DNA of 64,000 bases, from positions 1,364,001-1,428,000 of the forward strand of contig NZ_CP050497.1 of assembly GCF_018336815.1 (NCBI RefSeq). The letters are read 5' to 3'. The stretch is from Treponema vincentii. GTDB lineage: Bacteria > Spirochaetota > Spirochaetia > Treponematales > Treponemataceae. The notes beneath the pieces are model-generated. The model had not been told where the DNA came from, made no database searches, and was given only the letters and a program-made list of their open reading frames with translations. A program made the position numbers and the translations under genes. Below, one piece after another: positions 1 to 64,000 of the stretch. The first letter of the stretch is position 1; every line of letters starts with the position of its first letter.

Positions 1-2
1 CT

Positions 3-494
3 CCGGTGAACGACATGAGTACGCCGGAACATGCGGAAATTACCAAGATTCTCAATAAGACTATTAAAAAGATAACCGAAGATACTGCATCGCTCAACTT
101 CAATACGGCAATCAGCCAGATGATGATTTTTGTCAATACACTTGGAAAATATCAAACTGTACCCCGCTTTGCATGGGAGGCATTTGTCAAGCTGCTTGCG
201 CCCTACGCACCGCACCTTGCCGAAGAGCTGTGGGAGAAGTTAGGCCATACGGAAACAATTGCATATACGCAGTGGCCGATGTTTGTCGAAAAGTTTTGCA
301 TCGATTCCGAATGTACGATTGTCGTGCAGATTAACGGAAAGGTACGCGATAAATTTCAAGCCGCCGTCGATTTGCCTAAGGAAGAGCTTGAAGCACTCGC
401 TCTAAAAACAGATGGTGCGCAGCGCTTCCTCAGCGATAAACAGCCTAAAAAGGTTATCGTGGTTCAGAATAAGCTTGTAAATATCGTCGTCTAA
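3..494 (+). CDS. leuS: Leucyl-tRNA synthetase, C-terminal part (partial, enters from the left edge)
   Basis: This is the last ~163 residues of leucyl-tRNA synthetase, which charges tRNA-Leu in the cytoplasm. The visible part is the C-terminal helical anticodon-binding domain (FAWEAFVKLLAPYAPHLAEE, with LWEKLG following), then the small terminal domain with the family pattern VVQINGKVRDK near residue 105. The catalytic HIGH and KMSKS motifs would lie to the left of the window. The frame is open to base 3, so the gene starts outside. The TAA stop (492-494) lies only 3 bp before the first inverted end of the downstream hairpin array, so that array could be transcribed as the leuS 3' UTR. Identity is secure from the conserved C-terminal blocks. 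Confidence 0.95.
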   Translation, partial: PVNDMSTPEHAEITKILNKTIKKITEDTASLNFNTAISQMMIFVNTLGKYQTVPRFAWEAFVKLLAPYAPHLAEELWEKLGHTETIAYTQWPMFVEKFCIDSECTIVVQINGKVRDKFQAAVDLPKEELEALALKTDGAQRFLSDKQPKKVIVVQNKLVNIVV

Positions 495-497
495 TAA

Positions 498-1097
498 CCT
501 TTTGAAATATACGGAGCATCTACTTCGTTGCTGCGCAAAAATAAATGCTCAACGTATCAGAACCGCCACGGATGGCGGGGGAGTAAATCAGTAACGCGTT
601 TAGACGTAAGGCTAAACTCGTAGCCACAGAATGTACAGGACGTACATTCTGTGGCGTGTCTCCGCTTTATTTTTGCTCGCGCCTCGTATCTGCGCCGTCT
701 ATTTCAAAAGGCTTACGGCAAATGGTGTTTCAGAACCGACATGGACGTCGGTGGTTTTATACAGTAGCGAGATTTGGGCTATGCACAAATCTCGTCGTTA
801 AAAAGCGTACAGGGACGTACGCTTTTTAACAGTCTATTTCAAAAGGCTAACGGAAGGGGTGTATACCGCGTGCGGCTTCTGAAAATGCTCAACGTATCAG
901 AACGCCCAAGGACGGGCGTAGTTCCAAGCAGAAGCAAGTTTGCTCCTGCAAACTTGTAGCCTAAAAATGAACAAGGATGTTCATTTTTGGGTGAGGATGT
1001 CCGTGGTTCCGTGCAGTAGCGACGTTTTTGCACAGCAAAAACTCGCGTCCAGAAGTGTACACGGATGTACACTTCCGGACAGGGTATTTTCAAAAGG
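498..1097 (+). repeat. Tandem array of GGA-loop hairpin modules (noncoding; candidate CsrB-like RNA)
   Basis: This gap between leuS and the convergent lipoprotein gene holds no convincing gene. It begins with CCTTTTGAAATA (498-509), and the inverse TATTTCAAAAGG recurs at 700-711 and 835-846, with TATTTTCAAAAGG at 1085-1097, so it reads as end-to-end copies of one element. Each unit holds H1 (563-578, 735-752, 903-918), H2 (598-617, 768-794, 935-956, 1024-1042) and H3 (623-655, 797-830, 960-991, 1047-1080). H3 stems are 13-14 bp and differ in sequence, but all keep a GTAC or GAAC core around loops AGGAC, AGGGAC, AAGGAT and ACGGAT. H1 loops are ACGGAT, ATGGAC and AAGGAC. All GGA loops are on the plus strand, the same direction as leuS. 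The CsrA reading is inference. Confidence 0.8.
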
Positions 1098-1143
1098 CTA
1101 ACGGAAAGGCTGGGGATGTCTCAAAAGTTGATCACTTTTTCGC

Positions 1144-1259
1144 CATCCCCTTGCATCCCAATAATACACTTCCACGTACATTCGTGTGTTCTCTACCGAT
1201 GCACGTCCCCATGTACATCGGTAGAGGACAAGTTTTGCCCCAAAAGCGGCAAGGGGATG
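1144..1259 (-). repeat. Single hairpin element in minus orientation
   Basis: An 11-bp inverted repeat (CATCCCCTTGC at 1144-1154, inverse at 1249-1259) encloses one more H3-type hairpin. Its 14-nt arms are at 1191-1204 and 1213-1226, with one mismatch and an 8-nt loop that reads ATGGGGAC on the minus strand. The arms are related to those at 4073 and 13582 (CTCTACCGATG versus CTCAACCGATG). It lies just past the stop of the minus-strand lipoprotein gene, so it would be read as that gene's 3' UTR. Confidence 0.6.
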
Positions 1260-1320
1260 CTTCCATTATCTACTTTGTCTGATGTTTTTACTCATTTTCC
1301 GGAAAAATCATATTCATCTG

Positions 1321-3901
1321 CTATTCATTTTTTGTCGTGTAGCTGATGGTAATGGTGCCGCCTTCGGCATAATCGGAATCTACGCGGATCCAACACCTGT
1401 TACTACCCTTGTCGTCCTCAAAGGTTCTCTTCCCGATTTTCCACTCATCTACGATCTTGCCTACAGGAAGGTCTTTGGCTTCAATGCTGATTTGCGTTCT
1501 TTCTTTCACCTCTGCATCGTTAGAAAGCGTTTGTCCCTGTCCGTACTGCTGCCATATTCTCACCGTCATCTTTGCTTCATTAAAGCTCAGGGTAAACTTC
1601 TGCGTGGCCTTTGTCGTATAGCTGATGGTAATGACACCGCTTTCGGCATAATCAGGACTCACGCAGAACCAGTGCCGGTTTCCACCCCAATTACCCTCAT
1701 CCTCAAAGGTTCTCTTCCCGATTTCCCACGTATTTACGATCTGTCCTATCGGAAGGTCTTTTGCTTCAATGATGATACCGGTCATTTCTTCCACCTCTGT
1801 ACCTTTTGAAAGCGTTTGAGCCTGCCCGTGCTGCTGCGGTATTTCCACCGTCATCTTTGACTCGTCAAAGGTAAGGGTAAACTTCTTAGCGGCCTTTGTC
1901 GTGTAGCTGATGCTAATGGTGTCGCCCTCGGCATAGTTTGAACCTACGTGGAACCCCCACCGGTTTCCGTTCCATTCAGCCTTATCCTCAAATGTTCTCT
2001 TTCCGATTTTCCACGTATCTACGATCTGCCCTGCCGGAAGGTTTTTGGCTTCAATACGGACTTCCGTTCCTTCTTCTACCTGTGCACCGTTTGAAAGGGA
2101 TTGCTGTGATCCGTCCTGCTGCGGTATTTCCACCGTCATCTTTGCTTCATTGAAGCTCAGGGTAAACTTCTGCGCGGGCTTTGTCGTGTAGTCGATGGTA
2201 ATGGTGCCGCTCTCGGCATCGGCGGACTGCACATTATACCAACACTGGTTCTTATCACTGGAAGTGACGGTGCTCTTTCCGATTTTCCACTCATCTACGA
2301 TCTGATCTGTCAGGTTTTTAGCTTCTATACTGAGTCCTGTTCTTTCTTCTACCTGTGCACCGTTTGAAAGCCTTTGTCCCTGTCCGTACTGTTGCGGTAT
2401 TGTTACCGTCATCTTGGCTTCGTCAAATTTCAGGGTAAACTTCTGCGCGGGCTTTGTCGTATAGCTGATGGTAATGACACCGCTTTCGGCATCGGTGGAC
2501 TTCACAATAGCCCAACATTCGTCCTTATGCTCGGGAGGAAAGGTACGCTTGCCGATAGTCCACATATCTACGATATGACCTACCGGAATGTCAGTGGCTT
2601 TAATACTGATTCTCGTTCCTTCTTCCACCTGTGTACCGCTTGAAAGTATTTGCCACGGCCCATCTTCCTTACGCTCTCGCACCGTTATCTTTGTTTTGTC
2701 AAAGTTGAGGGTAAACTTCTTTGCGGCCTTTGTCGTATAGCTGATGGCAATAATACCGCTTTCGGCATCCTCGGCCATTACGGTATACTTACAGTCATTT
2801 GAATCAGCTGAAATGTTCCGTTTCCCGATTTTCCAAGTATCTACAATTTCCCCTGTAGGAAGATTTTGAGTTGCAATGTTCAATTTCATCCCAACCGTCA
2901 GCTCACTGCCGTCTCTAACGATACCGCCCTCGTTGGTAAATACTTTCACCTTTTCCTTATCAAAGGCAATTATCAATTTGTCACTTTTGACAGTATATGC
3001 AAGCGCTACACGATTACTGCTGTCAGCATCAACTTTGCGTACGGTATGGATAAGCTCAGACCCCTCTGCCGGAACGATTGTATTTCCTACTTTCCATGCC
3101 TGTACGGGAGTGCCGACGGGAAGCCCAATCGCAGTCAGTCGCAGCCGTGTGTGTTCTTGAACTGTCGAACCGCTCGTGAGAGTATTCCATGTTCCTGCTT
3201 GCTCCGCTTCAACCTTTACCTGTGCAGCATCGAAATTTATTTTGAGATTGACGATCTTTCTTTCAGTGTAATAAATTGTTACGATATTATTATCGTTAGC
3301 ATCGGCTTTGCGCACGATATAGGTAAGTTCATGCCCTTCTGCCGGGATGTTTGTCTTTCCGACCGTCCATGATTGTACGGTACTGTCGGCTGGAAGCCCT
3401 ATCGCAGTCAATCGTAGCTGAGTGTTGTCGACTATTTCCGATCCGGAACTCAGCGGTTTCCAAGCACCTGTAGTAAGCGCTTCCACCGTAACCTTTGCCG
3501 TATCAAAATGTACTCTTAACAATGCAGCTTTATTTTTAAGGGTATAGGTGATGTGTGTTTTACCGTTGCTGTCGGCATCTTCTTTAACGATAGTATGGTT
3601 GAATGTTTCCGTTGCTGAGGCAACCGTTTTTCCGTTAATTTTCCATTCTTCAAGTGTCTTATCGGATGGTATGTTTTTTGCTCGTATTTTTAATTCGGCA
3701 CCGATTTGGATTTGATCCCCGTTTTTTACGAGCGTTAACGTATCGTTGTTTTTTACTTCAACTTGTATAGTAGCTTCATCAAAATGCAGTTCAGTTACGG
3801 GGGGGGGGGGTATCCGATAACTTGGGGCATCCGGTAAATAGTACCGGTAGCACAGCCACTAATCCTAATACGAAAAAGCTTGTTAATCGTTTTTGTTTCA
3901 T
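1321..3901 (-). CDS. Phase-variable lipoprotein with nine ~75-95-residue InlB-B-like repeats (frame OFF in this sequence)
   Basis: The true start is the ATG at 3901, with GGAG 7 bases upstream. It encodes a lipoprotein signal (MKQKRLTSFFVLGLVAVLPV then LFTGC, Cys25). After SDT the frame enters a run of 12 C (12 G on plus, 3799-3810) and stops two codons later. Eleven C would join it to the long downstream frame, open to 1321, giving about 859 residues. That frame holds nine tandem repeats of pattern KFTLxFDxxKMTV...VEEGTxISIEAKxLP.GxIVDxWKIGKRTF...ESGxITISYTTK, resembling divergent InlB B-repeat (beta-grasp) modules. The last five repeats are most alike. A surface-exposed adhesin or antigen is likely, by inference. 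Repeat content and lipobox are seen directly. Confidence 0.8.
3799..3810 (-). repeat. 12-G homopolymer (phase-variation tract)
   Basis: Twelve consecutive G on plus (C on minus) lie about 90 bp inside the lipoprotein gene, right after codons for the mature N-terminus. Reading on minus, ACC CCC CCC CCC CGT AAC TGA gives a stop. The repeat frame is restored with 8, 11 or 14 C. Long poly-G tracts are the known slippage substrate for phase variation in treponemes (for example upstream of tpr genes in T. pallidum). Confidence 0.85.
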
Positions 3902-3932
3902 AGTGATCTCCATTGCGAATATTTTTTATTTC

Positions 3933-4353
3933 TGTGCGAAATTTTGCTTAAAATTTCGCACATTTTTCCGGCAAAAGGGTAAACGCATCAGGTAGAGTAG
4001 ATAAAAACCGCAGAAAAATTGAGACTGTGAGACCATTTGAACCATCTTCAACTGTTGTACATCCGTGTACCTCTCAACCGATGTACGTCCATATACATCG
4101 GTTGAGGACAAGTTTTGTTCCAAAACTTGTTTCTGACCTATCCCACGCCCATCCTTGGGCGCATTGATGGCGAGTTTTGTGCGTGCACAAAACATCGCTG
4201 CACTGACAGGAAGTCAGTGGTTCCAAACAGTATCGAGTTTTTCATCAGAAAAACTCGAAGCTAAACAATGTACAAGGACGTATATTGTTTACCGTGCCTG
4301 CGGGTGTTTTTTGTGCGCTCCTAGCATCTACGCCGCCTCTTTTCAAAAGGCTT
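3933..4353. repeat. Hairpin element with two divergent GGA modules
   Basis: The left edge has a 13-bp hairpin (3933-3962, core GCGAAATTTT) and the boundary word GGGTAAACGCATCA (3977-3990). A minus-oriented module follows: H3 at 4073-4106 (loop TATGGACG on minus), a short GTAC-ACGGAT-GTAC at 4057-4070, H2 at 4108-4130 and H1 at 4146-4161 (loop AAGGAT). A plus-oriented module comes next: H2-like palindrome 4174-4193, H1 4201-4219 (7 bp, loop AGGAA), H2 4233-4258 and H3 4262-4291 (12 bp with one G-U, loop AAGGAC). The tail ends in CAAAAGGCTTACGG. About 235 bp are nearly identical to the element at 13.5 kb. One module points at the lipoprotein start, the other toward the ATPase gene. Confidence 0.75.
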
Positions 4354-4527
4354 ACGGTAGACTGTTGCCCTGACAAAAGTATCTGCAGTTTGGAAAGAGA
4401 TTTTTTATACAGTGGTAACTCGGTTCTACAGCTCGACATAGGGATTATTATAGAAGCAAAAACGGGAAAATGCAAGGGATTTACCTTCAGCTAGACCATC
4501 TGCAACGTCTTCGTATATACCGCACTT

Positions 4528-4641
4528 ATTCGGTTTAATAATGCAATAAAAATACATTTATTCGGTCGAAAAAACGCATATGTGTACCATATATTCAGTC
4601 GAAAAACGCAGATATCTATTGAATATTCGGTCGAAAAACGC
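4528..4641 (+). promoter_or_regulatory. Four iterons upstream of the ATPase gene (probable operator)
   Basis: ATTCGGTCGAAAAACGC or a close variant starts at 4528 (degenerate after ATTCGG), 4560, 4593 and 4625, at 32, 33 and 32 bp spacing. This is about three helical turns, so the copies face the same side of the DNA. The last copy ends 28 bp before the ATG at 4669. The gaps between copies are unrelated AT-rich sequence. The arrangement suits a repeat-binding regulator, possibly the ATPase itself. The repeats are seen; the function is inferred. Too few and too short for a CRISPR array. Confidence 0.6.
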
Positions 4642-4668
4642 TATCTTTGACTGAGAGGCGCCGTATTT

Positions 4669-6249
4669 ATGGAACGTACGATATTACATCAACTAATCAA
4701 CTGGAAGAATAAGAAAAACCGTAAACCCCTGCTGATGACCGGTGTCCGGCAGTGCGGTAAAACGTACCTTATCCGTGAATTCGGTAAAAGGGCATTTGAA
4801 GAAACGGCATACTTTAATTTTGATGGAAATATGGGCTTACAGTCAATCTTTGATTTCGATTTTAATGTTGAAAGAATCATCGATGAGCTTGGAACCGCCG
4901 TGTACGGACATAAAATTCTCCCCGAAAAAACACTGATCATCTTCGATGAGATTCAAGATTGTCCGCGGGCAATACAGACGCTTAAATACTTTTACGAGGA
5001 AAAGCCGGAGCTGCACATTATAGCAGCGGGTTCGCTGCTGGGAGTCGCGCTGCGTAAAGAAGGGATATCGTTTCCGGTAGGTAAGGTCGACCGGCTTGAA
5101 ATGTATCCGATGAGTTTTGAAGAATTTGTCATTGCAGACGGCGGGTCGAAATATATAGACGGTATCGGAAAATATGAGCTTGACTGTGAGCTGCCTGCAC
5201 TTTATACGGTTCCGATGGAAAAATATCTGAAAAACTACTACATCGTCGGCGGAATGCCGGAAGCCGTGCAAACGTGGATTGACACGCATGATTACCGTCA
5301 AGTAGAAGAAATACAAGAACAAATTTTAAAAGGCTATGCGGAAGATTTCGGCAAGCATACGACCGCAGAAACGGCAACAAAAATACGGCTTATTTGGGAG
5401 GCGATTCCTTCGCAAATAGCGCGGGATAACAACAAGTTCATTTTTTCCCGCGTAAAAAAAAGCGCGCGCTCAAAAGACCTTGAAGACGCACTTGAATGGT
5501 TGGTAAACGCAGGCATTGCCTATAAACTGAATATGACGCCAACGCCGGAACTCCCCTTATCGGGAATGGCGGATAACACCTATTTTAAGGTATATATGGC
5601 CGATGTCGGATTACTCCGTAAAAAATCGAACATCCATTTTAAAACCATTCTTGAAGGAGATTCCGCTTATATACATTTCAAAGGTGCACTGACCGAAAAC
5701 TACTGCCTTACTCAGCTAAAGTGTCTGGGCATAGAAAGTTATTTTTGGCGGACAAAGGCTGATGCGGAACTTGATTTCTTAACCGATTATGCAGGCGCCG
5801 TCGTCCCTATTGAAGTAAAGTCTGCGGATAATACCAAAGCAAAAAGCCTCCAGCTGTTTTGTTCCCGATACGAACCTAAGACAGCGATTAAAACGTCTCT
5901 TAAAAATGTGGGTAGTAATGTGATTGGCTCTACCCGTGTGTGGAGCCTTCCGCTGTATACCTTATTCCGTATCAAGGACTATCTAACGCATGAATCGCCG
6001 CCGGTACAGCCGCTGGAAACTCTGCAGAAATGTAATCAATATACTCCAACACGGCAGCATCGGGATATTAACCCCTCCGCACGAATAAAAAAGGGGAACC
6101 GCCGCATTCGGCAGTTCCCCGTGTACCCTTATCGGAAAAGGGTTAGATTAGTGCAAATTGATATAGAATGTTTTTCCAACAATTTGATGAGCCTTATTTG
6201 TCGCTTTTACCTGCAAGGTAATTTTTTGCGGAATATGCTCCTGCGTTGA
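4669..6249 (+). CDS. AAA ATPase with DUF4143 domain, read-through C-terminus
   Basis: The N-terminus has an AAA_14-type ATPase: Walker A near residue 25 (GVRQCGKT), Walker B near 90 (LIIFDEIQD) and the GSLLGVAL sensor segment near 120. A DUF4143 domain follows, with a PD-(D/E)XK-like stretch near 365-385 (AELDFL...VPIEVKSAD). Members of this family are common, often horizontally moved, and poorly understood. The family normally ends after a motif like LPLYTLFRIKDYL, here near residue 435. In this copy no stop follows, and ~85 unrelated residues run on through the terminator at 6083-6120 and ~100 bp into the convergent lipoprotein gene. The stop was probably lost by mutation or truncation. The start ATG is well placed after the iterons, but no strong ribosome site is visible. 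Confidence 0.75.
   Translation: MERTILHQLINWKNKKNRKPLLMTGVRQCGKTYLIREFGKRAFEETAYFNFDGNMGLQSIFDFDFNVERIIDELGTAVYGHKILPEKTLIIFDEIQDCPRAIQTLKYFYEEKPELHIIAAGSLLGVALRKEGISFPVGKVDRLEMYPMSFEEFVIADGGSKYIDGIGKYELDCELPALYTVPMEKYLKNYYIVGGMPEAVQTWIDTHDYRQVEEIQEQILKGYAEDFGKHTTAETATKIRLIWEAIPSQIARDNNKFIFSRVKKSARSKDLEDALEWLVNAGIAYKLNMTPTPELPLSGMADNTYFKVYMADVGLLRKKSNIHFKTILEGDSAYIHFKGALTENYCLTQLKCLGIESYFWRTKADAELDFLTDYAGAVVPIEVKSADNTKAKSLQLFCSRYEPKTAIKTSLKNVGSNVIGSTRVWSLPLYTLFRIKDYLTHESPPVQPLETLQKCNQYTPTRQHRDINPSARIKKGNRRIRQFPVYPYRKRVRLVQIDIECFSNNLMSLICRFYLQGNFLRNMLLR
6083..6120 (-). terminator. Intrinsic terminator of the 6.1-8.2 kb lipoprotein gene
   Basis: GGGGAACCGCCG (6093-6104) pairs with CGGCAGTTCCCC (6109-6120) around CATT, with one mismatch. 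On the minus strand the stem is followed by TTTTTTATTC, a classic U-tract. It lies 28 bp past the stop of the minus-strand gene. Confidence 0.85.
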
Positions 6250-8154
6250 AAAGATACAGAATTTACCGGTAGGATCGCTGCTAAGGTCTTGCTTATTAAT
6301 ATATAAGCCGTTTCCAAGGTACAGCGTGCACTGCATATTGCTATACTCTTCCGTTGCAGGAATGGCAGGCGTTTTAAACGAAATTTTAACCCATGTGTAA
6401 TCACTTCCTGTTTTTTTAGGAATATCGACATTAAAACTTGCATCAGGAATTACAGGGGTCAACGGATTCAAAGAGGGACCTCCGTGCTCAAAAATAATAT
6501 TGCCTGCATCCATCTCTGTCAATGTTTCGAGATCCACGGTGCCGTTAAACGAGTGTCCGTATGATGCTGTAGCAATTATATTCTCGTATCCGTTATACGT
6601 TGTAAGCGGTGTCGGATTATATGGCGGAGCACTTGGAATTTTGCCCCATCCGGTGAATGCTACCGCTCCTCTTGTAAGATAATTACCTGTTGCGGTAGGA
6701 GGAAGAGGAGAAGGAGTCGAATCAATCGTCATTAACGATACCGCAGCTCCCGTATAGGAATGATACTCTGAATATGTACCCTGTATAGGTTTATTGGTCG
6801 GCTGACCGTTAAGAATAAGTTCCCCTCCGTTCAGATTATAGGTAATGCGATATCTGCTGATATGCGGACCCATCGTTCCGTCAAATAAAACACAATTCGG
6901 AGGAGTTGTACCGCCACTTGTTTCTCTTGTTACCCATGTCGGAGTTGCAGGGGCTTCTCCCAGATAGTTGTGCGCGCGTATTTCCACATCATATACTTTG
7001 CCGAGTTCAAGTTTGAGCGTACATTCTTCGCTCCCATATATGAGGTTTCCGGAATGGTATATATCTGATGTTACAAACTCTTCTAAGTTAGCAGGCGGCG
7101 TTGTATATGTTGACTTAAAGCCGTAAATAACGGGGGTACCTGCTGTAAGAGGATCGCCGCTATAGGGAGTAAGCCGCAGCTCATAGTTCGTTTCGTATTT
7201 ACCTTTATCCCATGTAAGTTTTGTGTAAAAATACCGACCCTCCGTATCTTCGCTGTTATTTACAAGATATGCCCGTAAATTGCTTGGAGGTTCCGGTTTT
7301 TTGTTGAGAGGATCGATTTCTCCAACATTTTCCACAAGATCATGTCCCGGATTTACAATAAGCACATCCCCCCATGAACCGATAATGGTATAATTGCCGG
7401 GTGTGCCCTTATAGAAAACCATACGATAGTCATAAACGCCGGCATTCAGCGTTACCGCAGGGCTTTTCTCATACGAGAAATCAAAGGTAACCGGAGTACC
7501 GCTATGGGTAATGCTCGATTCTGTTTTTACAGTATCAACAGTAGTGGGGGTTGACGCTCCTACCGGGGTATATTCAGTAATCAATTTTCCCGAATATGCA
7601 TTGTAAATTCCCATCTCATAATAGGTACAAAGAGAATCAGGATCTTTTACCGTCCCGCTTATTTTTACTGTTCCCGGTGTTGTAAGACCTTTGGTCGACA
7701 TCTTAAAAGTTGCTGTTCCGTTAGTTGTTGTCAAATCTATTGTGCAGTGTCCTACTAATACTTTTATGTTATCGGTGGCAGGGCCTTTATACGTAGTCAG
7801 AGTTAAATCCCATACGTATGCGCCAAGCGGCTTGGTAAAGGTGTAGGGACCGCTACCGGTAAGTGTAATGGTTTCGGATAAAGAATCTCCTGCATTTGAT
7901 GTTCCGGTAAGAATAAACGTAAGCCCCGATGTGCCAAGAGTGTAGGGATTATGCGGATAAATACTGCGGGAAGCAGGATTTTGTGCTTGCTGAATCATTT
8001 TAGCATAATTCGGCGGTATATCCGTAACGGAAAAAGTTACAGTGCTTTCAGCGTTGCCGTCTCCCGACATCCGTCCGACTAAATTATGCGAACATCCAAC
8101 AATGAACAATGTTAAAACTGCCAGTACAGCTACATATCTGTTTTTCAATCTCAT
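6148..8154 (-). CDS. Large lipoprotein with Fn3-like and InlB-like segments
   Basis: Start chosen at ATG 8154, preceded by AGGAGG at 5 bases. The protein is 668 aa. It opens with a lipoprotein signal (MRLKNRYVAVLAVLTLFIVGC, Cys21) and an SRSIYPHNPYTLG segment of a type common in Treponema exported proteins. A Fn3-like stretch lies around residue 300 (PSNLRAYLV...YTKLTWDKG...NYELRLTPY). It is followed by a Listeria-Bacteroides-repeat-like piece (RYRITYNLNGGE...AFTGWGKIP) near 440-530. It is probably anchored in the outer or inner membrane facing out, with adhesive or structural beta folds. I do not recognise a specific function. It has its own terminator downstream. Confidence 0.75.
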   Translation of the reverse strand: MRLKNRYVAVLAVLTLFIVGCSHNLVGRMSGDGNAESTVTFSVTDIPPNYAKMIQQAQNPASRSIYPHNPYTLGTSGLTFILTGTSNAGDSLSETITLTGSGPYTFTKPLGAYVWDLTLTTYKGPATDNIKVLVGHCTIDLTTTNGTATFKMSTKGLTTPGTVKISGTVKDPDSLCTYYEMGIYNAYSGKLITEYTPVGASTPTTVDTVKTESSITHSGTPVTFDFSYEKSPAVTLNAGVYDYRMVFYKGTPGNYTIIGSWGDVLIVNPGHDLVENVGEIDPLNKKPEPPSNLRAYLVNNSEDTEGRYFYTKLTWDKGKYETNYELRLTPYSGDPLTAGTPVIYGFKSTYTTPPANLEEFVTSDIYHSGNLIYGSEECTLKLELGKVYDVEIRAHNYLGEAPATPTWVTRETSGGTTPPNCVLFDGTMGPHISRYRITYNLNGGELILNGQPTNKPIQGTYSEYHSYTGAAVSLMTIDSTPSPLPPTATGNYLTRGAVAFTGWGKIPSAPPYNPTPLTTYNGYENIIATASYGHSFNGTVDLETLTEMDAGNIIFEHGGPSLNPLTPVIPDASFNVDIPKKTGSDYTWVKISFKTPAIPATEEYSNMQCTLYLGNGLYINKQDLSSDPTGKFCIFSTQEHIPQKITLQVKATNKAHQIVGKTFYINLH

Positions 8155-8235
8155 ACAAACCTCCTTATCAAGATTGAAAATAGGACATCTCAGCACAATG
8201 CTATTTTGCGAGATGTTCTTTCCTTATATAGGAAT

Positions 8236-8259
8236 CTCTAAAAACCTCAGCTTTTAGAG
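8236..8259. terminator. CTCTAAAA hairpin between two lipoprotein genes
   Basis: CTCTAAAA (8236-8243) pairs with TTTTAGAG (8252-8259). An overlapping alternative uses AACCTC/GAGGTT. It lies after the stop of the minus-strand gene at 8293 and before the next start. Similar short palindromes built on TCTAAAAACT occur at 15431 and 58608, so this may be a small repeat family used as terminators. Confidence 0.4.
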
Positions 8260-8292
8260 GTTTTCCTTAGATTTACATAATCAGACTGCCTT

Positions 8293-8736
8293 TCAGTCTG
8301 CTGCATACAAAACTAAAACGGCGGTATCGGAATAGACCTTTCCTTTATACATTACCGTCAGTGTTACATCATATATACGGCTTTGACCGTCTGTTTTGAG
8401 CACTGCTGCATGCAATTTAGTGTCCGGAATATACACATTCAGACGTATGCCCGACTGTGTTATATGTGACGTTTGCTTGCCGACATCGGTAATACTCCAT
8501 GTATAGCTTTCGCAGCCGAGGGGTGCAGTCAGTACGAGCGTATGCTCAATATCAACTTTATAGAGTTCTTGCAGCATCAGGCGGGCATTACCGGCGTCAA
8601 GAATATCTTGCGTAACGGCAGGTGTTTTTTCAAAATGTTTGTTGTAATCGTTGAGCACATCCTGAGGTGTTTTACAAGACAGAACAAAGAGAACAATACC
8701 GAGTACTGCTGCAAGAGAAATAGACCGTTGCATCAT
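8293..8736 (-). CDS. Small lipoprotein of unknown function
   Basis: 147 aa starting MMQRSISLAAVLGIVLFVLSC, a clear lipoprotein signal with Cys near position 21. The rest (VLNDYNKHFEKTPAVTQDI...LGCESYTWSITDVGKQ...VTLTVMYKGKVYSDTAVLVL) looks like a small Ig/PKD-like beta domain. It overlaps the stop of the preceding minus-strand gene by four bases (ATGA), with AGGAG upstream of the start, so the two are translationally coupled and probably act together at the envelope. No specific family recognised. Confidence 0.7.
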   Translation of the reverse strand: MMQRSISLAAVLGIVLFVLSCKTPQDVLNDYNKHFEKTPAVTQDILDAGNARLMLQELYKVDIEHTLVLTAPLGCESYTWSITDVGKQTSHITQSGIRLNVYIPDTKLHAAVLKTDGQSRIYDVTLTVMYKGKVYSDTAVLVLYAAD

Positions 8737-10439
8737 AGATCGGCTCCTTTGGTCTTAGAACCGCTTTTAAAATCGATTCTGCCGCCTATACTGATTTCCG
8801 GAAACAACTTCCAAAGTGAATCATAATTTAACGCCACAGCAAACGTAAAAAATTTTACACTGATACCGGTTGTCAATCTTCCCCCGTATGAAAAAAACGG
8901 TTTGGAAGCGGTAACTTTCGGGCGGGCAAGTGCACTTAACCGTGCCATAAGCGCAATTTCTTCAAACAAAACGGCATAGCCGCGGCGGTCTAACACTACT
9001 TCTATTCCGACAGGAATATATAACTCCCCCATCCATAAAAACGGAGACGCAATCCTTTTACCGTTAAAATCTTCATACTGAACGGGGAAAGGCCGTTTAG
9101 GAAGCGCCATCTGAGCACGTAGCCCTACGCCGACATACACCGGTGCGGTAAAGTGCGTATTTCGATATGCAACATCAGCCCCAAAAAGGAACCGAAAATT
9201 TGTCTTTTCCGGTTGTAAAAAGCCCATAAATGTAGAAATAGTAAGGAAATGACTTTTCTCATTTTTAAGCGAAGGTTTAAACGGTTTGTTCGTTTCCGGC
9301 TCTTCTTCTGCTGCAGGCTGTGACTTCTGTGCAGGCTTTTCTTGAACCGCTTGACCGTCTTGGTTTTGCGGTACTTCCGGCGCCTTAGGATCACCGGAAG
9401 CGGCGCTATGCGACTCACTTCCCTGTGTTTTATCCCCCGATTTTTGTTGTTCTTCAAGTTTCAGTTTGTATACCGCACCGCTTGCACAGCCTACAAATGC
9501 CGCGTTTTCGGTATGGCAAAAATCGAAGGCGGTGATATCGGATGTTTCCGTTTCAGGCAGCCGCATAAGTCCGACAGACTTTTGCAACCGAATACTATAG
9601 ATAACGATTTCATTTTTATCATTTAAAACAGCAACGGTATCGGACTCGGATAACGGGAGAAGGGCTCGGATTGTTTTACCGGTATTGATGCTCGTAACCT
9701 TTTGTCCCTGTAAGTCGGAAATTCTTAAAGATGTGCTATCTTCCGGACTGATAACGGATAAACTGTCAGCCGTAAAATAAACCGGTATCTCCGATTTTGT
9801 ATATATATTATCGATACGCGCTGCTTGCTTGTAATTGGAACAATTCCATATATAGGCTGTTCCGTCTTTATCAATAGAAGCAAGGTATTTTTCATCATTG
9901 CTGAATTCGAGTCCGTATATTTCCGATTGATGCCCTTCTACCGTCCTCGTAATCATATCTTGTATAAAACGTAATTTAAAATGAATTTGAATTGAAAAGT
10001 CCGTAAACGCAGCTGCACTGTAATTCGTATTTTTGCTGAAAGCATTGCAGCTGATCGTTTTTCCATCCCCGTAGTCGGTTAGCATATATTCTTCGGTTTT
10101 GCCGTATACTTTCTTATCGCCGGAGGATGGGCGGTACAGCATAAATTTTCCTGCATGGGTCATGGCGATTAAAAGCTCACCGTTTTGTTCTTGGTAAAAA
10201 AGATTCCGGTTAATATCTGCATCGTGCATGCTGGATATCAGCGTATAGCCGGATGTGTTATATGTTGAAATCGAAGCGGCATCAGATACAGCTAAACTAG
10301 TGTCATCGGTATTTACAGAAAGTGAAGTAACAGGCTGCTGCAGCGTAACGATCTGCGCCGGTAATGCCGTGTAGCAGAAAAAAAGACAGCAGAAAAATAC
10401 AAAGTGGAAACGTAAAGCGGCGCATTTCATAGACAACAT
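8733..10439 (-). CDS. WD40-type beta-propeller joined to a C-terminal barrel-like domain (exported)
   Basis: About 568 aa. A signal peptide is present (MKCAALRFHFVFFCCLFFCY, cleavage after LPAQ). Residues ~30-345 contain WD-like blades (for example YGLEFSNDEKYLASIDKDGT followed by AYIWN). A Pro/Glu/Gln-rich linker spans ~345-400. A C-terminal part of alternating hydrophobic strands (FLFGADVAYRN...VYVGVGLRAQMAL...ISIGGRIDFKSG) resembles an outer-membrane beta-barrel. The start could be ATG 10439 or ATG 10430; neither has a strong ribosome site, and 10430 gives the tidier signal peptide. It is coupled to the small lipoprotein downstream. The 7-bp tandem repeat lies about 55 bp upstream. Confidence 0.7.
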   Translation of the reverse strand: MLSMKCAALRFHFVFFCCLFFCYTALPAQIVTLQQPVTSLSVNTDDTSLAVSDAASISTYNTSGYTLISSMHDADINRNLFYQEQNGELLIAMTHAGKFMLYRPSSGDKKVYGKTEEYMLTDYGDGKTISCNAFSKNTNYSAAAFTDFSIQIHFKLRFIQDMITRTVEGHQSEIYGLEFSNDEKYLASIDKDGTAYIWNCSNYKQAARIDNIYTKSEIPVYFTADSLSVISPEDSTSLRISDLQGQKVTSINTGKTIRALLPLSESDTVAVLNDKNEIVIYSIRLQKSVGLMRLPETETSDITAFDFCHTENAAFVGCASGAVYKLKLEEQQKSGDKTQGSESHSAASGDPKAPEVPQNQDGQAVQEKPAQKSQPAAEEEPETNKPFKPSLKNEKSHFLTISTFMGFLQPEKTNFRFLFGADVAYRNTHFTAPVYVGVGLRAQMALPKRPFPVQYEDFNGKRIASPFLWMGELYIPVGIEVVLDRRGYAVLFEEIALMARLSALARPKVTASKPFFSYGGRLTTGISVKFFTFAVALNYDSLWKLFPEISIGGRIDFKSGSKTKGADL

Positions 10440-10494
10440 CGGCAATGAAAACGTGCCGCGCGGAATAACAAAAACTTTATATAATATAATTTAC

Positions 10495-10599
10495 GCTGTG
10501 AGCTGTGAGCTGTGAGCTGTGAGCTGTGAGCTGTGAGCTGTGAGCTGTGAGCTGTGAGCTGTGAGCTGTGAGCTGTGAGCTGTGAGCTGTGAGCTGTGA
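10495..10599. repeat. 15 perfect copies of GCTGTGA (7-bp tandem repeat)
   Basis: GCTGTGA repeats 15 times without error over 105 bp. On the minus strand it sits immediately upstream of an AT-rich stretch (AAATTATATTATATAAAG) that is the likely -10 region of the propeller gene. The -35 position would therefore fall inside the repeat. Perfect identity suggests recent expansion and variable copy number between isolates. Confidence 0.95.
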
Positions 10600-10631
10600 A
10601 ATTTTGCTGTTGGTTATAGGCGTGTCAAGCC

Positions 10632-10936
10632 CCTTTTGCAAATATGCAGCATATCTGCGTTGTCGCATCGCCAAAACTATACATCCTTGTATAGTTTTGA
10701 CTGTGAGTTTCGCATACAGACGAAACTCACTACTGGTTAATACAAGCGGCGTCCATGCCGCTACTGCAAACAGTCCTCGACGTATCAGAACCGCCACGGA
10801 CGGCGGTGGTTCTATGCAGTAGCACGTTTGCATTGCAAACGTGTAGGTAAACAATGTACAAGGACGTATATTGTTTACCGTGCCTGCGGGTGTTTTTTGT
10901 GCGCTCCTAGCATCTATACCGTCTATTTGCAAAAGG
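10632..10936. repeat. 305-bp hairpin element with perfect 13-bp inverted ends
   Basis: CCTTTTGCAAATA (10632-10644) and its exact inverse (10924-10936) bound the element. Inside is a minus-oriented module: H3 10672-10699 (11-bp stem, loop AAGGAT on minus), H2 10703-10730 (10 bp) and H1 10745-10762 (loop ATGGAC on minus). A plus-oriented module follows: H1 10791-10806 (loop ACGGAC), H2 10823-10843 (9 bp) and H3 10846-10879 (14 bp with one G-U, loop AAGGAC). After the last H3 there is a T6 run 14 bp on. No protein-coding gene is supported here. The size, inverted ends and lack of genes fit a MITE. Confidence 0.75.
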
Positions 10937-11090
10937 CTTACGGAGAGTATATTTTGTGCTTTGGTGAGAGGCGGTTTTGACTGTGGATATGCGGTGTGTC
11001 GGCTCGGCATATTTATAATTATAGGGCTAAAAATGAGATAATGCAAGAGAAAAAATAATGGGTAATGCCCCTGATATCCCCTACTTGGTT

Positions 11091-13175
11091 TTAAACTTTG
11101 AATTTGGAAACTTCTTCCGCCAACATCTCAATACTTTTCTTATTTTTCTGGCTGATTTCATCCACTTCATGAACGGCATTATTGATTTGTTCGGTACCGG
11201 AAGCCATCTCGTTCATACTATTTGTGATAATATGCGTTAAGTTGTCGAGTTTGTGCATTTCTCGCGTAACGCTTTCTCCGCCTTTGAGCATTTCTTCGGA
11301 ACCGGCCTGTACTTCCATTGTAACCATATTGATATTTTTGATAGCAGTCAGCACTTCTTTGCTGCCCTTTTCCTGTTCGCGCATTGCTTCGGTAAGCCGA
11401 TTACTCATGTCCTTTACCTGATCCGCCAAATTGAAAATAGCATTAAACTTGCCCTCAACCGTTTTAGAAGAATCCGAAAGCGTTTCAATTTCACCGCTTA
11501 ACATTTTAAGCGTTGCCGTTATCGTTTTTCCCTGAACGGAAGATTCTTCAGCAAGTTTTCTGATTTCATCGGCAACGACGGCAAAGCCTTTCCCCGCCTC
11601 TCCTGCATGGGCTGCCTCAATAGCCGCATTCATTGCAAGTAAATTTGTTTGTGAGGCAATATGTTGAATAACGCTGGACGCTTCCATTAACGAACCTGAT
11701 TCTTCGGCAAGTTTTTGCGTTACGCCGTTCGATGTTACAATGGTTTCTTTACCGGCGTTCGTAGCTGTTACAAGGTCTTTGATGGAATCGGAAGTTTTAT
11801 TTAATATCTGTGTGATAGAAGCAATATTTGCGACCATCTGTTCTATCGAAGCGGTAGATTGAGCAACGCTTCCTGCTTGCGCTTCAATACTACCATTGAG
11901 CTGTTTGATTGTTTTAACGATTTCTTCAACGGTTGTAGCGGTTTCGGTAACACTTACACTTTGTGTTAACGATTGCTGTTTAACGCCGACGATATTTGCA
12001 TTGATTTCATGAATTGCACTTGCCGTTTGGGTTACGTTACCGGCAAGCTCGCTACCGACCTGTCTCATACTATCCGTATTCGCTTTTACCGTACTGATGG
12101 AAGTTCTTATCTTTTCTATCGTCCGGTTAAAATACGACGACATAGCGCTAAATTCTTTCGAGGTATGGACAGACAAACTGACGGTTAAATCACCTTCACC
12201 TTCCGCTATATTTTCCAGAGCCTTATTTATCTGTCTAAACATAGAAGCAACATACGAAAGCGAAATAAAAACAGCGATTGCACATATCAAAAAGACAACC
12301 GTACCGAACAAAAATGCTTTAAGCCGCATGGTATATATATCAGCGAAAATACTTTGTTCCGATACGGCGATACAGAATATCCAACCTGTCAGAGAATCAT
12401 AGTGCGGAATAGAAAGATAATACTCCTTGCCTACGTTAATTCTGAGGAGCTTATCGGTATCGTTTTGCATATCGCCAAGAAAGGCCTTATACCTTTTATC
12501 GGTGATACTATCGACTGTGTCATTAAACGAATAGTCGGGATGTACGACAAAATGCCCCGTTTGATCAACAATGAATACGGTACTTTTTCCGCCGCTATCA
12601 TGCTCCATCAGCAGCGATTGCAGTTTATCAATCTTAATATTCGTCGCAAGAACACCGACCGTAACACCTTTTCGAACAAGCGGCGTACTCATCGTGATCA
12701 TCGGAATATTCCGCACACTGTCCATATAAACATCAGTAAATGAGGTTTTGTTATTTCGTATCGCAACCGTATACCATGGCCGTTTTTTGGGAATAAAATC
12801 CGCGGGCGGCTGCCAGTCGGATGAGTCGATATATACACCGTTTTCAAGCCCTGCGTATATATCGAATAAAATTTCATGAAAATTTTTGTCGATATTAGAG
12901 GCTACGTCATACATCGCCTGAGGATCGTCGAGATGCCGCTCAACTTCACGGGCGGTTGTTTCCAATATCCTTGCCCGCTCCGTTACGAACGTATTAAGAA
13001 GCGATAAGTAGTAATTTTTCTCCGCAATAAGCGTTTCCTGTGCATTTACGGTGATTATCCGTTTTGCTTGGACAAACCATACCAACGACAGCAAAAACAC
13101 AATGATTGCAAAGGGAATGGTCAACATAATTAATAATTGTGCTCTTATGGAAAGAGACGAATAACTGTTTTTCAT
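11091..13175 (-). CDS. Methyl-accepting chemotaxis protein
   Basis: 694 aa inner-membrane chemoreceptor. TM1 is near residues 13-35 ([20 protein letters not shown]), then a periplasmic dCache-like sensor ([20 protein letters not shown] and [14 protein letters not shown]). TM2 is near 290 and is followed by a HAMP region. The signalling hairpin tip reads [20 protein letters not shown], continuing [20 protein letters not shown]. The protein ends [15 protein letters not shown], with no CheR-tethering pentapeptide. The start is ATG 13175 (MKNSYSS), because it places the first TM normally. It signals through CheA/CheW to the periplasmic flagella. A GGA module of the 13.5 kb element points toward its start. 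Confidence 0.92.
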
Positions 13176-13430
13176 ATTAGATATTATTATCTCTATAGGG
13201 GAGATAATTGTCAAGAGCAATATTTCCGCGGCACTTATCCTGAACCTATTTGCCTATAAACTAAAAAACAAACATAATTAATCATAAAAAAATTTAGACT
13301 CTCCAAAATATTTTTAGTTTTTCCTTGCGTTTTATCCAATTCTATGGGATACTAAAGTATAGTGCAAATATCTTTGTGTTGCGTATCCATGGCAACCGTA
13401 GCGGAACTATTTCAAGCGGTTGCCTTCCTT

Positions 13431-13472
13431 AAACTGCGCGAAATTTAAAAAAAAGAAGATTTCGCGCAGTTT
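13431..13472. other. 14-bp perfect hairpin (GCGCGAAAT type)
   Basis: AAACTGCGCGAAAT (13431-13444) pairs with its inverse (13459-13472) around a 14-nt A-rich loop. A related hairpin (GTGCGAAATTTT) stands in the same position beside the element at 3933-3962. In both cases it lies 12-14 bp before the GGGTAAACGCAT boundary word, so it is probably part of the mobile unit or its target. Confidence 0.5.
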
Positions 13473-13484
13473 ATTCTGGAAGAA

Positions 13485-13883
13485 GGGTAAACGCATTAGA
13501 TAGCTAATATCAAAATTCGCAGAATAACTGAGGCAGTGAGACCATTTGAACCATCTTCAACTGTTGTACATCCGTGTACCTCTCAACCGATGTACGTCCA
13601 TGTACATCGGTTGAGGACAAGTTTTGGAACAAAACTTGTTTCTGACTTATCCCCCGCCCATCCTTGGGCGAATTGACAGCGAGTTTTGTGCGTGCACAAA
13701 ACATCGCTGTACTGACAGGAAGTCAGTGGTTCCAAACAGTATCGAGTTTTTCATCAGGAAAACTCGAAGCTAAAAAATGTACAAGGATGTACATTTTTTA
13801 GCGATGCTATCCTTGGCAGTTCTGGTTGGACGAACTCACTTATTCTGCGGGGATGAAAAAACATAAATCTGATGCGTTTACCC
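13485..13883. repeat. 399-bp hairpin element bounded by GGGTAAACGCAT
   Basis: Twelve-bp ends GGGTAAACGCAT (13485-13496) and the inverse (13872-13883), with further inner symmetry (CGCAGAATAA 13518-13527 versus 13840-13849), define a MITE-like unit. A minus-oriented module holds H3 13582-13615 (14 bp, loop ATGGAC on minus), H2 13617-13639 and H1 13655-13670 (loop AAGGAT). A plus-oriented module holds H1 13701-13717 (loop AGGAA), H2 13742-13767 and H3 13769-13802 (14 bp, loop AAGGAT). The last core reads GTACAAGGATGTAC, the best match to the CsrA SELEX consensus. It separates the divergent MCP and ssnA genes, with one module pointing at each start. Confidence 0.78.
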
Positions 13884-13910
13884 GAACATAAAAAGTGGAG
13901 GGATCATTCT

Positions 13911-15236
13911 ATGTTATTAGTTGGAAACGGTATGCTTATCACCCGCGATCCGAACAAGCCTTTTATCGAAAACGGCTGTGTTTGCATTGAGGGAAGTTCA
14001 ATCAAAGAAGTCGGCGCCGATGCCGAATTGCGGGCAAAGTACCCCGCAGCGGAATATATCGATGCAAAAAAGCGGTGCATCATACCTGCCTTTATTAACA
14101 CGCATCATCACATCTATAGCGCTTTTGCCCGCGGCGTTGCGTTAAAAAATTACAATCCGAAGAATTTCTTGGATATTTTGGAAGGGCTGTGGTGGCATCT
14201 TGATAATAACCTTCTTTTAGAGGATACGAAATACAGCGCGTATACAACGCTGATTGACTGTATTAAAAACGGCGTAACGACGGTTTTTGACCATCACGCA
14301 AGCTACGGCGAAACCACGGGGAGCCTTTTTACCCTCGCGGATGTCGCCGAAGAACTCGGTTTACGGGTGAACCTTTGTTATGAAGTTTCAGACCGGAACG
14401 GCGAGGCTGAGATGAAAAAAGCGGTTGCCGAAAATGCCGACTTTATCCGCGCCTGTCAAAAAAAGAAAAATCCCAAGCAAGCAGCGATGATGGGACTCCA
14501 TGCCGCATTCACGCTGTCCGATAAAACACTCGAATACTGCGCTTCTCAGCTTCCGGCGGGAGCAGGGTACCACATCCATGTTGCGGAAGGTATGTCCGAT
14601 GTATTCGATTCGGTACAAAAACACGGAAAGCGGATTGTGCAGCGCCTCTACGATTTTGATATCCTCGGTAAACATACCTTTGCCGTACACTGTATCCACA
14701 TCAATCCCTTGGAAATGGATTTACTGAAAGAAACCGATACGATGGTTATACATAACCCCGAATCGAATATGGGTAATGCAGTCGGCTGTCCGCCGGTGTT
14801 GGAAATCTTTAAACGCGGCATTTTGATCGGACTCGGTACGGACGGATATACGAGCGATATGCTCGAATCGTACAAGGTTGCAAATATTCTGCACAAGCAC
14901 AACACCTGCGATGCCACCGCCGCATGGACGGAAATCCCCGAAATGCTGTTTACCAATAATGTAAAGATTGCCGCGCGGTACTTTGATGGCGAACTCGGCG
15001 TCTTGAAAGCGGGAGCGAATGCGGACGTAATCGTTACCGACTATAACCCGCTGACACCTCTCCATGCCGGTAACGCGAACGGCCACATTCTGTTCGGTAT
15101 GAACGGCCGCAGCGTGGTAACCACTATCGCGGCAGGCAAGGTGCTGATGAAGGATCGCGTTGTTACCGTCGCCGACGAAGAAGCCGTCTTTGCCAAAGCG
15201 CGGGAAGTCAGCGCTGCCCTGTGGAAGAGGTTGTAA
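13911..15236 (+). CDS. ssnA: SsnA-type amidohydrolase (selenium-metabolism-associated)
   Basis: 441 aa from ATG 13911, preceded by GGAGG at 9 bases. An earlier in-frame ATG at 13872 lies inside the inverted end of the repeat and is less likely. The protein is a metal-dependent amidohydrolase. The HxH motif is near residues 64-67 (NTHHHIYSAF), with HIHVAE near 221, HCIHI near 262 and the catalytic Asp region GLGTDGYTSDM near 308. It most resembles SsnA, whose substrate is unproven but which lies beside ygfK and selenium-dependent molybdenum hydroxylase genes in many bacteria. Here ygfK follows 288 bp downstream, which supports the name. Chlorohydrolase or guanine-deaminase-like activity is the alternative. 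Confidence 0.85.
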   Translation: MLLVGNGMLITRDPNKPFIENGCVCIEGSSIKEVGADAELRAKYPAAEYIDAKKRCIIPAFINTHHHIYSAFARGVALKNYNPKNFLDILEGLWWHLDNNLLLEDTKYSAYTTLIDCIKNGVTTVFDHHASYGETTGSLFTLADVAEELGLRVNLCYEVSDRNGEAEMKKAVAENADFIRACQKKKNPKQAAMMGLHAAFTLSDKTLEYCASQLPAGAGYHIHVAEGMSDVFDSVQKHGKRIVQRLYDFDILGKHTFAVHCIHINPLEMDLLKETDTMVIHNPESNMGNAVGCPPVLEIFKRGILIGLGTDGYTSDMLESYKVANILHKHNTCDATAAWTEIPEMLFTNNVKIAARYFDGELGVLKAGANADVIVTDYNPLTPLHAGNANGHILFGMNGRSVVTTIAAGKVLMKDRVVTVADEEAVFAKAREVSAALWKRL

Positions 15237-15247
15237 ACCTATGATAA

Positions 15248-15458
15248 TTTTTAATTATGAATTATCAATTCATAATTAAAAATGCCGGTATTCACAAGAG
15301 TATGCATCTGCCGGATACCTGGGCATATCTAAAAACTCGGTTAGATTTTTAGATATGCCCGGCGAGTTTTAATTTAAGTCCTTATAGTACAGTAACTTAA
15401 ATTAAAACATCGCAAATAAGCTTAAGGAAAACCTCTAAAAACTGAAGTTTTTAGAGGT
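15248..15458. repeat. Four consecutive long palindromes between ssnA and ygfK
   Basis: The 288-bp gap contains: a 16-bp AT-rich stem with 3-nt loop (15248-15263/15267-15282); a 15-bp stem GGGCATATCTAAAAA (15321-15335/15346-15360); a 14-bp stem GTTTTAATTTAAGT (15366-15379/15395-15408, outer GCGA/TCGC); and a 13-bp stem ACCTCTAAAAACT (15431-15443/15446-15458) with a 2-nt loop. No gene fits. The first could stop ssnA transcription. The others look like small repeat palindromes or processing sites. Confidence 0.65.
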
Positions 15459-15524
15459 AAACGGAGCAGTTATACGGACTGCAATTGTATCGAATTTATG
15501 ATGATACAAGGGAGAAAATAGGGT

Positions 15525-18500
15525 ATGAGTGATAGAATGAACCCGATACCATTCAAGAATTTGATGGAATGGATTAAAACGGAGTATCAAACCGAGGGGA
15601 CGATTTTCGGTGTTAAAAAACTGTACCGCGCCGATTCCAAACGCTATCTGGAGCTATTCGGGCAGCGGTTTGAAAATCCGCTCGGGCCGGCTGCGGGGCC
15701 ACACACACAGTTGGCGCAAAATATCGTTGCTGCGTATGCTGCGGGCTGCCGGTTCTTCGAGCTAAAGACTGTGCAAAAGTTAGACGGAGAAGACCTGCCG
15801 GTTGCGAAGCCGTGTATCAATGCGGCGGACGAATGTTACAATGTCGAATGGTCAACCGAGCTGCGCGTACCGCAGGCTTTTGACGAATACGTAAAGGCCT
15901 GGTTTGCGCTTAAAGTGATTTCGCAGGAATACGGTCTCGGCAGCCCCGACGGTTTTATCTTTAACATGAGCGTCGGCTACGATCTTGAAGGGATTAAGAC
16001 CCCGAAAGTTGACGCCTTTATCGAAGGAATGCGAAACGCCTCGAATACGCCGGTGTGGAAGGAATGTACCGACTACCTTTTAAGCCATACCGATTTGTTC
16101 CCATCCGTGTCGGAAGCATTTCTCCGCAGCTTGCCGACGCAGGTGTGTACCTCGATTACGCTTTCCACCTTGCACGGCTGTCCGCCTGCCGAAATCGAAC
16201 GCATCGCGATGTACCTCATCACGGAAAAACATCTCCATACCTATATCAAGTGTAACCCCACGCTGCTCGGCTACGAGTTTGCCCGCGACCGTATGAACAA
16301 GATGGGCTATGAGTACGTTCAGTTTGACGATCATCACTTTAAAGATGACTTACAGTTCAGCGATGCGGTACCCATGCTTGAGCGTTTGCTGCAGGAGTCT
16401 GATAAGCGCGGACTGATGTTCGGGGTTAAGATTACCAATACCTTCCCCGTAGACATTGCCCGCGGGGAGCTGCCCGGACAGGAAATGTATATGTCGGGGC
16501 GGTCGCTGTTCCCGCTGTCCATCGCCGTTGCGCTGAAGCTCTCGGAAGTCTTTAACGGAAAACTCCGTATTTCCTATTCGGGCGGTGCGGATTATTTTAA
16601 TATTGCCGATATTTATGAAACGGGGATTTGCCCCATTACGATTGCAACAACGATTTTGAAACCGGGCGGATATGCGCGTTGTCAGCAGCTGGTCGGCGAG
16701 TTGACAGCAAAGCCGTTTAACAAGGATTTCTCCATCGATGTTGAAAAACTGCGCCGCCTTTCAAATGCCGTCGTTGAAAACCCACGCAATCGCAAATCGG
16801 TTAAGCCCGAAGCGTTCCTCAAGATTCCTGCAAAGGTGCCGCTTGCCGACTGCTTTGCCGCTCCCTGTATTTCCGGCTGTCCTATCAATCAGGATATCCC
16901 TGCCTATATCAGACTGACCGGCGAGCAAAAATACGAAGAAGCGCTCCGTGTTATCACTGATAAAAACCCTCTGCCGTTCATCACCGGTACGATCTGTAAT
17001 CACCGCTGTATGACCGGCTGTACGCGCAATTTCTATGAAGATCATGTGCATATCCGTGCCGTTAAACTCGAAGCGGCGCGCCATGCCATCGAAACTTTGA
17101 AACAAAACATAAAGGCGCAAAAACCGGCGCAGAAAAACGGAGCAAAGGTTGCCGTTATCGGAGCCGGTCCTGCCGGTCTTGCAGCCGCCTATTTCTTAAC
17201 CCGCGACGGAGCGGACGTTACCGTGTTTGAAAAGAAAGCGCGCGCCGGCGGTATCGTTCAGTACGTCATCCCTGAGTTCAGAATCCCTGCCGCGTCGATC
17301 GGGCAGGATGTTGAACTGGCCTCCTCCTTCGGCGCTTCCTTCATATATAACAGCGAACAGCGTTCCGTTGAAGGGCTGAAAAAACAGGGTTTTACCCATG
17401 TTGTGTTTGCTATCGGCGCGTGGAAGCAGAGTGCGCTACTGTTAGAAAAAGGCGCGGCGGCAAATGTTATCGAATTCCTTGAGCAGGCGAAGCAAGCGCC
17501 CGAAACGCTCAAGCTGGGGAAAAACGTCGTGATCCTCGGTGCGGGAAACACCGCGATGGATGCAGCCCGCGTTGCAAAGCGCACGAAGGGTGTTGAACAT
17601 TCCTTTATCGTATACCGCAGAACCAAGCAGTTTATGCCTGCCGATGCGGAAGAATTGGAACTCGCCTTGGAAGACGGGGTTGAATTTAAAGAACTGCTTG
17701 CGCCTGTTTCATATGAAAACGGAATTTTGCGCTGCGAAAAGATGAAGCTCGGTGAACGGGGCGCAGACGGTCGGCAAAAACCGGTACCGTCGGGCGAGTT
17801 TGTAGACATCCCCGCCGACACCGTAATCGCATCTATCGGTGAAAAAATCGACACCGATCTCTTTGCGGAATCCGGCATTGCGCTGGACGGAAAAGGAAGA
17901 GCGCAATACAATCCCGCTACGTTTGAAACGAATGTGAAAAATGTATATGTCATCGGGGATTGCGCCGCAGGGCCTGCCACGGTTGTACAAGCTATTGCCA
18001 ATGCAACCAAAGCGGCAAAGGCGATTATCGACTCGGTAAAGGCGCAGGCGTGGACGGCTCAGTTTACATCGCTGAACTACAACCCCGTTACCGCATCGGC
18101 GTATTCAAAGCGGGCAATTTTAATGCCGATGAACCTTGCCGCCTCCGACGGCGTTGCAAAAGAAAGTGTCCGCTGTTTGGAATGCTCGACTGTTTGCGAA
18201 TCTTGCGTCGATGTGTGCCCGAACCGTGCGAACCTTGCGCTCACGGTACCCGGTATGCGTATGAAGCAGATTATTCACGTGGACGGTATGTGTAACGAGT
18301 GCGGCAACTGCGCGACATTCTGCCCCTACGAGAGCGCCCCGTACAAAGATAAATTCACGCTGTTCCACTCGGAAAAAGATTTCCTTGACAGCACAAATGA
18401 AGGCTTCCTCTATCTTGATGATGCGCACAGCCGATGCAGAGTGCGGCTCTCCGGAGAAGTCCGCGACATCACGCTTGCAACGGAAACCGCTCTTCCCAAA

Positions 18501-18554
18501 GAACTCTTGCAGATTATCAATGCGGTAAAGACGCAGTACGCGTATTTACTGTAG
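15525..18554 (+). CDS. ygfK: YgfK-type iron-sulfur/flavin oxidoreductase (putative selenate reductase subunit)
   Basis: 1009 aa. Residues 1-430 resemble a dihydroorotate/dihydropyrimidine-dehydrogenase barrel (ENPLGPAAGPHTQLAQNIV). A GltD-like Cys-rich N-module follows near 445-500 (CFAAPCISGCPINQ, CNHRCMTGC). An FAD/NAD(P)-binding unit lies near 545 (GAGPAGLAAAYFL) with a second dinucleotide site near 670 (ILGAGNTAMDAARVAKR). C-terminal 4Fe-4S ligands are near 884 (CLECSTVCESCVDVCP) and 923 (CNECGNCATFCP). This order is that of YgfK, tied by genome context to selenium-dependent purine or xanthine metabolism. It is cytoplasmic and probably passes electrons from NAD(P)H. GGGAGAAAATAGGG lies before the ATG. 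A hairpin at 18556-18588 and the terminator at 18627 follow. Confidence 0.9.
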   Translation: MSDRMNPIPFKNLMEWIKTEYQTEGTIFGVKKLYRADSKRYLELFGQRFENPLGPAAGPHTQLAQNIVAAYAAGCRFFELKTVQKLDGEDLPVAKPCINAADECYNVEWSTELRVPQAFDEYVKAWFALKVISQEYGLGSPDGFIFNMSVGYDLEGIKTPKVDAFIEGMRNASNTPVWKECTDYLLSHTDLFPSVSEAFLRSLPTQVCTSITLSTLHGCPPAEIERIAMYLITEKHLHTYIKCNPTLLGYEFARDRMNKMGYEYVQFDDHHFKDDLQFSDAVPMLERLLQESDKRGLMFGVKITNTFPVDIARGELPGQEMYMSGRSLFPLSIAVALKLSEVFNGKLRISYSGGADYFNIADIYETGICPITIATTILKPGGYARCQQLVGELTAKPFNKDFSIDVEKLRRLSNAVVENPRNRKSVKPEAFLKIPAKVPLADCFAAPCISGCPINQDIPAYIRLTGEQKYEEALRVITDKNPLPFITGTICNHRCMTGCTRNFYEDHVHIRAVKLEAARHAIETLKQNIKAQKPAQKNGAKVAVIGAGPAGLAAAYFLTRDGADVTVFEKKARAGGIVQYVIPEFRIPAASIGQDVELASSFGASFIYNSEQRSVEGLKKQGFTHVVFAIGAWKQSALLLEKGAAANVIEFLEQAKQAPETLKLGKNVVILGAGNTAMDAARVAKRTKGVEHSFIVYRRTKQFMPADAEELELALEDGVEFKELLAPVSYENGILRCEKMKLGERGADGRQKPVPSGEFVDIPADTVIASIGEKIDTDLFAESGIALDGKGRAQYNPATFETNVKNVYVIGDCAAGPATVVQAIANATKAAKAIIDSVKAQAWTAQFTSLNYNPVTASAYSKRAILMPMNLAASDGVAKESVRCLECSTVCESCVDVCPNRANLALTVPGMRMKQIIHVDGMCNECGNCATFCPYESAPYKDKFTLFHSEKDFLDSTNEGFLYLDDAHSRCRVRLSGEVRDITLATETALPKELLQIINAVKTQYAYLL

Positions 18555-18626
18555 AGTATTTTAAAAAACTGATTGGTTTTTAGAAATACCTCATCAGCAC
18601 AGCTGATAACGAGGTGAAAAAAATTA

Positions 18627-18660
18627 AAAGGCAACCGTATCGAAAGATGCGGTTGCCTTT
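18627..18660. terminator. Bidirectional terminator between ygfK and a convergent lipoprotein gene
   Basis: A 15-bp stem with one T-G wobble (18627-18641/18646-18660, core AAAGGCAACCG) closes a GAAA loop. Plus-strand reading gives TTTGTTT after the stem. Minus-strand reading gives TTTTAATTTTTTT. It lies between two convergent stops, 3 bp from the minus-strand stop. Confidence 0.85.
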
Positions 18661-18662
18661 GT

Positions 18663-19283
18663 TTACGGTTCCGTTATATTCCCCTGTGCATCAAGGTAAT
18701 ATACAGGGATCGCAACAACCTGCTCGCGATCGTTCCGCCATTTTGATTGCAATCCTTTCTGAAGGGGGCTATAATAAAAGGCCTTGCTACTTGCCTCACA
18801 GTGAGATGTCCAAAAATCTTTGCTGGTAAATTGAGCTATTTTTTCAGCCTCATCTCGTGAGGGGAGCCAACCACCCCGCTCAATACAGTATATAACTGCA
18901 GAATTTTTTGCAGTATGCAGTTTAGAATCGTTCGATTCAAATTCGCGTTTTAAGAAAATGCTGTTTTCTTTTCCGTCTCCCATATTTGAGCCTATGTTCT
19001 TTGTGCTTATATGACGTGAGCTGTTCAAATCCCACGGCATCGGCTCGGAAGGGGTTCCCATTGCAAGAAATCGCCACGATCCTCTACCTGTATTTTCCCA
19101 CACGATCGTTTTGTTGCCCACTCTATCACCTACGGAAAGAGATCTTTCAGGAACCGGTTCTGACGGTACGATCATTCCGTCAAACAAAAAACAGCCGTGC
19201 AACGTAAACAACATGACAAGAGCTGTCACTACCGGTGTTGCATAACGGAATACTAATAAACTCTTTAGCTTCAGTTTTTTCAT
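18663..19283 (-). CDS. Lipoprotein with a DUF1566/Lcl-like C-terminal half
   Basis: 206 aa. The N-terminus has a lipoprotein signal ending LFTLHGC (Cys31), after a long basic start (MKKLKLKSLLVFRYA). The distal half (SAVIYCIERGGWLPSRDEAE, then DFWTSHCEASSKAFYYSP and REQVVAIPVYY) looks like the Lcl/DUF1566 fold found in surface lipoproteins of many bacteria. AGGAG lies 9 bases before the ATG. The gene stands alone between a terminator and the copA promoter. Function unknown; membrane-anchored, probably periplasmic or surface exposed. Confidence 0.7.
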   Translation of the reverse strand: MKKLKLKSLLVFRYATPVVTALVMLFTLHGCFLFDGMIVPSEPVPERSLSVGDRVGNKTIVWENTGRGSWRFLAMGTPSEPMPWDLNSSRHISTKNIGSNMGDGKENSIFLKREFESNDSKLHTAKNSAVIYCIERGGWLPSRDEAEKIAQFTSKDFWTSHCEASSKAFYYSPLQKGLQSKWRNDREQVVAIPVYYLDAQGNITEP

Positions 19284-19359
19284 ACATAGATCTCCTTTTA
19301 GTTGTTTCCTGATTGAAAAAAGTGTACCACGAGGGTAAGAACAAGGTCAAGAATAAGCA

Positions 19360-19388
19360 TTGCCTTTACCACCGTATTCTACTATACT
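19360..19388 (+). promoter_or_regulatory. Sigma-70-type promoter of copA, apparently leaderless
   Basis: TTGCCT (19360-19365), 17 bp, TATACT (19383-19388). The expected transcription start, 6-7 bp after the -10, falls on or beside the copA ATG at 19395. There is no Shine-Dalgarno sequence before that ATG. No obvious CopY or CueR operator symmetry was seen. Confidence 0.5.
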
Positions 19389-19394
19389 AGCGGT

Positions 19395-22100
19395 ATGCAA
19401 ACGCACTATTTTACCGTTACCGGTATGAGCTGTGCCGCCTGCTCCGCAAATGTGGAAAAAGCTGTCGGCCGTCTTGTCGGCGTAGAGACGGCGCAGGTAA
19501 ATCTTCTAACAAAGCGGATGGCTGTCAAGTATAATCCCGATACCGTTAATCCGCATACCATTATACAAACCATAGAAAAAATCGGCTACGGAGCCTTCCC
19601 GCTTGCCGAAGACAATACGGCGCGTCCGTCTGCTCCACAGGCTGATTCGGAAATCGCCGATGCCGAAAAAAAACAATTTGTCTTTTCGCTTTTCTTTCTG
19701 ATTCCGTTGATGTATGTGTCGATGGGGCGGATGCTCAGGTTGCCGCTTCCGTCTTTTTTTGCAGGAACTGAAAATGCCCTCATCTTTGTCTTTACACAAT
19801 TTCTGCTCACGCTGCCGGTTCTGGTATTAAATCGCCGCTTTTTTACCAACGGGCTTACAAGTCTATTCCACCGTGCACCTAATATGAACAGCCTTATCGC
19901 TGTCGGTTCCGGCGCTGCGGTTATCTACGGAGTTTTTGCGCTATACCGGATCGGATACGGCTTAGGGCATGGGCAATTAGATGTTGTGCAGCTCTATATG
20001 AAGGATCTCTATTTTGAATCCTCGGCGATGATTTTAACGCTGATTTCTTTGGGAAAATTTTTAGAGGCACGGGCAAAAAAGAAAACTTCAGAAGCGCTGG
20101 AAAAATTGATTCAGCTTCGACCCCGAACAGCGCAAGTATTACGGAATGGGATCGAAATTGAAATTCCGGTAGAAAATATTGCGGTTGGCGACGCAATCGT
20201 TATCCGCCCGGGACAAACGCTGCCCGTTGACGGCACTATAATAGACGGAAGTACATCGCTTGACGAATCGGCTGTTACCGGGGAAAGTATGCCGGTTGAA
20301 AAAACGGTTGGGGATTCGGTGATTAGCGCCTCGCATAATATATCGGGCAGCTTTATCTTCCGTGCCGATAAAGTAGGAAATGATACAACTTTGGCGAGGA
20401 TTATTGCGCTCGTCGAAGAAGCCGCCTCGTCAAAGGCGCCGGTTGCAAAGCTTGCTGATGTTATCAGCGGTTATTTTGTACCGATTGTCATGCTGATTTC
20501 ACTTACAGCCTTTATCGGCTGGCTTATCGCAGGCGCTTCTTTTGAGTTCGCTCTTTCGACCGCTATTTCCGTGCTGGTTATTTCCTGTCCCTGTGCACTC
20601 GGACTTGCAACGCCGACTGCGATTATGGCGGGTACCGGTAAGGGCGCGCAGCTCGGTATTCTCATCCGTTCAGCGGAAGGGCTGGAGCTTGCTCATCGCG
20701 TTACCGCTGTTCTGCTCGATAAGACGGGAACCATTACGGAAGGAAAGCCGACATTGCAGCACATTGAAGTGTTTTCCGACCAGTACACCGACAATGATAT
20801 TTTGTGGATTGCCTATAGTCTTGAACATTTATCCGAACATCCGCTTGCTCATGCAATTATCAAAGCTGCAGAAGAAAAAAAACTGTCGCCGTTTAAAGTG
20901 AGCGGTTTTGTGGCAGTGCATGGAAAAGGAATTTACGGCACTGCTATAGTCGATGAACTTAACGGAATCTCATCGATCAGAAATGTAAGAATCGGCGCCG
21001 GAAATATGAAGCTCTGCAGCGAATTAGGCATTCCGGTATCGGAAGCGATTCAGGCGAGACTTACGGAAGCTGCCGAAAAAGGCGCTTCTCCGTTGCTGGT
21101 TACAATAGGGAATGAATGTGTCGGACTCATCGCCGTCGCCGATCCGGTGAAGCAAGGCAGTATTCGAGCCATTCACGATTTCCACGAAATGGGCATCCAT
21201 ACCGTTATGCTCACAGGGGATAATCAACGGACGGCAGAGGCTATCCAAAAGATTGTCGGTATCGGAGATGTCGTAGCGGAACTGTTGCCGCAGGACAAAA
21301 AAGCAAAAGTCGAATATTATCGCTCGAAAGGGTTTTCACCGGCTTTTATCGGCGACGGTATTAACGACGCGCCTGCACTGACTGCTGCGGATGTCGGTAT
21401 CGCAATCGGCGGCGGCACGGATATCGCTATCGAAAGCGCGGATATCGTTCTGATGAATAACAGCCTCGAAACGGCGGTTACTGCAATTCAGCTCAGCAAG
21501 GCTGTTATGCGTACCATTAAGCAAAACCTGTTCTGGGCGCTCTTTTACAATTCGCTGTGTATTCCGCTTGCGGCAGGTCTCTTTTATACTCTGTTCGGAC
21601 TCAGGCTGAGTCCCATGTTCGCCGCCGCCGCAATGAGCTTCAGTTCGGTGACGGTAGTTACCAATGCATTACGGTTGAACAGATTCCGTCCGAAATACAT
21701 TGCGCAGGATGTCGGCAATATGCAATACTGCTGTGTTGCTTCTGTCGGTGAAAAGCTTGATGATGCAAAGCCTACTGTGTGCAGTGTACGAACCGATAGC
21801 TTCATCTGCTCTGTAGCCGAACCGGAAGCTAAAACGGAATCTGAATTGCCGATGAAACAGGAAAATATAACTCATAAGGAGAATACCAATATGAAAAATA
21901 TTACGTTAACCATTGAAGGGATGTCGTGCGGGCATTGCTCTGCTCGGGTTGAAAAAGCATTGAACGCTATCGAAGGGGTATCGGCAAAAGTCGATTTGGA
22001 AACAAAGACTGCCTCTGTTACCTATCCCGATACCGTAACAATCGATGCGCTCAAAGCTGCCGTAACCGATGCAGGCTATTCGGTAACCGGCTCACATTAA
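19395..22100 (+). CDS. copA: Copper-translocating P-type ATPase with HMA domains at both ends
   Basis: 901 aa inner-membrane Cu(I) exporter. An N-terminal HMA domain binds metal through GMSCAACS (Cys near 13 and 16). The core has the CPC metal motif near 397 (SCPCALGLATPTA), the phosphorylated Asp near 440 (DKTGTITEG), the SEHPLA motif near 477 and the GDGINDAPAL hinge near 650, with 8 likely TM helices. Beyond the last helices comes a ~75-residue Cys-containing linker, then a second HMA domain (IEGMSCGHCSARVEKAL). A ribosome site and ATG sit in frame at that junction (see the copZ entry). In most bacteria CopZ is a separate gene. The start codon follows the promoter directly. Identity is certain; metal choice (Cu over Ag) is by family. 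Confidence 0.95.
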   Translation: MQTHYFTVTGMSCAACSANVEKAVGRLVGVETAQVNLLTKRMAVKYNPDTVNPHTIIQTIEKIGYGAFPLAEDNTARPSAPQADSEIADAEKKQFVFSLFFLIPLMYVSMGRMLRLPLPSFFAGTENALIFVFTQFLLTLPVLVLNRRFFTNGLTSLFHRAPNMNSLIAVGSGAAVIYGVFALYRIGYGLGHGQLDVVQLYMKDLYFESSAMILTLISLGKFLEARAKKKTSEALEKLIQLRPRTAQVLRNGIEIEIPVENIAVGDAIVIRPGQTLPVDGTIIDGSTSLDESAVTGESMPVEKTVGDSVISASHNISGSFIFRADKVGNDTTLARIIALVEEAASSKAPVAKLADVISGYFVPIVMLISLTAFIGWLIAGASFEFALSTAISVLVISCPCALGLATPTAIMAGTGKGAQLGILIRSAEGLELAHRVTAVLLDKTGTITEGKPTLQHIEVFSDQYTDNDILWIAYSLEHLSEHPLAHAIIKAAEEKKLSPFKVSGFVAVHGKGIYGTAIVDELNGISSIRNVRIGAGNMKLCSELGIPVSEAIQARLTEAAEKGASPLLVTIGNECVGLIAVADPVKQGSIRAIHDFHEMGIHTVMLTGDNQRTAEAIQKIVGIGDVVAELLPQDKKAKVEYYRSKGFSPAFIGDGINDAPALTAADVGIAIGGGTDIAIESADIVLMNNSLETAVTAIQLSKAVMRTIKQNLFWALFYNSLCIPLAAGLFYTLFGLRLSPMFAAAAMSFSSVTVVTNALRLNRFRPKYIAQDVGNMQYCCVASVGEKLDDAKPTVCSVRTDSFICSVAEPEAKTESELPMKQENITHKENTNMKNITLTIEGMSCGHCSARVEKALNAIEGVSAKVDLETKTASVTYPDTVTIDALKAAVTDAGYSVTGSH
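21891..22100 (+). CDS. copZ: Possible stand-alone CopZ copper chaperone from an internal start in copA
   Basis: AAGGAG at 21876-21881, nine bases, then ATG 21891 lie in frame inside copA. The resulting 69-aa protein is a complete HMA chaperone (MKNITLTIEGMSCGHCSARV), the size of normal CopZ. It would carry Cu(I) in the cytoplasm to the ATPase. The layout suggests an old copA-copZ pair whose intervening stop was lost while the copZ ribosome site was kept. E. coli makes a similar short metallochaperone from copA by frameshifting. Whether both products are made here is not known. Confidence 0.5.
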   Translation: MKNITLTIEGMSCGHCSARVEKALNAIEGVSAKVDLETKTASVTYPDTVTIDALKAAVTDAGYSVTGSH

Positions 22101-22157
22101 AAAAGTATAGCCGAATTATTGATAAGTACGGTGTATATCATTCCTCATCGCTTCGCT

Positions 22158-22868
22158 ATGCATAGATTCCGACCGTTGCTGTGCGCTTTTGTCTATTTCT
22201 TCTTGATTGTTTCATTTTTGTCGGCAGCGCCGGTGAAAATTACCTTCTCTGCCGATAAAATGCAGGGATCCGGCGAAAAAGGGAAAAACGCAACCTCGCT
22301 GACCGGTAATGCAAAAGTCAGCGTAGATTCCCTCAATATTTACGGTGAGCGTATTGAGCTCTACGGTAAAGATTACCGGTATATCAAAGCGAGCGGGAGT
22401 GTAACGGGCGAAGATGCCGAAAAAGGCTTTACGTTTTCAGCCGCATCACTCTCTTATGATCGGGAAACGGAAGTTGCTGAGTTTATGGGGCAAGCAAAGG
22501 TCGAGGATACCAAAAATAAGGTTGAAACAGCCGCCGAACGTATCGAATATAATCAAAAAACCGAAATTATCCTTTTACAAATGGCTGTAAAATTAAAGAG
22601 TAAGGATATTGCCTGTGATTCGCTTTTTGCCGTTTATAACAGGAACACCTCTATGCTTGAATTAACAGGAAAGCCTACGGTTAAAAAGGGCAAAGATGAA
22701 TTTAAGGCTGCTCGGATTTCAGTCAATCTTGATACTGAGGATATTAAGCTTGAGGGCAAGGTGAGCGGTTCGGTTACCGAAGAAAAAGAAGAAAAAAAAG
22801 AAACAAAAAAAACGGAAACTCCTCCAGAGGGAGATATTGCTGCAAAGGAAGAAACAAAAACGCCATGA
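22158..22868 (+). CDS. LptA/OstA-like periplasmic protein
   Basis: 236 aa from ATG 22158, chosen because it gives a proper signal peptide ([20 protein letters not shown], then [10 protein letters not shown]). A TTG at 22119 is possible. The body has the OstA pattern of short beta repeats (ADKMQGSG...[24 protein letters not shown], ...[25 protein letters not shown]). In Gram-negatives LptA bridges the periplasm for lipopolysaccharide transport. The four-base overlap with an lptB-like gene supports this family. The C-terminus is a charged Lys/Glu tail, unusual for LptA. Treponemes do not make classical LPS, so the cargo may be another glycolipid. Confidence 0.75.
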
Positions 22869-23629
22869 GTGACTTTCAGTATTCTGTGAATTCCGGCATT
22901 TCTAAAAGTATCTTGCGCGCGGAAGGTTTGAACAAATCATTTCGTAAAAAACGAGCTGTTCGTGATGTTAGTTTTTCTATGGCGCAGGGAGAAGTTGTCG
23001 GATTGCTCGGTCCGAATGGCGCGGGAAAAACGACGAGTTTTTATATGATTGTCGGTTTTTATACGCCGAATTCCGGCGGTATTTACCTTGATGACCGGTG
23101 CATTACCGATCTTCCGATGTATAAGCGCGCCCGTATCGGTATATCGTATTTGCCGCAGGAAGCTTCGGTATTCCGTAAACTTTCCGTCGAGCAAAATATC
23201 GATGCTATTTTGGAAACACGAAAAGATTTAAGCCGTGCGGAACGGAAGCAAAAACTTGATTCGTTATTAGAAGAATTCGGAATCACTGCCAATCGGAAAC
23301 AACCTGCCTACACCTTGTCGGGAGGAGAGCGGCGACGTACCGAAATTGCACGGGCGCTAGCTATCGAGCCGAAGTTTTTATTGCTCGACGAACCCTTTGC
23401 CGGTATTGATCCGATTGCCGTACACGACATTAAGCTGATTATCAGACTGCTTGCCCGTCAAAATATCGGAGTGCTTATTACCGATCACAATGTCCGCGAT
23501 ACCTTGGAAATTACCGATCGCGCTTATATTATCAATAAGGGCGAAATTGTCGAACAAGGATCGCGTGATATCATTTTGGAATCCGAGATTGCACGAAAGG
23601 TCTATCTCGGTGAAGAATTTAGGATGTAG
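22865..23629 (+). CDS. lptB: LptB-type ABC transporter ATPase
   Basis: 254 aa. Walker A near residue 48 ([10 protein letters not shown]), Q-loop in [18 protein letters not shown], signature [15 protein letters not shown] near 150 and Walker [14 protein letters not shown] near 175, with the H-switch [12 protein letters not shown]. The phrase [10 protein letters not shown] and the [14 protein letters not shown] pair are typical of LptB rather than general ABC ATPases. It would power extraction of a lipid from the inner membrane with LptFG, not in this window. It overlaps the lptA-like gene by ATGA. The N-terminus is ~12 residues longer than usual. Confidence 0.88.
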
Positions 23630-23638
23630 GGAGATACT

Positions 23639-24053
23639 ATGAAATATATTTGGATTATAGCCGGTTTCCTTTTTTTTAGGACTCGGTGTACTTGGTGTGG
23701 CTTTGCCTATTTTGCCGACGACCCCCTTTGTAATTGTGTCGGTCTTTTGTTTTGCAAAAGGTTCAGAGCGTCTGCATCAATGGCTGCTTTCTACTAAGCT
23801 CTATCGAAATCATGTTCAAAGATTTAATGAAACCCGCTCGATGACGCTCAAAAGCAAAATAGTTATTTTAAGCTTCGCTTCTTCAATGCTGATTGCAGGG
23901 TTTTATTTTTCAAATAATATCTATGCTCGTATTATCATCATATTGCTGATATGCATAAAATATTATGTATTTATTTTTAAAATAAAAACCGCTTCCGACC
24001 CGACGAAAAAAAAGGCACCGGAAGGAGTAGCGGCTATTAGTTCTGAGCAGTAG
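23639..24053 (+). pseudogene. DUF454 (YbaN-like) membrane protein, frameshifted at a T8 run
   Basis: GGGAG precedes ATG 23639, which encodes MKYIWIIAGFLF. The T run 23670-23677 (8 T) then throws the frame off. With 7 T the frame continues LGLGVLGVALPILPTTPFVI and then CFAKGSERLHQWLLSTKLYR, a textbook DUF454 protein of ~137 aa with TM segments at both ends. It is either phase-variable, truly broken or a sequencing error. It follows lptB by 9 bp and overlaps the convergent gene at 24037 by 17 bp. DUF454 proteins are small inner-membrane proteins of unknown role. Confidence 0.75.
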
Positions 24054-24588
24054 AAGAATCGGATGTATTCTCCTCATTTTGTGAGATTTTGTCTTCTTTA
24101 TTGCCATTATCGGAATTATCGAACGCTTGGCCCCTTACGGAAGAGAGTTGCATGGAGAGCTTTTTCCCCATACCGTCTACCGCCAAGGTAAGGTCACAGT
24201 ATTCGTGACTGAGTGTTCCCGTCAAGAATGCCTGAGGTTTTGACATCGCAACCTTATAAATTCCGGTAAGACCGTCAATAATGTATGCGCCGTCTGCATT
24301 TTGTATTATTTCCTCATGAGGAATAATAAATTGAAAAAATGAAGAGAACGGCATTTTTCCCAGTTTGAACTTATCGGATCGTATTTCAATGTCCCCTGAC
24401 GGAAGGGCGGTTACAATCAGCATTACTCGGTTTTCAGCTGTTTCTTTGTCTATGGTGCTATAGATTGTTTTTTCTGCACCGTTGGAAAGAGCCTTAACAT
24501 TGACTATTTGGCGATATAACACAGTGCTTTCACCACCGAATAGAAGAGTAGCGGCACTCAGATAAAAAAAAGTTAATAAAATTTTCAT
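24037..24588 (-). CDS. Exported protein of unknown function
   Basis: 183 aa from ATG 24588, chosen to give a clean signal peptide (MKILLTFFYLSAATLLFGGE). The mature part has alternating beta segments (VMLIVTALPSGDIEIRSDKF, then IPHEEIIQ and YIIDGLTGIYKVAM) and an Asn/Ser/Asp-rich tail, suggesting a soluble periplasmic protein. No family recognised. It is convergent with the DUF454 gene and has its own start region ~85 bp from the exonuclease stop. Confidence 0.65.
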   Translation of the reverse strand: MKILLTFFYLSAATLLFGGESTVLYRQIVNVKALSNGAEKTIYSTIDKETAENRVMLIVTALPSGDIEIRSDKFKLGKMPFSSFFQFIIPHEEIIQNADGAYIIDGLTGIYKVAMSKPQAFLTGTLSHEYCDLTLAVDGMGKKLSMQLSSVRGQAFDNSDNGNKEDKISQNEENTSDSSTAQN

Positions 24589-24672
24589 GTGTTGTATCAT
24601 AATAATGACACAAAAAATGTCAAGGTATGGTTACAGTGGTTTATACGGAAAGCTTTCCCCAAAACGAGCGAT

Positions 24673-25449
24673 TTATTCTTTATACACCAACTTAATAGGG
24701 CAATGGTCGGAACCGAGTACATCCGCTTTAATTGATGATTCGCAGATGTTCGGTAAAAAGGCGTTGTCTACACAGTGATAGTCTATTCTCCATCCGATAT
24801 TTTTCTCGCGGGCGTGGAAACGATAGCTCCACCACGTATATTGGTGAGGTTCCGCGCAAAAATGTCGGAAGGTATCGGTATATCCCGCCTGCGTAAAGGT
24901 ATCCATCCATGCCCGCTCTTCGGGCAGATAACCGGGGTTTTGCTCGTTTGCCTTTGGGTTGGCAAGATCTATAGGGGTATGAGCGATATTGTAGTCTCCG
25001 CACAGTACAATATGCCGCCCTTCCTTTTTCAGTGCATTACAAAACTCAAGCATTGCGGCGCAGAAGTCGAGCTTATAGCCGAGCCGCGCTCCTCCTTCTT
25101 GAGAATTGGGAAAATAGGCGGAAATAACCGATACCGTTTCGAAATCGGCTACAAGCACTCGTCCTTCATCGTCAAAAGCAGAAATGTTCATCGTACGGAT
25201 ATTGAGCGGTTCTTTTTTGCAGAATACGGCAGTTCCCGAATAGCCCGGTTTTTTGGCTGCCTGCCAGTATGTTTTATAAACTCCCTCTTTCCAAACAGGG
25301 TTGATCAGTTCCGAAGTCAGCTGCTCTTTACGAGCTTTTGTTTCCTGTAAACACAGTATGTCAGGATTTTCGGTATAAAGCCATTCCAAAAAACCTTTTT
25401 TTTGTGCGGCGCGAATGCCATTTACGTTCCATGAAATAATTGAAGTCAT
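24673..25449 (-). CDS. xth: Exodeoxyribonuclease III / AP endonuclease
   Basis: 258 aa from ATG 25449 (MTSIISWNVNGIRA). The Asn of WNVNGIRA, the catalytic Glu in LCLQETKA near residue 35, GDYNIAHTPIDLANP near 150, RIDYHCV near 225 and the terminal GSDHCPIKL are the full active-site set of the Xth/ExoA family. It cuts DNA at abasic sites and removes 3' blocks in base excision repair. A DNA glycosylase gene lies about 1.2 kb away (26.7 kb). A 34-residue upstream extension in frame has no ribosome site and was not used. Confidence 0.95.
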   Translation of the reverse strand: MTSIISWNVNGIRAAQKKGFLEWLYTENPDILCLQETKARKEQLTSELINPVWKEGVYKTYWQAAKKPGYSGTAVFCKKEPLNIRTMNISAFDDEGRVLVADFETVSVISAYFPNSQEGGARLGYKLDFCAAMLEFCNALKKEGRHIVLCGDYNIAHTPIDLANPKANEQNPGYLPEERAWMDTFTQAGYTDTFRHFCAEPHQYTWWSYRFHAREKNIGWRIDYHCVDNAFLPNICESSIKADVLGSDHCPIKLVYKE

Positions 25450-25581
25450 AATCGGTATATGCCATAAAATCGTAAAATATGCAATGCGGTACGTCAATTC
25501 GACATAAAGAGAATGGATTAAACTGCCGATATAAGCGTAAGAGGGCATCGTAGATATGCAATGCCGTTAAGGAAGAGGAAT

Positions 25582-26571
25582 ATGTCAGCAAAGAAAATAG
25601 TCTCAATAGTAGTCGCCGCCGTTTTATTCGGAGTATGGTGTTTTGCCGCCGAAACGGACACTGAAAGCAAATCTTTTGATGCGGATGTTGCAATCCGATT
25701 TTACGATCGTCGCGTATATTATCCCGGAAACGATGGAACGGAACCTATTTTTGTAAAGGTTTCCATTACCAATAAAGGGAGCAAACCGTTGCGGTTTAAA
25801 CTGGCAAATGATCGTATGTTTAGCATTGATTTTTCGGTATTAAATACCAAAAACAAAAGCCTTGCCCATACTGAGCCGTGGATTCGGAAACGGAATACCA
25901 ATCAGCAGATTTATTTCCGAGAAATTACGATAGAGACCGGGGAAACGTATGCCTTTGTTGAGAATGTAAAAGATTATATTACGATTGAAAGTCCGGGCGC
26001 ATATATGCTCTCTGCCGATTTTTATCCCGAATTAAAACGTTTAAGCGATACCTCCGAAGCTCATGTATCTTCCAATAGGCTCGGACTTGAAATAAAGCCT
26101 TCTCCTTCGGCTGCTGCCCTTGGAGCAGTTCCGATCGCCTCTGTTTCACGGGAAGTGCTTCAGCCTCAGCCGATCTCCCCCGACAAGGTTATCAGCTATA
26201 TGCTGACTGCCCGCCAAAAATCGCAGTGGGATCAATTCTTCCTATATCTTGATATTGAACGCATGATTGCCCGCGATCCGATACGGAGCCGCAGATATAA
26301 AGCGGAAGCAGAAGCTGGACGTATCAGTATGATCGACACTTATAAGCACGATCTTATGCAGTCGCGTACCGATAAAGACATCGCAATGATTCCGGTAGAG
26401 TTTACTGTTGAGCGGACAACTTACAGCACGACTGAAGCGGAGGTTACGGTTATCGAATGGTTCGATTACACCAGCTTTCGCGAAAAGAAGCGCTTTACCT
26501 ATAACCTTGCCTCCCGCGATGACATTTGGACGGTGTACGATTACAGCGTAGACAACCTTGGAACCGAGTAA
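25582..26571 (+). CDS. Exported protein with an Ig-like N-terminal domain
   Basis: 329 aa from ATG 25582, preceded by GGAAGAGG. A signal peptide (MSAKKIVSIVVAAVLFGVWC) ends near FAAE. Residues ~25-150 read as a beta-sandwich with NxG-type turns (VKVSITNKGSKPLRFKLAND, FSIDFSVLNTKNKSL, ETYAFVENVKDYI), similar in style to BsuPI-like or Ig-like domains. The C-terminal half includes a helical piece (QWDQFFLYLDIERMIARDPI) and a SnoaL/NTF2-like strand set (VEFTVERTTYSTTEAEVTVI). It is divergent from xth. Likely periplasmic; function not recognised. Confidence 0.7.
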   Translation: MSAKKIVSIVVAAVLFGVWCFAAETDTESKSFDADVAIRFYDRRVYYPGNDGTEPIFVKVSITNKGSKPLRFKLANDRMFSIDFSVLNTKNKSLAHTEPWIRKRNTNQQIYFREITIETGETYAFVENVKDYITIESPGAYMLSADFYPELKRLSDTSEAHVSSNRLGLEIKPSPSAAALGAVPIASVSREVLQPQPISPDKVISYMLTARQKSQWDQFFLYLDIERMIARDPIRSRRYKAEAEAGRISMIDTYKHDLMQSRTDKDIAMIPVEFTVERTTYSTTEAEVTVIEWFDYTSFREKKRFTYNLASRDDIWTVYDYSVDNLGTE

Positions 26572-26663
26572 GCAGAATAATATAGGCTGGTAATTTTGCG
26601 AATGTGTTATCTCTGTTGATAGGGCATTCGTGCCGTGGCGGTGCAGAAGTGTTAAAAAACGAC

Positions 26664-27161
26664 CTAATGTATTCGCCCTGCTTCCGGCAGTATTTGTTTC
26701 CATGCGGCTAAAAGCTCTGCAAAGCTGAACCGTGCATTTGCAGGGCTTGTAGACGGGAGCTTAATAGCCGAAATTCCAATGTGTTTGATACATACTTCGT
26801 ACGCTTTCGTACCGTTTGCAAAGACTGCTTGGATCGGTGCTTCTTGGAAAATACTGCTTAAATCCGCCGGTATGATGGACTGTATACTTGCATCGGCAGA
26901 TCCGGTAATTGTACAGGCGGTAACGGCATCGTACAGCGCAATATGATGCTGCAACAGCATCTCTCTTTTTTCTTCTATCGAATGTGGTGGTTCCGCCACG
27001 CCCAGTAAAGCGGCAAGAAGCGGCCAAAATCTGTTCCGCGGATGACCATAGTAGAATTCCTGCGCACGGGATGCGGCGGAGGGAAAAGAACCTAAAATAA
27101 GAATACGCGATTCGGAGCTATACACCGGCGGAAAGGGATGGACAATTCTTTCAGACATCAT
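26664..27161 (-). CDS. DNA-deoxyinosine glycosylase, Mug/TDG superfamily
   Basis: 165 aa. The motif LILGSFPSAASRAQEFYYGH followed by PRNRFWPLL near residues 20-47 marks the hypoxanthine-DNA glycosylase branch of the uracil-DNA glycosylase superfamily. VFANGTKAYEVC near 115 and LPSTSPANARFSF near 140 form the second active-site strand. It removes deaminated bases to start base excision repair, consistent with xth nearby. Two adjacent ATG codons (27161, 27158) could start it; no strong ribosome site is visible. Confidence 0.85.
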   Translation of the reverse strand: MMSERIVHPFPPVYSSESRILILGSFPSAASRAQEFYYGHPRNRFWPLLAALLGVAEPPHSIEEKREMLLQHHIALYDAVTACTITGSADASIQSIIPADLSSIFQEAPIQAVFANGTKAYEVCIKHIGISAIKLPSTSPANARFSFAELLAAWKQILPEAGRIH

Positions 27162-27265
27162 TTTAGAAACAGATATAGGTTACTCTAAATACGACAAGCT
27201 GTATCCGGCTTGTTCTGTGCTGTTGTATGGCTATAGACCTGATGCAGGGCTATGCGCCCCGCTTT

Positions 27266-29515
27266 TTAGCGCTCCTCAGTGTAGTTGATCGACGTAAGAA
27301 GCGTATTTAATCTAATCATCGGGTCTTCATAGCCTCTAAACGTGAACGTAACATGATAGCCTTTCTTAGACACAGCTGTTATATCCCGTCCGATGCAGGG
27401 ATAGATCGTATTCGATGCTTCGTAGGGGAAGTATTCCGGTTTTAAAATCGAAACACGGTAATCGTTTCCATCATACTGTACCTGTGCGAGATTGGCAGGG
27501 AAGGGTACAAGGAAGATTAAAAAATCATCACTCTTGCTGCCGCCGATACTCAGGCGAGTTCCCTGTTTCATCACGTGAATATTCCGTTTTCCAATTAGTG
27601 TGGTTTGGTTATAGACGAATAGCTCCGTCATGCCCGACTGCGAAGGCTTTGTACTAACGCGACCGCTATAATAGCCGTGATTCAACCCCGGTCGGCGGTT
27701 GAGATGGCTCTCTGCGCTGTTTAACAGAGCAAAACGTCCTTCGGCGGCACGGGATCGTTCTTGTGCAAGGTGATCAAATTGAGCTGCCGTTTCACTCTGG
27801 GCTGCCGAGGCGGCGGCAGCTGTTTGGGAACCGAAGGTATTCAGGGTGTCGCGCGGATCGGCTTTGTTTCCCAGCTGTTCGGGATAATATTTTGTTTGGG
27901 AAGCTGTAAGCGCTTCTTGCCGGTTTCTATTAAAATCGGTTTGCCGAGCAGTGTTGCTTTGCTGTCTTGAATCGGACTGTTGTCCGACCATCCGCGCGGC
28001 GTATTTAACCGGTTCGGAAGCCCTGCGGCGAAGCATAAAGATAATTAACAGCAGAATAAGGGTAAATACCAGCGCAGCGATCAATATCCATAGAAGATTG
28101 CCCTGCAGCAGTGATTGAACGAATGTCGGTTTAACGGTGAGCATTACGGCTGCCGCTTGGGAAAATGTTTTATCTTGCTGTGTAAGGTCAAGCCGTACAT
28201 CGGTACGGTGTTGGCCTTCTTTACGTAAGCTGTTGGGTAGCGTAATCCGTATGGTAAGTTCGCTTTTTCCTTCAGGGGGAATACGAACAATGATATTTTC
28301 CAGTTGTTGCTTTTGGCTTTCACTGTCGGCTGTCAAAGAAACGCTTTGCAATTGTATTTCAACGGACTCTGCCACTTCATTGATAATAGTGAGCGGCAGT
28401 GCGGCAGTATTACCGGAAGTTTCTATACGTTCGGGAAAGATAATGTGCGGAAGAGGAAACGTCGTATCGTTGAATTCTACTCCGCCTTCGTCCGGCAAGT
28501 TGCTCGGCTCAATACCGAGGTTTTCCGTAAAGGCTTGAGAAACATCGGTGTACTCTTTCAGCCCTTGTCCGGAAGAATCGGCGCCTGTGCTGCTGTCCTG
28601 TCCACCGTTTGCCGATACGTCAGCATTTTCAGCCGTTTTCCCTGCCGTACTTGAACTATCCGGTGTACCCGCTCGGTTTTGAGCGATGGTATCACCGGTA
28701 TTGGAACCCGCTGGTGCAAAATCGGTTATCCCTTGCCCTGTGCTTGAACCGGCAGGCTGTCCTGCGGTTCCTGTTGACGCTCTATTTTGTGCATTCGTGC
28801 CGGTATCGGATGCGTATCCTTTCTGCCCGCTCGAAGCATTACCTGTACTGCTCGACGCCGTACCCGAAGAAGCTACTGCACTATCGACGCCTGATTGATC
28901 AAGCGAACCTGCCGCATCCAGCTTACCTGCATAAAAGGCTCCGTCCAAGTCCTTAATAACCGCATCGGAAGGGAAGGGGAGTTTTACATAGTATACCTTC
29001 CAGCCTTTTGCACGGATGGAAGCGGAAACTTTTGCTAATTCAGTCTTTACCTGTTCACCGGTATAATTCCGGTACGGGCTTGATGCGGGCGGATTAAAAA
29101 TACCGTCCGAAATAACAATAAGGATCTTTTCCTGCTGAGATGGTAGTTGCGTCATATATTGACCGGCAAAATTGATACCGGATAAAAAATCGGCGCTTTG
29201 ACCAAGCTGATATAGAAGCATAAAACGGGAAACTACACGGGATAAATCCGCTTCAGTATTGATTTTCTGTGACATTTCATACTGGGGAACCGCATTAAAT
29301 GAGATAAGATGAAAGGAGTCCCCTATGCGTACAAATTTTGAAATGATGGATTGTAGTACACGCTTATTGATAACCTCGTAATAGGGTAACACGGTACCGG
29401 AAGTATCCATAAGGACGATTACATCAGCAGTCTCTTGTCGAGTTGTCTGAGCACTCAATGTAAATGCAATTAAACAGAAGATCGCTGCAACGGCAAAAAT
29501 CCTTATTTTTTTCAT
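27266..29515 (-). CDS. Membrane-anchored von Willebrand factor A protein
   Basis: 749 aa. GGGGAG lies 5 bases before the ATG. A signal peptide (MKKIRIFAVAAIFCLIAFTL, then SAQ) precedes a vWA domain at ~30-195, with a MIDAS-like DTSGT near residue 37 and VISDGIFNPP near 133. A long Ser/Gly/Thr/Ala-rich linker (~205-330) is followed by a beta domain (NTAALPLTIINEVAESVEIQ). One TM helix is near 475 (LLWILIAALVFTLILLLIIF). The cytoplasmic tail contains GTRLSIGGSKSDDFLIF, which may be a degenerate FHA-like or other regulatory domain. The role is unknown; vWA plus a TM suggests a metal-dependent protein-protein contact at the envelope. Confidence 0.75.
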   Translation of the reverse strand: MKKIRIFAVAAIFCLIAFTLSAQTTRQETADVIVLMDTSGTVLPYYEVINKRVLQSIISKFVRIGDSFHLISFNAVPQYEMSQKINTEADLSRVVSRFMLLYQLGQSADFLSGINFAGQYMTQLPSQQEKILIVISDGIFNPPASSPYRNYTGEQVKTELAKVSASIRAKGWKVYYVKLPFPSDAVIKDLDGAFYAGKLDAAGSLDQSGVDSAVASSGTASSSTGNASSGQKGYASDTGTNAQNRASTGTAGQPAGSSTGQGITDFAPAGSNTGDTIAQNRAGTPDSSSTAGKTAENADVSANGGQDSSTGADSSGQGLKEYTDVSQAFTENLGIEPSNLPDEGGVEFNDTTFPLPHIIFPERIETSGNTAALPLTIINEVAESVEIQLQSVSLTADSESQKQQLENIIVRIPPEGKSELTIRITLPNSLRKEGQHRTDVRLDLTQQDKTFSQAAAVMLTVKPTFVQSLLQGNLLWILIAALVFTLILLLIIFMLRRRASEPVKYAARMVGQQSDSRQQSNTARQTDFNRNRQEALTASQTKYYPEQLGNKADPRDTLNTFGSQTAAAASAAQSETAAQFDHLAQERSRAAEGRFALLNSAESHLNRRPGLNHGYYSGRVSTKPSQSGMTELFVYNQTTLIGKRNIHVMKQGTRLSIGGSKSDDFLIFLVPFPANLAQVQYDGNDYRVSILKPEYFPYEASNTIYPCIGRDITAVSKKGYHVTFTFRGYEDPMIRLNTLLTSINYTEER

Positions 29516-29597
29516 TATTACTCCCCTTTACAGTTATCTAAAAAGAACGCCTCCAAACACGGGCATTTCCAATTTTTGCAGAGGCTCTTTTTATATT

Positions 29598-29675
29598 AAA
29601 CCTGTTCGAAAACGCAGTTATCGAACAGGTTTATTATCGGACATCTTTAAAAATGTGGTTAGTTTTAAGATGTCC
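29598..29675 (-). terminator. Two hairpins downstream of greA
   Basis: The first met on minus is GGACATCTT.AAAA pairing with TTTTAAGATGTCC (29639-29675). The second is a 12-bp stem AAACCTGTTCGA (29598-29609/29621-29632). They start 8 bp past the greA stop. The U-tracts are weak (AATATAAAAAG), so tandem termination or 3'-end protection is likely rather than a single strong terminator. Confidence 0.55.
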
Positions 29676-29682
29676 TTTCATA

Positions 29683-32361
29683 TCAATTAGCTGCCGCAGA
29701 AATATCAAGGATTTTGTATGTCTTTTCTTCTTCATTTACTGTAAACGAAAGTGTTTCCCCTACCTTGTGGTTTAACAGGTTCGTACCGAGCGGCGACATA
29801 TATGAGATTACGCCGTTTTCAGGATCCGACTCCCACGGACCGAGGATGGTATAGGTCTCTTTTTCGCTGTTGCCGGGTTTCTCCAATACAACAATGGTGC
29901 CGAAACCGACCCGTGTTGTGGTAATGGTTGTAGGATCAAACACTTGAGCACGTTCAAGCTCTTCCTGCAAGCGGCTTACCGTATTGTTAAGTCTATTCTG
30001 CTCCTCTTTTGCAGCCTTGTATTCGGAGTTTTCACGCAAGTCGCCCAAGGAGAGTGCAAACCCGACTTCTTTCGAGTTACGCGGTATTTCAACTTCAATA
30101 AGCCGCTGGAGTTCTTTTTTCTTTTCCTCAAGCATTTTGGATGTTACGATTAAACCGCGTCCCGTAACCGTTTTTTCCACTTCGTCGAAGAACTTAAAGT
30201 TCTTGTATTTTTCAAGGATACGGTTACGCAGCTGCATTTTAATCGGCGGATCCAAGTCCTTAATATCGCTGACGAGTGTATAGAGTCTTGTAACGGCATC
30301 TTCATCGTGGTCGAGGATAAAGTTTTCGAGCAAGGCATCTTTACCAAAGAGAATCGTATGTACCTGCTTGTTGATTTTCCGATTTTCAGTTGTATTCCGT
30401 CGGCTTGCAATCTCCCGATACGTTATGTCGAGGATGTGAATAAGAACAATAATCTCGTGTTCATAGTCGATATTCAAGTCTTTAAACCATTGTTCTTCCT
30501 GAGCATTTTTGAAGAACCAAATAACCGCTTCACGGTATTCTTTATAGTCTTTGAAGCACGTCAGAACCAACTCTTTTACCTTTTCGGGGTATTCTTCAAG
30601 GAGCGGATTGAGTACTTCTGCAGAAAGTACCACGGGAAATAGGCGGACATATTGATCGCTCCAATCCGGAACAAGGTTCTTGATGTTGCGGAGATATGCA
30701 CTTCGGAGTTCTTTATTTTCTATGCCGCGATATATGGCAGCAGGGTTCTCTATCTGCGCGAATAATTCCGCGAAATTATGATGTTGTGTTACGCTCAGGT
30801 GCGGCAGCGCTGCAGTGAGTTTTGACATAACTAAATAGGCTGCAATCACTTGTTCATTCACTTGACTAAAGGCTTTGAGGAAGGCATCAAAGTAATTGAT
30901 CATATCCTGAAAGCTGTCTGAGTCCGTATCACCGCTTTCCATAACATTAAAGATGATTTCAACCCGCTCAAAGAAGTTTTTCTGCGCTTTAAATTCGTTC
31001 GAAAGCTTTTCTTCAAGCGAAATCGGACGAGTGTGTACAGTGTAGAAATCGATATTGGTAGGATTTATACCGAATTCGGGATTTTCTTTAACGACTTTTC
31101 GTGCCTTGGTGCTCCACGTTGTCCATTCTTTGTCGGTTAGCAGCGAGGGAACCAGCTCATGCTTAATCCGCTTAAAATCACAGTTATTATCAAAACTGCG
31201 GATAATGGTCTTTAGCGCCCATTCGGGATTTGTTTTCACCTTCGCAGCGAGTTCATTGCGCTTCATAATCGATTTTAATACCCAGATATGATCTTTATCC
31301 AGTGTTTGAAGAGCGGTGATGCCCATTTTAAGGCTCATTGTGTGTCCGCGCTTCTTTGCAAAGTCTATAACCAATTCATCGTTATTAACTTTTGCAATAC
31401 GTCCGACACCCCATGTCCGGTGGAATACAAAACAGCCTTCATCAAAAGAAATATGCTTTTCAAAATCATCGATGGCTTCAAAAACATTCCGCCAACTTTG
31501 TGTCAAATTGGATACTTTTATGTATTCTTCAAGCTGACTGTGCGATGCATATTTTTCTCTAAAGCATTCGACAATTTCCTTTCGAGCCCAGTTATCTTTA
31601 TCGTCGCTGGTGAGCACCAGTTTTAAAATATCGATAGCGGTATTCCAATCTTTTTCTTTTTTATAATAATCGTACAAATCCTGCATAAGCGCGGCGCCTC
31701 GTTCCGCACCGAGATGATCCGCTATTTTCCGTTGTACATGATAGAAAAAGTCGATTTCTTGCGGTACCAACTCCACCAAACGTGCCCATACTTCTTTTAC
31801 GGCAGTGTATGAATGCCGGTTGATATAGCGGTACAGGGCTTTTTTATAATATTCAACGGCTTTTTCCGTATCGCCCATTTGCTGATACCGCTCGGCAAGT
31901 TGTTTCGGAATATCCGCTTCTTCATAGTCGATACGGACAAGCCGCTCCCAAATATCATAGATATCTTCATTGCCGGATTCTTTGTAGCAGTTTGCCAACG
32001 TTCGAAGCGCAAATTTTGAGTCCCCAAATTCAAGTACCCGCCGGCAAAGGTATTCAACGATCTGCATCCGATGGTTGTCGATAAAAATGGTTACCAGCGT
32101 TATGAGCGAAGAGTCATCGAGCAACTGCTTGGAAAGTGCAATAATACTCGAAATATACAATGCTGTAATACTTGTTTTGTTATGAGAGAGATGCTCATCG
32201 GATAGTTCTTTTAGTTCATCCAAATGATGATTTCGTTTTGCGTCTTCAATCAGCGTGTCAAGTTCTTTAAAATTGTTAATGGAATAATTTGTAATGGCAG
32301 CACGTGTCCATTTTTCCTCATTAAATATATCGCGGACATTCTTTTCTAATACATCTGACAT
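29683..32361 (-). CDS. greA: GreA transcription elongation factor with a ~730-residue N-terminal extension
   Basis: 892 aa from ATG 32361 (MSDVLEKNVRDIF), with GAGGTG directly upstream. The last ~155 residues are a complete GreA: the coiled-coil finger (FALSLGDLRENSEYKAAKEE) with the acidic tip, then the FKBP-like C-terminal domain (SYMSPLGTNLLNHKVGETLS). GreA makes RNA polymerase cut back stalled transcripts. Normal GreA is ~158 aa. The extension is helical with TPR-like pairs (AEDPIKQ-type segments such as YQQMGDTEKAVEYYKKALYR near 170) and a small beta part around 310-345. Long GreA proteins are found in spirochaetes. It lies 18 bp from a TPR gene, probably co-transcribed. The extension may tether GreA to a partner; this is inference. 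Confidence 0.92.
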   Translation of the reverse strand: MSDVLEKNVRDIFNEEKWTRAAITNYSINNFKELDTLIEDAKRNHHLDELKELSDEHLSHNKTSITALYISSIIALSKQLLDDSSLITLVTIFIDNHRMQIVEYLCRRVLEFGDSKFALRTLANCYKESGNEDIYDIWERLVRIDYEEADIPKQLAERYQQMGDTEKAVEYYKKALYRYINRHSYTAVKEVWARLVELVPQEIDFFYHVQRKIADHLGAERGAALMQDLYDYYKKEKDWNTAIDILKLVLTSDDKDNWARKEIVECFREKYASHSQLEEYIKVSNLTQSWRNVFEAIDDFEKHISFDEGCFVFHRTWGVGRIAKVNNDELVIDFAKKRGHTMSLKMGITALQTLDKDHIWVLKSIMKRNELAAKVKTNPEWALKTIIRSFDNNCDFKRIKHELVPSLLTDKEWTTWSTKARKVVKENPEFGINPTNIDFYTVHTRPISLEEKLSNEFKAQKNFFERVEIIFNVMESGDTDSDSFQDMINYFDAFLKAFSQVNEQVIAAYLVMSKLTAALPHLSVTQHHNFAELFAQIENPAAIYRGIENKELRSAYLRNIKNLVPDWSDQYVRLFPVVLSAEVLNPLLEEYPEKVKELVLTCFKDYKEYREAVIWFFKNAQEEQWFKDLNIDYEHEIIVLIHILDITYREIASRRNTTENRKINKQVHTILFGKDALLENFILDHDEDAVTRLYTLVSDIKDLDPPIKMQLRNRILEKYKNFKFFDEVEKTVTGRGLIVTSKMLEEKKKELQRLIEVEIPRNSKEVGFALSLGDLRENSEYKAAKEEQNRLNNTVSRLQEELERAQVFDPTTITTTRVGFGTIVVLEKPGNSEKETYTILGPWESDPENGVISYMSPLGTNLLNHKVGETLSFTVNEEEKTYKILDISAAAN

Positions 32362-32379
32362 ATTCACCTCACTGTGTCA

Positions 32380-33321
32380 TTACCGTATATAGCGGTCATA
32401 GATTTTCTCGTCGAGCAGTTTAATTCTTAGAAGAATCTCATCTATTTTGGTCTTTTCGACAGTGCCATTCATATAATGGTCTATAAGCCAAAAATAGTAA
32501 TTAATTAAACGAGGGACTAGAAGTTTTTTGTTTTTTACGTCTTTCTGCCTCAGCTCATTTTCAAGCATATAGATAGACTGCTTCAGCTTCCCCAGTTCCA
32601 AGGCTTTCAGTTCACGTTTTACATTGAGTACGCCATCAAGCGTACCGTAAACAGGAAGCCATTCCAACAACTCCTCTCCTGTAAAACCAATGGTTGCGAC
32701 TTTAGTAACGAGCGCGTTGATAATTTCAGATTCAAGAAAGCATAACTCTATTTCTGAAGCATTTTTAAAGAGTGCTTCCCGGAAAAAAATCTTCGCAAGC
32801 CGTACTTCGCCGCTTAAAGCATAAGCATCAGCAAGTTCCGCCGGAATAGCTGATGAATTGGTGTTCAGATCGGCTGCATATCGTAAACAGCTGATCGCCG
32901 TTTCATAATCTCCAAGGGCTTTATAACAAAGTCCTGTTTTCCGATATATTTCTGCCGTATTATGTACCGGTTCAGTTCCGTTTAGGAGCGAGCGGTACAA
33001 CCGTAACGCAATTGTAAACACACTGCACTTGAGCGCATAGATAATCGGCTCGTTAAAGTCTCCCTTATCCTTTATGTAATCGAGAAAGGGTTTCCATTGA
33101 GAAATAATATACTCACCACGCAAGAAATCATCGGCTAATGCTTGTGAATAACGCACCCGATCAAGCCAGAAACTAACCCCTTTTAGTGTGTACATCACTT
33201 GAGGGTTTTCTAAGTCCTGTTCAAGCAGCCGTCCAAGACTGATATGCGCTTGCTCAAGGTCTCCTTGCTTAAGAAAGACAAGAGCGGGCTGCAATATGGT
33301 TTGAACAGAACGATCTATCAT
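32380..33321 (-). CDS. TPR-repeat protein
   Basis: 313 aa, no signal peptide, so probably cytoplasmic. TPR units are seen at ~10-45 (PALVFLKQGDLEQAHISLGR) and ~125-190 (IYRKTGLCYKALGDYETAIS, then AELADAYALSGEVRLAKIFF). The C-terminus is a basic helical stretch. It precedes greA on the same strand with an 18-bp gap, and the greA extension also has TPR-like pieces, so the two products may interact. No specific family recognised. Confidence 0.8.
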   Translation of the reverse strand: MIDRSVQTILQPALVFLKQGDLEQAHISLGRLLEQDLENPQVMYTLKGVSFWLDRVRYSQALADDFLRGEYIISQWKPFLDYIKDKGDFNEPIIYALKCSVFTIALRLYRSLLNGTEPVHNTAEIYRKTGLCYKALGDYETAISCLRYAADLNTNSSAIPAELADAYALSGEVRLAKIFFREALFKNASEIELCFLESEIINALVTKVATIGFTGEELLEWLPVYGTLDGVLNVKRELKALELGKLKQSIYMLENELRQKDVKNKKLLVPRLINYYFWLIDHYMNGTVEKTKIDEILLRIKLLDEKIYDRYIR

Positions 33322-33409
33322 AGTTCCATATCATTATACTGATAACCGTGCTTTAGTCAATTGACCTGTTTTAAGAAATTTGTTATTATCTGCCTTCATT
33401 TTTGGTGAT

Positions 33410-34354
33410 TTATAAGAAATGTCCCATTTCTGAAATAACCGCTGCTGTCAGCTGAGCCGCCTTATTGCCGTCAATCCATTCTATTTCGATGCCGTTCCGT
33501 GCCATGCGCCGGAACCATGTTTCCTGCCGCTTTGCAAATTGCCCGATTGCCCGATAGAGCTGCTCGATATAGGCTTCTTTACTTTCGATTTTTCCCTGTA
33601 GATACTGCGCGGTAAAGCGATATTCCAGTCCGAGGCTTTCGAGCCGCTCCCATGAATAGCCCTGCGCATGTATTTGTTCGGTTTCTTCTATCATACCGGC
33701 ATCGATGCGGGCAATGAGGCGGCGGCGGATTCGTTCGCGTAGCACACTGCGCTCAAACGAGATACCGTAGATTTTCGGCTTGATGGACGGCGCCGCATGC
33801 AGATGCGCGGCGGCGGATTCGGGATGCTCCTGCCGGTAACGGGCAATTTCGATAGCGCGGACAAGGCGGTCGGGCTGCTCGAGGTCGGTTTTATTGTGGA
33901 TATCCGGCTTGAGCGCTACGAGCATATCTTGCAGCTCCGCCAGCGTTTTTGCCGCCAGCGCTTTGCGTAATATGGGGTCTTCGGGCACGGGGATTAGCTC
34001 ATAGCCGCGGAGAATTGCATCGAGGTATAGTCCCGTACCGCCTGCGATAATCGGTAAGGCGCCTTTTTCAACAAGCTGCGGAAAGATGCGGTACACTTCC
34101 TTTTGAAAATGGAAGACCGTAAACTCACGGCTTAAATCGCAGACATCGATGAGGTGGTAGGGAACGCTGCCATATTCCCGTAAATCCTTCCCCGTGCCCA
34201 AATCGAGTCCGCGGTATACTTGCCGGGAATCGGCGGAGATGATTTCGCCGCCTTTTGCTTGCGCAAGTTTTACGGCAAACGCTGTTTTTCCCGTTGCCGT
34301 AGCGCCTAATACGACGGCGCAATTATAGTGCGGCATTAGCGTTATCTTATTCAT
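33410..34354 (-). CDS. miaA: tRNA dimethylallyltransferase
   Basis: 314 aa. P-loop GATATGKTAFAV near residue 17, ISADSRQVYRGLDLGTGK near 39, DVCDLSREFTVFHFQ near 72, IIAGGTGLYLDAIL near 105 and GLEYRFTAQYL near 248 are the MiaA set. It adds a dimethylallyl group to A37 of tRNAs reading UNN codons. ATG 34354 overlaps the stop of mazG by eight bases; ATG 34336 is a second choice. The order methyltransferase-mazG-miaA is tightly overlapped, so these form one operon. Confidence 0.95.
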   Translation of the reverse strand: MNKITLMPHYNCAVVLGATATGKTAFAVKLAQAKGGEIISADSRQVYRGLDLGTGKDLREYGSVPYHLIDVCDLSREFTVFHFQKEVYRIFPQLVEKGALPIIAGGTGLYLDAILRGYELIPVPEDPILRKALAAKTLAELQDMLVALKPDIHNKTDLEQPDRLVRAIEIARYRQEHPESAAAHLHAAPSIKPKIYGISFERSVLRERIRRRLIARIDAGMIEETEQIHAQGYSWERLESLGLEYRFTAQYLQGKIESKEAYIEQLYRAIGQFAKRQETWFRRMARNGIEIEWIDGNKAAQLTAAVISEMGHFL

Positions 34355-35285
34355 TATTACGCAGGGCGGATGAGTTTTGCGCTTCCATGCGCTTGGCTTC
34401 TTCCCAAAAGCCGTCCATCAGGGCTAGGGTGTCGTGGGAGCAGGGAATACCGGATTCCGCCATGCGTTTTTCGACAAAGCGGAAGCGGCGCTCAAACTTT
34501 GCATTGGTACGGCTGAGCGCAACTGCGGGGTCGATATGCAAATGTCGCGCGGTGTTCACCAAGCTGAAAAGGAGATCGCCGAATTCCGCTTCCGCTTCTT
34601 CATGCGTGCCGTGTGCAAGCGCGTTCGTAAATTCCGCAAGTTCTTCTTCTGTTTTTTTCTGCGGTCCGTCTGCCGTATCCCAGTCAAAGCCTTTCTTTGC
34701 CGCCCGTTTTTGTAGTTTGTACGCACGGGTGAGCGGCGGAAAGGTTTTCGGAATAGAATCCAATGCGGAGGCGCTTGCACGGCCTTCTACGGTATCTTTG
34801 ATGGTATCCCATTGCGCAAGCACTTTTTCCGCCGTAACCGGCTTTTTTGCATCGTCGGGATCGGGAAAGCCTGCGGTTTGCCCGAATACGTGGGGATGCC
34901 GCCTTATCAGTTTTTCGTTCAGCTCGCCGATCATCTTTGCGACGGAAAAAGCTCCCTCCTGCTCAAACATATACGCAATCATCACAATGTTTAAAAGTAC
35001 ATCGCCGAGTTCTTCCGCCGCATGGACGGACTTTGAGCTGTCCGCCGAGGCTTCTTCCAGTGCTTCAATCGTTTCATACGTTTCTTCAAGGAGCGTTGCC
35101 CGCAGCGTCATCGGAGTTTGCTCGATATCCCACGGACAGCCGCCCGGCGCCCGTAGCCGTTTAATGGTAGTAAAAAGCGCTGCAAAAGCTTCGGCTGCTG
35201 CTGCTGTTTCCGGCTGTGCCGCTATCGCCGCAGTATGAATGGCTGAGTCTTGTTCGTTTTTGTCGGTATTGTTGTGTGAGGTCAT
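34347..35285 (-). CDS. mazG: MazG nucleoside triphosphate pyrophosphohydrolase
   Basis: 312 aa from ATG 35285, with GGAG 5 bases upstream. The first MazG domain has CPWDIEQTPMTLRATLLEET and then AAEELGDVLLNIVMIAY. The second has KGFDWDTADGPQKKTEEELA and AEAEFGDLLFSLVNTARHL. These EExxE...ExxD metal sites hydrolyse NTPs to NMP and PPi, cleaning damaged nucleotides or tuning ppGpp. The N-terminal ~40 residues (SHNNTDKNEQDSAIHTAAIA) are low-complexity and longer than usual. It overlaps the upstream methyltransferase by ATGA. Confidence 0.93.
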   Translation of the reverse strand: MTSHNNTDKNEQDSAIHTAAIAAQPETAAAAEAFAALFTTIKRLRAPGGCPWDIEQTPMTLRATLLEETYETIEALEEASADSSKSVHAAEELGDVLLNIVMIAYMFEQEGAFSVAKMIGELNEKLIRRHPHVFGQTAGFPDPDDAKKPVTAEKVLAQWDTIKDTVEGRASASALDSIPKTFPPLTRAYKLQKRAAKKGFDWDTADGPQKKTEEELAEFTNALAHGTHEEAEAEFGDLLFSLVNTARHLHIDPAVALSRTNAKFERRFRFVEKRMAESGIPCSHDTLALMDGFWEEAKRMEAQNSSALRNNE

Positions 35286-36532
35286 AAGTTCTCCTGTTGT
35301 TTTGCCGGAATCATATCCTTCAATAGCTGTTCCAATGTCGGTTTGATACAAAAGCTCTCTTTGATGCGGCGGTATTGCCGGAGCGCTGTTTCTTTCAGCC
35401 GTTCCGCTTGGCCGACGCTTTGTGTTTTTTTTACCGCATGGATCAGGATATTTTTAGGGGTATGTTCCGTTTCGATAAATTCCATAATCTGCACGGTGTA
35501 CCCGCAGGCTTGTAGAAGGAGCGCCCGCACGGTGTCGGTTAAAAGCGACGCAAACCGCTCGGTAATAATACCGTGCTCCATAAAGGGGAGCAGCAAGTGA
35601 TCTTCCGTGCGGAAGGCTTCTTTTCGGGTTTTAAGCTGGGCATACAGTTCATGCTGGCAGCACGGAACGGCAAAGATGATCGGTACCTGTGCGCGGACAG
35701 CTTGAGCAAGCGCCAAATCGGTTGCCGTATTGCAGGCATGGAGGCATACCATCATTCCGGTACCGTCCGGCAACGGATGGTCGCCGATGTTCCCTTCGGC
35801 AAAGTCCAAATCCATGTAGCCGCACCGTTCCGCCAGCGCGGAGCAGTGTTCGATAACTTCGGTCTTTAAATCCAACCCGTGAATCCGTACCGGAAGTTCC
35901 TGCTGTTCATGCAGATAATAATAAAGCGCAAAGCTCAAATAGGCCTTACCGCAGCCGAAATCGGTAATGGAAAAAGGCTTGCCGGAACGGGTAACCGTAT
36001 CCCGTATAAAGGGTTCGACCCCGGCGATAAATTCGAGGAATTTATTGATCTGCCGAAACTTATGGTATTTTTGCTTTAAGACGGCTCCCTCCGCATTCAT
36101 CACCCCCTGTTCGATTAAGAATGGGAGCGGTGTTCCTTCGGGAATAAGATAGTTCTTTATTTTATCGTGTCCGCCGCAGCTGCTTTCTGCGAGCAGAGCG
36201 GAGTAAGGAAGCCGCTTGGTAAGGGCGATGATTCCCTTGTTGTTTTGCAAAAAAAAGAGCTGTTCTTTTTGCCCGCGGCATTCCACAGCCTTAAAGCGGG
36301 TAAAACATTCCGCGATTGCGCCGGATAATACATCAGGTTCAATCGTTTTTTGAAATGCTTGCTTGTTTTTGACGGTTTCCAGCTGATACACGGCTTTCCC
36401 TTTTACCGTGATACGGCGGAACCGCGCCTTTGCCTCGCCGGTTCCCTTGCACGGGCGGGAAAATGAAAGCTGTATAATAGAAGCATTCAGGCATTCTTGC
36501 GCCGCCTGATCGGGCGTGTAGATGGTACTCAT
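35282..36532 (-). CDS. Class I SAM-dependent methyltransferase (Methyltransf_32 type)
   Basis: 416 aa. SAM motif I is FSITDFGCGKAYLSFALYYY near residue 190, followed by RIHGLDLKTEV, LDFAEGNIGDHPL and MVCLHACNTATDLAL. VPCCQHEL near 290 is typical of the Methyltransf_32 family (METTL25/RRNAD1-like). The first 150 residues form a substrate-binding region with many aromatic and basic residues. An RNA or protein substrate is likely but unknown. It heads the operon with mazG and miaA. Confidence 0.8.
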   Translation of the reverse strand: MSTIYTPDQAAQECLNASIIQLSFSRPCKGTGEAKARFRRITVKGKAVYQLETVKNKQAFQKTIEPDVLSGAIAECFTRFKAVECRGQKEQLFFLQNNKGIIALTKRLPYSALLAESSCGGHDKIKNYLIPEGTPLPFLIEQGVMNAEGAVLKQKYHKFRQINKFLEFIAGVEPFIRDTVTRSGKPFSITDFGCGKAYLSFALYYYLHEQQELPVRIHGLDLKTEVIEHCSALAERCGYMDLDFAEGNIGDHPLPDGTGMMVCLHACNTATDLALAQAVRAQVPIIFAVPCCQHELYAQLKTRKEAFRTEDHLLLPFMEHGIITERFASLLTDTVRALLLQACGYTVQIMEFIETEHTPKNILIHAVKKTQSVGQAERLKETALRQYRRIKESFCIKPTLEQLLKDMIPAKQQENL

Positions 36533-36600
36533 AGATGGTGAGGCATTGTATCAAAAAATATGGAGTAAAACAACAAATCGAGCAACGGGTACACACATTG

Positions 36601-36612
36601 ATGCGTTTACCC
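36601..36612 (-). repeat. Solo copy of the element boundary word (ATGCGTTTACCC)
   Basis: ATGCGTTTACCC, the inverse of GGGTAAACGCAT, lies between the divergent methyltransferase and folP starts. It sits in the loop of a small CACACA/TGTGTG hairpin. No GGA module is attached. It may be a scar of a lost element or a regulator site that the elements carry. Confidence 0.4.
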
Positions 36613-36660
36613 TGTGTGCGAAGTCTAGGACAAGAGCCGGAAAATCTGTTATAATCTGCT

Positions 36661-37515
36661 ATGCGGTTGCATCTTGATTGCGGAAAAGGGCAGATAATAA
36701 AAACCGATTTACCGGCTTTTATCATGGGAATTGTTAACGCAACGCCCGATTCGTTTTATGAACCGAGCCGTTCGGTAAGCGTGGAAAAAGGCTTGGAGCG
36801 GGTATTGGCATTGGAAGCAGAAGGCGCCGATATTATCGATATCGGCGGGGAATCGACCCGTCCCGGTTCTTCCTATATCAGCGAGGAAGAAGAACTCGAG
36901 CGGGTTATCCCCTTAATCGAGGCTGTCCGGAGGCACAGCGCTATTCCCATATCCGTAGATACACGGAAAGCGGCGGTTATGAAGGCTGCTTTTAAGGCAG
37001 GCGCAACGCTGTGTAACGATATTTCTGCTTTAACCGACGATCCTTCACTCGGTACGCTGATTGCAGGCGAAGGCGGTGCGGTGGTTCTTATGCATAAACA
37101 AGGAACGCCGCCGACAATGCAGCAGCGTATTCCGCAGTATGGAAATGTAGTAACGGAAGTACGGGATTATCTTGAAGAACGGATTGAGTATGCTCTAAAC
37201 TGCGGCATAGCGCGAGAGCGTATCATTATCGACTACGGTATCGGCTTTGGGAAGACGGTTGAAGATAATTACCGGCTGGTTGCGGCCAGCGCCCGCTTTA
37301 CCGGCTTGGGCTATCCGCTGTTAGCAGGTCTTTCGCGGAAGTCGTTTATCGGAGCCGTTACCGGCGGTTCTCCCGAACAACGGCTTTCTGGAACGCTTGC
37401 CGCAACGATGTATGCAGTACAGCAAGGCGTATCGATCGTACGGGTTCACGATGTTGCGGAAACGCGGGAACTATTATTGGTGTTAAAGGAATTGCAAAAA
37501 TATGGAACTACTTAG
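36661..37515 (+). CDS. folP: Dihydropteroate synthase
   Basis: 284 aa. The signature motifs are all present: MGIVNATPDSFYEPS near residue 22, DIIDIGGESTRPGSS near 60, ISVDTRKAAVMKAAF near 100, LCNDISALTDDPSL near 120, IIIDYGIGFGKTVEDNY and LAGLSRKSFIGAVTG. It joins p-aminobenzoate to the pterin pyrophosphate in folate synthesis and is the sulfonamide target. A second folate gene, folC, lies at 62-63.5 kb. It begins the plus-strand operon and overlaps cdaA by 14 bp. Confidence 0.96.
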   Translation: MRLHLDCGKGQIIKTDLPAFIMGIVNATPDSFYEPSRSVSVEKGLERVLALEAEGADIIDIGGESTRPGSSYISEEEELERVIPLIEAVRRHSAIPISVDTRKAAVMKAAFKAGATLCNDISALTDDPSLGTLIAGEGGAVVLMHKQGTPPTMQQRIPQYGNVVTEVRDYLEERIEYALNCGIARERIIIDYGIGFGKTVEDNYRLVAASARFTGLGYPLLAGLSRKSFIGAVTGGSPEQRLSGTLAATMYAVQQGVSIVRVHDVAETRELLLVLKELQKYGTT

Positions 37516-38314
37516 GGATATGCTGTCGTTCTACCTCACCTATATCGGGCCGGTTTTGGACATACTTCTCCTTGCGTTTCTGATGTATAAATCATATCAG
37601 ATACTGATTAAAACGCAGGCAGCGCAGCTTGGTAAGGGTGCATTGTTGATGCTTCTCATCTATGCGGTTGCATTCTTACTACACCTGACGACACTGCTTT
37701 GGATATTGAATACGCTTGCGACCGGGGTTGTCATCGGCGCTGCGATTATCTTTCAGCCTGAACTGCGGAGAATGTTCTTGACGATGGGGCAGAACGATTG
37801 GTTCAGACGCTCCCGCTCCCAACACAGCCATATCGATTATGTATTAACTGCTGCCGAGCGCCTTTCTGCAGAGCGCCGCGGGATGCTGGTTATCTTCTTG
37901 AGGCAGAATAACTTAAAAGAGATTATCGAAAATCCGTCCGCAACCCGAATCAATGCGGAAATCAGCTCGAATCTTCTCGTTACTATTTTTGAATTTGATA
38001 CTCCACTGCATGACGGCGCGGTTGTTATCGATAACGGGCGGGTTATCGCGGCGGGCTGTTATCTACCACTCACCAAACAGGAAGATATCAACAAGAGCTT
38101 CGGGACACGGCACCGTGCAGCGCTCGGTATTGCCGAAGAAACTGATGCGGTTGTGCTTATCGTGTCCGAAGAATCGGGAGCGATCAGCCTCGCGTACGAT
38201 TCAAAACTGTATTACGACCTTACAACGGACAATATTGAATCGGAGCTGACTTATCTGCTCAAGGTCAAGTCAAAAACTCAAACTACCGAGAAATCCGAAG
38301 GAAGCGCTTCATGA
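37502..38314 (+). CDS. cdaA: Diadenylate cyclase, membrane type
   Basis: 270 aa. Three N-terminal TM helices (YIGPVLDILLLAFLMYKSYQ, KGALLMLLIYAVAFLLHLTT and a third) lead into the DAC domain. It contains FDTPLHDGAVVIDNGRV near 160, the RHR motif SFGTRHRAALGIAEETDA near 200 and LIVSEESGAISLA. It makes c-di-AMP from two ATP at the inner membrane. The next gene encodes the YbbR/CdaR-type partner, as in Firmicutes, where glmM often follows; here acpS follows instead. Confidence 0.95.
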   Translation: MELLRDMLSFYLTYIGPVLDILLLAFLMYKSYQILIKTQAAQLGKGALLMLLIYAVAFLLHLTTLLWILNTLATGVVIGAAIIFQPELRRMFLTMGQNDWFRRSRSQHSHIDYVLTAAERLSAERRGMLVIFLRQNNLKEIIENPSATRINAEISSNLLVTIFEFDTPLHDGAVVIDNGRVIAAGCYLPLTKQEDINKSFGTRHRAALGIAEETDAVVLIVSEESGAISLAYDSKLYYDLTTDNIESELTYLLKVKSKTQTTEKSEGSAS

Positions 38315-39291
38315 ACATAAAACAAATACTGCTCCGGCTTACCGAAAATTGGCCGGTTAAAATTATCTGTCTTGTCTTTGCTGTTTTCCTGTCGGAGTTT
38401 TATCGCGGAACCTTATTGGATAAACGATACCTCATTGTACCGCTTACAGTTGAAAATGACGGGACCCTCGCACCTGCGGAACAATATCCTGCAAAGATAA
38501 AGGTTACCGTTTGGGGGGATGCGACCGGAATCGGTTCCATCGGTGAAAATGATATCATTGCTTTTATTAATATATCGGATTTTAAAACTGAAGGAACCTA
38601 TCGGATACCGATCGAAACTCGGTTAGCAGGAACGGTAACGCCGCTCGGTAATATGGAAATTAGTACGGAACCGTCAATTTTAACGCTTCGATTGGCGACA
38701 AGTATACGCAAACAGGTGCCTGTTATGCTTTCTTTAAAAGGGATTCCCGCCGATGGATATGAAGTAACCGAAAGTTCGCTGGAACCGGCGGCTGTTGAAA
38801 TTGAAGGACCTGCCGAACTCGTTGAAAAAATCAACGAACTCGTGACTGAGCCGCTTTCGATAGAAGCACGTACAAACGGCTTTTCGGGAACAGCTTCCAT
38901 CATCAATAACAATCCTCTGATTTCTATTGTCGGCAAGGCTCAAGTGCAGTCCACCGTTAAAATTAACGAAACAACTATCCAAAAAAAGTTTGATAATATC
39001 CCTATCTATTTTGAAAAGCAGCATAAAGAGCTGTCGATAATCGCCGATACAAAAACCGGTAGTTTGGAGATACAAGGTCCCAAGAAACTTCTGGAAACAT
39101 GGATCCCTTCCGAAAATATATTAACGGTCTCATGCGAAAGCATTACCGAACAGGGTGTTTATACGCTGCCCGTTGTGCCGGTTTTATCGGCAGAGTATTC
39201 AAAGTTGCAGATACTGCAAGTGAATCCTAAATCGGTGCAGGTAACGGTGGAGTTTACAGAAGTATCGGAAGATGATGAGATGCACAGATGA
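38311..39291 (+). CDS. cdaR: YbbR-domain protein, CdaR-like regulator of diadenylate cyclase
   Basis: 326 aa. One N-terminal TM (WPVKIICLVFAVFLSEFYRG) anchors a chain of YbbR-like beta domains outside the membrane (for example GTLAPAEQYPAKIKVTVWGD, KQVPVMLSLKGIPADGYEVT, LEPAAVEIEGPAELVEKINE). CdaR binds CdaA and adjusts c-di-AMP production. It overlaps cdaA and acpS by four bases each (ATGA), so the three are translationally coupled. Confidence 0.87.
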   Translation: MNIKQILLRLTENWPVKIICLVFAVFLSEFYRGTLLDKRYLIVPLTVENDGTLAPAEQYPAKIKVTVWGDATGIGSIGENDIIAFINISDFKTEGTYRIPIETRLAGTVTPLGNMEISTEPSILTLRLATSIRKQVPVMLSLKGIPADGYEVTESSLEPAAVEIEGPAELVEKINELVTEPLSIEARTNGFSGTASIINNNPLISIVGKAQVQSTVKINETTIQKKFDNIPIYFEKQHKELSIIADTKTGSLEIQGPKKLLETWIPSENILTVSCESITEQGVYTLPVVPVLSAEYSKLQILQVNPKSVQVTVEFTEVSEDDEMHR

Positions 39292-39659
39292 TTGTCGGGT
39301 TCGGAATAGATGCTGTTGATATAAGCCGGATACGGCGGTGGATGGAGTATGAGGGACTGCTTGCTCGCTTTTTTCATCCGCAAGAATTGATGGAGACCAA
39401 AAGCAGAGGCTCGGCTGCCGCATATTCTTTGGCAGCCCGCTTTGCTGCAAAAGAAGCGTATGGAAAAGCGCTTGGCAGCGGATTGAAGGGGATAACATTG
39501 AAAAATATCCTTGTTACTAATAATCCGAACGGGAAACCGGAGTTAATGCTCTTTGACGATGCAGCTATACCATTTGAGCGTATCCATGGTACTCATATTC
39601 ATCTTTCGCTGACCCATGAAAGTAATATGGCTATTGCAGGTGTTATATTGGAAAGTTAA
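39288..39659 (+). CDS. acpS: Holo-[acyl-carrier-protein] synthase
   Basis: 123 aa, normal length. GFGIDAVDISRI at the N-terminus holds the metal Asp. AARFAAKEAYGKALG near 48 holds the Glu-Lys pair, and HIHLSLTHESNMAIA near 105 is the C-terminal motif. It moves phosphopantetheine from CoA to acyl carrier protein. It is the fourth gene of the folP-cdaA-cdaR operon. Confidence 0.95.
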   Translation: MIVGFGIDAVDISRIRRWMEYEGLLARFFHPQELMETKSRGSAAAYSLAARFAAKEAYGKALGSGLKGITLKNILVTNNPNGKPELMLFDDAAIPFERIHGTHIHLSLTHESNMAIAGVILES

Positions 39660-39721
39660 TCGGATGCGGTAAAAAGTGAGGTTTTACCGGTAGCCGGTAG
39701 GGTTAAAAGGAGATCCATAGT

Positions 39722-40603
39722 ATGAAACGTGAAGAAGATCAGCAAAGCAAAAAAGAAGTAGCTATTTCTTATTATTCCAAGGATCAGGTTGAATGCCCTG
39801 TATGCGGGGCAAAGTTTAAACGAGAAGAAATGTATTCCGGGGGTGGCCGCGTTATTGCCGGTGATTTAACGGAAGAATTACGCCGCTTATATGAACCGTC
39901 GGCAAAATACGGAGAGGTCTATCCGCTTATCTACAGCATGACTGTTTGCCCGCAGTGTTTGTACACGGGCTTTACACAAGATTTTAGAGTTATCGAAAAG
40001 CCGATTGCCGAAAAGCTGCTGGAAGCTATGAACGAACGCTATAGTGCGGTAAAAGGTCTTTTCGGGCACGTTGATTTTAATACTGCTAGAACGCTTCACG
40101 AAGGAGCCGCCTCCTATTATCTTGCTTTGCTCTGCTACGATCATTTCACTGCAAAGTATTCTCCTACTATTAAACAGGCAATATGTGCGATCCGTGCGGC
40201 ATGGCTTTTTTCGACGCTCGGCGAAAAAGAACCGGAAGAGAACTACACGTATATTTCCAACCTTTTTTATCAAAAGGCATTGTTCTTGTATCGGCGTGCG
40301 CTTGAATTGGAGACCACCGGCAAAGAGATGATTGCAGGCTTAAAATCCTTCGGTCCCGATGTAGATAAAAACTACGGGTATGACGGTGTTATTTATTTGT
40401 GCGCCTTATTGGAATATCGGTACGGGCAGAGAAAAGATACCAAAACTCGGTTGAAACGGCTGGAAATGCATAAAATTGCGTTGGCAAAGATGTTCGGGCT
40501 CGGAAAATCTTCCAAAAGTAAGCCCGGCCCGATTTTGGAACATGCCCGCACCCTTTATGATACGCTGAAACGTGAATTAAACGAAACCGATGACGACGAC
40601 TGA
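39722..40603 (+). CDS. DUF2225 zinc-site protein with TPR-like helices
   Basis: 293 aa, soluble. Two Cys pairs (ECPVCGAKFKREEM near residue 22 and TVCPQCLYTGFTQDF near 77) form a likely zinc site. The rest is helical (AICAIRAAWLFSTLGEKEPE, NLFYQKALFLYRRALELETT), as in DUF2225 proteins. The function is unknown; members are common in spirochaetes and Firmicutes. GGAG lies before the ATG. The stop overlaps truA by 14 bp. Confidence 0.85.
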   Translation: MKREEDQQSKKEVAISYYSKDQVECPVCGAKFKREEMYSGGGRVIAGDLTEELRRLYEPSAKYGEVYPLIYSMTVCPQCLYTGFTQDFRVIEKPIAEKLLEAMNERYSAVKGLFGHVDFNTARTLHEGAASYYLALLCYDHFTAKYSPTIKQAICAIRAAWLFSTLGEKEPEENYTYISNLFYQKALFLYRRALELETTGKEMIAGLKSFGPDVDKNYGYDGVIYLCALLEYRYGQRKDTKTRLKRLEMHKIALAKMFGLGKSSKSKPGPILEHARTLYDTLKRELNETDDDD

Positions 40604-41414
40604 TGCTGAGCCGACTGTTCTCCGGCGGAATATTCTGCTCCGTATTTCATACGACGGAACACGTTTCCATGGATGGCAAAAACAGTTGCAGCACGGAAAA
40701 GAATCATTCCGCACCGTACAGGGCGAAATTGAGCGGGCGCTGGCGCTGCTGCATAAACACCCCGTCGAGCTTTTCGGTTCGGGGAGAACCGATGCGGGAG
40801 TGCACGCCTGCGGGCAAGCTGCGCACTTTTTTACCGATATAGCGCGGATTAAACCGGATAGCTTTATTCCGGCGCTCAATTCCGCGTTGCCTAAGGATAT
40901 ACGGATTATGGAAGCGTTTCATGTTTCAGATAACCTGCACGCCCGTTTTAGCGCCCGATCCCGCACGTACCGGTACTTTATTCACTGCGGGAAAACAGCC
41001 TTTGCACATCAATTACCCTATTGCTGGCATATACGGCGCGAACCGGATATTAACCTACTCAATCGGATGGCAAGCGTTTTGTCGGGAGAATTGGATTGCA
41101 CGACTTTTTCCGCTGCAGGGGATCAAAGTAAAAGCAAATCGCGCTATATTTATACGGCGCGGTTTTTTACCGATCGGGAATTTCTCGTGTTTGAAATTTC
41201 AGCAAATGCCTTTTTGTGGCGCATGGTACGCTCGATAACCGGAACTTTGCTGCATTATGAACAGCAGAACGGTACGAAAGAGGATTTTGAGGCTGTTCTC
41301 CGCTCAAAAGACCGCCGAAATGCAGGAGAAACCGCCCCTCCGCAGGGGCTTTTTTTATGGTCAATTGAGTATCCGCAGCAGTTACTCAGGGTAAACGAAT
41401 CAGACGGCTTTTGA
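40590..41414 (+). CDS. truA: tRNA pseudouridine synthase A
   Basis: 274 aa. The catalytic Asp is in ELFGSGRTDAGVHACGQAAH near residue 72. ILLRISYDGTRFHGWQKQ near 15 and NAFLWRMVRSITGTLLH near 215 are TruA blocks. It makes pseudouridine at positions 38-40 in many tRNAs. The last codons (RVNESDGF) are encoded by a copy of the GGGTAAACGNAT boundary word, and the TGA stop (41412-41414) lies inside a CTTTTGAAATA repeat end, so a small element seems to have rewritten the gene's 3' end. Confidence 0.95.
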   Translation: MTTTDAEPTVLRRNILLRISYDGTRFHGWQKQLQHGKESFRTVQGEIERALALLHKHPVELFGSGRTDAGVHACGQAAHFFTDIARIKPDSFIPALNSALPKDIRIMEAFHVSDNLHARFSARSRTYRYFIHCGKTAFAHQLPYCWHIRREPDINLLNRMASVLSGELDCTTFSAAGDQSKSKSRYIYTARFFTDREFLVFEISANAFLWRMVRSITGTLLHYEQQNGTKEDFEAVLRSKDRRNAGETAPPQGLFLWSIEYPQQLLRVNESDGF

Positions 41415-41475
41415 AATAGACGACGCATCTACTGCGCCGTAAGGATGCTCCTGTTCAACAGGCTATTTTCAAAAG
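41389..41475. repeat. Decayed short hairpin element overlapping the truA stop
   Basis: GGGTAAACGAAT (41389-41400) is followed by CTTTTGAAATA (41408-41418), and 46 bp later by the inverse TATTTTCAAAAG (41464-41475). The ends match those at 498 and 1085, but the inside has lost the GGA modules; only CCTG-TTCAA-CAGG remains. It is a minimal, worn copy of the family. Confidence 0.55.
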
Positions 41476-41522
41476 TTCTTCCATTTTATATTATTTTATA
41501 GTATATTCATGTTTTATTGTTT

Positions 41523-41555
41523 TTAGATAGGAGAAATTAATTAGATAGGAGAAAT
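41523..41555 (+). promoter_or_regulatory. Tandem duplication of the ribosome-binding site
   Basis: TTAGATAGGAGAAAT occurs at 41523-41537 and again at 41541-41555, 18 bp apart. The second copy puts AGGAG at a normal distance from ATG 41558. The first AGGAG is 26 bases upstream and serves no visible start. Confidence 0.7.
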
Positions 41556-41557
41556 AT

Positions 41558-42829
41558 ATGAAAAAACCATTAGTACCGATTACCTTGCTCTGCGGATACT
41601 TGGGCGCGGGCAAAACGACCTTGATGAATATGATCCTTGCGAACCAAAAGGGTTACAAGGTAGCAGTCATTGTCAACGATATCGGCGAAATCAACGTCGA
41701 TGCCAGTCTGATAGAGAAGGACGCCAATATCACGGATAAAAGCAGCCTTGTGCCGCTTACCAACGGCTGTATCTGCTGTACGCTTAAAACCGACCTTGTA
41801 ATGCAGATTGAAAACCTCATTGCGTCGGGAAAGTACGACTACCTTCTGATTGAATCGAGCGGCGTATGCGAGCCGATGCCGATTGCGCAGGCTATTGAAA
41901 CAATCGAAAACGGCTACTTGGATAATGTCGTCAGCGTTGTCGATGCAAAGCGGCTGGTGGATGAGTTTTCCGACGGAGCGCAGCTGTTAAAAAAGGATAT
42001 GGGAGAAGAAGATATAGAATCACTCCTCGTTCAGCAGATTGAGTTTTGCTCTACACTCATTATCAACAAAAAAGATTTGGTAACGGAAGATCAGATGAAA
42101 AAAGTGCGAGCGGTTGTTACTAAGCTCCAGCCCCATGTTAAGGTGATAGAGACAACGCGGTGTCAGGTGCCGCTCGAGGATTTGCTTGCGACAAAGCGGT
42201 TTGACTTTGAAAAAGTCTTTGAAAGTGCGGGCTGGGTCGCCGAACTGGAAAAACGTGCGGAAGAGTACGATGATGACGATGAAGAGTGCGATCATGACCA
42301 CCATGATGACCATGAGCACTGCGACCACGACCATGACGAACACTGTGATCATGAGCATGAACATCACGAACATGGTCATCACGGACATGATGAGCATGGA
42401 GAACACGGACACGGGCATCACCACCACCATCATCACGAACATAAACATGAAGGCGCGGATGAGGATGAGTACGGTATCGGCTCTTTTGTGTACTACCGCC
42501 GCCGTCCGTTTAGCAGGGAAAAGCTTGAAAAATATGCAGGAGTATGGCCGCGTAATATAATCCGCTCCAAGGGCGTCGTCTGGTTCAGCGATGAGCAGGA
42601 TATGGCATACGTCTTTGAAACTTCGGGACGGCAAATTCAAGCGGGGGCTTCCGGCAGATGGCTCGCAACCGCCTCTAAGCGCGAACAGGAAAAAATTCTC
42701 GCCCGAGAACCTCGGATGAGGGAAGAATGGGACGAAAAAGTCGGCGACCGGATGATTAAACTCTGCATTATCGGGCAAAAGCTTGATAAAAAGAAGATTT
42801 GTGCAGACTTGGATGCCCTACTCGATTAA
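41558..42829 (+). CDS. COG0523 (CobW/ZNG1-like) GTPase with a His-rich metal-binding stretch
   Basis: 423 aa. P-loop CGYLGAGKTTLMN near residue 12, the CxCC metal site LTNGCICCTLKTDL near 72, LLIESSGVCEPMPIAQ near 108 and IINKKDLV near 168 are G3E-family marks. Residues ~240-305 are almost all His, Asp and Glu, including six His in a row. The CobW C-terminal domain follows (GSFVYYRRRPFSREKLEKYA, VVWFSDEQDM). Such GTPases deliver Zn, Co or Ni to target proteins. The His stretch points to Zn or Ni, by inference. No Zur or NikR box was recognised upstream. Confidence 0.88.
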   Translation: MKKPLVPITLLCGYLGAGKTTLMNMILANQKGYKVAVIVNDIGEINVDASLIEKDANITDKSSLVPLTNGCICCTLKTDLVMQIENLIASGKYDYLLIESSGVCEPMPIAQAIETIENGYLDNVVSVVDAKRLVDEFSDGAQLLKKDMGEEDIESLLVQQIEFCSTLIINKKDLVTEDQMKKVRAVVTKLQPHVKVIETTRCQVPLEDLLATKRFDFEKVFESAGWVAELEKRAEEYDDDDEECDHDHHDDHEHCDHDHDEHCDHEHEHHEHGHHGHDEHGEHGHGHHHHHHHEHKHEGADEDEYGIGSFVYYRRRPFSREKLEKYAGVWPRNIIRSKGVVWFSDEQDMAYVFETSGRQIQAGASGRWLATASKREQEKILAREPRMREEWDEKVGDRMIKLCIIGQKLDKKKICADLDALLD

Positions 42830-42869
42830 CAAAATGCTGGACAAAAACCGTTTTAAATAGGTGATATGA

Positions 42870-44249
42870 ATGGAAGAACTAAAGGCAAGAGTTATCGGTC
42901 CTGCTGAAAACAAGATGGGCGTTATGCCGATTATGAAGCTCATCCTCAATATGTCGCTGCCGATGATGTTTTCGATGTTCATTATGGCGTTGTATAATAT
43001 CGTCGACAGTATCTTTGTGGCAAAAATCAACGAGGATGCGTTGACAGCCGTATCGCTTGCCTTTCCCATCCAAAACCTGATGATTTCCTTTGCCGTAGGG
43101 ACGGGTGTCGGCGTTAATGCGCTGCTGTCCAAACGGCTCGGTCAGCGGAATCAAGAGGATGTCAATAAAACCGCAATGAACGCCGTTTTTTTGGCGGCCT
43201 GTAACTTTATCGTCTTTTTTATTGCGGGGATTGTACTGGTACGCCCCTACCTTGCTTCTCAAGGAGTAGACGCCGGAATTGTTTCCTACGGGGAAGCGTA
43301 TTTGGACATTGTGCTCCGTATGTCGTTTGCGCTCTTTTTCGGTATTACGTTCGACCGGCTGCTCCAATCAACGGGGCTTACGCTGTATACGATGTATTCA
43401 CAGCTTTCCGGCGCCGTATTCAATGTGGTATTCGACCCGCTGCTGATATTCGGGATTGGGCCGTTCCCTAAAATGGGTATCCGGGGCGCGGCGCTCGCAA
43501 CCGTATTGGGGCAGATACTCGGTCTTTGTGTTTCGGTTTTCTTTAACGTAACAAAAAACCGTGAAATTCAGTTTAAGCTTAAAAACCTGCTTCCCGAGCC
43601 GCGCATCGTTGCGGAAATTTATAAAGTCGGCGTGCCGTCTATCCTTCTCAGCTCTATAACATCGATTACCACCTACTTTCTCAACATCATCTTGAGCGCC
43701 TTTTCGAGCACTGCGATTGCGGTGTACGGCGTGTACTTTAAGCTGAACAGCTTTATCTTTATGCCGGTGTTCGGGTTGAACAACGGCATGGTGCCGATTA
43801 TCGCGTACAATTACGGGGCACGGAACAGAAAGCGGATTACGGCGACGATACGGAACGGTCTTTTGCTTGCGATGGTGGTTATGCTATTCGGGCTGGTGCT
43901 TTTTGAATTGTTCCCTGCACAGCTTTTGGGGCTGTTCGATGCATCCCCCGCGATGCTCGCGATCGGTGTTCCTGCAATCCGCATCATCGCATGCAGCTTT
44001 CTCGGCGCAGCGCTCGGTATCACCTTTTCTTCGGTATTTCAAGCATTCGGCAACGCAGTCTACAGCATGATTGCGACCTTTGTACGCCAAATCGTCGCAC
44101 TCCTTCCGGCGGCATATTTGCTTTCGCTGTCCGGCGATATCAATGCCATCTGGTGGTCGTACCTTATTGCCGAAGTTGTTTCCATCATCGCGTGCATCTT
44201 TTTTATGCATCGTATTTACAAAGAGAAGATCGAGCCGCTGCCGGTGTAA
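42870..44249 (+). CDS. MATE-family multidrug/metabolite exporter
   Basis: 459 aa with about 12 TM helices. The repeated MATE halves start MSLPMMFSMFIMALYNIVDS (near 30) and VGVPSILLSSITSITTYFLN (near 253). GTGVGVNALLSKRLGQRNQE near 78 and FGLNNGMVPIIAYNYGARNR near 305 are typical loop motifs. It exports cations or drugs in exchange for Na+ or H+ at the inner membrane; the substrate is unknown. It starts 40 bp after the GTPase and is probably in the same transcript. Confidence 0.92.
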   Translation: MEELKARVIGPAENKMGVMPIMKLILNMSLPMMFSMFIMALYNIVDSIFVAKINEDALTAVSLAFPIQNLMISFAVGTGVGVNALLSKRLGQRNQEDVNKTAMNAVFLAACNFIVFFIAGIVLVRPYLASQGVDAGIVSYGEAYLDIVLRMSFALFFGITFDRLLQSTGLTLYTMYSQLSGAVFNVVFDPLLIFGIGPFPKMGIRGAALATVLGQILGLCVSVFFNVTKNREIQFKLKNLLPEPRIVAEIYKVGVPSILLSSITSITTYFLNIILSAFSSTAIAVYGVYFKLNSFIFMPVFGLNNGMVPIIAYNYGARNRKRITATIRNGLLLAMVVMLFGLVLFELFPAQLLGLFDASPAMLAIGVPAIRIIACSFLGAALGITFSSVFQAFGNAVYSMIATFVRQIVALLPAAYLLSLSGDINAIWWSYLIAEVVSIIACIFFMHRIYKEKIEPLPV

Positions 44250-44363
44250 GTTCTATGTTAGTTTGTTGAGATATATCAGAGTAATTTTGAGAGATTCTCA
44301 GTTCTCTTAGATTGCGTGCAGCCGCAGCTGGCATCTTAGGCTAAAATCCTATAAAATCGTCCT

Positions 44364-47300
44364 ATGGCACGCAGTAAGTACGGAACAACGCCGTGGGGCG
44401 CATGGTTTTTACGGATGATCGAAAGTTATGACGGCGACGGGCGGGTGTCGCGGGGGAAAAGTTACGCGAATACCGGTAAGGTAGATTCCCTCGTTATTAC
44501 CGGCAATAAAGTTGCAGCCCGCGTCGCGGGGCATTACGACCCGTGGTACTATATTTCGCTCACCTTTCCCCCTATTTCCGAACCGAACCGTAAAAAATTG
44601 GAAAAAATCTTAACGGAGCATCCCGCCGACTTCATCGCATTGGGAAGCGGTACGATGACGGAACGCCTTGTAACGCTCTTTGAGGCAAAAGATATACGGT
44701 TTATTCCCCGCCGCTGGAGCCTTATCGAAAGCGATTGCTCCTGTCCCGACTCAGCCTCTCTGTGTAAACACATTGCCGCGGTGCTGTATATACTCGCAAA
44801 AGAAATCGACCACGATCCGCGGCTCCTCTTTCAGCTTGCGGGAATTGATCTTGCCGAACTGCGGAAAAAGATATTGCCCGTCGCACGGGAGATGTCCGCC
44901 GAACCGGCTCTAACCGTCGTACCGGAGCAGTGCGTAGCATCGGCGGATGATACTGCCCCTGTAGCGAATACGGCAATGGGTGTTACACCGACGGCAAGTA
45001 CTGCAGCGTGTGAAACACCGAATGCTGATACGGTTGCCGTCGGTGGAATAACAGCCGGTCAAGTATCCGATACCGCGCTTGAAACACCGGCAACCGGTAA
45101 TGCCTCAACTGCCGGAGCGCAAAGGAAAGCGAGGCAATCCGGCGCGGCGGGTACGGCGGCTAAAGCATCGTCTCTTCCGGTGCCGTCGGAATCTGAGTGC
45201 GAACATCCGGTGCCGTTATCCCTGCGCTGTGCGGATGAGCCTGCGCCGGACGTACCGGCGGAGCTTCCCCGCTTTCCGCTTGAAGAATCGTTTTTATCGC
45301 TGATTTCCGCGCTGCTTCCGCCGCTTACACCGTTTTATGATGATGACTTGGTGGCAGCCTTTAAAGAGCTATACCATAAACTGATTGTCCGGCAGAACAA
45401 AGAATTCGAGTTGACGCTTGAACAGCGGATTGCCGTTTTAATGAAATCCGGTACGGGCTGCGCCTCGGCGGCAGCGCTGTGCGGTTCAAGCCGCCTTTTG
45501 TACACGCCGGTTCGGCTCGATACGGCAAAATTGCCGAAGCAAAAAACGGCAGGTATTCCGGCTTTCCCCTTGCAGAAAGAAGCAGCGTTGCAGCTCCGCG
45601 TGCGGCTTCCGAACGGTACGGAGGCGGCGCTGACGCTCGTGCAAGCACTTCACCTCCTGCGCGGTGTTACGCCTGCCGCGGATTCTCCTGACGGCATGAA
45701 AGTAGTATATACGGTACTGACGCTCGGAGAGCGGCTCGTTGCCGAATCCGCACTGCTGCCGGCGGTATACCTCGATCCGGTAACGCGGAAACTGGCGATA
45801 TTTTGGAAGCCGCTGACTTCGGCGCAGGCTGTTTCCGCTGCAATCGACCGCTGCGCTCTCTTTATTACCGAAGCATTTTTTCCGCAAGTTAAGAGCTGGG
45901 GCAGGCGGTACTGCGCCGAACTACTGCTGACGGCGTTCCTCACCGAATATGTACATACTGCCGGTTTTATGCCCGCCGGTATCCGCCAAGCGGAACAGGA
46001 AATTGCGGCTCTCTTTTTCCAAGGCGCGACTATCAACACGAAGGCGCCGGGTATGCGCCGTCTTCCCGCATCGATTACCCGCTGGCTTGCCGCGCTCTAC
46101 TACGACAGCAACAGCCTCCGTTTTCGGCTCATTTTAGAGGAAGCGAAAAAATCCGACTTTCAAATTTCCGCCGAGGTTTGCCACAGCGAAGAAACGAACA
46201 ACCGGTTCGTACCGTTTTCCCGTATCGCCGACTCCGTACAGCTGGAAAGCAAAACGGTGGAGTTCGCGATTGCGCTTTCCGCATATCTGCCGAAATTAAC
46301 GGAGATGATCGGGCAAAAGTCGGTTCCGCTTACGCAGGAAGAGACGGCGGTGTTTTTACGGACGGCGGCGCCGCTCCTCTCCCGTTTTGGGATAGAGGTT
46401 GTACTGCCTAAGACGCTGCAGCGGGCGCTGAAACCGCGGGCGGTGTTCCAGCTGAAACGACAAAAAGGAGCCGGCGCCGTACAGTCGTACCTCAGCCTTG
46501 ATAACCTGATGGATTATGACCGCAGCATTATGCTCGGCGATACCGTCATCAGCGCCAAGAAATTCCGCGCATTGATGAAGCAAAGCAGCGGTTTGGTGAA
46601 ATTCAACGACCGCTACATCCTTGTCGATCCCGAACACACGGCGCGCCTTCTCGAAACCATGCAGCACGAAAGACCCGACATCAACGAGGTCATTCAAGGG
46701 ACGCTGACCGGAGATACCGTCATGGCGGACGGCGCGCCGTTTTCCTATTCGCTCTTTCAGGAAACAAACGCCGCAGTGCCCCGCACATTGCAGGCGAGGC
46801 TCCGGCCGTATCAGGAAAAAGGGTTTCAGTGGCTCTATTCTACCATTAAAAGCGGTTTCGGCTGTCTGTTGGGTGATGATATGGGACTCGGTAAAACGCT
46901 GCAAGTTATCGCCCTCATTCTCAAATTAAAAGAACAGGGCTTTGAGCATAGCGGCATCCTTATCACGGCTCCGGCGAGTCTTTTACCGAACTGGGAACAT
47001 GAGCTGCACACCTTTGCTCCGTCGCTTCGTTGTACAATCTTGCACGGACAGGGGCGGCGGTTTTCCGCGAAGTCTGACATTCACATTACGACATACCAGA
47101 CCCTCCAGCGGGATGTAAAAAAACTTTCCGAAAAGACCTTTGACTGCCTGATTATCGATGAAGCGCAGGCGGTTAAAAATACACAGACCAAAAACGCCCA
47201 AGCGCTCAGGCTTGTGCAGGCACAGTCCCGCATCGCGATGACCGGTACGCCGGTTGAAAACAGCCTTGAGGATATGCGCGCCTTGTTCGATTTTATCATT

Positions 47301-48185
47301 CCGGGCTATCTCGGCTCTGCGGAAACCTTCCGTAAAAAATGGCGCATACCCATCGAGCTGCACGGCGATGCGGAGACTGCGGAATCATTCCAAAAGATTA
47401 CCGCGCCGTTTTTACTCCGCCGCCTTAAAACCGACCCTGTCGTTATTTCCGACTTACCCGAAAAAGTGATTACGCCGCAATACTGTCGCCTGACACCGGA
47501 GCAAATCGCGCTGTACGAAAGCCTTGTTGAAACGCAGCTGAAAAGCGTGTTGAAGACCGAAGACGGGATTAAGCGGAATGCGTTGGTACTGAAACTGCTG
47601 ACCGCCTTAAAGCAGGTGTGCAACCATCCCCATGTCTACGACGAAAGCTTTCAGACCGATGTAGGGCTTTCCGGAAAAACTGCGGCGCTGATGCAGCTGC
47701 TCGGCGAAATATTGGACGCCGGCGAAAAGACGCTGATTTTCAGCCAATACACGCAAACGCTCTTTTTATTGCGGAAGCTGATACAGGAGCAATTCGGAGA
47801 TGAGCCGTTGCTGCTGCATGGACAGATGCCGCTTACCGCACGAAAGGCCGCAGTCGAATCGTTCCAAACCGATCCGGCGCAGCGCATCTTTCTTATTTCG
47901 CTCAAGGCAGGCGGCACCGGCTTAAACCTTACCGCCGCGACCCGCGTTATCCACTTTGACCTCTGGTACAACCCTGCGATAGAAGATCAGGCGACCGACC
48001 GCGCATTCCGAATCGGGCAGCACAACACCGTGTTTGTGTCCCGTTTTATCTGCGCCGGTACCTTTGAAGAAAAAATCGACGAGATGATTCAGAAGAAGCG
48101 GCATATCTCACAGATGACCTTGAGCGGCGGCGAATCGTGGATCGGCAAGATGAGCAACGCAGAACTTGCCGAGTTGTTTGAGTAA
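44364..48185 (+). CDS. SNF2-family DNA helicase/ATPase with a SWIM zinc finger
   Basis: 1273 aa. The SWIM finger (CSCPDSASLCKH, CxCx6CxH) is near residue 125. A Thr/Ala-rich low-complexity insert spans ~185-295. The SNF2 core begins with GCLLGDDMGLGKTLQVIALI near 835, with IIDEAQAVKN near 930, MTGTPVENSLEDM near 957, and the helicase C half LLLHGQMPLTARKAAVESFQ and AGGTGLNLTAATRVIHFDLW near 1190, ending in AFRIGQ. It uses ATP to move on DNA. Bacterial SWIM-SNF2 proteins are thought to act on RNA polymerase or nucleoid complexes. It stands alone, with a TTGCGT/TATAAA-like region before it. Confidence 0.93.
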   Translation: MARSKYGTTPWGAWFLRMIESYDGDGRVSRGKSYANTGKVDSLVITGNKVAARVAGHYDPWYYISLTFPPISEPNRKKLEKILTEHPADFIALGSGTMTERLVTLFEAKDIRFIPRRWSLIESDCSCPDSASLCKHIAAVLYILAKEIDHDPRLLFQLAGIDLAELRKKILPVAREMSAEPALTVVPEQCVASADDTAPVANTAMGVTPTASTAACETPNADTVAVGGITAGQVSDTALETPATGNASTAGAQRKARQSGAAGTAAKASSLPVPSESECEHPVPLSLRCADEPAPDVPAELPRFPLEESFLSLISALLPPLTPFYDDDLVAAFKELYHKLIVRQNKEFELTLEQRIAVLMKSGTGCASAAALCGSSRLLYTPVRLDTAKLPKQKTAGIPAFPLQKEAALQLRVRLPNGTEAALTLVQALHLLRGVTPAADSPDGMKVVYTVLTLGERLVAESALLPAVYLDPVTRKLAIFWKPLTSAQAVSAAIDRCALFITEAFFPQVKSWGRRYCAELLLTAFLTEYVHTAGFMPAGIRQAEQEIAALFFQGATINTKAPGMRRLPASITRWLAALYYDSNSLRFRLILEEAKKSDFQISAEVCHSEETNNRFVPFSRIADSVQLESKTVEFAIALSAYLPKLTEMIGQKSVPLTQEETAVFLRTAAPLLSRFGIEVVLPKTLQRALKPRAVFQLKRQKGAGAVQSYLSLDNLMDYDRSIMLGDTVISAKKFRALMKQSSGLVKFNDRYILVDPEHTARLLETMQHERPDINEVIQGTLTGDTVMADGAPFSYSLFQETNAAVPRTLQARLRPYQEKGFQWLYSTIKSGFGCLLGDDMGLGKTLQVIALILKLKEQGFEHSGILITAPASLLPNWEHELHTFAPSLRCTILHGQGRRFSAKSDIHITTYQTLQRDVKKLSEKTFDCLIIDEAQAVKNTQTKNAQALRLVQAQSRIAMTGTPVENSLEDMRALFDFIIPGYLGSAETFRKKWRIPIELHGDAETAESFQKITAPFLLRRLKTDPVVISDLPEKVITPQYCRLTPEQIALYESLVETQLKSVLKTEDGIKRNALVLKLLTALKQVCNHPHVYDESFQTDVGLSGKTAALMQLLGEILDAGEKTLIFSQYTQTLFLLRKLIQEQFGDEPLLLHGQMPLTARKAAVESFQTDPAQRIFLISLKAGGTGLNLTAATRVIHFDLWYNPAIEDQATDRAFRIGQHNTVFVSRFICAGTFEEKIDEMIQKKRHISQMTLSGGESWIGKMSNAELAELFE

Positions 48186-48207
48186 CTTTGAGGCAGGGGA
48201 CTAAGCC

Positions 48208-48687
48208 CTAGAGTTTCGGTAGAAAGTCTTTGTAAATACCGGGCGTAGAGCCGTCAATTAAAACGGCGCCGACGGTTTTTTGATAGAAGGCTTCGGGGCC
48301 TACTCCTCCGATAATGGCATACGCATACCCTTCGTTGCGTAAGGCATGGAGCGATGCGAGCAGCAGCGCTTTGCCGATTCCTTTCCCCTGTTCATCTTCC
48401 AATACCTTTGTAGGGCCGAAAAAGTCGGGCGCGGTTGCGTTATAGCACGCATATCCGAGTATGTTCTGCCCGCGGGTAGCGATAAAGCAACTCACCGGTA
48501 TGCGGGAAAAGCAGGTATCGCATTCGCCTGCTGCGCTTAAAGTGGAATGTTCTTTTACCCATTCAACGATTCGGAACTTATCAGGCGTCATCGCGCGCCG
48601 GATATGCACATCGTATTTCCGCTGCAATTCTGCGTAAAGCTCTTCTGCCGGAGACAGCCGGAGCAAGTTTACCAACATATCAGCCAT
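48208..48687 (-). CDS. GNAT-family N-acetyltransferase
   Basis: 159 aa. The acetyl-CoA loop is seen as KVLEDEQGKGIGKALLLASL near residue 95, preceded by the strand NILGYACYNATA and followed by YAYAIIGGVGPEAFYQKTVG. The substrate is unknown. It lies 16 bp after nagZ on the same strand, so it is probably co-transcribed with the cell-wall group, but that does not fix its target. Confidence 0.88.
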   Translation of the reverse strand: MADMLVNLLRLSPAEELYAELQRKYDVHIRRAMTPDKFRIVEWVKEHSTLSAAGECDTCFSRIPVSCFIATRGQNILGYACYNATAPDFFGPTKVLEDEQGKGIGKALLLASLHALRNEGYAYAIIGGVGPEAFYQKTVGAVLIDGSTPGIYKDFLPKL

Positions 48688-48703
48688 AGTTTTTACCTTT
48701 TAC

Positions 48704-50269
48704 TTATTCAAGCACAACCTTTGGGATAGTAACGCTGAAATGCCCTTCCGGTTTGGCATTCGTTTTGAGCATCTCGGTGATACAGGATAGCACTGCGTTG
48801 CTGTATTCATAGGCAGCGAGGCCGCAGACGGTATCGGGCAGGCAGCCGAGGTCGTAGGGATTGCGTAGGGCAACGGCGATCATCGGTTTATGCAGACGTG
48901 CAAGGGCTTGGATCAATTTGAGCTGTCCCTGTTTTACGTGTCCATTGTAGCTCGCTGCGGCGATACCGGTAGCCGATTCCGCCTGCGCAACGATTCGCGC
49001 GATTTCCGCTTCGTCAGGGTCGATCGACGTATCAATACCGGTGCCGCCGAATGCGATTTGCATGGAGCGTGCAAAGCTGATTGAATTATCGACATCGTTC
49101 GACACATTGGTAACAATGAACGGCTGCGGACCGGCAAAAAACGGCTTATCCCCGAGGTTAGGAAATCCGCTTTCGGGGAGATGATAGCCCGTCAGCGTTT
49201 TGCGCCGAAGACTTGCAATGGTTTTCCGATATTCTTCCATCGTTTTTTCCGGCAGCGGCTGTGCGGGTTTGAATTGCTTTTTTAAGCCGATAATCTTTTC
49301 GGCTGCCTGTTCGATGGTCGTGAAGGAAATCTGCTTTTCTGCACAGGCGCGCGTTACCGTTTCGATGGCGGCGCAGGCAGTCGGTATGGTGTGGGAGATA
49401 AAAATCAGTTCGATACCTGCGTTGATTGCCGCCGCAGCGCTTTCCGCGGTGCCGAAGTACGTTTGCATCGCTTTCATTTCCATACAGTCGCTGATAACCA
49501 ACCCGTTAAATCCGAGTTCTTCTTTTAATAAACCGGTTACGATTTTTTTTGAGATGGTCGCAGGGAATTGTTCATCGATGGCGGGAAAGAGAATATGCGA
49601 GATGGTAACTGCGGGAAGCTGCCCCGTTTTGATGACCTGCGCAAAAGGTGCTATTTCCGTTTGTTCCAGTTCAGCTCTTGATTTACGGACGGTCGGTAAC
49701 GTGAGGTGCGAATCGACCGATGTATCGCCGTGCCCGGGAAAATGCTTTGCCGCACTGAGTACGCCGCCTGCGGTGAGTCCCCGTACCATCTGCAGCCCGT
49801 AGCGGCCGACAAGGGTAGGGTCATCTCCGTAGCTGCGTACCCCGATAACCGGATTATGCGGATTGGAATTGACGTCCAGCACAGGGCTTAAGTCAAAGTT
49901 TACGCCATGGGCATGGAGAATTTCCCCGGTGATTTTACCGGCGGTGTAGGCGTTCAGTTCATCGCCGGTTGCCGCCAGCGCCATTGCGCCGGGTACGTTA
50001 TAGTAGTCTTCAGCAAGCCGTGAAACCGCTCCTCCTTCTTGGTCAATTGTGATAAAGGCAGGGTGTCCGGTTTCAGCGGTAATCAAGGTTTGTATGTCCG
50101 TGCAGAGCCTTTTCAGTTGTGCAAGGCTTGTAATATTATGCTTAAAGAGGATGACATTGCCGACCTTATATTTTTTTACCAATGCGATAAAGTCTTCCGG
50201 CATTTCCGTTCCCGGAAAACCGCAGGCAAACATCTGTCCGATATACTCGGTTAATATTGTGCTGTTCAT
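48704..50269 (-). CDS. nagZ: Glycoside hydrolase family 3 beta-N-acetylglucosaminidase (NagZ-like)
   Basis: 521 aa. The GH3 NagZ motif KHFPGHGDTSVDSH is near residue 175, with ITIDQEGGAVSRL near 74, GVNFDLSPVLDVNSNP near 121 and the nucleophile Asp in LVISDCMEMKAM near 253. It removes GlcNAc from muropeptides. It has no signal peptide, so it acts in the cytoplasm. The C-terminal ~190 residues form a second domain, as in longer GH3 enzymes. It follows namZ by 12 bp; together they would split GlcNAc-MurNAc chains into single sugars. Confidence 0.92.
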   Translation of the reverse strand: MNSTILTEYIGQMFACGFPGTEMPEDFIALVKKYKVGNVILFKHNITSLAQLKRLCTDIQTLITAETGHPAFITIDQEGGAVSRLAEDYYNVPGAMALAATGDELNAYTAGKITGEILHAHGVNFDLSPVLDVNSNPHNPVIGVRSYGDDPTLVGRYGLQMVRGLTAGGVLSAAKHFPGHGDTSVDSHLTLPTVRKSRAELEQTEIAPFAQVIKTGQLPAVTISHILFPAIDEQFPATISKKIVTGLLKEELGFNGLVISDCMEMKAMQTYFGTAESAAAAINAGIELIFISHTIPTACAAIETVTRACAEKQISFTTIEQAAEKIIGLKKQFKPAQPLPEKTMEEYRKTIASLRRKTLTGYHLPESGFPNLGDKPFFAGPQPFIVTNVSNDVDNSISFARSMQIAFGGTGIDTSIDPDEAEIARIVAQAESATGIAAASYNGHVKQGQLKLIQALARLHKPMIAVALRNPYDLGCLPDTVCGLAAYEYSNAVLSCITEMLKTNAKPEGHFSVTIPKVVLE

Positions 50270-50281
50270 AGCTGTTCTCTC

Positions 50282-51439
50282 CTACGAGTAGATAAAAAAC
50301 GGCCTGATACGCCGGTAAAAAGCTTCCGCTTCTTTTTCAAATATGCTGCACACTTCGGCTGAGGAAGAGGCTGTCCGCAATAGGTTGTCTCCGCCGAGCC
50401 GGTCTATCGACGCTGAAATGTTCCCCTCCGCGGCGGTTGCTTCCGCAGGGGGTAAAAATCGGAAATCATCGGGATAGGCGGTTTTAACGGCAAATAAGAG
50501 CGTTACGCCCGTTTTAACCGGCTCGAAGGCTTTGTGGTCGGTGATAAAAAGCTGTATGCCGCGGCATGGCGCGCCTACATATTTGGAGGCGGAAGGGGTA
50601 AAACGGGCGGGTAAAAAATGTACGCCGCGTAACCCTGCCGCATTCATCGTATCGGCAAGTTTTTCCCCCTCTATGTACGGAGCGCCGATAAGGGTAAACG
50701 GATTTGCCGTACCTCTGCCTTCCGATACATCGGTTCCTTCAAACAGCGCGGTACCCGGATAGGCGAGCGTATTGTCAAAGTGCGGTAGGTTGGGGGATGG
50801 CGGTATCCACACGCGATCGGTTTCGGTAAAAAGCATATCGCGGCGCCAGTGTTCCATCGGCACAATGTGCAGTGAGCACCTCAGCTGTTCCTCGGTATGT
50901 ACCATTCGTGCAAGTTCGGCGGCGGTTAAACCGTACCGGATACACAGCGGGTACATACCGACAAAACTTTCAAAGTCTTTTTTTACGATGTTACCTTCCG
51001 TTTTAACGCCGCCGAGCGGATTAGGCCGGTCGAGAACGATAAAATCCTTACCGTGAGCCGATGCTGCCCGTATTGCGAGTATCAATGTAGAGATGTAGGT
51101 ATAAAACCGGACGCCGACATCTTGAATGTCGTACACTAAGGTATCGATATTGACCAGCATGTCGGGTTTAAAATCTTGCCCGTCTCGCCGATAGAGGCTG
51201 TAGAGCGGAATACCGGAAACAGATTTGTTCTCGCCTTCCCATACCGTGCCGGCATCTTCGCAGCCGTAAAGCCCGTGCTCCGGTGCAAAGAGGGCGCGTA
51301 CCCTATACCGTTCAGCAAGTATTTTCCACGAAGGGATAAAATCTTTAGAAAGACCGGACAGCGATGTGATAACGCCGAGCTTTCTCCCCTTAAAAAGAGA
51401 ATCGAAATTATGTATCCGGTCTATTCCGTTCAATACCAT
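50282..51439 (-). CDS. namZ: DUF1343 / NamZ-type exo-beta-N-acetylmuramidase (GH171)
   Basis: 385 aa. KLGVITSLSGLSKDF near residue 20, ALFAPEHGLYGCEDAG near 50, LVYDIQDVGVRFYTYISTL near 102, FIVLDRPNPLGGVKTEG near 135 and LAYPGTALFEGTDVSEGRGT near 228 are the conserved blocks of DUF1343, whose founding member NamZ cuts MurNAc from the non-reducing end of peptidoglycan fragments. Beside nagZ this makes a peptidoglycan-sugar salvage pair. No signal peptide is visible, unlike many NamZ proteins, so this copy may act in the cytoplasm. Confidence 0.88.
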   Translation of the reverse strand: MVLNGIDRIHNFDSLFKGRKLGVITSLSGLSKDFIPSWKILAERYRVRALFAPEHGLYGCEDAGTVWEGENKSVSGIPLYSLYRRDGQDFKPDMLVNIDTLVYDIQDVGVRFYTYISTLILAIRAASAHGKDFIVLDRPNPLGGVKTEGNIVKKDFESFVGMYPLCIRYGLTAAELARMVHTEEQLRCSLHIVPMEHWRRDMLFTETDRVWIPPSPNLPHFDNTLAYPGTALFEGTDVSEGRGTANPFTLIGAPYIEGEKLADTMNAAGLRGVHFLPARFTPSASKYVGAPCRGIQLFITDHKAFEPVKTGVTLLFAVKTAYPDDFRFLPPAEATAAEGNISASIDRLGGDNLLRTASSSAEVCSIFEKEAEAFYRRIRPFFIYS

Positions 51440-51472
51440 AAAATATTAACACAGCGCAAAAACCGGCGGATC

Positions 51473-51886
51473 CTACTGCTTTGTTTTAATGCCGAGTTTT
51501 TCTGCAGCGCGGGTATGGTCGATTTTTGCAAGTTTATAATAATCGGGCGGCAAATGCATCGCCATCGGTCCTTCATATTGAGCAATGATCTTTTCGAGTA
51601 TGGTATATGCATCCTTCCATTGATGCCGTTTGATATGCAAGTGTGCAATTTCATATTGAGCGGCGATGCAAGCGCTTTCATCGTCGGCAAAACGTTTCAG
51701 TATAGTTTCATAATAGACACGTGCAGCGCGGTAGTTACCGGAATCGAAGGCTTCTTGCGCTTTTTGTGTTAAATCCGCTGCGCTTGCCTCTTCCGGTATT
51801 TCGGATTCTTTAGGGACAGTCATGCACGAAGCAAGACAGAGCGCCATAATCGCACAGCATAAATATATAGTATGTTTTATCTTCAT
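51473..51886 (-). CDS. Small TPR-like lipoprotein
   Basis: 137 aa from ATG 51886, preceded by AGGAG at 9 bases. Signal MKIKHTIYLCCAIMALCLAS, then Cys21. The mature part has TPR-like helices (LTQKAQEAFDSGNYRAARVY, CIAAQYEIAHLHIKRHQWKD). It sits between the OmpA-like gene and namZ, 34 bp from the latter, so a role in holding envelope or cell-wall proteins is likely by context only. Confidence 0.75.
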   Translation of the reverse strand: MKIKHTIYLCCAIMALCLASCMTVPKESEIPEEASAADLTQKAQEAFDSGNYRAARVYYETILKRFADDESACIAAQYEIAHLHIKRHQWKDAYTILEKIIAQYEGPMAMHLPPDYYKLAKIDHTRAAEKLGIKTKQ

Positions 51887-51958
51887 ATTACACACTCCTT
51901 GTATTGATAAATAATGCTTTGGGAATCTCCAAAGTATGAGTTTTTAGATGCCCGATTG

Positions 51959-53269
51959 TTAGTCGCGCATGATGGTAATTTCGACGCGGCGGTTTTTTGC
52001 CCTGTTTTCGGCGGTATCGCTTGGTGCAATAGGACGGGTTGCTCCGTATCCGGCAGTTTGCATTCTATTTGCTTCGATGCTCCGTTTTGCAAGTTCTTCT
52101 GCAATTTTGTCGGCTCGTTGAAGGGAAAGAATACGCTCACCTTCAGGGCGGTTAAGATCTGCCGTATGACCTTCGATTAAGAAGTGCGTATTCGGGCCGA
52201 CTTTTTTAAGCGCTTCTGCAATTACATCAATACGGCCTGTTTCGTCGGGAAGAATTTCAGGCGAATCCGCCACAAACCGGATATCATACATGGTAATTTT
52301 GATAATATTTTTAGGCGCTTTGACGGCGATGTTTTCCGGTTCGCGGTCGAGGAAGAATTTTTCTATATCACGGTACATAAAATAGAACTGTTCATCGACG
52401 AGCGGATATGTCGGAGAAACCTGTAACGTGTCTTTATCACACACAATAACAATCTTTCCTTGGCGCAGCAGCTCGATATTTTCTTTTTTGGCTAGAATTC
52501 GCTCCGCATCCTCGTTGCTGATGATAGGATCAGTTCGGTTATCGCCGAAAACGCCGCGTGCAATAATTCTTAAAGGTTCCGTGCCGATCCTGTCCCGGTA
52601 CTCGCTTTCATCCAATGTACCGGTATACAAAACAATGCCTTGTTTTTTTGCCTGAGCGGGATTAACGATGTTTTTCTCGTAAATCAGATTCATATTTTTA
52701 TTCCAGATTTTCGGAAACAGACAAGGATTGAGTTGCTCACTGGAATACTCGCCATGTACGGGCAGCTGACCGCGGGCATCGATTAAAATGCCGGTGTATA
52801 CCTTACTCGCTGTACCGAGGGGAAAAAACGAAGGGGTATACGGCGCATTGTGTTTTACAAAGAGATTGGCAAGTTCCTGTAAAGGATTTTGATGATAAAC
52901 AATAGCCGTCTGTAATTCTTGAGAGAGAATAGGCGCTGTGCTTTTACCGTTGTTAATAACAGTATTTATATCGGTGAATGAAATTTTTTCTTCTGCCAGA
53001 TAGTTGCCGACCCTGTGGGAAGAATCCACTAATATGGAAAGATAGGCATTCTTTAAGAGAGAAGAGCGGTTCTGCTGGATAAGCCGTATTGCCGCATTTC
53101 TATCGGTCGGCAGGTACAACCCGCTTTTATTTAAATCTAGTGTGATTTTTGAATCTACTTGAGCTGTTTCCCAGTTTTGTACTGTTTGGGATTCCATCCC
53201 CGACGGATAGCCGTAGCAGAAAACTGAAGCAAATAAAACGAAAACGGTAAGGGAAAATGAATGTTTCAT
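51959..53269 (-). CDS. OmpA-family peptidoglycan-binding protein
   Basis: 436 aa with a signal peptide (MKHSFSLTVFVLFASVFCYG). The N-terminal ~300 residues are a unique domain with mixed alpha/beta character. The last ~115 residues are an OmpA domain: FVADSPEILPDETGRIDVIA, then FLIEGHTADLNRPEGERILS and AGYGATRPIAPSDTAENRAK, ending NRRVEI. It would bind diaminopimelate-type (or ornithine-type in treponemes) peptidoglycan in the periplasm. It lies 13 bp after the LysM transglycosylase gene. Confidence 0.88.
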   Translation of the reverse strand: MKHSFSLTVFVLFASVFCYGYPSGMESQTVQNWETAQVDSKITLDLNKSGLYLPTDRNAAIRLIQQNRSSLLKNAYLSILVDSSHRVGNYLAEEKISFTDINTVINNGKSTAPILSQELQTAIVYHQNPLQELANLFVKHNAPYTPSFFPLGTASKVYTGILIDARGQLPVHGEYSSEQLNPCLFPKIWNKNMNLIYEKNIVNPAQAKKQGIVLYTGTLDESEYRDRIGTEPLRIIARGVFGDNRTDPIISNEDAERILAKKENIELLRQGKIVIVCDKDTLQVSPTYPLVDEQFYFMYRDIEKFFLDREPENIAVKAPKNIIKITMYDIRFVADSPEILPDETGRIDVIAEALKKVGPNTHFLIEGHTADLNRPEGERILSLQRADKIAEELAKRSIEANRMQTAGYGATRPIAPSDTAENRAKNRRVEITIMRD

Positions 53270-53282
53270 AGATACGTCCTCG

Positions 53283-54596
53283 TTACAGTATCGGCACTTT
53301 TAGGGTATTCCCTAACTTGAGGACACTGTTTACCGTCAGATTATTCTTTTGAGCTAAAAGTTCGACTGAAACCGAATATTTTAATGCGAGCGACCACAGG
53401 GTATCGCCCTGCCGGATGGTATGCGTGCCGTCAAAATTTCCCGCCTGTGCAACACTCTTGCCCGTATACGCCCCGACTGATTTTAATGCAGGAATCAAAA
53501 TAGTCTTTCCGATTTTCAGCGTTTCCGGTTTAAGGCCGGTGTTATAATTCAAGATACTTTGAACGCTGACCCCATAGTGTTTTGCGAGCGCATAGAGCGT
53601 GTCGCCCGATTTTACACGGTACTGATAGTATTTTATCAGCAACTTATCCGATTGGCTGAGCACCGTTTGCGCCGCTTCGGTATAAGCCGAAGGGAGACGC
53701 AGCTGATATTTGATACTCGGCGGTGTGATAAAGTAACGGAGCGAGGGGTTGAGTTTTCTAATCGCTTCGGATTCAAGGCCGAGTTCCTCTGCAAGTAGCC
53801 GCACATCGATTGCCCGTTTGATTTCAATTGTGGAAGTAGGTTGATGCTCTTCTGTCTTTCCCCAATCGATGTTCAGCTCATCGCTGCGGGAAAGTATTTC
53901 TGCAATGGCAAGGAATTTGGGCACATAGTAGAGTGTTTCTTTTTTTAAGTAACCGTGTTCTGCAAGGTACCAATAGTCTGCCTTGCCTCCTTTTTTGATC
54001 GCTGCTCGTATTGTTCCCACTCCGCTGTTATAGGCAGCGAGTGCAAGCGGCCAGTCATTGAATTGACTGTAATTCCACTTCAGCTTTTTGACCGCAGCGA
54101 CACTCGTTTTCCATGGATCCCGCCGCTCATCAACCCAATCGTCGATATGGATGTTAAAGCCGCCGACACTGTTCCTCATAAATTGCCAAATTCCGACGGC
54201 GCCCGATTTTGAAGTTGCCGTTTCAAAAAAACCCGATTCGATGACAGGCAGGAACAAAAGTTCTGCGGGCATATTTTCGGATTCGAGCAACCCAATGATA
54301 AAATCGCGGTACGGAGCAGAACGCTTCATGATTTTTGAAAGGTAGTTGTAGCCGTCGGCACACATATACTGCTTACGGAATTTTTCGATTAACGGATGAT
54401 CATGAGGAACAAGGGTACTGTGTAAAAACGTGTTGCTTTGAAAACTCTGCAAAAGGGGTTTATTTATATACGTCTCTGTGTCCGCCCCTATCGGCTTTGG
54501 TTGGATATTCGCATAGATAGGGAGAATACACAATGTCCCCGCTATGATGCCGACGCAGAAGTGTTTTATATGTAGTTTTTTACCGGTTAAATGCAT
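53283..54596 (-). CDS. Lytic transglycosylase with two LysM domains (MltD-like)
   Basis: 437 aa from ATG 54596; a GTG at 54632 is possible. An N-terminal TM/signal (HFCVGIIAGTLCILPIYANI) is followed by an SLT domain with the catalytic Glu in LFLPVIESGFFETATSKSGA near residue 118 and GIWQFM, then LALAAYNSGVGTIRAAIKKG near 180. LysM modules are YRVKSGDTLYALAKHYGVSV near 333 and HTIRQGDTLWSLALKYSVSV near 390. It cuts peptidoglycan without water in the periplasm. The start lies 3 bp after the stop of the upstream TPR lipoprotein gene, so they are coupled. Confidence 0.92.
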   Translation of the reverse strand: MHLTGKKLHIKHFCVGIIAGTLCILPIYANIQPKPIGADTETYINKPLLQSFQSNTFLHSTLVPHDHPLIEKFRKQYMCADGYNYLSKIMKRSAPYRDFIIGLLESENMPAELLFLPVIESGFFETATSKSGAVGIWQFMRNSVGGFNIHIDDWVDERRDPWKTSVAAVKKLKWNYSQFNDWPLALAAYNSGVGTIRAAIKKGGKADYWYLAEHGYLKKETLYYVPKFLAIAEILSRSDELNIDWGKTEEHQPTSTIEIKRAIDVRLLAEELGLESEAIRKLNPSLRYFITPPSIKYQLRLPSAYTEAAQTVLSQSDKLLIKYYQYRVKSGDTLYALAKHYGVSVQSILNYNTGLKPETLKIGKTILIPALKSVGAYTGKSVAQAGNFDGTHTIRQGDTLWSLALKYSVSVELLAQKNNLTVNSVLKLGNTLKVPIL

Positions 54597-54598
54597 CC

Positions 54599-55668
54599 TT
54601 AAACTTTTTCTCCATAGTAGATACCTGCCCACTCCCAGCGGCCGTGGATTGCCGGATCGGCAGGGAAGTTTATTTTCCTAAAGTAGAGGTACCATGTACG
54701 GACATATTGGTTCCAACCGGAAGTCCTTAAATAAGCTTCGTAAGGAGTGGAGGATGGATCCAGCTCGGAGGCAATACTGATCGCGCTGCCGTACATAAAA
54801 TCCTTTAGATTCGTATCGGGCTGTTGTTGCGTATCGGATAACTCCTGCTTCCACGACATTGCAAAGAAGTTAACCTTTGAGCGGCATCGTTCCAATGTCG
54901 CATAGTCCCTTGCACGAATCGCCGTTTTAATAGTCTTTACAAGATCATCAAGAGTATTGAACGTCCAGCTTTTTGTCGAAGCGCTGTAGTCGACAATCTT
55001 ACGTGCATAGCCGTAAGTGTCGGGAATACCCGGAATAATAACATCAAACCGGTGCAGATCTAAAAATTGCGTATAAGCTTGGATTGCAAGCTGCCATTCC
55101 CCTTGTTTTTCATAAGCCTGCGCGAGCATAAAATATGCTTGCGCAGGATCGAACTCATTATAAAAATCGGTTAAAAGCCGAGAATAATAAACAATCGATT
55201 TTCTGCCGGTTCCTGCAAGCTCTATCAGATTTTTTAGGCAGAGTAAGTGGATTGACTGTCCGTTCACCGTCATATCGGAATAATTTTGAACGGCATATTC
55301 AAAATAATACGCGGCAATAGCGTCCTCTTGGGCTTCCCGATACGCTGCCGCGAGCCGTAAAAGAAAGTAGGCATTATAGGGATTGTCCGGTTCCGCGTCA
55401 ATAACGGACTGCAGGAACACTGCCAGTGATTTTATTTTATGCTCAGCTTGCAAATGAGAAGTAATTTTGTCGATAAGGGCGAACCGTATTTGAGCATCCT
55501 GCTCTTTTTTTCTAATAAAGCGACCAACGTTTTTTGTTCTTTGCGGTGTTCACGTAAGCCGGTATAGAGATAACCGAACCGATCGTGAGAGCAGGAACAG
55601 CATAAAGCGCCGACACAAACTGCGAACCAGCTAAGCAGGTACTTTTTAAACCGTATCACGGTGGGCAT
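54599..55668 (-). pseudogene. TPR lipoprotein, frameshifted at an A7 run
   Basis: The gene starts at ATG 55668 with a lipoprotein signal (MPTVIRFKKYLLSWFAVCVG, then ALCCSC). The frame is lost at the run of seven T on plus (55505-55511). With eight it reads on as EKKEQDAQIRFALIDKITSH into the 284-residue downstream frame that ends at 54599. The joined protein (~357 aa) has TPR-like helices (AYFLLRLAAAYREAQEDAIA, AYFMLAQAYEKQGEWQLAIQ). It heads the cell-wall gene group. Real inactivation, slippage or a base-calling error cannot be told apart here. Confidence 0.75.
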
Positions 55669-55745
55669 ACTATCACAGCCATTGTATATTGGCAAGACTG
55701 CAGCGCAAGCACAGCATTCAATACGCGAACTTGTTCAGGCATAAA

Positions 55746-56021
55746 ATGCATAAAGATTTTTCAGATGATGCTTGGTTGGATTATACATATTGGATAATGC
55801 AAGACAAAAAGACGCTGAAGAAAATTAATAAACTTCTTGCTGATATTGAACGAAACGGTAATGATGGGATAGGACATCATGAGCCATTAAAAGAAAATTT
55901 AAGCGGATATTGGTCAAGGACAATAGATGAGAAAAATAGGCTTGTGCATAAAATAGAGGATGGACTTATAAAAATTATTCAATGCAAAAATCATTATGAT
56001 GTAGAAGAAAACCTAACATAG
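55746..56021 (+). CDS. yoeB: YoeB-family toxin (ribosome-dependent mRNA endonuclease), no antitoxin visible
   Basis: 91 aa from ATG 55746. The sequence FSDDAWLDYTYWIMQDKKTL, KINKLLADIERNG, HEPLKENLSGYWSRTIDEKN and the terminal CKNHYD are YoeB marks; the C-terminal His-Tyr pair and the Arg of WSRTI belong to the active site. YoeB cuts mRNA in the ribosomal A site. A yefM antitoxin normally lies just upstream, but only 77 bp separate this ATG from the divergent lipoprotein start, so the toxin looks orphaned. The stop region overlaps ACCTAAC, an attC-like word, and palindromes follow. Confidence 0.85.
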   Translation: MHKDFSDDAWLDYTYWIMQDKKTLKKINKLLADIERNGNDGIGHHEPLKENLSGYWSRTIDEKNRLVHKIEDGLIKIIQCKNHYDVEENLT

Positions 56022-56149
56022 TTTCCAAAGCCGACAAACGGCCAAGCCGTTTGCGGTTTAAAACAATGTTGAACGGACATGCGCGTCCGTTCAACGGGCG
56101 GCGGAACATCCGCCTGTCGTCCGGCGCACAGCGCCGTTCAACACGCGAA
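56011..56149 (+). repeat. Cluster of palindromes after yoeB, attC-like
   Basis: ACCTAAC (56011-56017, fits RYYYAAC) is followed by stems CAAACGGC-CAA-GCCGTTTG (56035-56053; extends with a bulge), GTTGAACGGAC-ATGCGC-GTCCGTTCAAC (56068-56095), GGCGGA-ACA-TCCGCC (56100-56114) and GGCGC-ACA-GCGCC (56123-56135). GTTGAAC/GTTCAAC words fit GTTRRRY/RYYYAAC. GTTCAACACGCGAATTAAGC near 56136-56155 resembles the arm of an integron attC. Integrons with toxin cassettes are known in oral treponemes. A clean site with matching R' and R'' could not be drawn. Confidence 0.4.
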
Positions 56150-56204
56150 TTAAGCTGACGGCAAAGCTCACTACATATAATTTTTCCTTTTTTGGGGGAT
56201 GATA

Positions 56205-56353
56205 ATGAAAGCTAAAATTGGAAATAATGGAGCGCTTAAGTGAATTATCGGTCGATGATTCCTTGATAGTATCTTTTTTTGACGATTATATTGAAGAAAC
56301 CAACATGGATACAAAATATGTGTATCTGAAGCAAAAAGAATATGCATTGAATC
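56205..56353 (+). pseudogene. Possible small ORF fragment after the palindromes
   Basis: GGGGG precedes ATG 56205 by 6 bases. The frame stops after 12 codons. Dropping one A near 56217 would give MKAKLEIMERLSELSVDDSL and on through IVSFFDDYIEETNMDTKYVY, a plausible small helical protein. It then runs into the 3' end of engB on the other strand. It may be a worn cassette gene. No family recognised; weak. Confidence 0.25.
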
Positions 56354-56969
56354 TTACACAAGAAGACAGGCGGAGAGATGCTGTAAGAGCTTTTCTCTGC
56401 CCGTTTTTTTTGCAGCAGAGGTTACGATTATTTCATCCTTGCTGCATTCAAAGAAAGATGCAAGGGCAAGGATCTGCTTTGCCTGTTCATTTTTTACTGA
56501 GCTTATCGGCTTTGGTTACCGTCAAGACAGCGGGTATGTTGTATTCCCTGAAAAACTGCAAGGTTTGCAGTTCTATTTCAGCAGGATCCCGCCGGATATC
56601 CATCAATAAAAATACCGTTTTAAGTGTGGAGCGGGTTGTGCAGTAATCATACAGCATAGCGTCAATCCGTTTCCGTTCCGCTTGGGATACTTGCGCAAAG
56701 CCGTAGCCGGGTAAGTCGGCAACGCAAAAGGATTCCGCACTTGGCTGCTTTCCTGCCGGAGCATTCACCGCAAAAAAATTGATTTCTCGTGTCATGCCCG
56801 GCTTTGAGCCTGTTTTTACGAGGTTCTTTCTATTAAGGAGCATGTTTATCAGCGAAGACTTTCCCGCATTGGAGCGTCCGAAAAAAGCAAACTCGGGAAC
56901 GCCTATCTGCGGGAACTGTTTACTGTTAATTGCCCCTTTGATGAACTCGGCGGATACGATCTTGAGCAT
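56354..56969 (-). pseudogene. engB: EngB/YihA ribosome-biogenesis GTPase, frameshifted near the 3' end
   Basis: The P-loop FFGRSNAGKSSLINMLLNRK near residue 30, switch KPGMTREINFF near 57, DLPGYGFAQVSQAER near 88 and TKADKLSK near 153 identify EngB. The minus strand then has six A (plus 56493-56498) and a stop after LSKK. With five A it continues NEQAKQILALASFFECSKDE, IIVTSAAKKTGREKLLQHL, to a stop at 56354. That gives 204 aa, the normal EngB length. EngB helps assemble the 50S ribosome and is essential in most bacteria, so a sequencing error is more likely than loss. Confidence 0.88.
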
Positions 56970-56996
56970 ACCGGTTGTGATAATTCCCTCAGCCTA

Positions 56997-58571
56997 TTAT
57001 AGTCCGAAGAGGCGGGCGTAGGCGGCGAGTTCGGGCGGCATATCGTGCGATAAAACTTTTTTGGCAAGTACCTTACCGAGCTGGACACCTTCTTGATCGA
57101 AACTGTTGACATTCCAGATAAAGCCTTGGAACATTACCTTGTTTTCGTAATGAGCAAGCAGCGCACCGAGCGCTTCCGGTGTAAGCGCCTTTCCGTGGAT
57201 AAGACTCGACGGGCGCCCTCCGGCAAAGCTCTTATTCGCATTATCATCCTGTTTGCCGCATGCAAAGGCGGTAATCTGCGCGACAACATTGGCAAGCAGC
57301 TTTTGCTGGCTGGTAGAGCCTTCCACGGTAATGTCTTTCCCGTATTGACTTTCTTCAAACCCGATAAACTGGAGCGGCACGATATCGGTGCCTTGGTGCA
57401 GCAGCTGATAGAACGAGTGCTGCCCGTTGGTGCCCGGTTCCCCAAAGATAACCGGTCCTGTTTTATAGTGAACCGGTTTGCCGAAGCGGTTCACCGATTT
57501 TCCGTTGGATTCCATATCCAGCTGCTGCAGATGAGCTGGAAAGCGGGAAAGCGCTTGGCTGTAGGGCAGAATGGCGGTGCTGCCGTAGCCGAGAATATTC
57601 CGTTCATAGACACCGATGAGCGCATCCATAAGCGCGGCATTTCCGGTATGGCTCGGTTCGAGGGCTTGCTTATCCGCAGCGGCGGCTCCGGCAAGGAGGG
57701 CGTCAAAGGTATCCGCCCCGAATGCCAGCGAAAGCACCGCACCTCCGCATGCAGAGGTGGAAGAGTACCGCCCGCCGATAAAGTCATCCATATAGAAGGA
57801 TGCAAGGTAGGATGGATTATTGGCAAGCGGACTGCTTTCGCTTGTTACGGCAACCATTTGCTTTGCAGGGTTTAGTCCCGCCTCCTGCAAAAATTGCCCG
57901 ACGAAGCGTTCGTTGGTAAGCGTTTCGAGCGTGGTGCCGCTCTTTGAAACCAAGATAAACAGCGTCGTTGACAAGTCTAAAGCGGAAAGTACCGCCGCCG
58001 CATCGTCAGGGTCTACATTCGATATAAAGTGAGCGCGAAGCTTGAGCTTATTATGCCGCTCTCCCCATGCTTTAAGCGCAAGGTACAACGCGCGCGGCCC
58101 AAGGTCTGAACCGCCGATACCGATCTGCACGACATCGGTGAAGGGCTTACCGGATGGAGCGGTGATGGAACCGTTCCTGACCGCTTCTGAAAACTCACGC
58201 ACCTTTTCCTGCTGCTCAAGATAAAAGGTTCGCATATTTTTACCGTTGTAGATAACATCGTCCCCAAGCTGTCCGCGCGTAAGATGATGCAGGACTTTCC
58301 GGTGTTCTCCGGTGTTGACTTCTTCGCCTGAAAGGAGCATCTCATACTTCAACTTTACTTGCTGTTCGTTCGCAAGCACGCCAAGCATGGTAAGGATCGT
58401 TTCGTCCACTTGTTTTGCAGCATAATTGTAGTGCATACCGGCCGCCATCGGTATGGAATATTGTTCGATTCGGTATGCGCCGCTGTCTCCTTTCATCAAT
58501 TGCGTGATGTTCGGTATTGCTGCTTCCTGCAAATCGCGAAACAGGGAACATGCATCTAAGTTTTTCCACAT
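56997..58571 (-). CDS. pgi: Glucose-6-phosphate isomerase
   Basis: 524 aa. VVQIGIGGSDLGPRALYLAL near residue 148, FILVSKSGTTLETLTNERF near 208, FGADTFDALLAGAAAADK near 285, GTNGQHSFYQLLHQGTDIVP near 383 and the catalytic Lys segment near the C-terminus (NSFDQEGVQLGKVLAKKVL) define Pgi. It interconverts glucose-6-P and fructose-6-P in glycolysis. A PPi-dependent phosphofructokinase gene lies at the right edge of the window. GGAG lies 6-9 bases before the ATG. Confidence 0.96.
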   Translation of the reverse strand: MWKNLDACSLFRDLQEAAIPNITQLMKGDSGAYRIEQYSIPMAAGMHYNYAAKQVDETILTMLGVLANEQQVKLKYEMLLSGEEVNTGEHRKVLHHLTRGQLGDDVIYNGKNMRTFYLEQQEKVREFSEAVRNGSITAPSGKPFTDVVQIGIGGSDLGPRALYLALKAWGERHNKLKLRAHFISNVDPDDAAAVLSALDLSTTLFILVSKSGTTLETLTNERFVGQFLQEAGLNPAKQMVAVTSESSPLANNPSYLASFYMDDFIGGRYSSTSACGGAVLSLAFGADTFDALLAGAAAADKQALEPSHTGNAALMDALIGVYERNILGYGSTAILPYSQALSRFPAHLQQLDMESNGKSVNRFGKPVHYKTGPVIFGEPGTNGQHSFYQLLHQGTDIVPLQFIGFEESQYGKDITVEGSTSQQKLLANVVAQITAFACGKQDDNANKSFAGGRPSSLIHGKALTPEALGALLAHYENKVMFQGFIWNVNSFDQEGVQLGKVLAKKVLSHDMPPELAAYARLFGL

Positions 58572-58607
58572 AATCGTCTCCTTTATAGCCGTTTCCTACA
58601 GGTGGTA

Positions 58608-58635
58608 ATCTCTAAAAACTACAGCTTGTAGAGAT
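58608..58635 (-). terminator. ATCTCTA hairpin between the wecA-like gene and pgi
   Basis: ATCTCTA (58608-58614) pairs with TAGAGAT (58629-58635), with an inner CTAC/GTAG. It belongs to the same loose family as the hairpins at 8236 and 15431. It would fall in the pgi leader on the minus strand, 60 bp past the upstream stop. Confidence 0.35.
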
Positions 58636-58694
58636 GTCTCAATAAAACGCCGGTGCACGGAAGATTGATTTTCAGCGATATAGTAGGAAGAAAT

Positions 58695-59799
58695 TTACTG
58701 CGTATTCTTCGGTATCGATGTACCGTCATGGGCAAGGTGCTTTTCTTTTTCAAAATGAATGAGCGTAAAGAATAATATCCCCACCAGTGAAAGTCCGATG
58801 AGCGTTACCAGCGCCATAAGTCCTTGTGAAATAACCGCAAGCGTTACGAATATATCTATAATGATCTGTAAAATCATCACAGTAACCAATGCCCCTCGCG
58901 GCGAATAACCGATAAGCATCAGCTTATGATGAAGGTGCAGCCTATCACCTTCCCGTATCGGTTTTTTATCCCGTATCCGTCGCCAAATTGCAGCGATCAT
59001 ATCGAAAATAGGCAGCATCATAAAAATAATTGCAAAAGGGAGTGCTGCAGTTTCATATCCGTCGTTTCTGGGTACCAGCGGGAGTATTGCAAGCACAAAG
59101 CCGAGGAATTGAGACCCCGCATCGCCCATAAATATCTTCGCTTTAGGACGGGAAAGATTAAAAAATAAAAAACCTATAATCGCAGCGGCCAATATGATGC
59201 AGGTATAAATCATAGAAAAATGGGGAGATGAGTCTTTGAAAAATAGGATAATATAGCTGATCAGCAATGAAACGCTCAAACAACCTACCTGTCCGTCGAT
59301 GCCGTCCATCAAGTTTACGGCATTAGTAACCCCTGCAATCCAGAGTATCGTTATCGGATAAGCAAAAATACCGAAGGGGATGAAAAGGCCGAGAGGGCCA
59401 AAACTGATGCGGGTAAAGCGGAAGTCGGCATACGCGACGATACCGGCGGCAATTAATTGAACAATAAGTTTATAGATAGCCCGCCAATTTTTTTAAGTCA
59501 TCCCAAAGCCCCATGAAGAAAATTAAGCAGCCCCCGACGATAATGGCCGTGAATTGGCGGGTTATAACGATATTGCTTGGAAATTTGAAGTAGACGATAA
59601 AGACGCTCAATGCAAAGGCAGAAAAGAAACCGACACCGCCTAGTCGCGGAATTTTCCCTGTGTGTATTTTTCTACCGCCGACGTCATCGTATAAATTGTG
59701 TCGTTTTGCAAAAAGAATCACAAGATATACAAAAAAGGCTGATATGGTACAGGGTATTAGCATTGTGAAAAGGATAAACTGCATATTTGTCAGTTGCAT
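58695..59799 (-). pseudogene. WecA/TagO-type polyprenyl-phosphate sugar-1-phosphate transferase, broken by a 4-bp duplication
   Basis: The first part starts at 59799 and has RKIHTGKIPRLGGVGFF near residue 45 and FFMGLWDDLKKLAGY near 95. Then CTATCTAT (plus 59472-59479) replaces CTAT and the frame ends. Removing one CTAT reads KLIVQLIAAGIVAYADFRF and onward to MDGIDGQVGCLSVSLLISYI, KIFMGDAGSQFLGF and HLHHKLMLIGYSP, ending at 58695 (~366 aa). These are the Asp and HxH motifs of WecA/MraY relatives, inner-membrane enzymes that put the first sugar-phosphate on undecaprenyl phosphate for surface glycans. It is not a homopolymer, so a true mutation is possible. Confidence 0.85.
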
Positions 59800-59847
59800 T
59801 AAAACCTCAACAGGAACATTATTAACTTTTTACCTGTGTTCAGAGAA

Positions 59848-60000
59848 GCTGCAAATCATTGGATACGCAAAACTCTGTAGCTGCTATGATAGCCGATTAA
59901 GCAGGAACATACAAGGTATCGGGAAAAGCTCAATCGGCTTGTGGCTTGCAGCAGGGTTTAATCTCCTTTGTTCGGTGTAAAGAACAGGGGATTAAACCCT
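59848..60000. other. Noncoding gap with nested inverted repeats
   Basis: The 228-bp gap between the HEAT gene stop and the wecA-like start has no gene. GCTGCAA (59848-59854) pairs with TTGCAGC (59946-59952), enclosing AGCCGATTAAGC (59891-59902) with GCTCAATCGGCT (59928-59939). A separate 11-bp stem AGGGTTTAATC (59953-59963/59990-60000) adjoins. It could be a leader or small RNA on minus, or repeat debris. I could not match it to a known riboswitch, 6S, SRP or RNase P core. Confidence 0.35.
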
Positions 60001-60027
60001 CCAGCTGAATAAACAGCCCAACAGGAA

Positions 60028-60780
60028 TTATTTATTCTTTTTTTGATCCGTATTGGAGTTGGAATTTGAAATGCCGCGCATTACTTCGTAGGCTCTGGTT
60101 CTTACCGGCGTTACATAGCTATAGTTATTTGCAATGCGCATTACCGTTTCAAACATATCCTTTTTGTTTATAATTGAGCCGGACATCTTTTCAAAGGTAT
60201 TGAGTATTTCAAGTGCGAGAGAACTCGTCGGATTAACCGTATCGAATTTACGAGCAATCCAGTTAATCATATTGAATACTTCATCATTGTCATTTTTTCC
60301 GATTTCGCCGAGCGATTTTACTGCGGCTGTGATAACGGATGGTTCGTTGTCGGTGTACATGACAGTGACCAATGTATCCTTAGCTTTATCGGTTCCCATT
60401 TGCCCAAGCAACTCACATGCGCGGCGTCTTATATCCGGATAGTTATTTACGATTCTGCCATCTTCTCTTACAACGGTTGAAAGACCTTCGGTTGCTAACG
60501 TACTTAAAGCCACCTGAATGTCTTCCGATTGACGCCCCTGATTTAATGCATCTTCAATGTATTGTAAGGCAACACTCTTCGAATCGCGTCCTTCAGCGGC
60601 AACCATTTCCTTAATCATAACGCCTTCAATTGAATTGAGGTATGCCTGTTCGACGGTAATCATACTGTCGGACTCACTGCCCTTATCATTTTTCTTTGCA
60701 GCGTCTTTATTTTGTGCGCAGATAAACGGAGCTGTAAGCAGTCCTAAAGCCAGTGATAGTATCAATAATTTGTGCCGCAT
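60028..60780 (-). CDS. Exported HEAT-repeat protein
   Basis: 250 aa with a signal peptide (MRHKLLILSLALGLLTAPFI, then CAQNKD; the Cys suggests a possible lipoprotein but the lipobox is weak). HEAT/PBS-like helical repeats are seen: VALSTLATEGLSTVVREDGR, IRRRACELLGQMGTDKAKDT, VITAAVKSLGEIGKNDNDEV, SLALEILNTFEKMSGSIINK. A Ser/Asn/Lys tail ends it. It is probably periplasmic and holds partner proteins. Function unknown. Confidence 0.8.
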   Translation of the reverse strand: MRHKLLILSLALGLLTAPFICAQNKDAAKKNDKGSESDSMITVEQAYLNSIEGVMIKEMVAAEGRDSKSVALQYIEDALNQGRQSEDIQVALSTLATEGLSTVVREDGRIVNNYPDIRRRACELLGQMGTDKAKDTLVTVMYTDNEPSVITAAVKSLGEIGKNDNDEVFNMINWIARKFDTVNPTSSLALEILNTFEKMSGSIINKKDMFETVMRIANNYSYVTPVRTRAYEVMRGISNSNSNTDQKKNK

Positions 60781-60969
60781 GGTAACGACCCCCTTCCTTT
60801 GTTCAAAGTTGGTATTTACTGGAATACCGGCTTATTGTCAGTTATTTTTTTGCAAGTGTCAAGAGGTCGATAGTTTTAGATTTTTCAAAATACGTTTGAC
60901 CTGATCGTAGTGTAAGCTTTGCTTGACAGGTGCATAACCGCAGGATATAGTTTTTAGAGATGCCCTGAT

Positions 60970-62022
60970 ATGTGTGCCGAGGAGTCAGCTCTGCAAAATT
61001 CTACAGATATATGTTCTATATGTTCCGTAACGGCGGCGTTCGATTATACTCGAACGGCCCCCTGTATTGTACGGGAAACCGCTCATTGGGCGGTTGTGTA
61101 TAAGCCCCCGCATCTTCCCACCGCGCCGCTTCGAGCAGATGAACGCAATACGCTGGTGTACTGGTTTTTGCATAGCGCTGAGGCAAAGGGGAATGCCCCG
61201 TCCGATGATAACCAAACCGATGCACTCGTTAATGCTGCGCAGAACGATGTGCAGGTTCCGCTTGCCGAGGTGCAGGTACGCGGTAAAAAGGCGATCGAGG
61301 CAGGACTGCTGCACCGGCTCGACACGGATACGCGGGGTCTTGTGCTTTTTGCAAAGGATCAGGCGGTATATGATTTTCTTGCTGCCCGGCAGGAAGCGGG
61401 GCGGATGATCAAAACTTATTGCGCGTTCGTAGAGCCGACTTTATCCCCTGAAATAGATAACGGGCATGGTTTCGATGTAACGGAGTTGTCTAGGCTGAAA
61501 AAGCTGTCTGTCGCACAGAGGAGAATGGCTGTACAGGAGCAGATAGCTGCGCAGGAACGGATAGCCGCAAAGTTACCGCTTACGCTGGAAAGTCAATTTA
61601 GGAATTTCGGCCCCGGCGCAAAAAGGGTTGCTCCTGTTTTTTCTGCTTCACGGCATTACAAGAAAGACGGGCGGCTGTACACGACGGTCATCGAAGCGGT
61701 CGATATGCTGCCGTCCTCGATCGGTGGAAACGATACGGTAGCTCAAATTGCCTGTGAATCTTGCCCGTCTCAAACCGGTGCAGAACGTCGCCTGATTCGC
61801 GTGCGCTGCCGCCTTTCCCGCGGATATCGGCACCAAGTGCGCGCTCATCTGGCTGCAGCAGGGCTTCCGATTGTAGGCGACCCTCTGTATGCGCCGCAGG
61901 GAGCGGAAGCTCCACCGGTGAGTTTGCAGCTTTACGCGGTCAGCCTTGAGTTTCCCGATCCTGAAAACCCTCAGCGGAATATACTCGTTGCGCTTCCGCC
62001 GCCAGATAGAATGAACCCGTAA
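60970..62022 (+). CDS. RluA-family pseudouridine synthase
   Basis: 350 aa. The catalytic Asp is in LLHRLDTDTRGLVLFAKDQA near residue 118. WAVVYKPPHLPTAPL near 39, YCAFVEPTLSPE near 150 and LSRGYRHQVRAHLAAAGLPI near 280, followed by GDPLYAP, are RluA-family blocks. It modifies uridine in rRNA or tRNA. The N-terminal S4 domain is missing, and there are two inserts (~60-95 and ~165-215), making it longer than RluA. The 3' end overlaps the convergent folC by 83 bp. Which site it modifies cannot be told. Confidence 0.88.
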   Translation: MCAEESALQNSTDICSICSVTAAFDYTRTAPCIVRETAHWAVVYKPPHLPTAPLRADERNTLVYWFLHSAEAKGNAPSDDNQTDALVNAAQNDVQVPLAEVQVRGKKAIEAGLLHRLDTDTRGLVLFAKDQAVYDFLAARQEAGRMIKTYCAFVEPTLSPEIDNGHGFDVTELSRLKKLSVAQRRMAVQEQIAAQERIAAKLPLTLESQFRNFGPGAKRVAPVFSASRHYKKDGRLYTTVIEAVDMLPSSIGGNDTVAQIACESCPSQTGAERRLIRVRCRLSRGYRHQVRAHLAAAGLPIVGDPLYAPQGAEAPPVSLQLYAVSLEFPDPENPQRNILVALPPPDRMNP

Positions 62023-63518
62023 TCAACAGCGGCCGATTTTCGGTAATGCTTTGGGTAAAGGCCTTCTTTAATATCGCGTTAAAATCCTCGCTCGCTTCCA
62101 TTACAACACTGTTCTCATTTTCGAAAACCTGCGTAAATGCGCCGACGGTTTTTTCTAAATTGCCCTTTTTAAACGAGCCCGGCACGGTGAGGTAGAGGTG
62201 CGCAATGTTGCCGTAGAATATCGGCGCAAAACCGGCGGGGTGTTTGTCTGCGGCGCAGGCAAACACCAGTATCGGCTTGGTCTTCGGTGGTGCGTCGGGT
62301 ATGGACTGAGTATCAGAGTATGCGGGTATAGTGCCGGATACGGGCAGGGTACCGGAGTATGCGATTGAAGGGGCAGCATGAATTGCTGAGCGGCCGGAAT
62401 GTACGGATGTACTGTCGTTATAGGGAATCGAAGCGCCGGATCCGTTGTTGAGGAGAGAAAAAAACGTGTCTGCGCAAGTCCGTATGCTGTTATGCGTATG
62501 TGCGCCATCGAGGACAATTAAAGGCTTGGTACTTAAAAGCTGGAATCGCGCGGGGAGCCATGCCTTTGAAAGCCCGCTTTCGATTAAGTCTTCCGGTGCG
62601 TCGGGAAAGCGGTATTTAAAAGCGGCGGCAGCGAGGGCAGCGTTCTCCGCCTGTACGGGCGTAAAAAAGCGGGAGTATGGTGTGCAGCGGACGCTTAAAG
62701 AGCGCCCCTACCGGATGCGCGGCGGAAAAGCGGATGGTAACTTCGCGGCCATGCGGTGTGAGCCGGTGTTCAATCGTTTCGATAAAATCGGGTAGATAAA
62801 AAAACGGAGCATTGAGTGCCGCCGCCCGTTCTTTGAATACTTCAAGCGCGGAAGGTTGCTGACGTGAGCAAAAAACGGGACACCATGCTTTAATGATGCC
62901 CGCTTTTTCCGCCGCAATGAGCGGAATGGTATGACCGAGATATTCGCAGTGCTCAAGCTCGATCGGTGTCAGCACGGTTAGTTCCGGCTGTACGATATTG
63001 GTAGCGTCAAGCCTGCCCCCCATGCCGGTTTCAAACACCGCCCAGTCGAGTTTCTCTTGTCGGAACAGCACAAAGGCAGTCAGCGTTACCAGCTCGAACC
63101 AGCTCGGTTGCGGCTCGCTCTCCTTCCCGATATAAGGTTGTATGCCCTCTCGTACGGTACGAAACGCTTTAAGATAGGCGGAATTATCGAAAAAACGGCC
63201 GTTTTCCGTTATCCGCTCGCGGAAGTCGTTTACATGGGGAGACGTGTAGAGGCCTGTCCTATAACCGGCTTCGGTGAGCAAGGCTGAAAACATCGCCGCA
63301 ACGGAACCCTTTCCCTTTGAACCGGCAATGTGTACAGTTTTATACGCTGTTTGCGGGTTGGAAAAAAGCGCTGCATAGTAGCCGATAACCTCAAGCGAAA
63401 AGGTCTTTTTATGCGGCCGTTTTTCAAAGTTAATGAAGCCGTCAAGCCATCGATAAAAATCGTTGAAATTTTTTTGATGCACTATGGGTGTTGAATTCGT
63501 ATCACCTGTTTTGTTCAT
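61940..63518 (-). pseudogene. folC: Folylpolyglutamate/dihydrofolate synthase, frameshifted at a T6 run
   Basis: The ATG at 63518 overlaps the upstream PPi-PFK stop (ATGA). HIAGSKGKGSVAAMFSALLT near residue 64, GLYTSPHVNDFRERI near 90, FETGMGGRLDATNIV near 162 and HCEYLGHTIPLIAAEKAGII near 192 are FolC motifs. The minus strand then has six T (plus 62663-62668, six A) and the frame ends. With five T it reads LFTPVQAENAALAAAAFKYR on to LPARFQLLSTKPLIVLDGAH near 345, ending at 61940. A Ser/Ala/Pro-rich insert follows DGAHTHNSIRTCADTFFSLL. FolC adds glutamates to folates and is usually essential, so a base-calling error is likely. Confidence 0.87.
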
Positions 63519-64000
63519 GAGGAGTGCTGCCGGTTTTCATGCTCCAAAAGTAAGGTTTTAGAGAGAACATCGCATAGTTCAGACGGTCCGAAATATTGAA
63601 TAGGACCGGGGAAAATATAGGCAGTTTCTACCGCCCACCGTTCCCGCTGCGCCGCAAAGGTTTTAAACGGCTTACCGTTCAAATCGATAACCGTCTTTTT
63701 GATAACCGGCTTCTTCTCTCCCGAGCGCAATTCCATATCCATCAGTTTGGTTAACGGAATGCCACAGGGTTTCCATTCGATGGGCGGCGCTGTGAGGTTG
63801 TATACCGATGCTATATAGCCGGTCAGTCCGTTCGCAATCAGCAAAAAGATTGTTCTGCCAAGGGCATAGCAATAATCCGCATCAAAGTTTGAAGGGAATT
63901 CCGCCCGCCCTTCATATCCAAAGAAGTGAGCCTGTGCACTGAACTTCCCTGTATAGGTTCCTTCTTTTTTCAACTCGGCAAGCCGGTTTTTTACTAAGCC
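63515..64000 (-). CDS. pfp: Diphosphate-fructose-6-phosphate 1-phosphotransferase, C-terminal part (partial)
   Basis: The frame is open to the right edge, so the gene starts outside; 161 residues are seen. [20 protein letters not shown], then [38 protein letters not shown] and the terminal PIQYFGP are typical of the long (beta-type) PPi-dependent phosphofructokinase used by treponemes. It uses pyrophosphate instead of ATP, so glycolysis is reversible at this step. The active site (GGDD/PKTIDND) would lie beyond the edge. It overlaps folC by four bases. Confidence 0.9.

Follow-up and report, generated by a model that had tools for sequence, protein, structure and literature searches.

CsrB, CsrC, RsmY and RsmZ are single discrete genes whose RNAs string together GGA hairpins that match the CsrA/RsmE consensus, and the hairpin array 3' of leuS in Treponema vincentii resembles them in carrying such a string. 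It differs from a CsrB/RsmZ-type sponge in that its unit is dispersed and its locus is not conserved in close relatives. The published consensus is (A/U)CANGGANG(U/A) (PMC6692469, PMC4353343), and apical CANGGANG hexaloops have been termed high-affinity (PMC4894983). According to the cited section of PMC4333381, CsrA-sequestering sRNAs had been identified only in Gammaproteobacteria as of 2014; outside that group, the same source names TwoAYGGAY and Bacillaceae-1, two Rfam families of unknown function with two CsrA-binding-motif matches each, as predicted CsrA sequesterers. In C. jejuni, which is without canonical sRNAs, FliW and flaA mRNA antagonise CsrA (PMC4894983, 2016).

A covariance-model search identified the leuS array as four copies of the Rfam family TD-2 (RF03162, clan CL00124), and these copies showed no structural difference from the family model. 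TD-2 was reportedly first described by Weinberg et al. in 2017; the CsrA-site consensus, GGA constraint, dispersal and high turnover presented here are additions to the family, part of which that description may already hold. Among the matches listed in the literature on TD-2, Treponema repeats, CsrA and sRNA, nothing was found on TD-2 or on a spirochaete CsrA sponge. TD-2 is like TwoAYGGAY and Bacillaceae-1 in having two CsrA-motif matches per RNA (PMC4333381, in the cited section), whereas those families come from other phyla and, in this comparison by motif and phylum, TD-2 adds a further hairpin, H2, and genome-wide repetition. TD-2 is also like REP/BIME elements, being a high-copy, mostly intergenic palindrome on both strands with some inverted pairs, but it has three hairpins per unit, GGA loops and no RAYT-type partner in seven genomes of the genus. 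We read TD-2 as a repeat of REP-like character and high turnover, in which CsrA-type RNA sites come in pairs. Its repeat nature is established, and binding of CsrA to its transcripts, suggested by the loop sequence, is on balance the likeliest reason for the sites.

The hairpin array 3' of leuS

The original prediction described seven hairpins with GGA in the loop on one strand, and hairpin and pattern scans of the window (the whole 64-kb stretch of DNA that was analysed) recovered all seven on the + strand at 563-1080, within about 520 bp and with the GGA strand sense to leuS. Three of these hairpins were of the H1 type (563-578, 735-752 and 902-919) and four of the H3 type (623-655, 797-830, 960-991 and 1047-1080). 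Perfect hairpins with arms of at least 9 bases numbered 22 in the window, compared with 0-2 in five mononucleotide shuffles, and 16 of the 22 lay in the leuS array and three further TD-2 clusters. The sequence RTACARGGATGT, with up to one mismatch, occurred 11 times in the window vs 0.45 expected, a count reached in none of 100 shuffles.

In each TD-2 unit, a hairpin of about 6 bp with GGA in its loop (H1) was followed by one with a longer stem and a plain loop (H2) and then by a second GGA-loop hairpin, of about 14 bp (H3). Copy 1 (562-659, +, 59.4 bits) contained H1 at 563-578 (GGA at 570), H2 at about 592-620 and H3 at 623-655 (GGA at 638), the last with arms of 14 bp. It was enclosed by an outer inverted repeat on the + strand, whose 26-nt left arm (498-523) was 85% complementary to, and paired in the predicted fold with, the right arm (686-711). 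Copy 2 (735-834, +, 73.9 bits) contained H1 at 735-752 (GGA at 743), H2 at 768-794 and H3 at 797-830 (GGA at 813), and copy 3 (902-992, +, 57.4 bits) contained H1 at 902-919 (GGA at 910), H2 at 935-956 and H3 at 960-991 (GGA at 975). Copy 4 (987-1084, +, 52.5 bits) overlapped copy 3 and was found only by the genome search, so that the cut-off of 48.7 bits was exceeded by three array matches when the window was scanned and by four when the genome was searched. It retained H3 at 1047-1080 (GGA at 1063) and had lost the left arm of H1, and the array therefore had seven hairpins rather than eight.

Six more TD-2 copies in the window, overlooked by the original prediction, formed three inverted pairs: 4069-4162 (-, 49.9 bits) with 4202-4297 (+, 79.3 bits), 10666-10762 (-, 60.2 bits) with 10790-10883 (+, 70.3 bits), and 13578-13671 (-, 52.4 bits) with 13711-13806 (+, 85.9 bits).

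The loop motif and its likeness to the CsrA site

The likeness of the loops to the CsrA site held when the loop was left unspecified in the search. The pattern TGTAC-N6-GTACA occurred at 86 sites vs 1 for a reversed-pattern control, and 82 of the 86 had the loop ANGGAN in one register, 17 of the sites matching RUACARGGAUGU exactly. The 406,759 bp around TD-2 copies held 245 perfect hairpins whose arms had at least 10 bases, mostly H3, and 135 of them carried GGA in one register; a closing C was present in 130 and the A in 132 of these 135, and all four bases occurred at both N positions, giving C-A-N-GGA-N-G. H1 was looser, with GGA in 137 H1 loops, 123 of them in the same register and 14 with another loop size. 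Of the 147 copies, 140 contained the core 8-mer CANGGANG and 106 contained it twice; only 22 had the exact E. coli SELEX sequence, a point against the CsrA reading. A CsrA-type site in TD-2 is established as sequence, and the unusually close match of the loops strengthens the CsrA idea as far as the motif goes.

Copy number and arrangement

The genome search yielded at least 147 TD-2 copies, 76 on the + and 71 on the - strand; this is a lower bound, as 150 of 699 candidates were scored and the window copies at 4069-4162 and 13578-13671 were missing from the 147. The copies grouped into 97 clusters, of which 29 held more than one copy, 40 had GGA hairpins on both strands, and 84 were free of ORF overlap by simple ORF calls, the other 13 overlapping an ORF. 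TD-2 copies were also observed within an ORF of 570 aa and another of 571 aa, whose flanks are similar (L016 and L079, both at about 2201-2294); they recall palindromes inserted in coding sequence. Among relatives, G043 carried 100 copies and G057 at least 150, and with at most 19 candidates scored per genome a TD-2 match was found in 115 of 195 family genomes, above the cut-off in 63.

Such an arrangement would suit a purely DNA-level selfish repeat, with GGA loops recognised in single-stranded DNA hairpins by a putative copying or recombining enzyme and their likeness to CsrA sites a coincidence. We regard this explanation as rather unlikely, and several lines of evidence fit it. The copies lay on both strands and in inverted pairs, and 9 of 13 head-to-head neighbours were 20-28 bases apart. 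Orientation relative to genes was random, with 36 sense vs 44 antisense in co-directional gaps by simple ORF calls (p 0.43), so that transcription entering from a neighbouring gene would miss the GGA strand of many copies, which counts against the CsrA reading. Against it, no RAYT-type Y1 transposase (Y1_Tnp, PF01797) was found in this genome, in six others from its genus or in the eight of genus g16, and the loop motif, if arbitrary, would need to coincide with the CsrA consensus even in which positions are free. A match to PF01797 was present in 53 of the 195 family genomes. A RAYT-driven REP was rejected on the absence of the transposase from the seven genomes of the genus. The original prediction had named a REP-like DNA function as its main alternative, and the anatomy of TD-2 does show a REP-like repeat; that reading and the CsrA-site reading are not mutually exclusive.

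Terminal inverted repeats, as a MITE of an insertion sequence would have, were looked for around the copies: besides the outer repeat at 498-523/686-711, inverted repeats scoring at least 14 flanked 9 of the 97 clusters, where swapped flanks predicted 4.9 and shuffles 0. Single examples of an outer frame exist, but the 97 clusters did not show a general frame around every copy.

Turnover among relatives

Copies of leuS were 94% (G043), 93% (G064), 92% (G057), 85% (G050) and 67% (G033) identical to that of this genome. In scans of the corresponding loci (L094-L098), TD-2 exceeded the cut-off 3' of leuS only in G057 (L094), and no match was found in the gap in G064, G043, G050 or G033 (L095-L098). 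The G057 gap held the outer palindrome together with TD-2, G064 the outer palindrome only, G043 and G050 another palindrome, and G033, by eye, neither a palindrome nor TD-2. At L071/L171, the same outer palindrome contained a TD-2 unit in one genome and lacked it in the other, and L085/L118 was a similar case. Such a distribution is typical of a repeat that moves or recombines, and the turnover at leuS and the gain or loss of a unit within one outer palindrome are further points in keeping with a DNA-level repeat. Together with the random orientation, the high turnover argues against a dedicated sponge gene and is compatible with a DNA-level cause.

Three orthologous copies (520648, 646091 and 1123980) were identical, though their nearby flanks differed by about 8-19%, and gene conversion may contribute to this identity. 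Three other orthologous copies were 18-23% divergent and look as if they had been replaced by a different copy. The flanks of clusters L030, L048, L078, L080 and L087 matched different stretches of G057, as if the copies were points of rearrangement.

Constraint on the GGA loops and the folded strand

Copies in which the GGA is lost and the stem kept, the case that the original prediction had set against itself, do occur, and they are uncommon. Both GGA loops were kept on one strand by 133 of 147 copies and by 139 of 150. A set of 22 copies from relatives, 4 of them from the same genus and 18 from others, kept GGA in 21 H1 loops and, judged by eye, in 20 H3 loops, with the exact CANGGANG register in 17 H1 and 14 H3; an automatic count gave 21 for H3, one of these being a GGA outside a flipped loop. 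In the remaining two, the H3 loop was flipped from GGA to TCC, a change that accords with a DNA-level repeat. At L005:1798-1898 and L186:2549-2645, the H3 loop read TCC, flipped within a kept stem, and the GGA of H1 was retained. A further 19 loci (L195-L213), covered by a pattern scan at the expected place, showed GGA hairpin pairs in some cases and not in others, and were left out of these counts.

The GGA was also constrained at the level of substitutions. Among 297 TD-2 copies, 79 disjoint closest pairs with 1-12 differences were formed, 78 of them annotatable, and GGA positions were changed in 3 of 468 cases vs 27.9 expected. The N positions were the most variable (71/311); the counts elsewhere were 6/155 at A, 225/3530 in linkers, 79/2183 in H3 stems and 68/927 in H1 stems. 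These pairs mix paralogs and orthologs, so the constraint includes any acting during spread. In the ortholog set (31 annotatable of 32 flank-anchored copies, with some sites entering more than one of the genome comparisons), GGA was changed in 3 of 186 cases, where the rate of the whole element predicted 10.6 (Poisson 0.007) and that of the linkers 13.2 (0.0009), which counts against a purely DNA-level repeat. Changes numbered 12/124 at N, 40/861 in the H3 stem and 17/368 in the H1 stem; constraint on the H3 stem was evident only in orthologs at most 12% divergent (9/721) and not across all 31. The GGA is not immune, as two of the differences, seen in the first 22 orthologous copies, were GGA losses in this genome, and its constraint could also act during the spread of copies, via recognition by a DNA-handling protein.

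Fold stability alone did not pick a strand, since the complementary strand of the array folded nearly as well (z -12.0 vs -12.9, each far better than 20 shuffles). In unique H1 stems, G-U exceeded A-C by 24 cells to 5 (p 0.0005), which may mark the GGA strand as the one that folds; since the covariance search behind these copies itself favours G-U, the excess is supporting evidence only. This tolerance of G-U in H1 speaks against a DNA-level repeat, though single-stranded DNA could explain it too. H3 stems showed no excess (14:12), as a DNA-level repeat would allow, and H2 stems gave 4:0.

CsrA and FliW

The presence of both CsrA and FliW in spirochaetes was confirmed for this genome, in which Pfam searches placed CsrA (PF02599, 73 aa) side by side with FliW (PF02623), in keeping with the CsrA reading. 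Matches of this CsrA to solved structures include 2jpp, which we take to be the structure of RsmE. The pair stands after an ORF that by eye resembles flgL, and a flgN-flgK-flgL-fliW-csrA cluster has been reported in T. denticola (PMC9481697, in the cited part).

A CsrA match was missing in 11 of the 195 family genomes. In two of these (G104 and G159) the contig broke off near fliW and a gap may hide csrA; the other nine were without a FliW match. TD-2 was present in five genomes with neither match: G153 (10), G008 (6), G170 (5), G040 (4) and G081 (3), of which G008 is 99% complete and the others at most 85%. Among csrA-bearing genomes the TD-2 count ranged from 0 to more than 147, G020 having csrA and no TD-2, and this loose pairing of TD-2 with csrA may weigh against the CsrA reading. 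The pattern GTAC-N6-GTAC was not enriched in G008 (41 vs 52 for the control); it gave 7 vs 27 in G184, with 33 TD-2 matches, and 27 vs 5 in G020, and as these last counts run against the TD-2 numbers, the pattern is a poor measure.

Proposed role and remaining alternatives

TD-2 is a palindromic repeat, dispersed, prone to recombination and arranged much as REP/BIME elements are, and in the reading that we favour its H1 and H3 both carry the CsrA hexaloop C-A-N-GGA-N-G, with the plain H2 between them. A copy read in the GGA direction would yield an RNA with two sites, enough for one CsrA dimer, and read-through of the four units sense to leuS could yield an RNA with room for three to four dimers. 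Together, the copies might then soak up CsrA from scattered positions or recruit it locally, rather than act as one sponge gene. Should CsrA bind TD-2 RNA, a family that Rfam lists only as sRNA would have a protein partner, spirochaetes would have an RNA arm of the Csr system, and a class of repeats would prove to carry the docking site of a regulator. TD-2 also offers a direct test of whether the free level of an RNA-binding protein can be set by repeats scattered through a genome. A bolder version, that the CsrA antagonist of this lineage is the repeat population itself, with hundreds of mobile palindromes acting as one-dimer docks in an evolvable, distributed sponge beside FliW, and with a CsrA set-point that shifts as copies are gained and lost, seems to us quite unlikely.

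Very unlikely is the explanation of TD-2 as bidirectional transcription terminators or mRNA 3'-end stabilisers. The strong stems, the mostly intergenic position and the 5 terminator-like sites vs 1.7 expected would suit such a role, but few T-runs followed H3 by eye among the matches listed, and the GGA would be left unexplained. The clusters lay in 55 co-directional, 24 convergent and 18 divergent gaps, with no clear preference for convergent over divergent ones (p 0.44). As an intrinsic terminator the array is a weak candidate, a sequence scan having found no U-tract terminator at its + strand end. Least probable is a dedicated CsrB-like sponge RNA transcribed through the leuS array, the original prediction taken in its strict sense: seven GGA hairpins with the CsrA consensus, closely spaced and sense to leuS, had spoken for it, but the sigma-70 consensus scan gave one promoter-like site vs 1.7 expected, on the opposite strand within leuS, no U-tract terminator was found on the + strand, orientation is random, the unit is one of at least 147 copies dispersed on both strands, and a dedicated locus was rejected because only G057 of five relatives has TD-2 there.

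Other features of the window

A weak match to STnc380 at 18570-18669 (33.8 bits vs a cut-off of 60) is probably due to chance. On the - strand, a 733-aa ORF at 1321-3522, with no Pfam family over the cut-off, contained 285-bp tandem repeats, in which the later copies shared 77% and 74% identity with the first. Several TD-2 regions also held a second palindrome that recurs, TGTGCGAAATTTT-N4-AAAATTTCGCACA, at 3933-3962 in the window and at L022 and L027, with variants at L017 and L024. A third, with arms of about 15 bp (GGGCA...CTAAAAA...TTTTTAG...TGCCC), recurred at 15321-15360 in the window and at L029 and L053.
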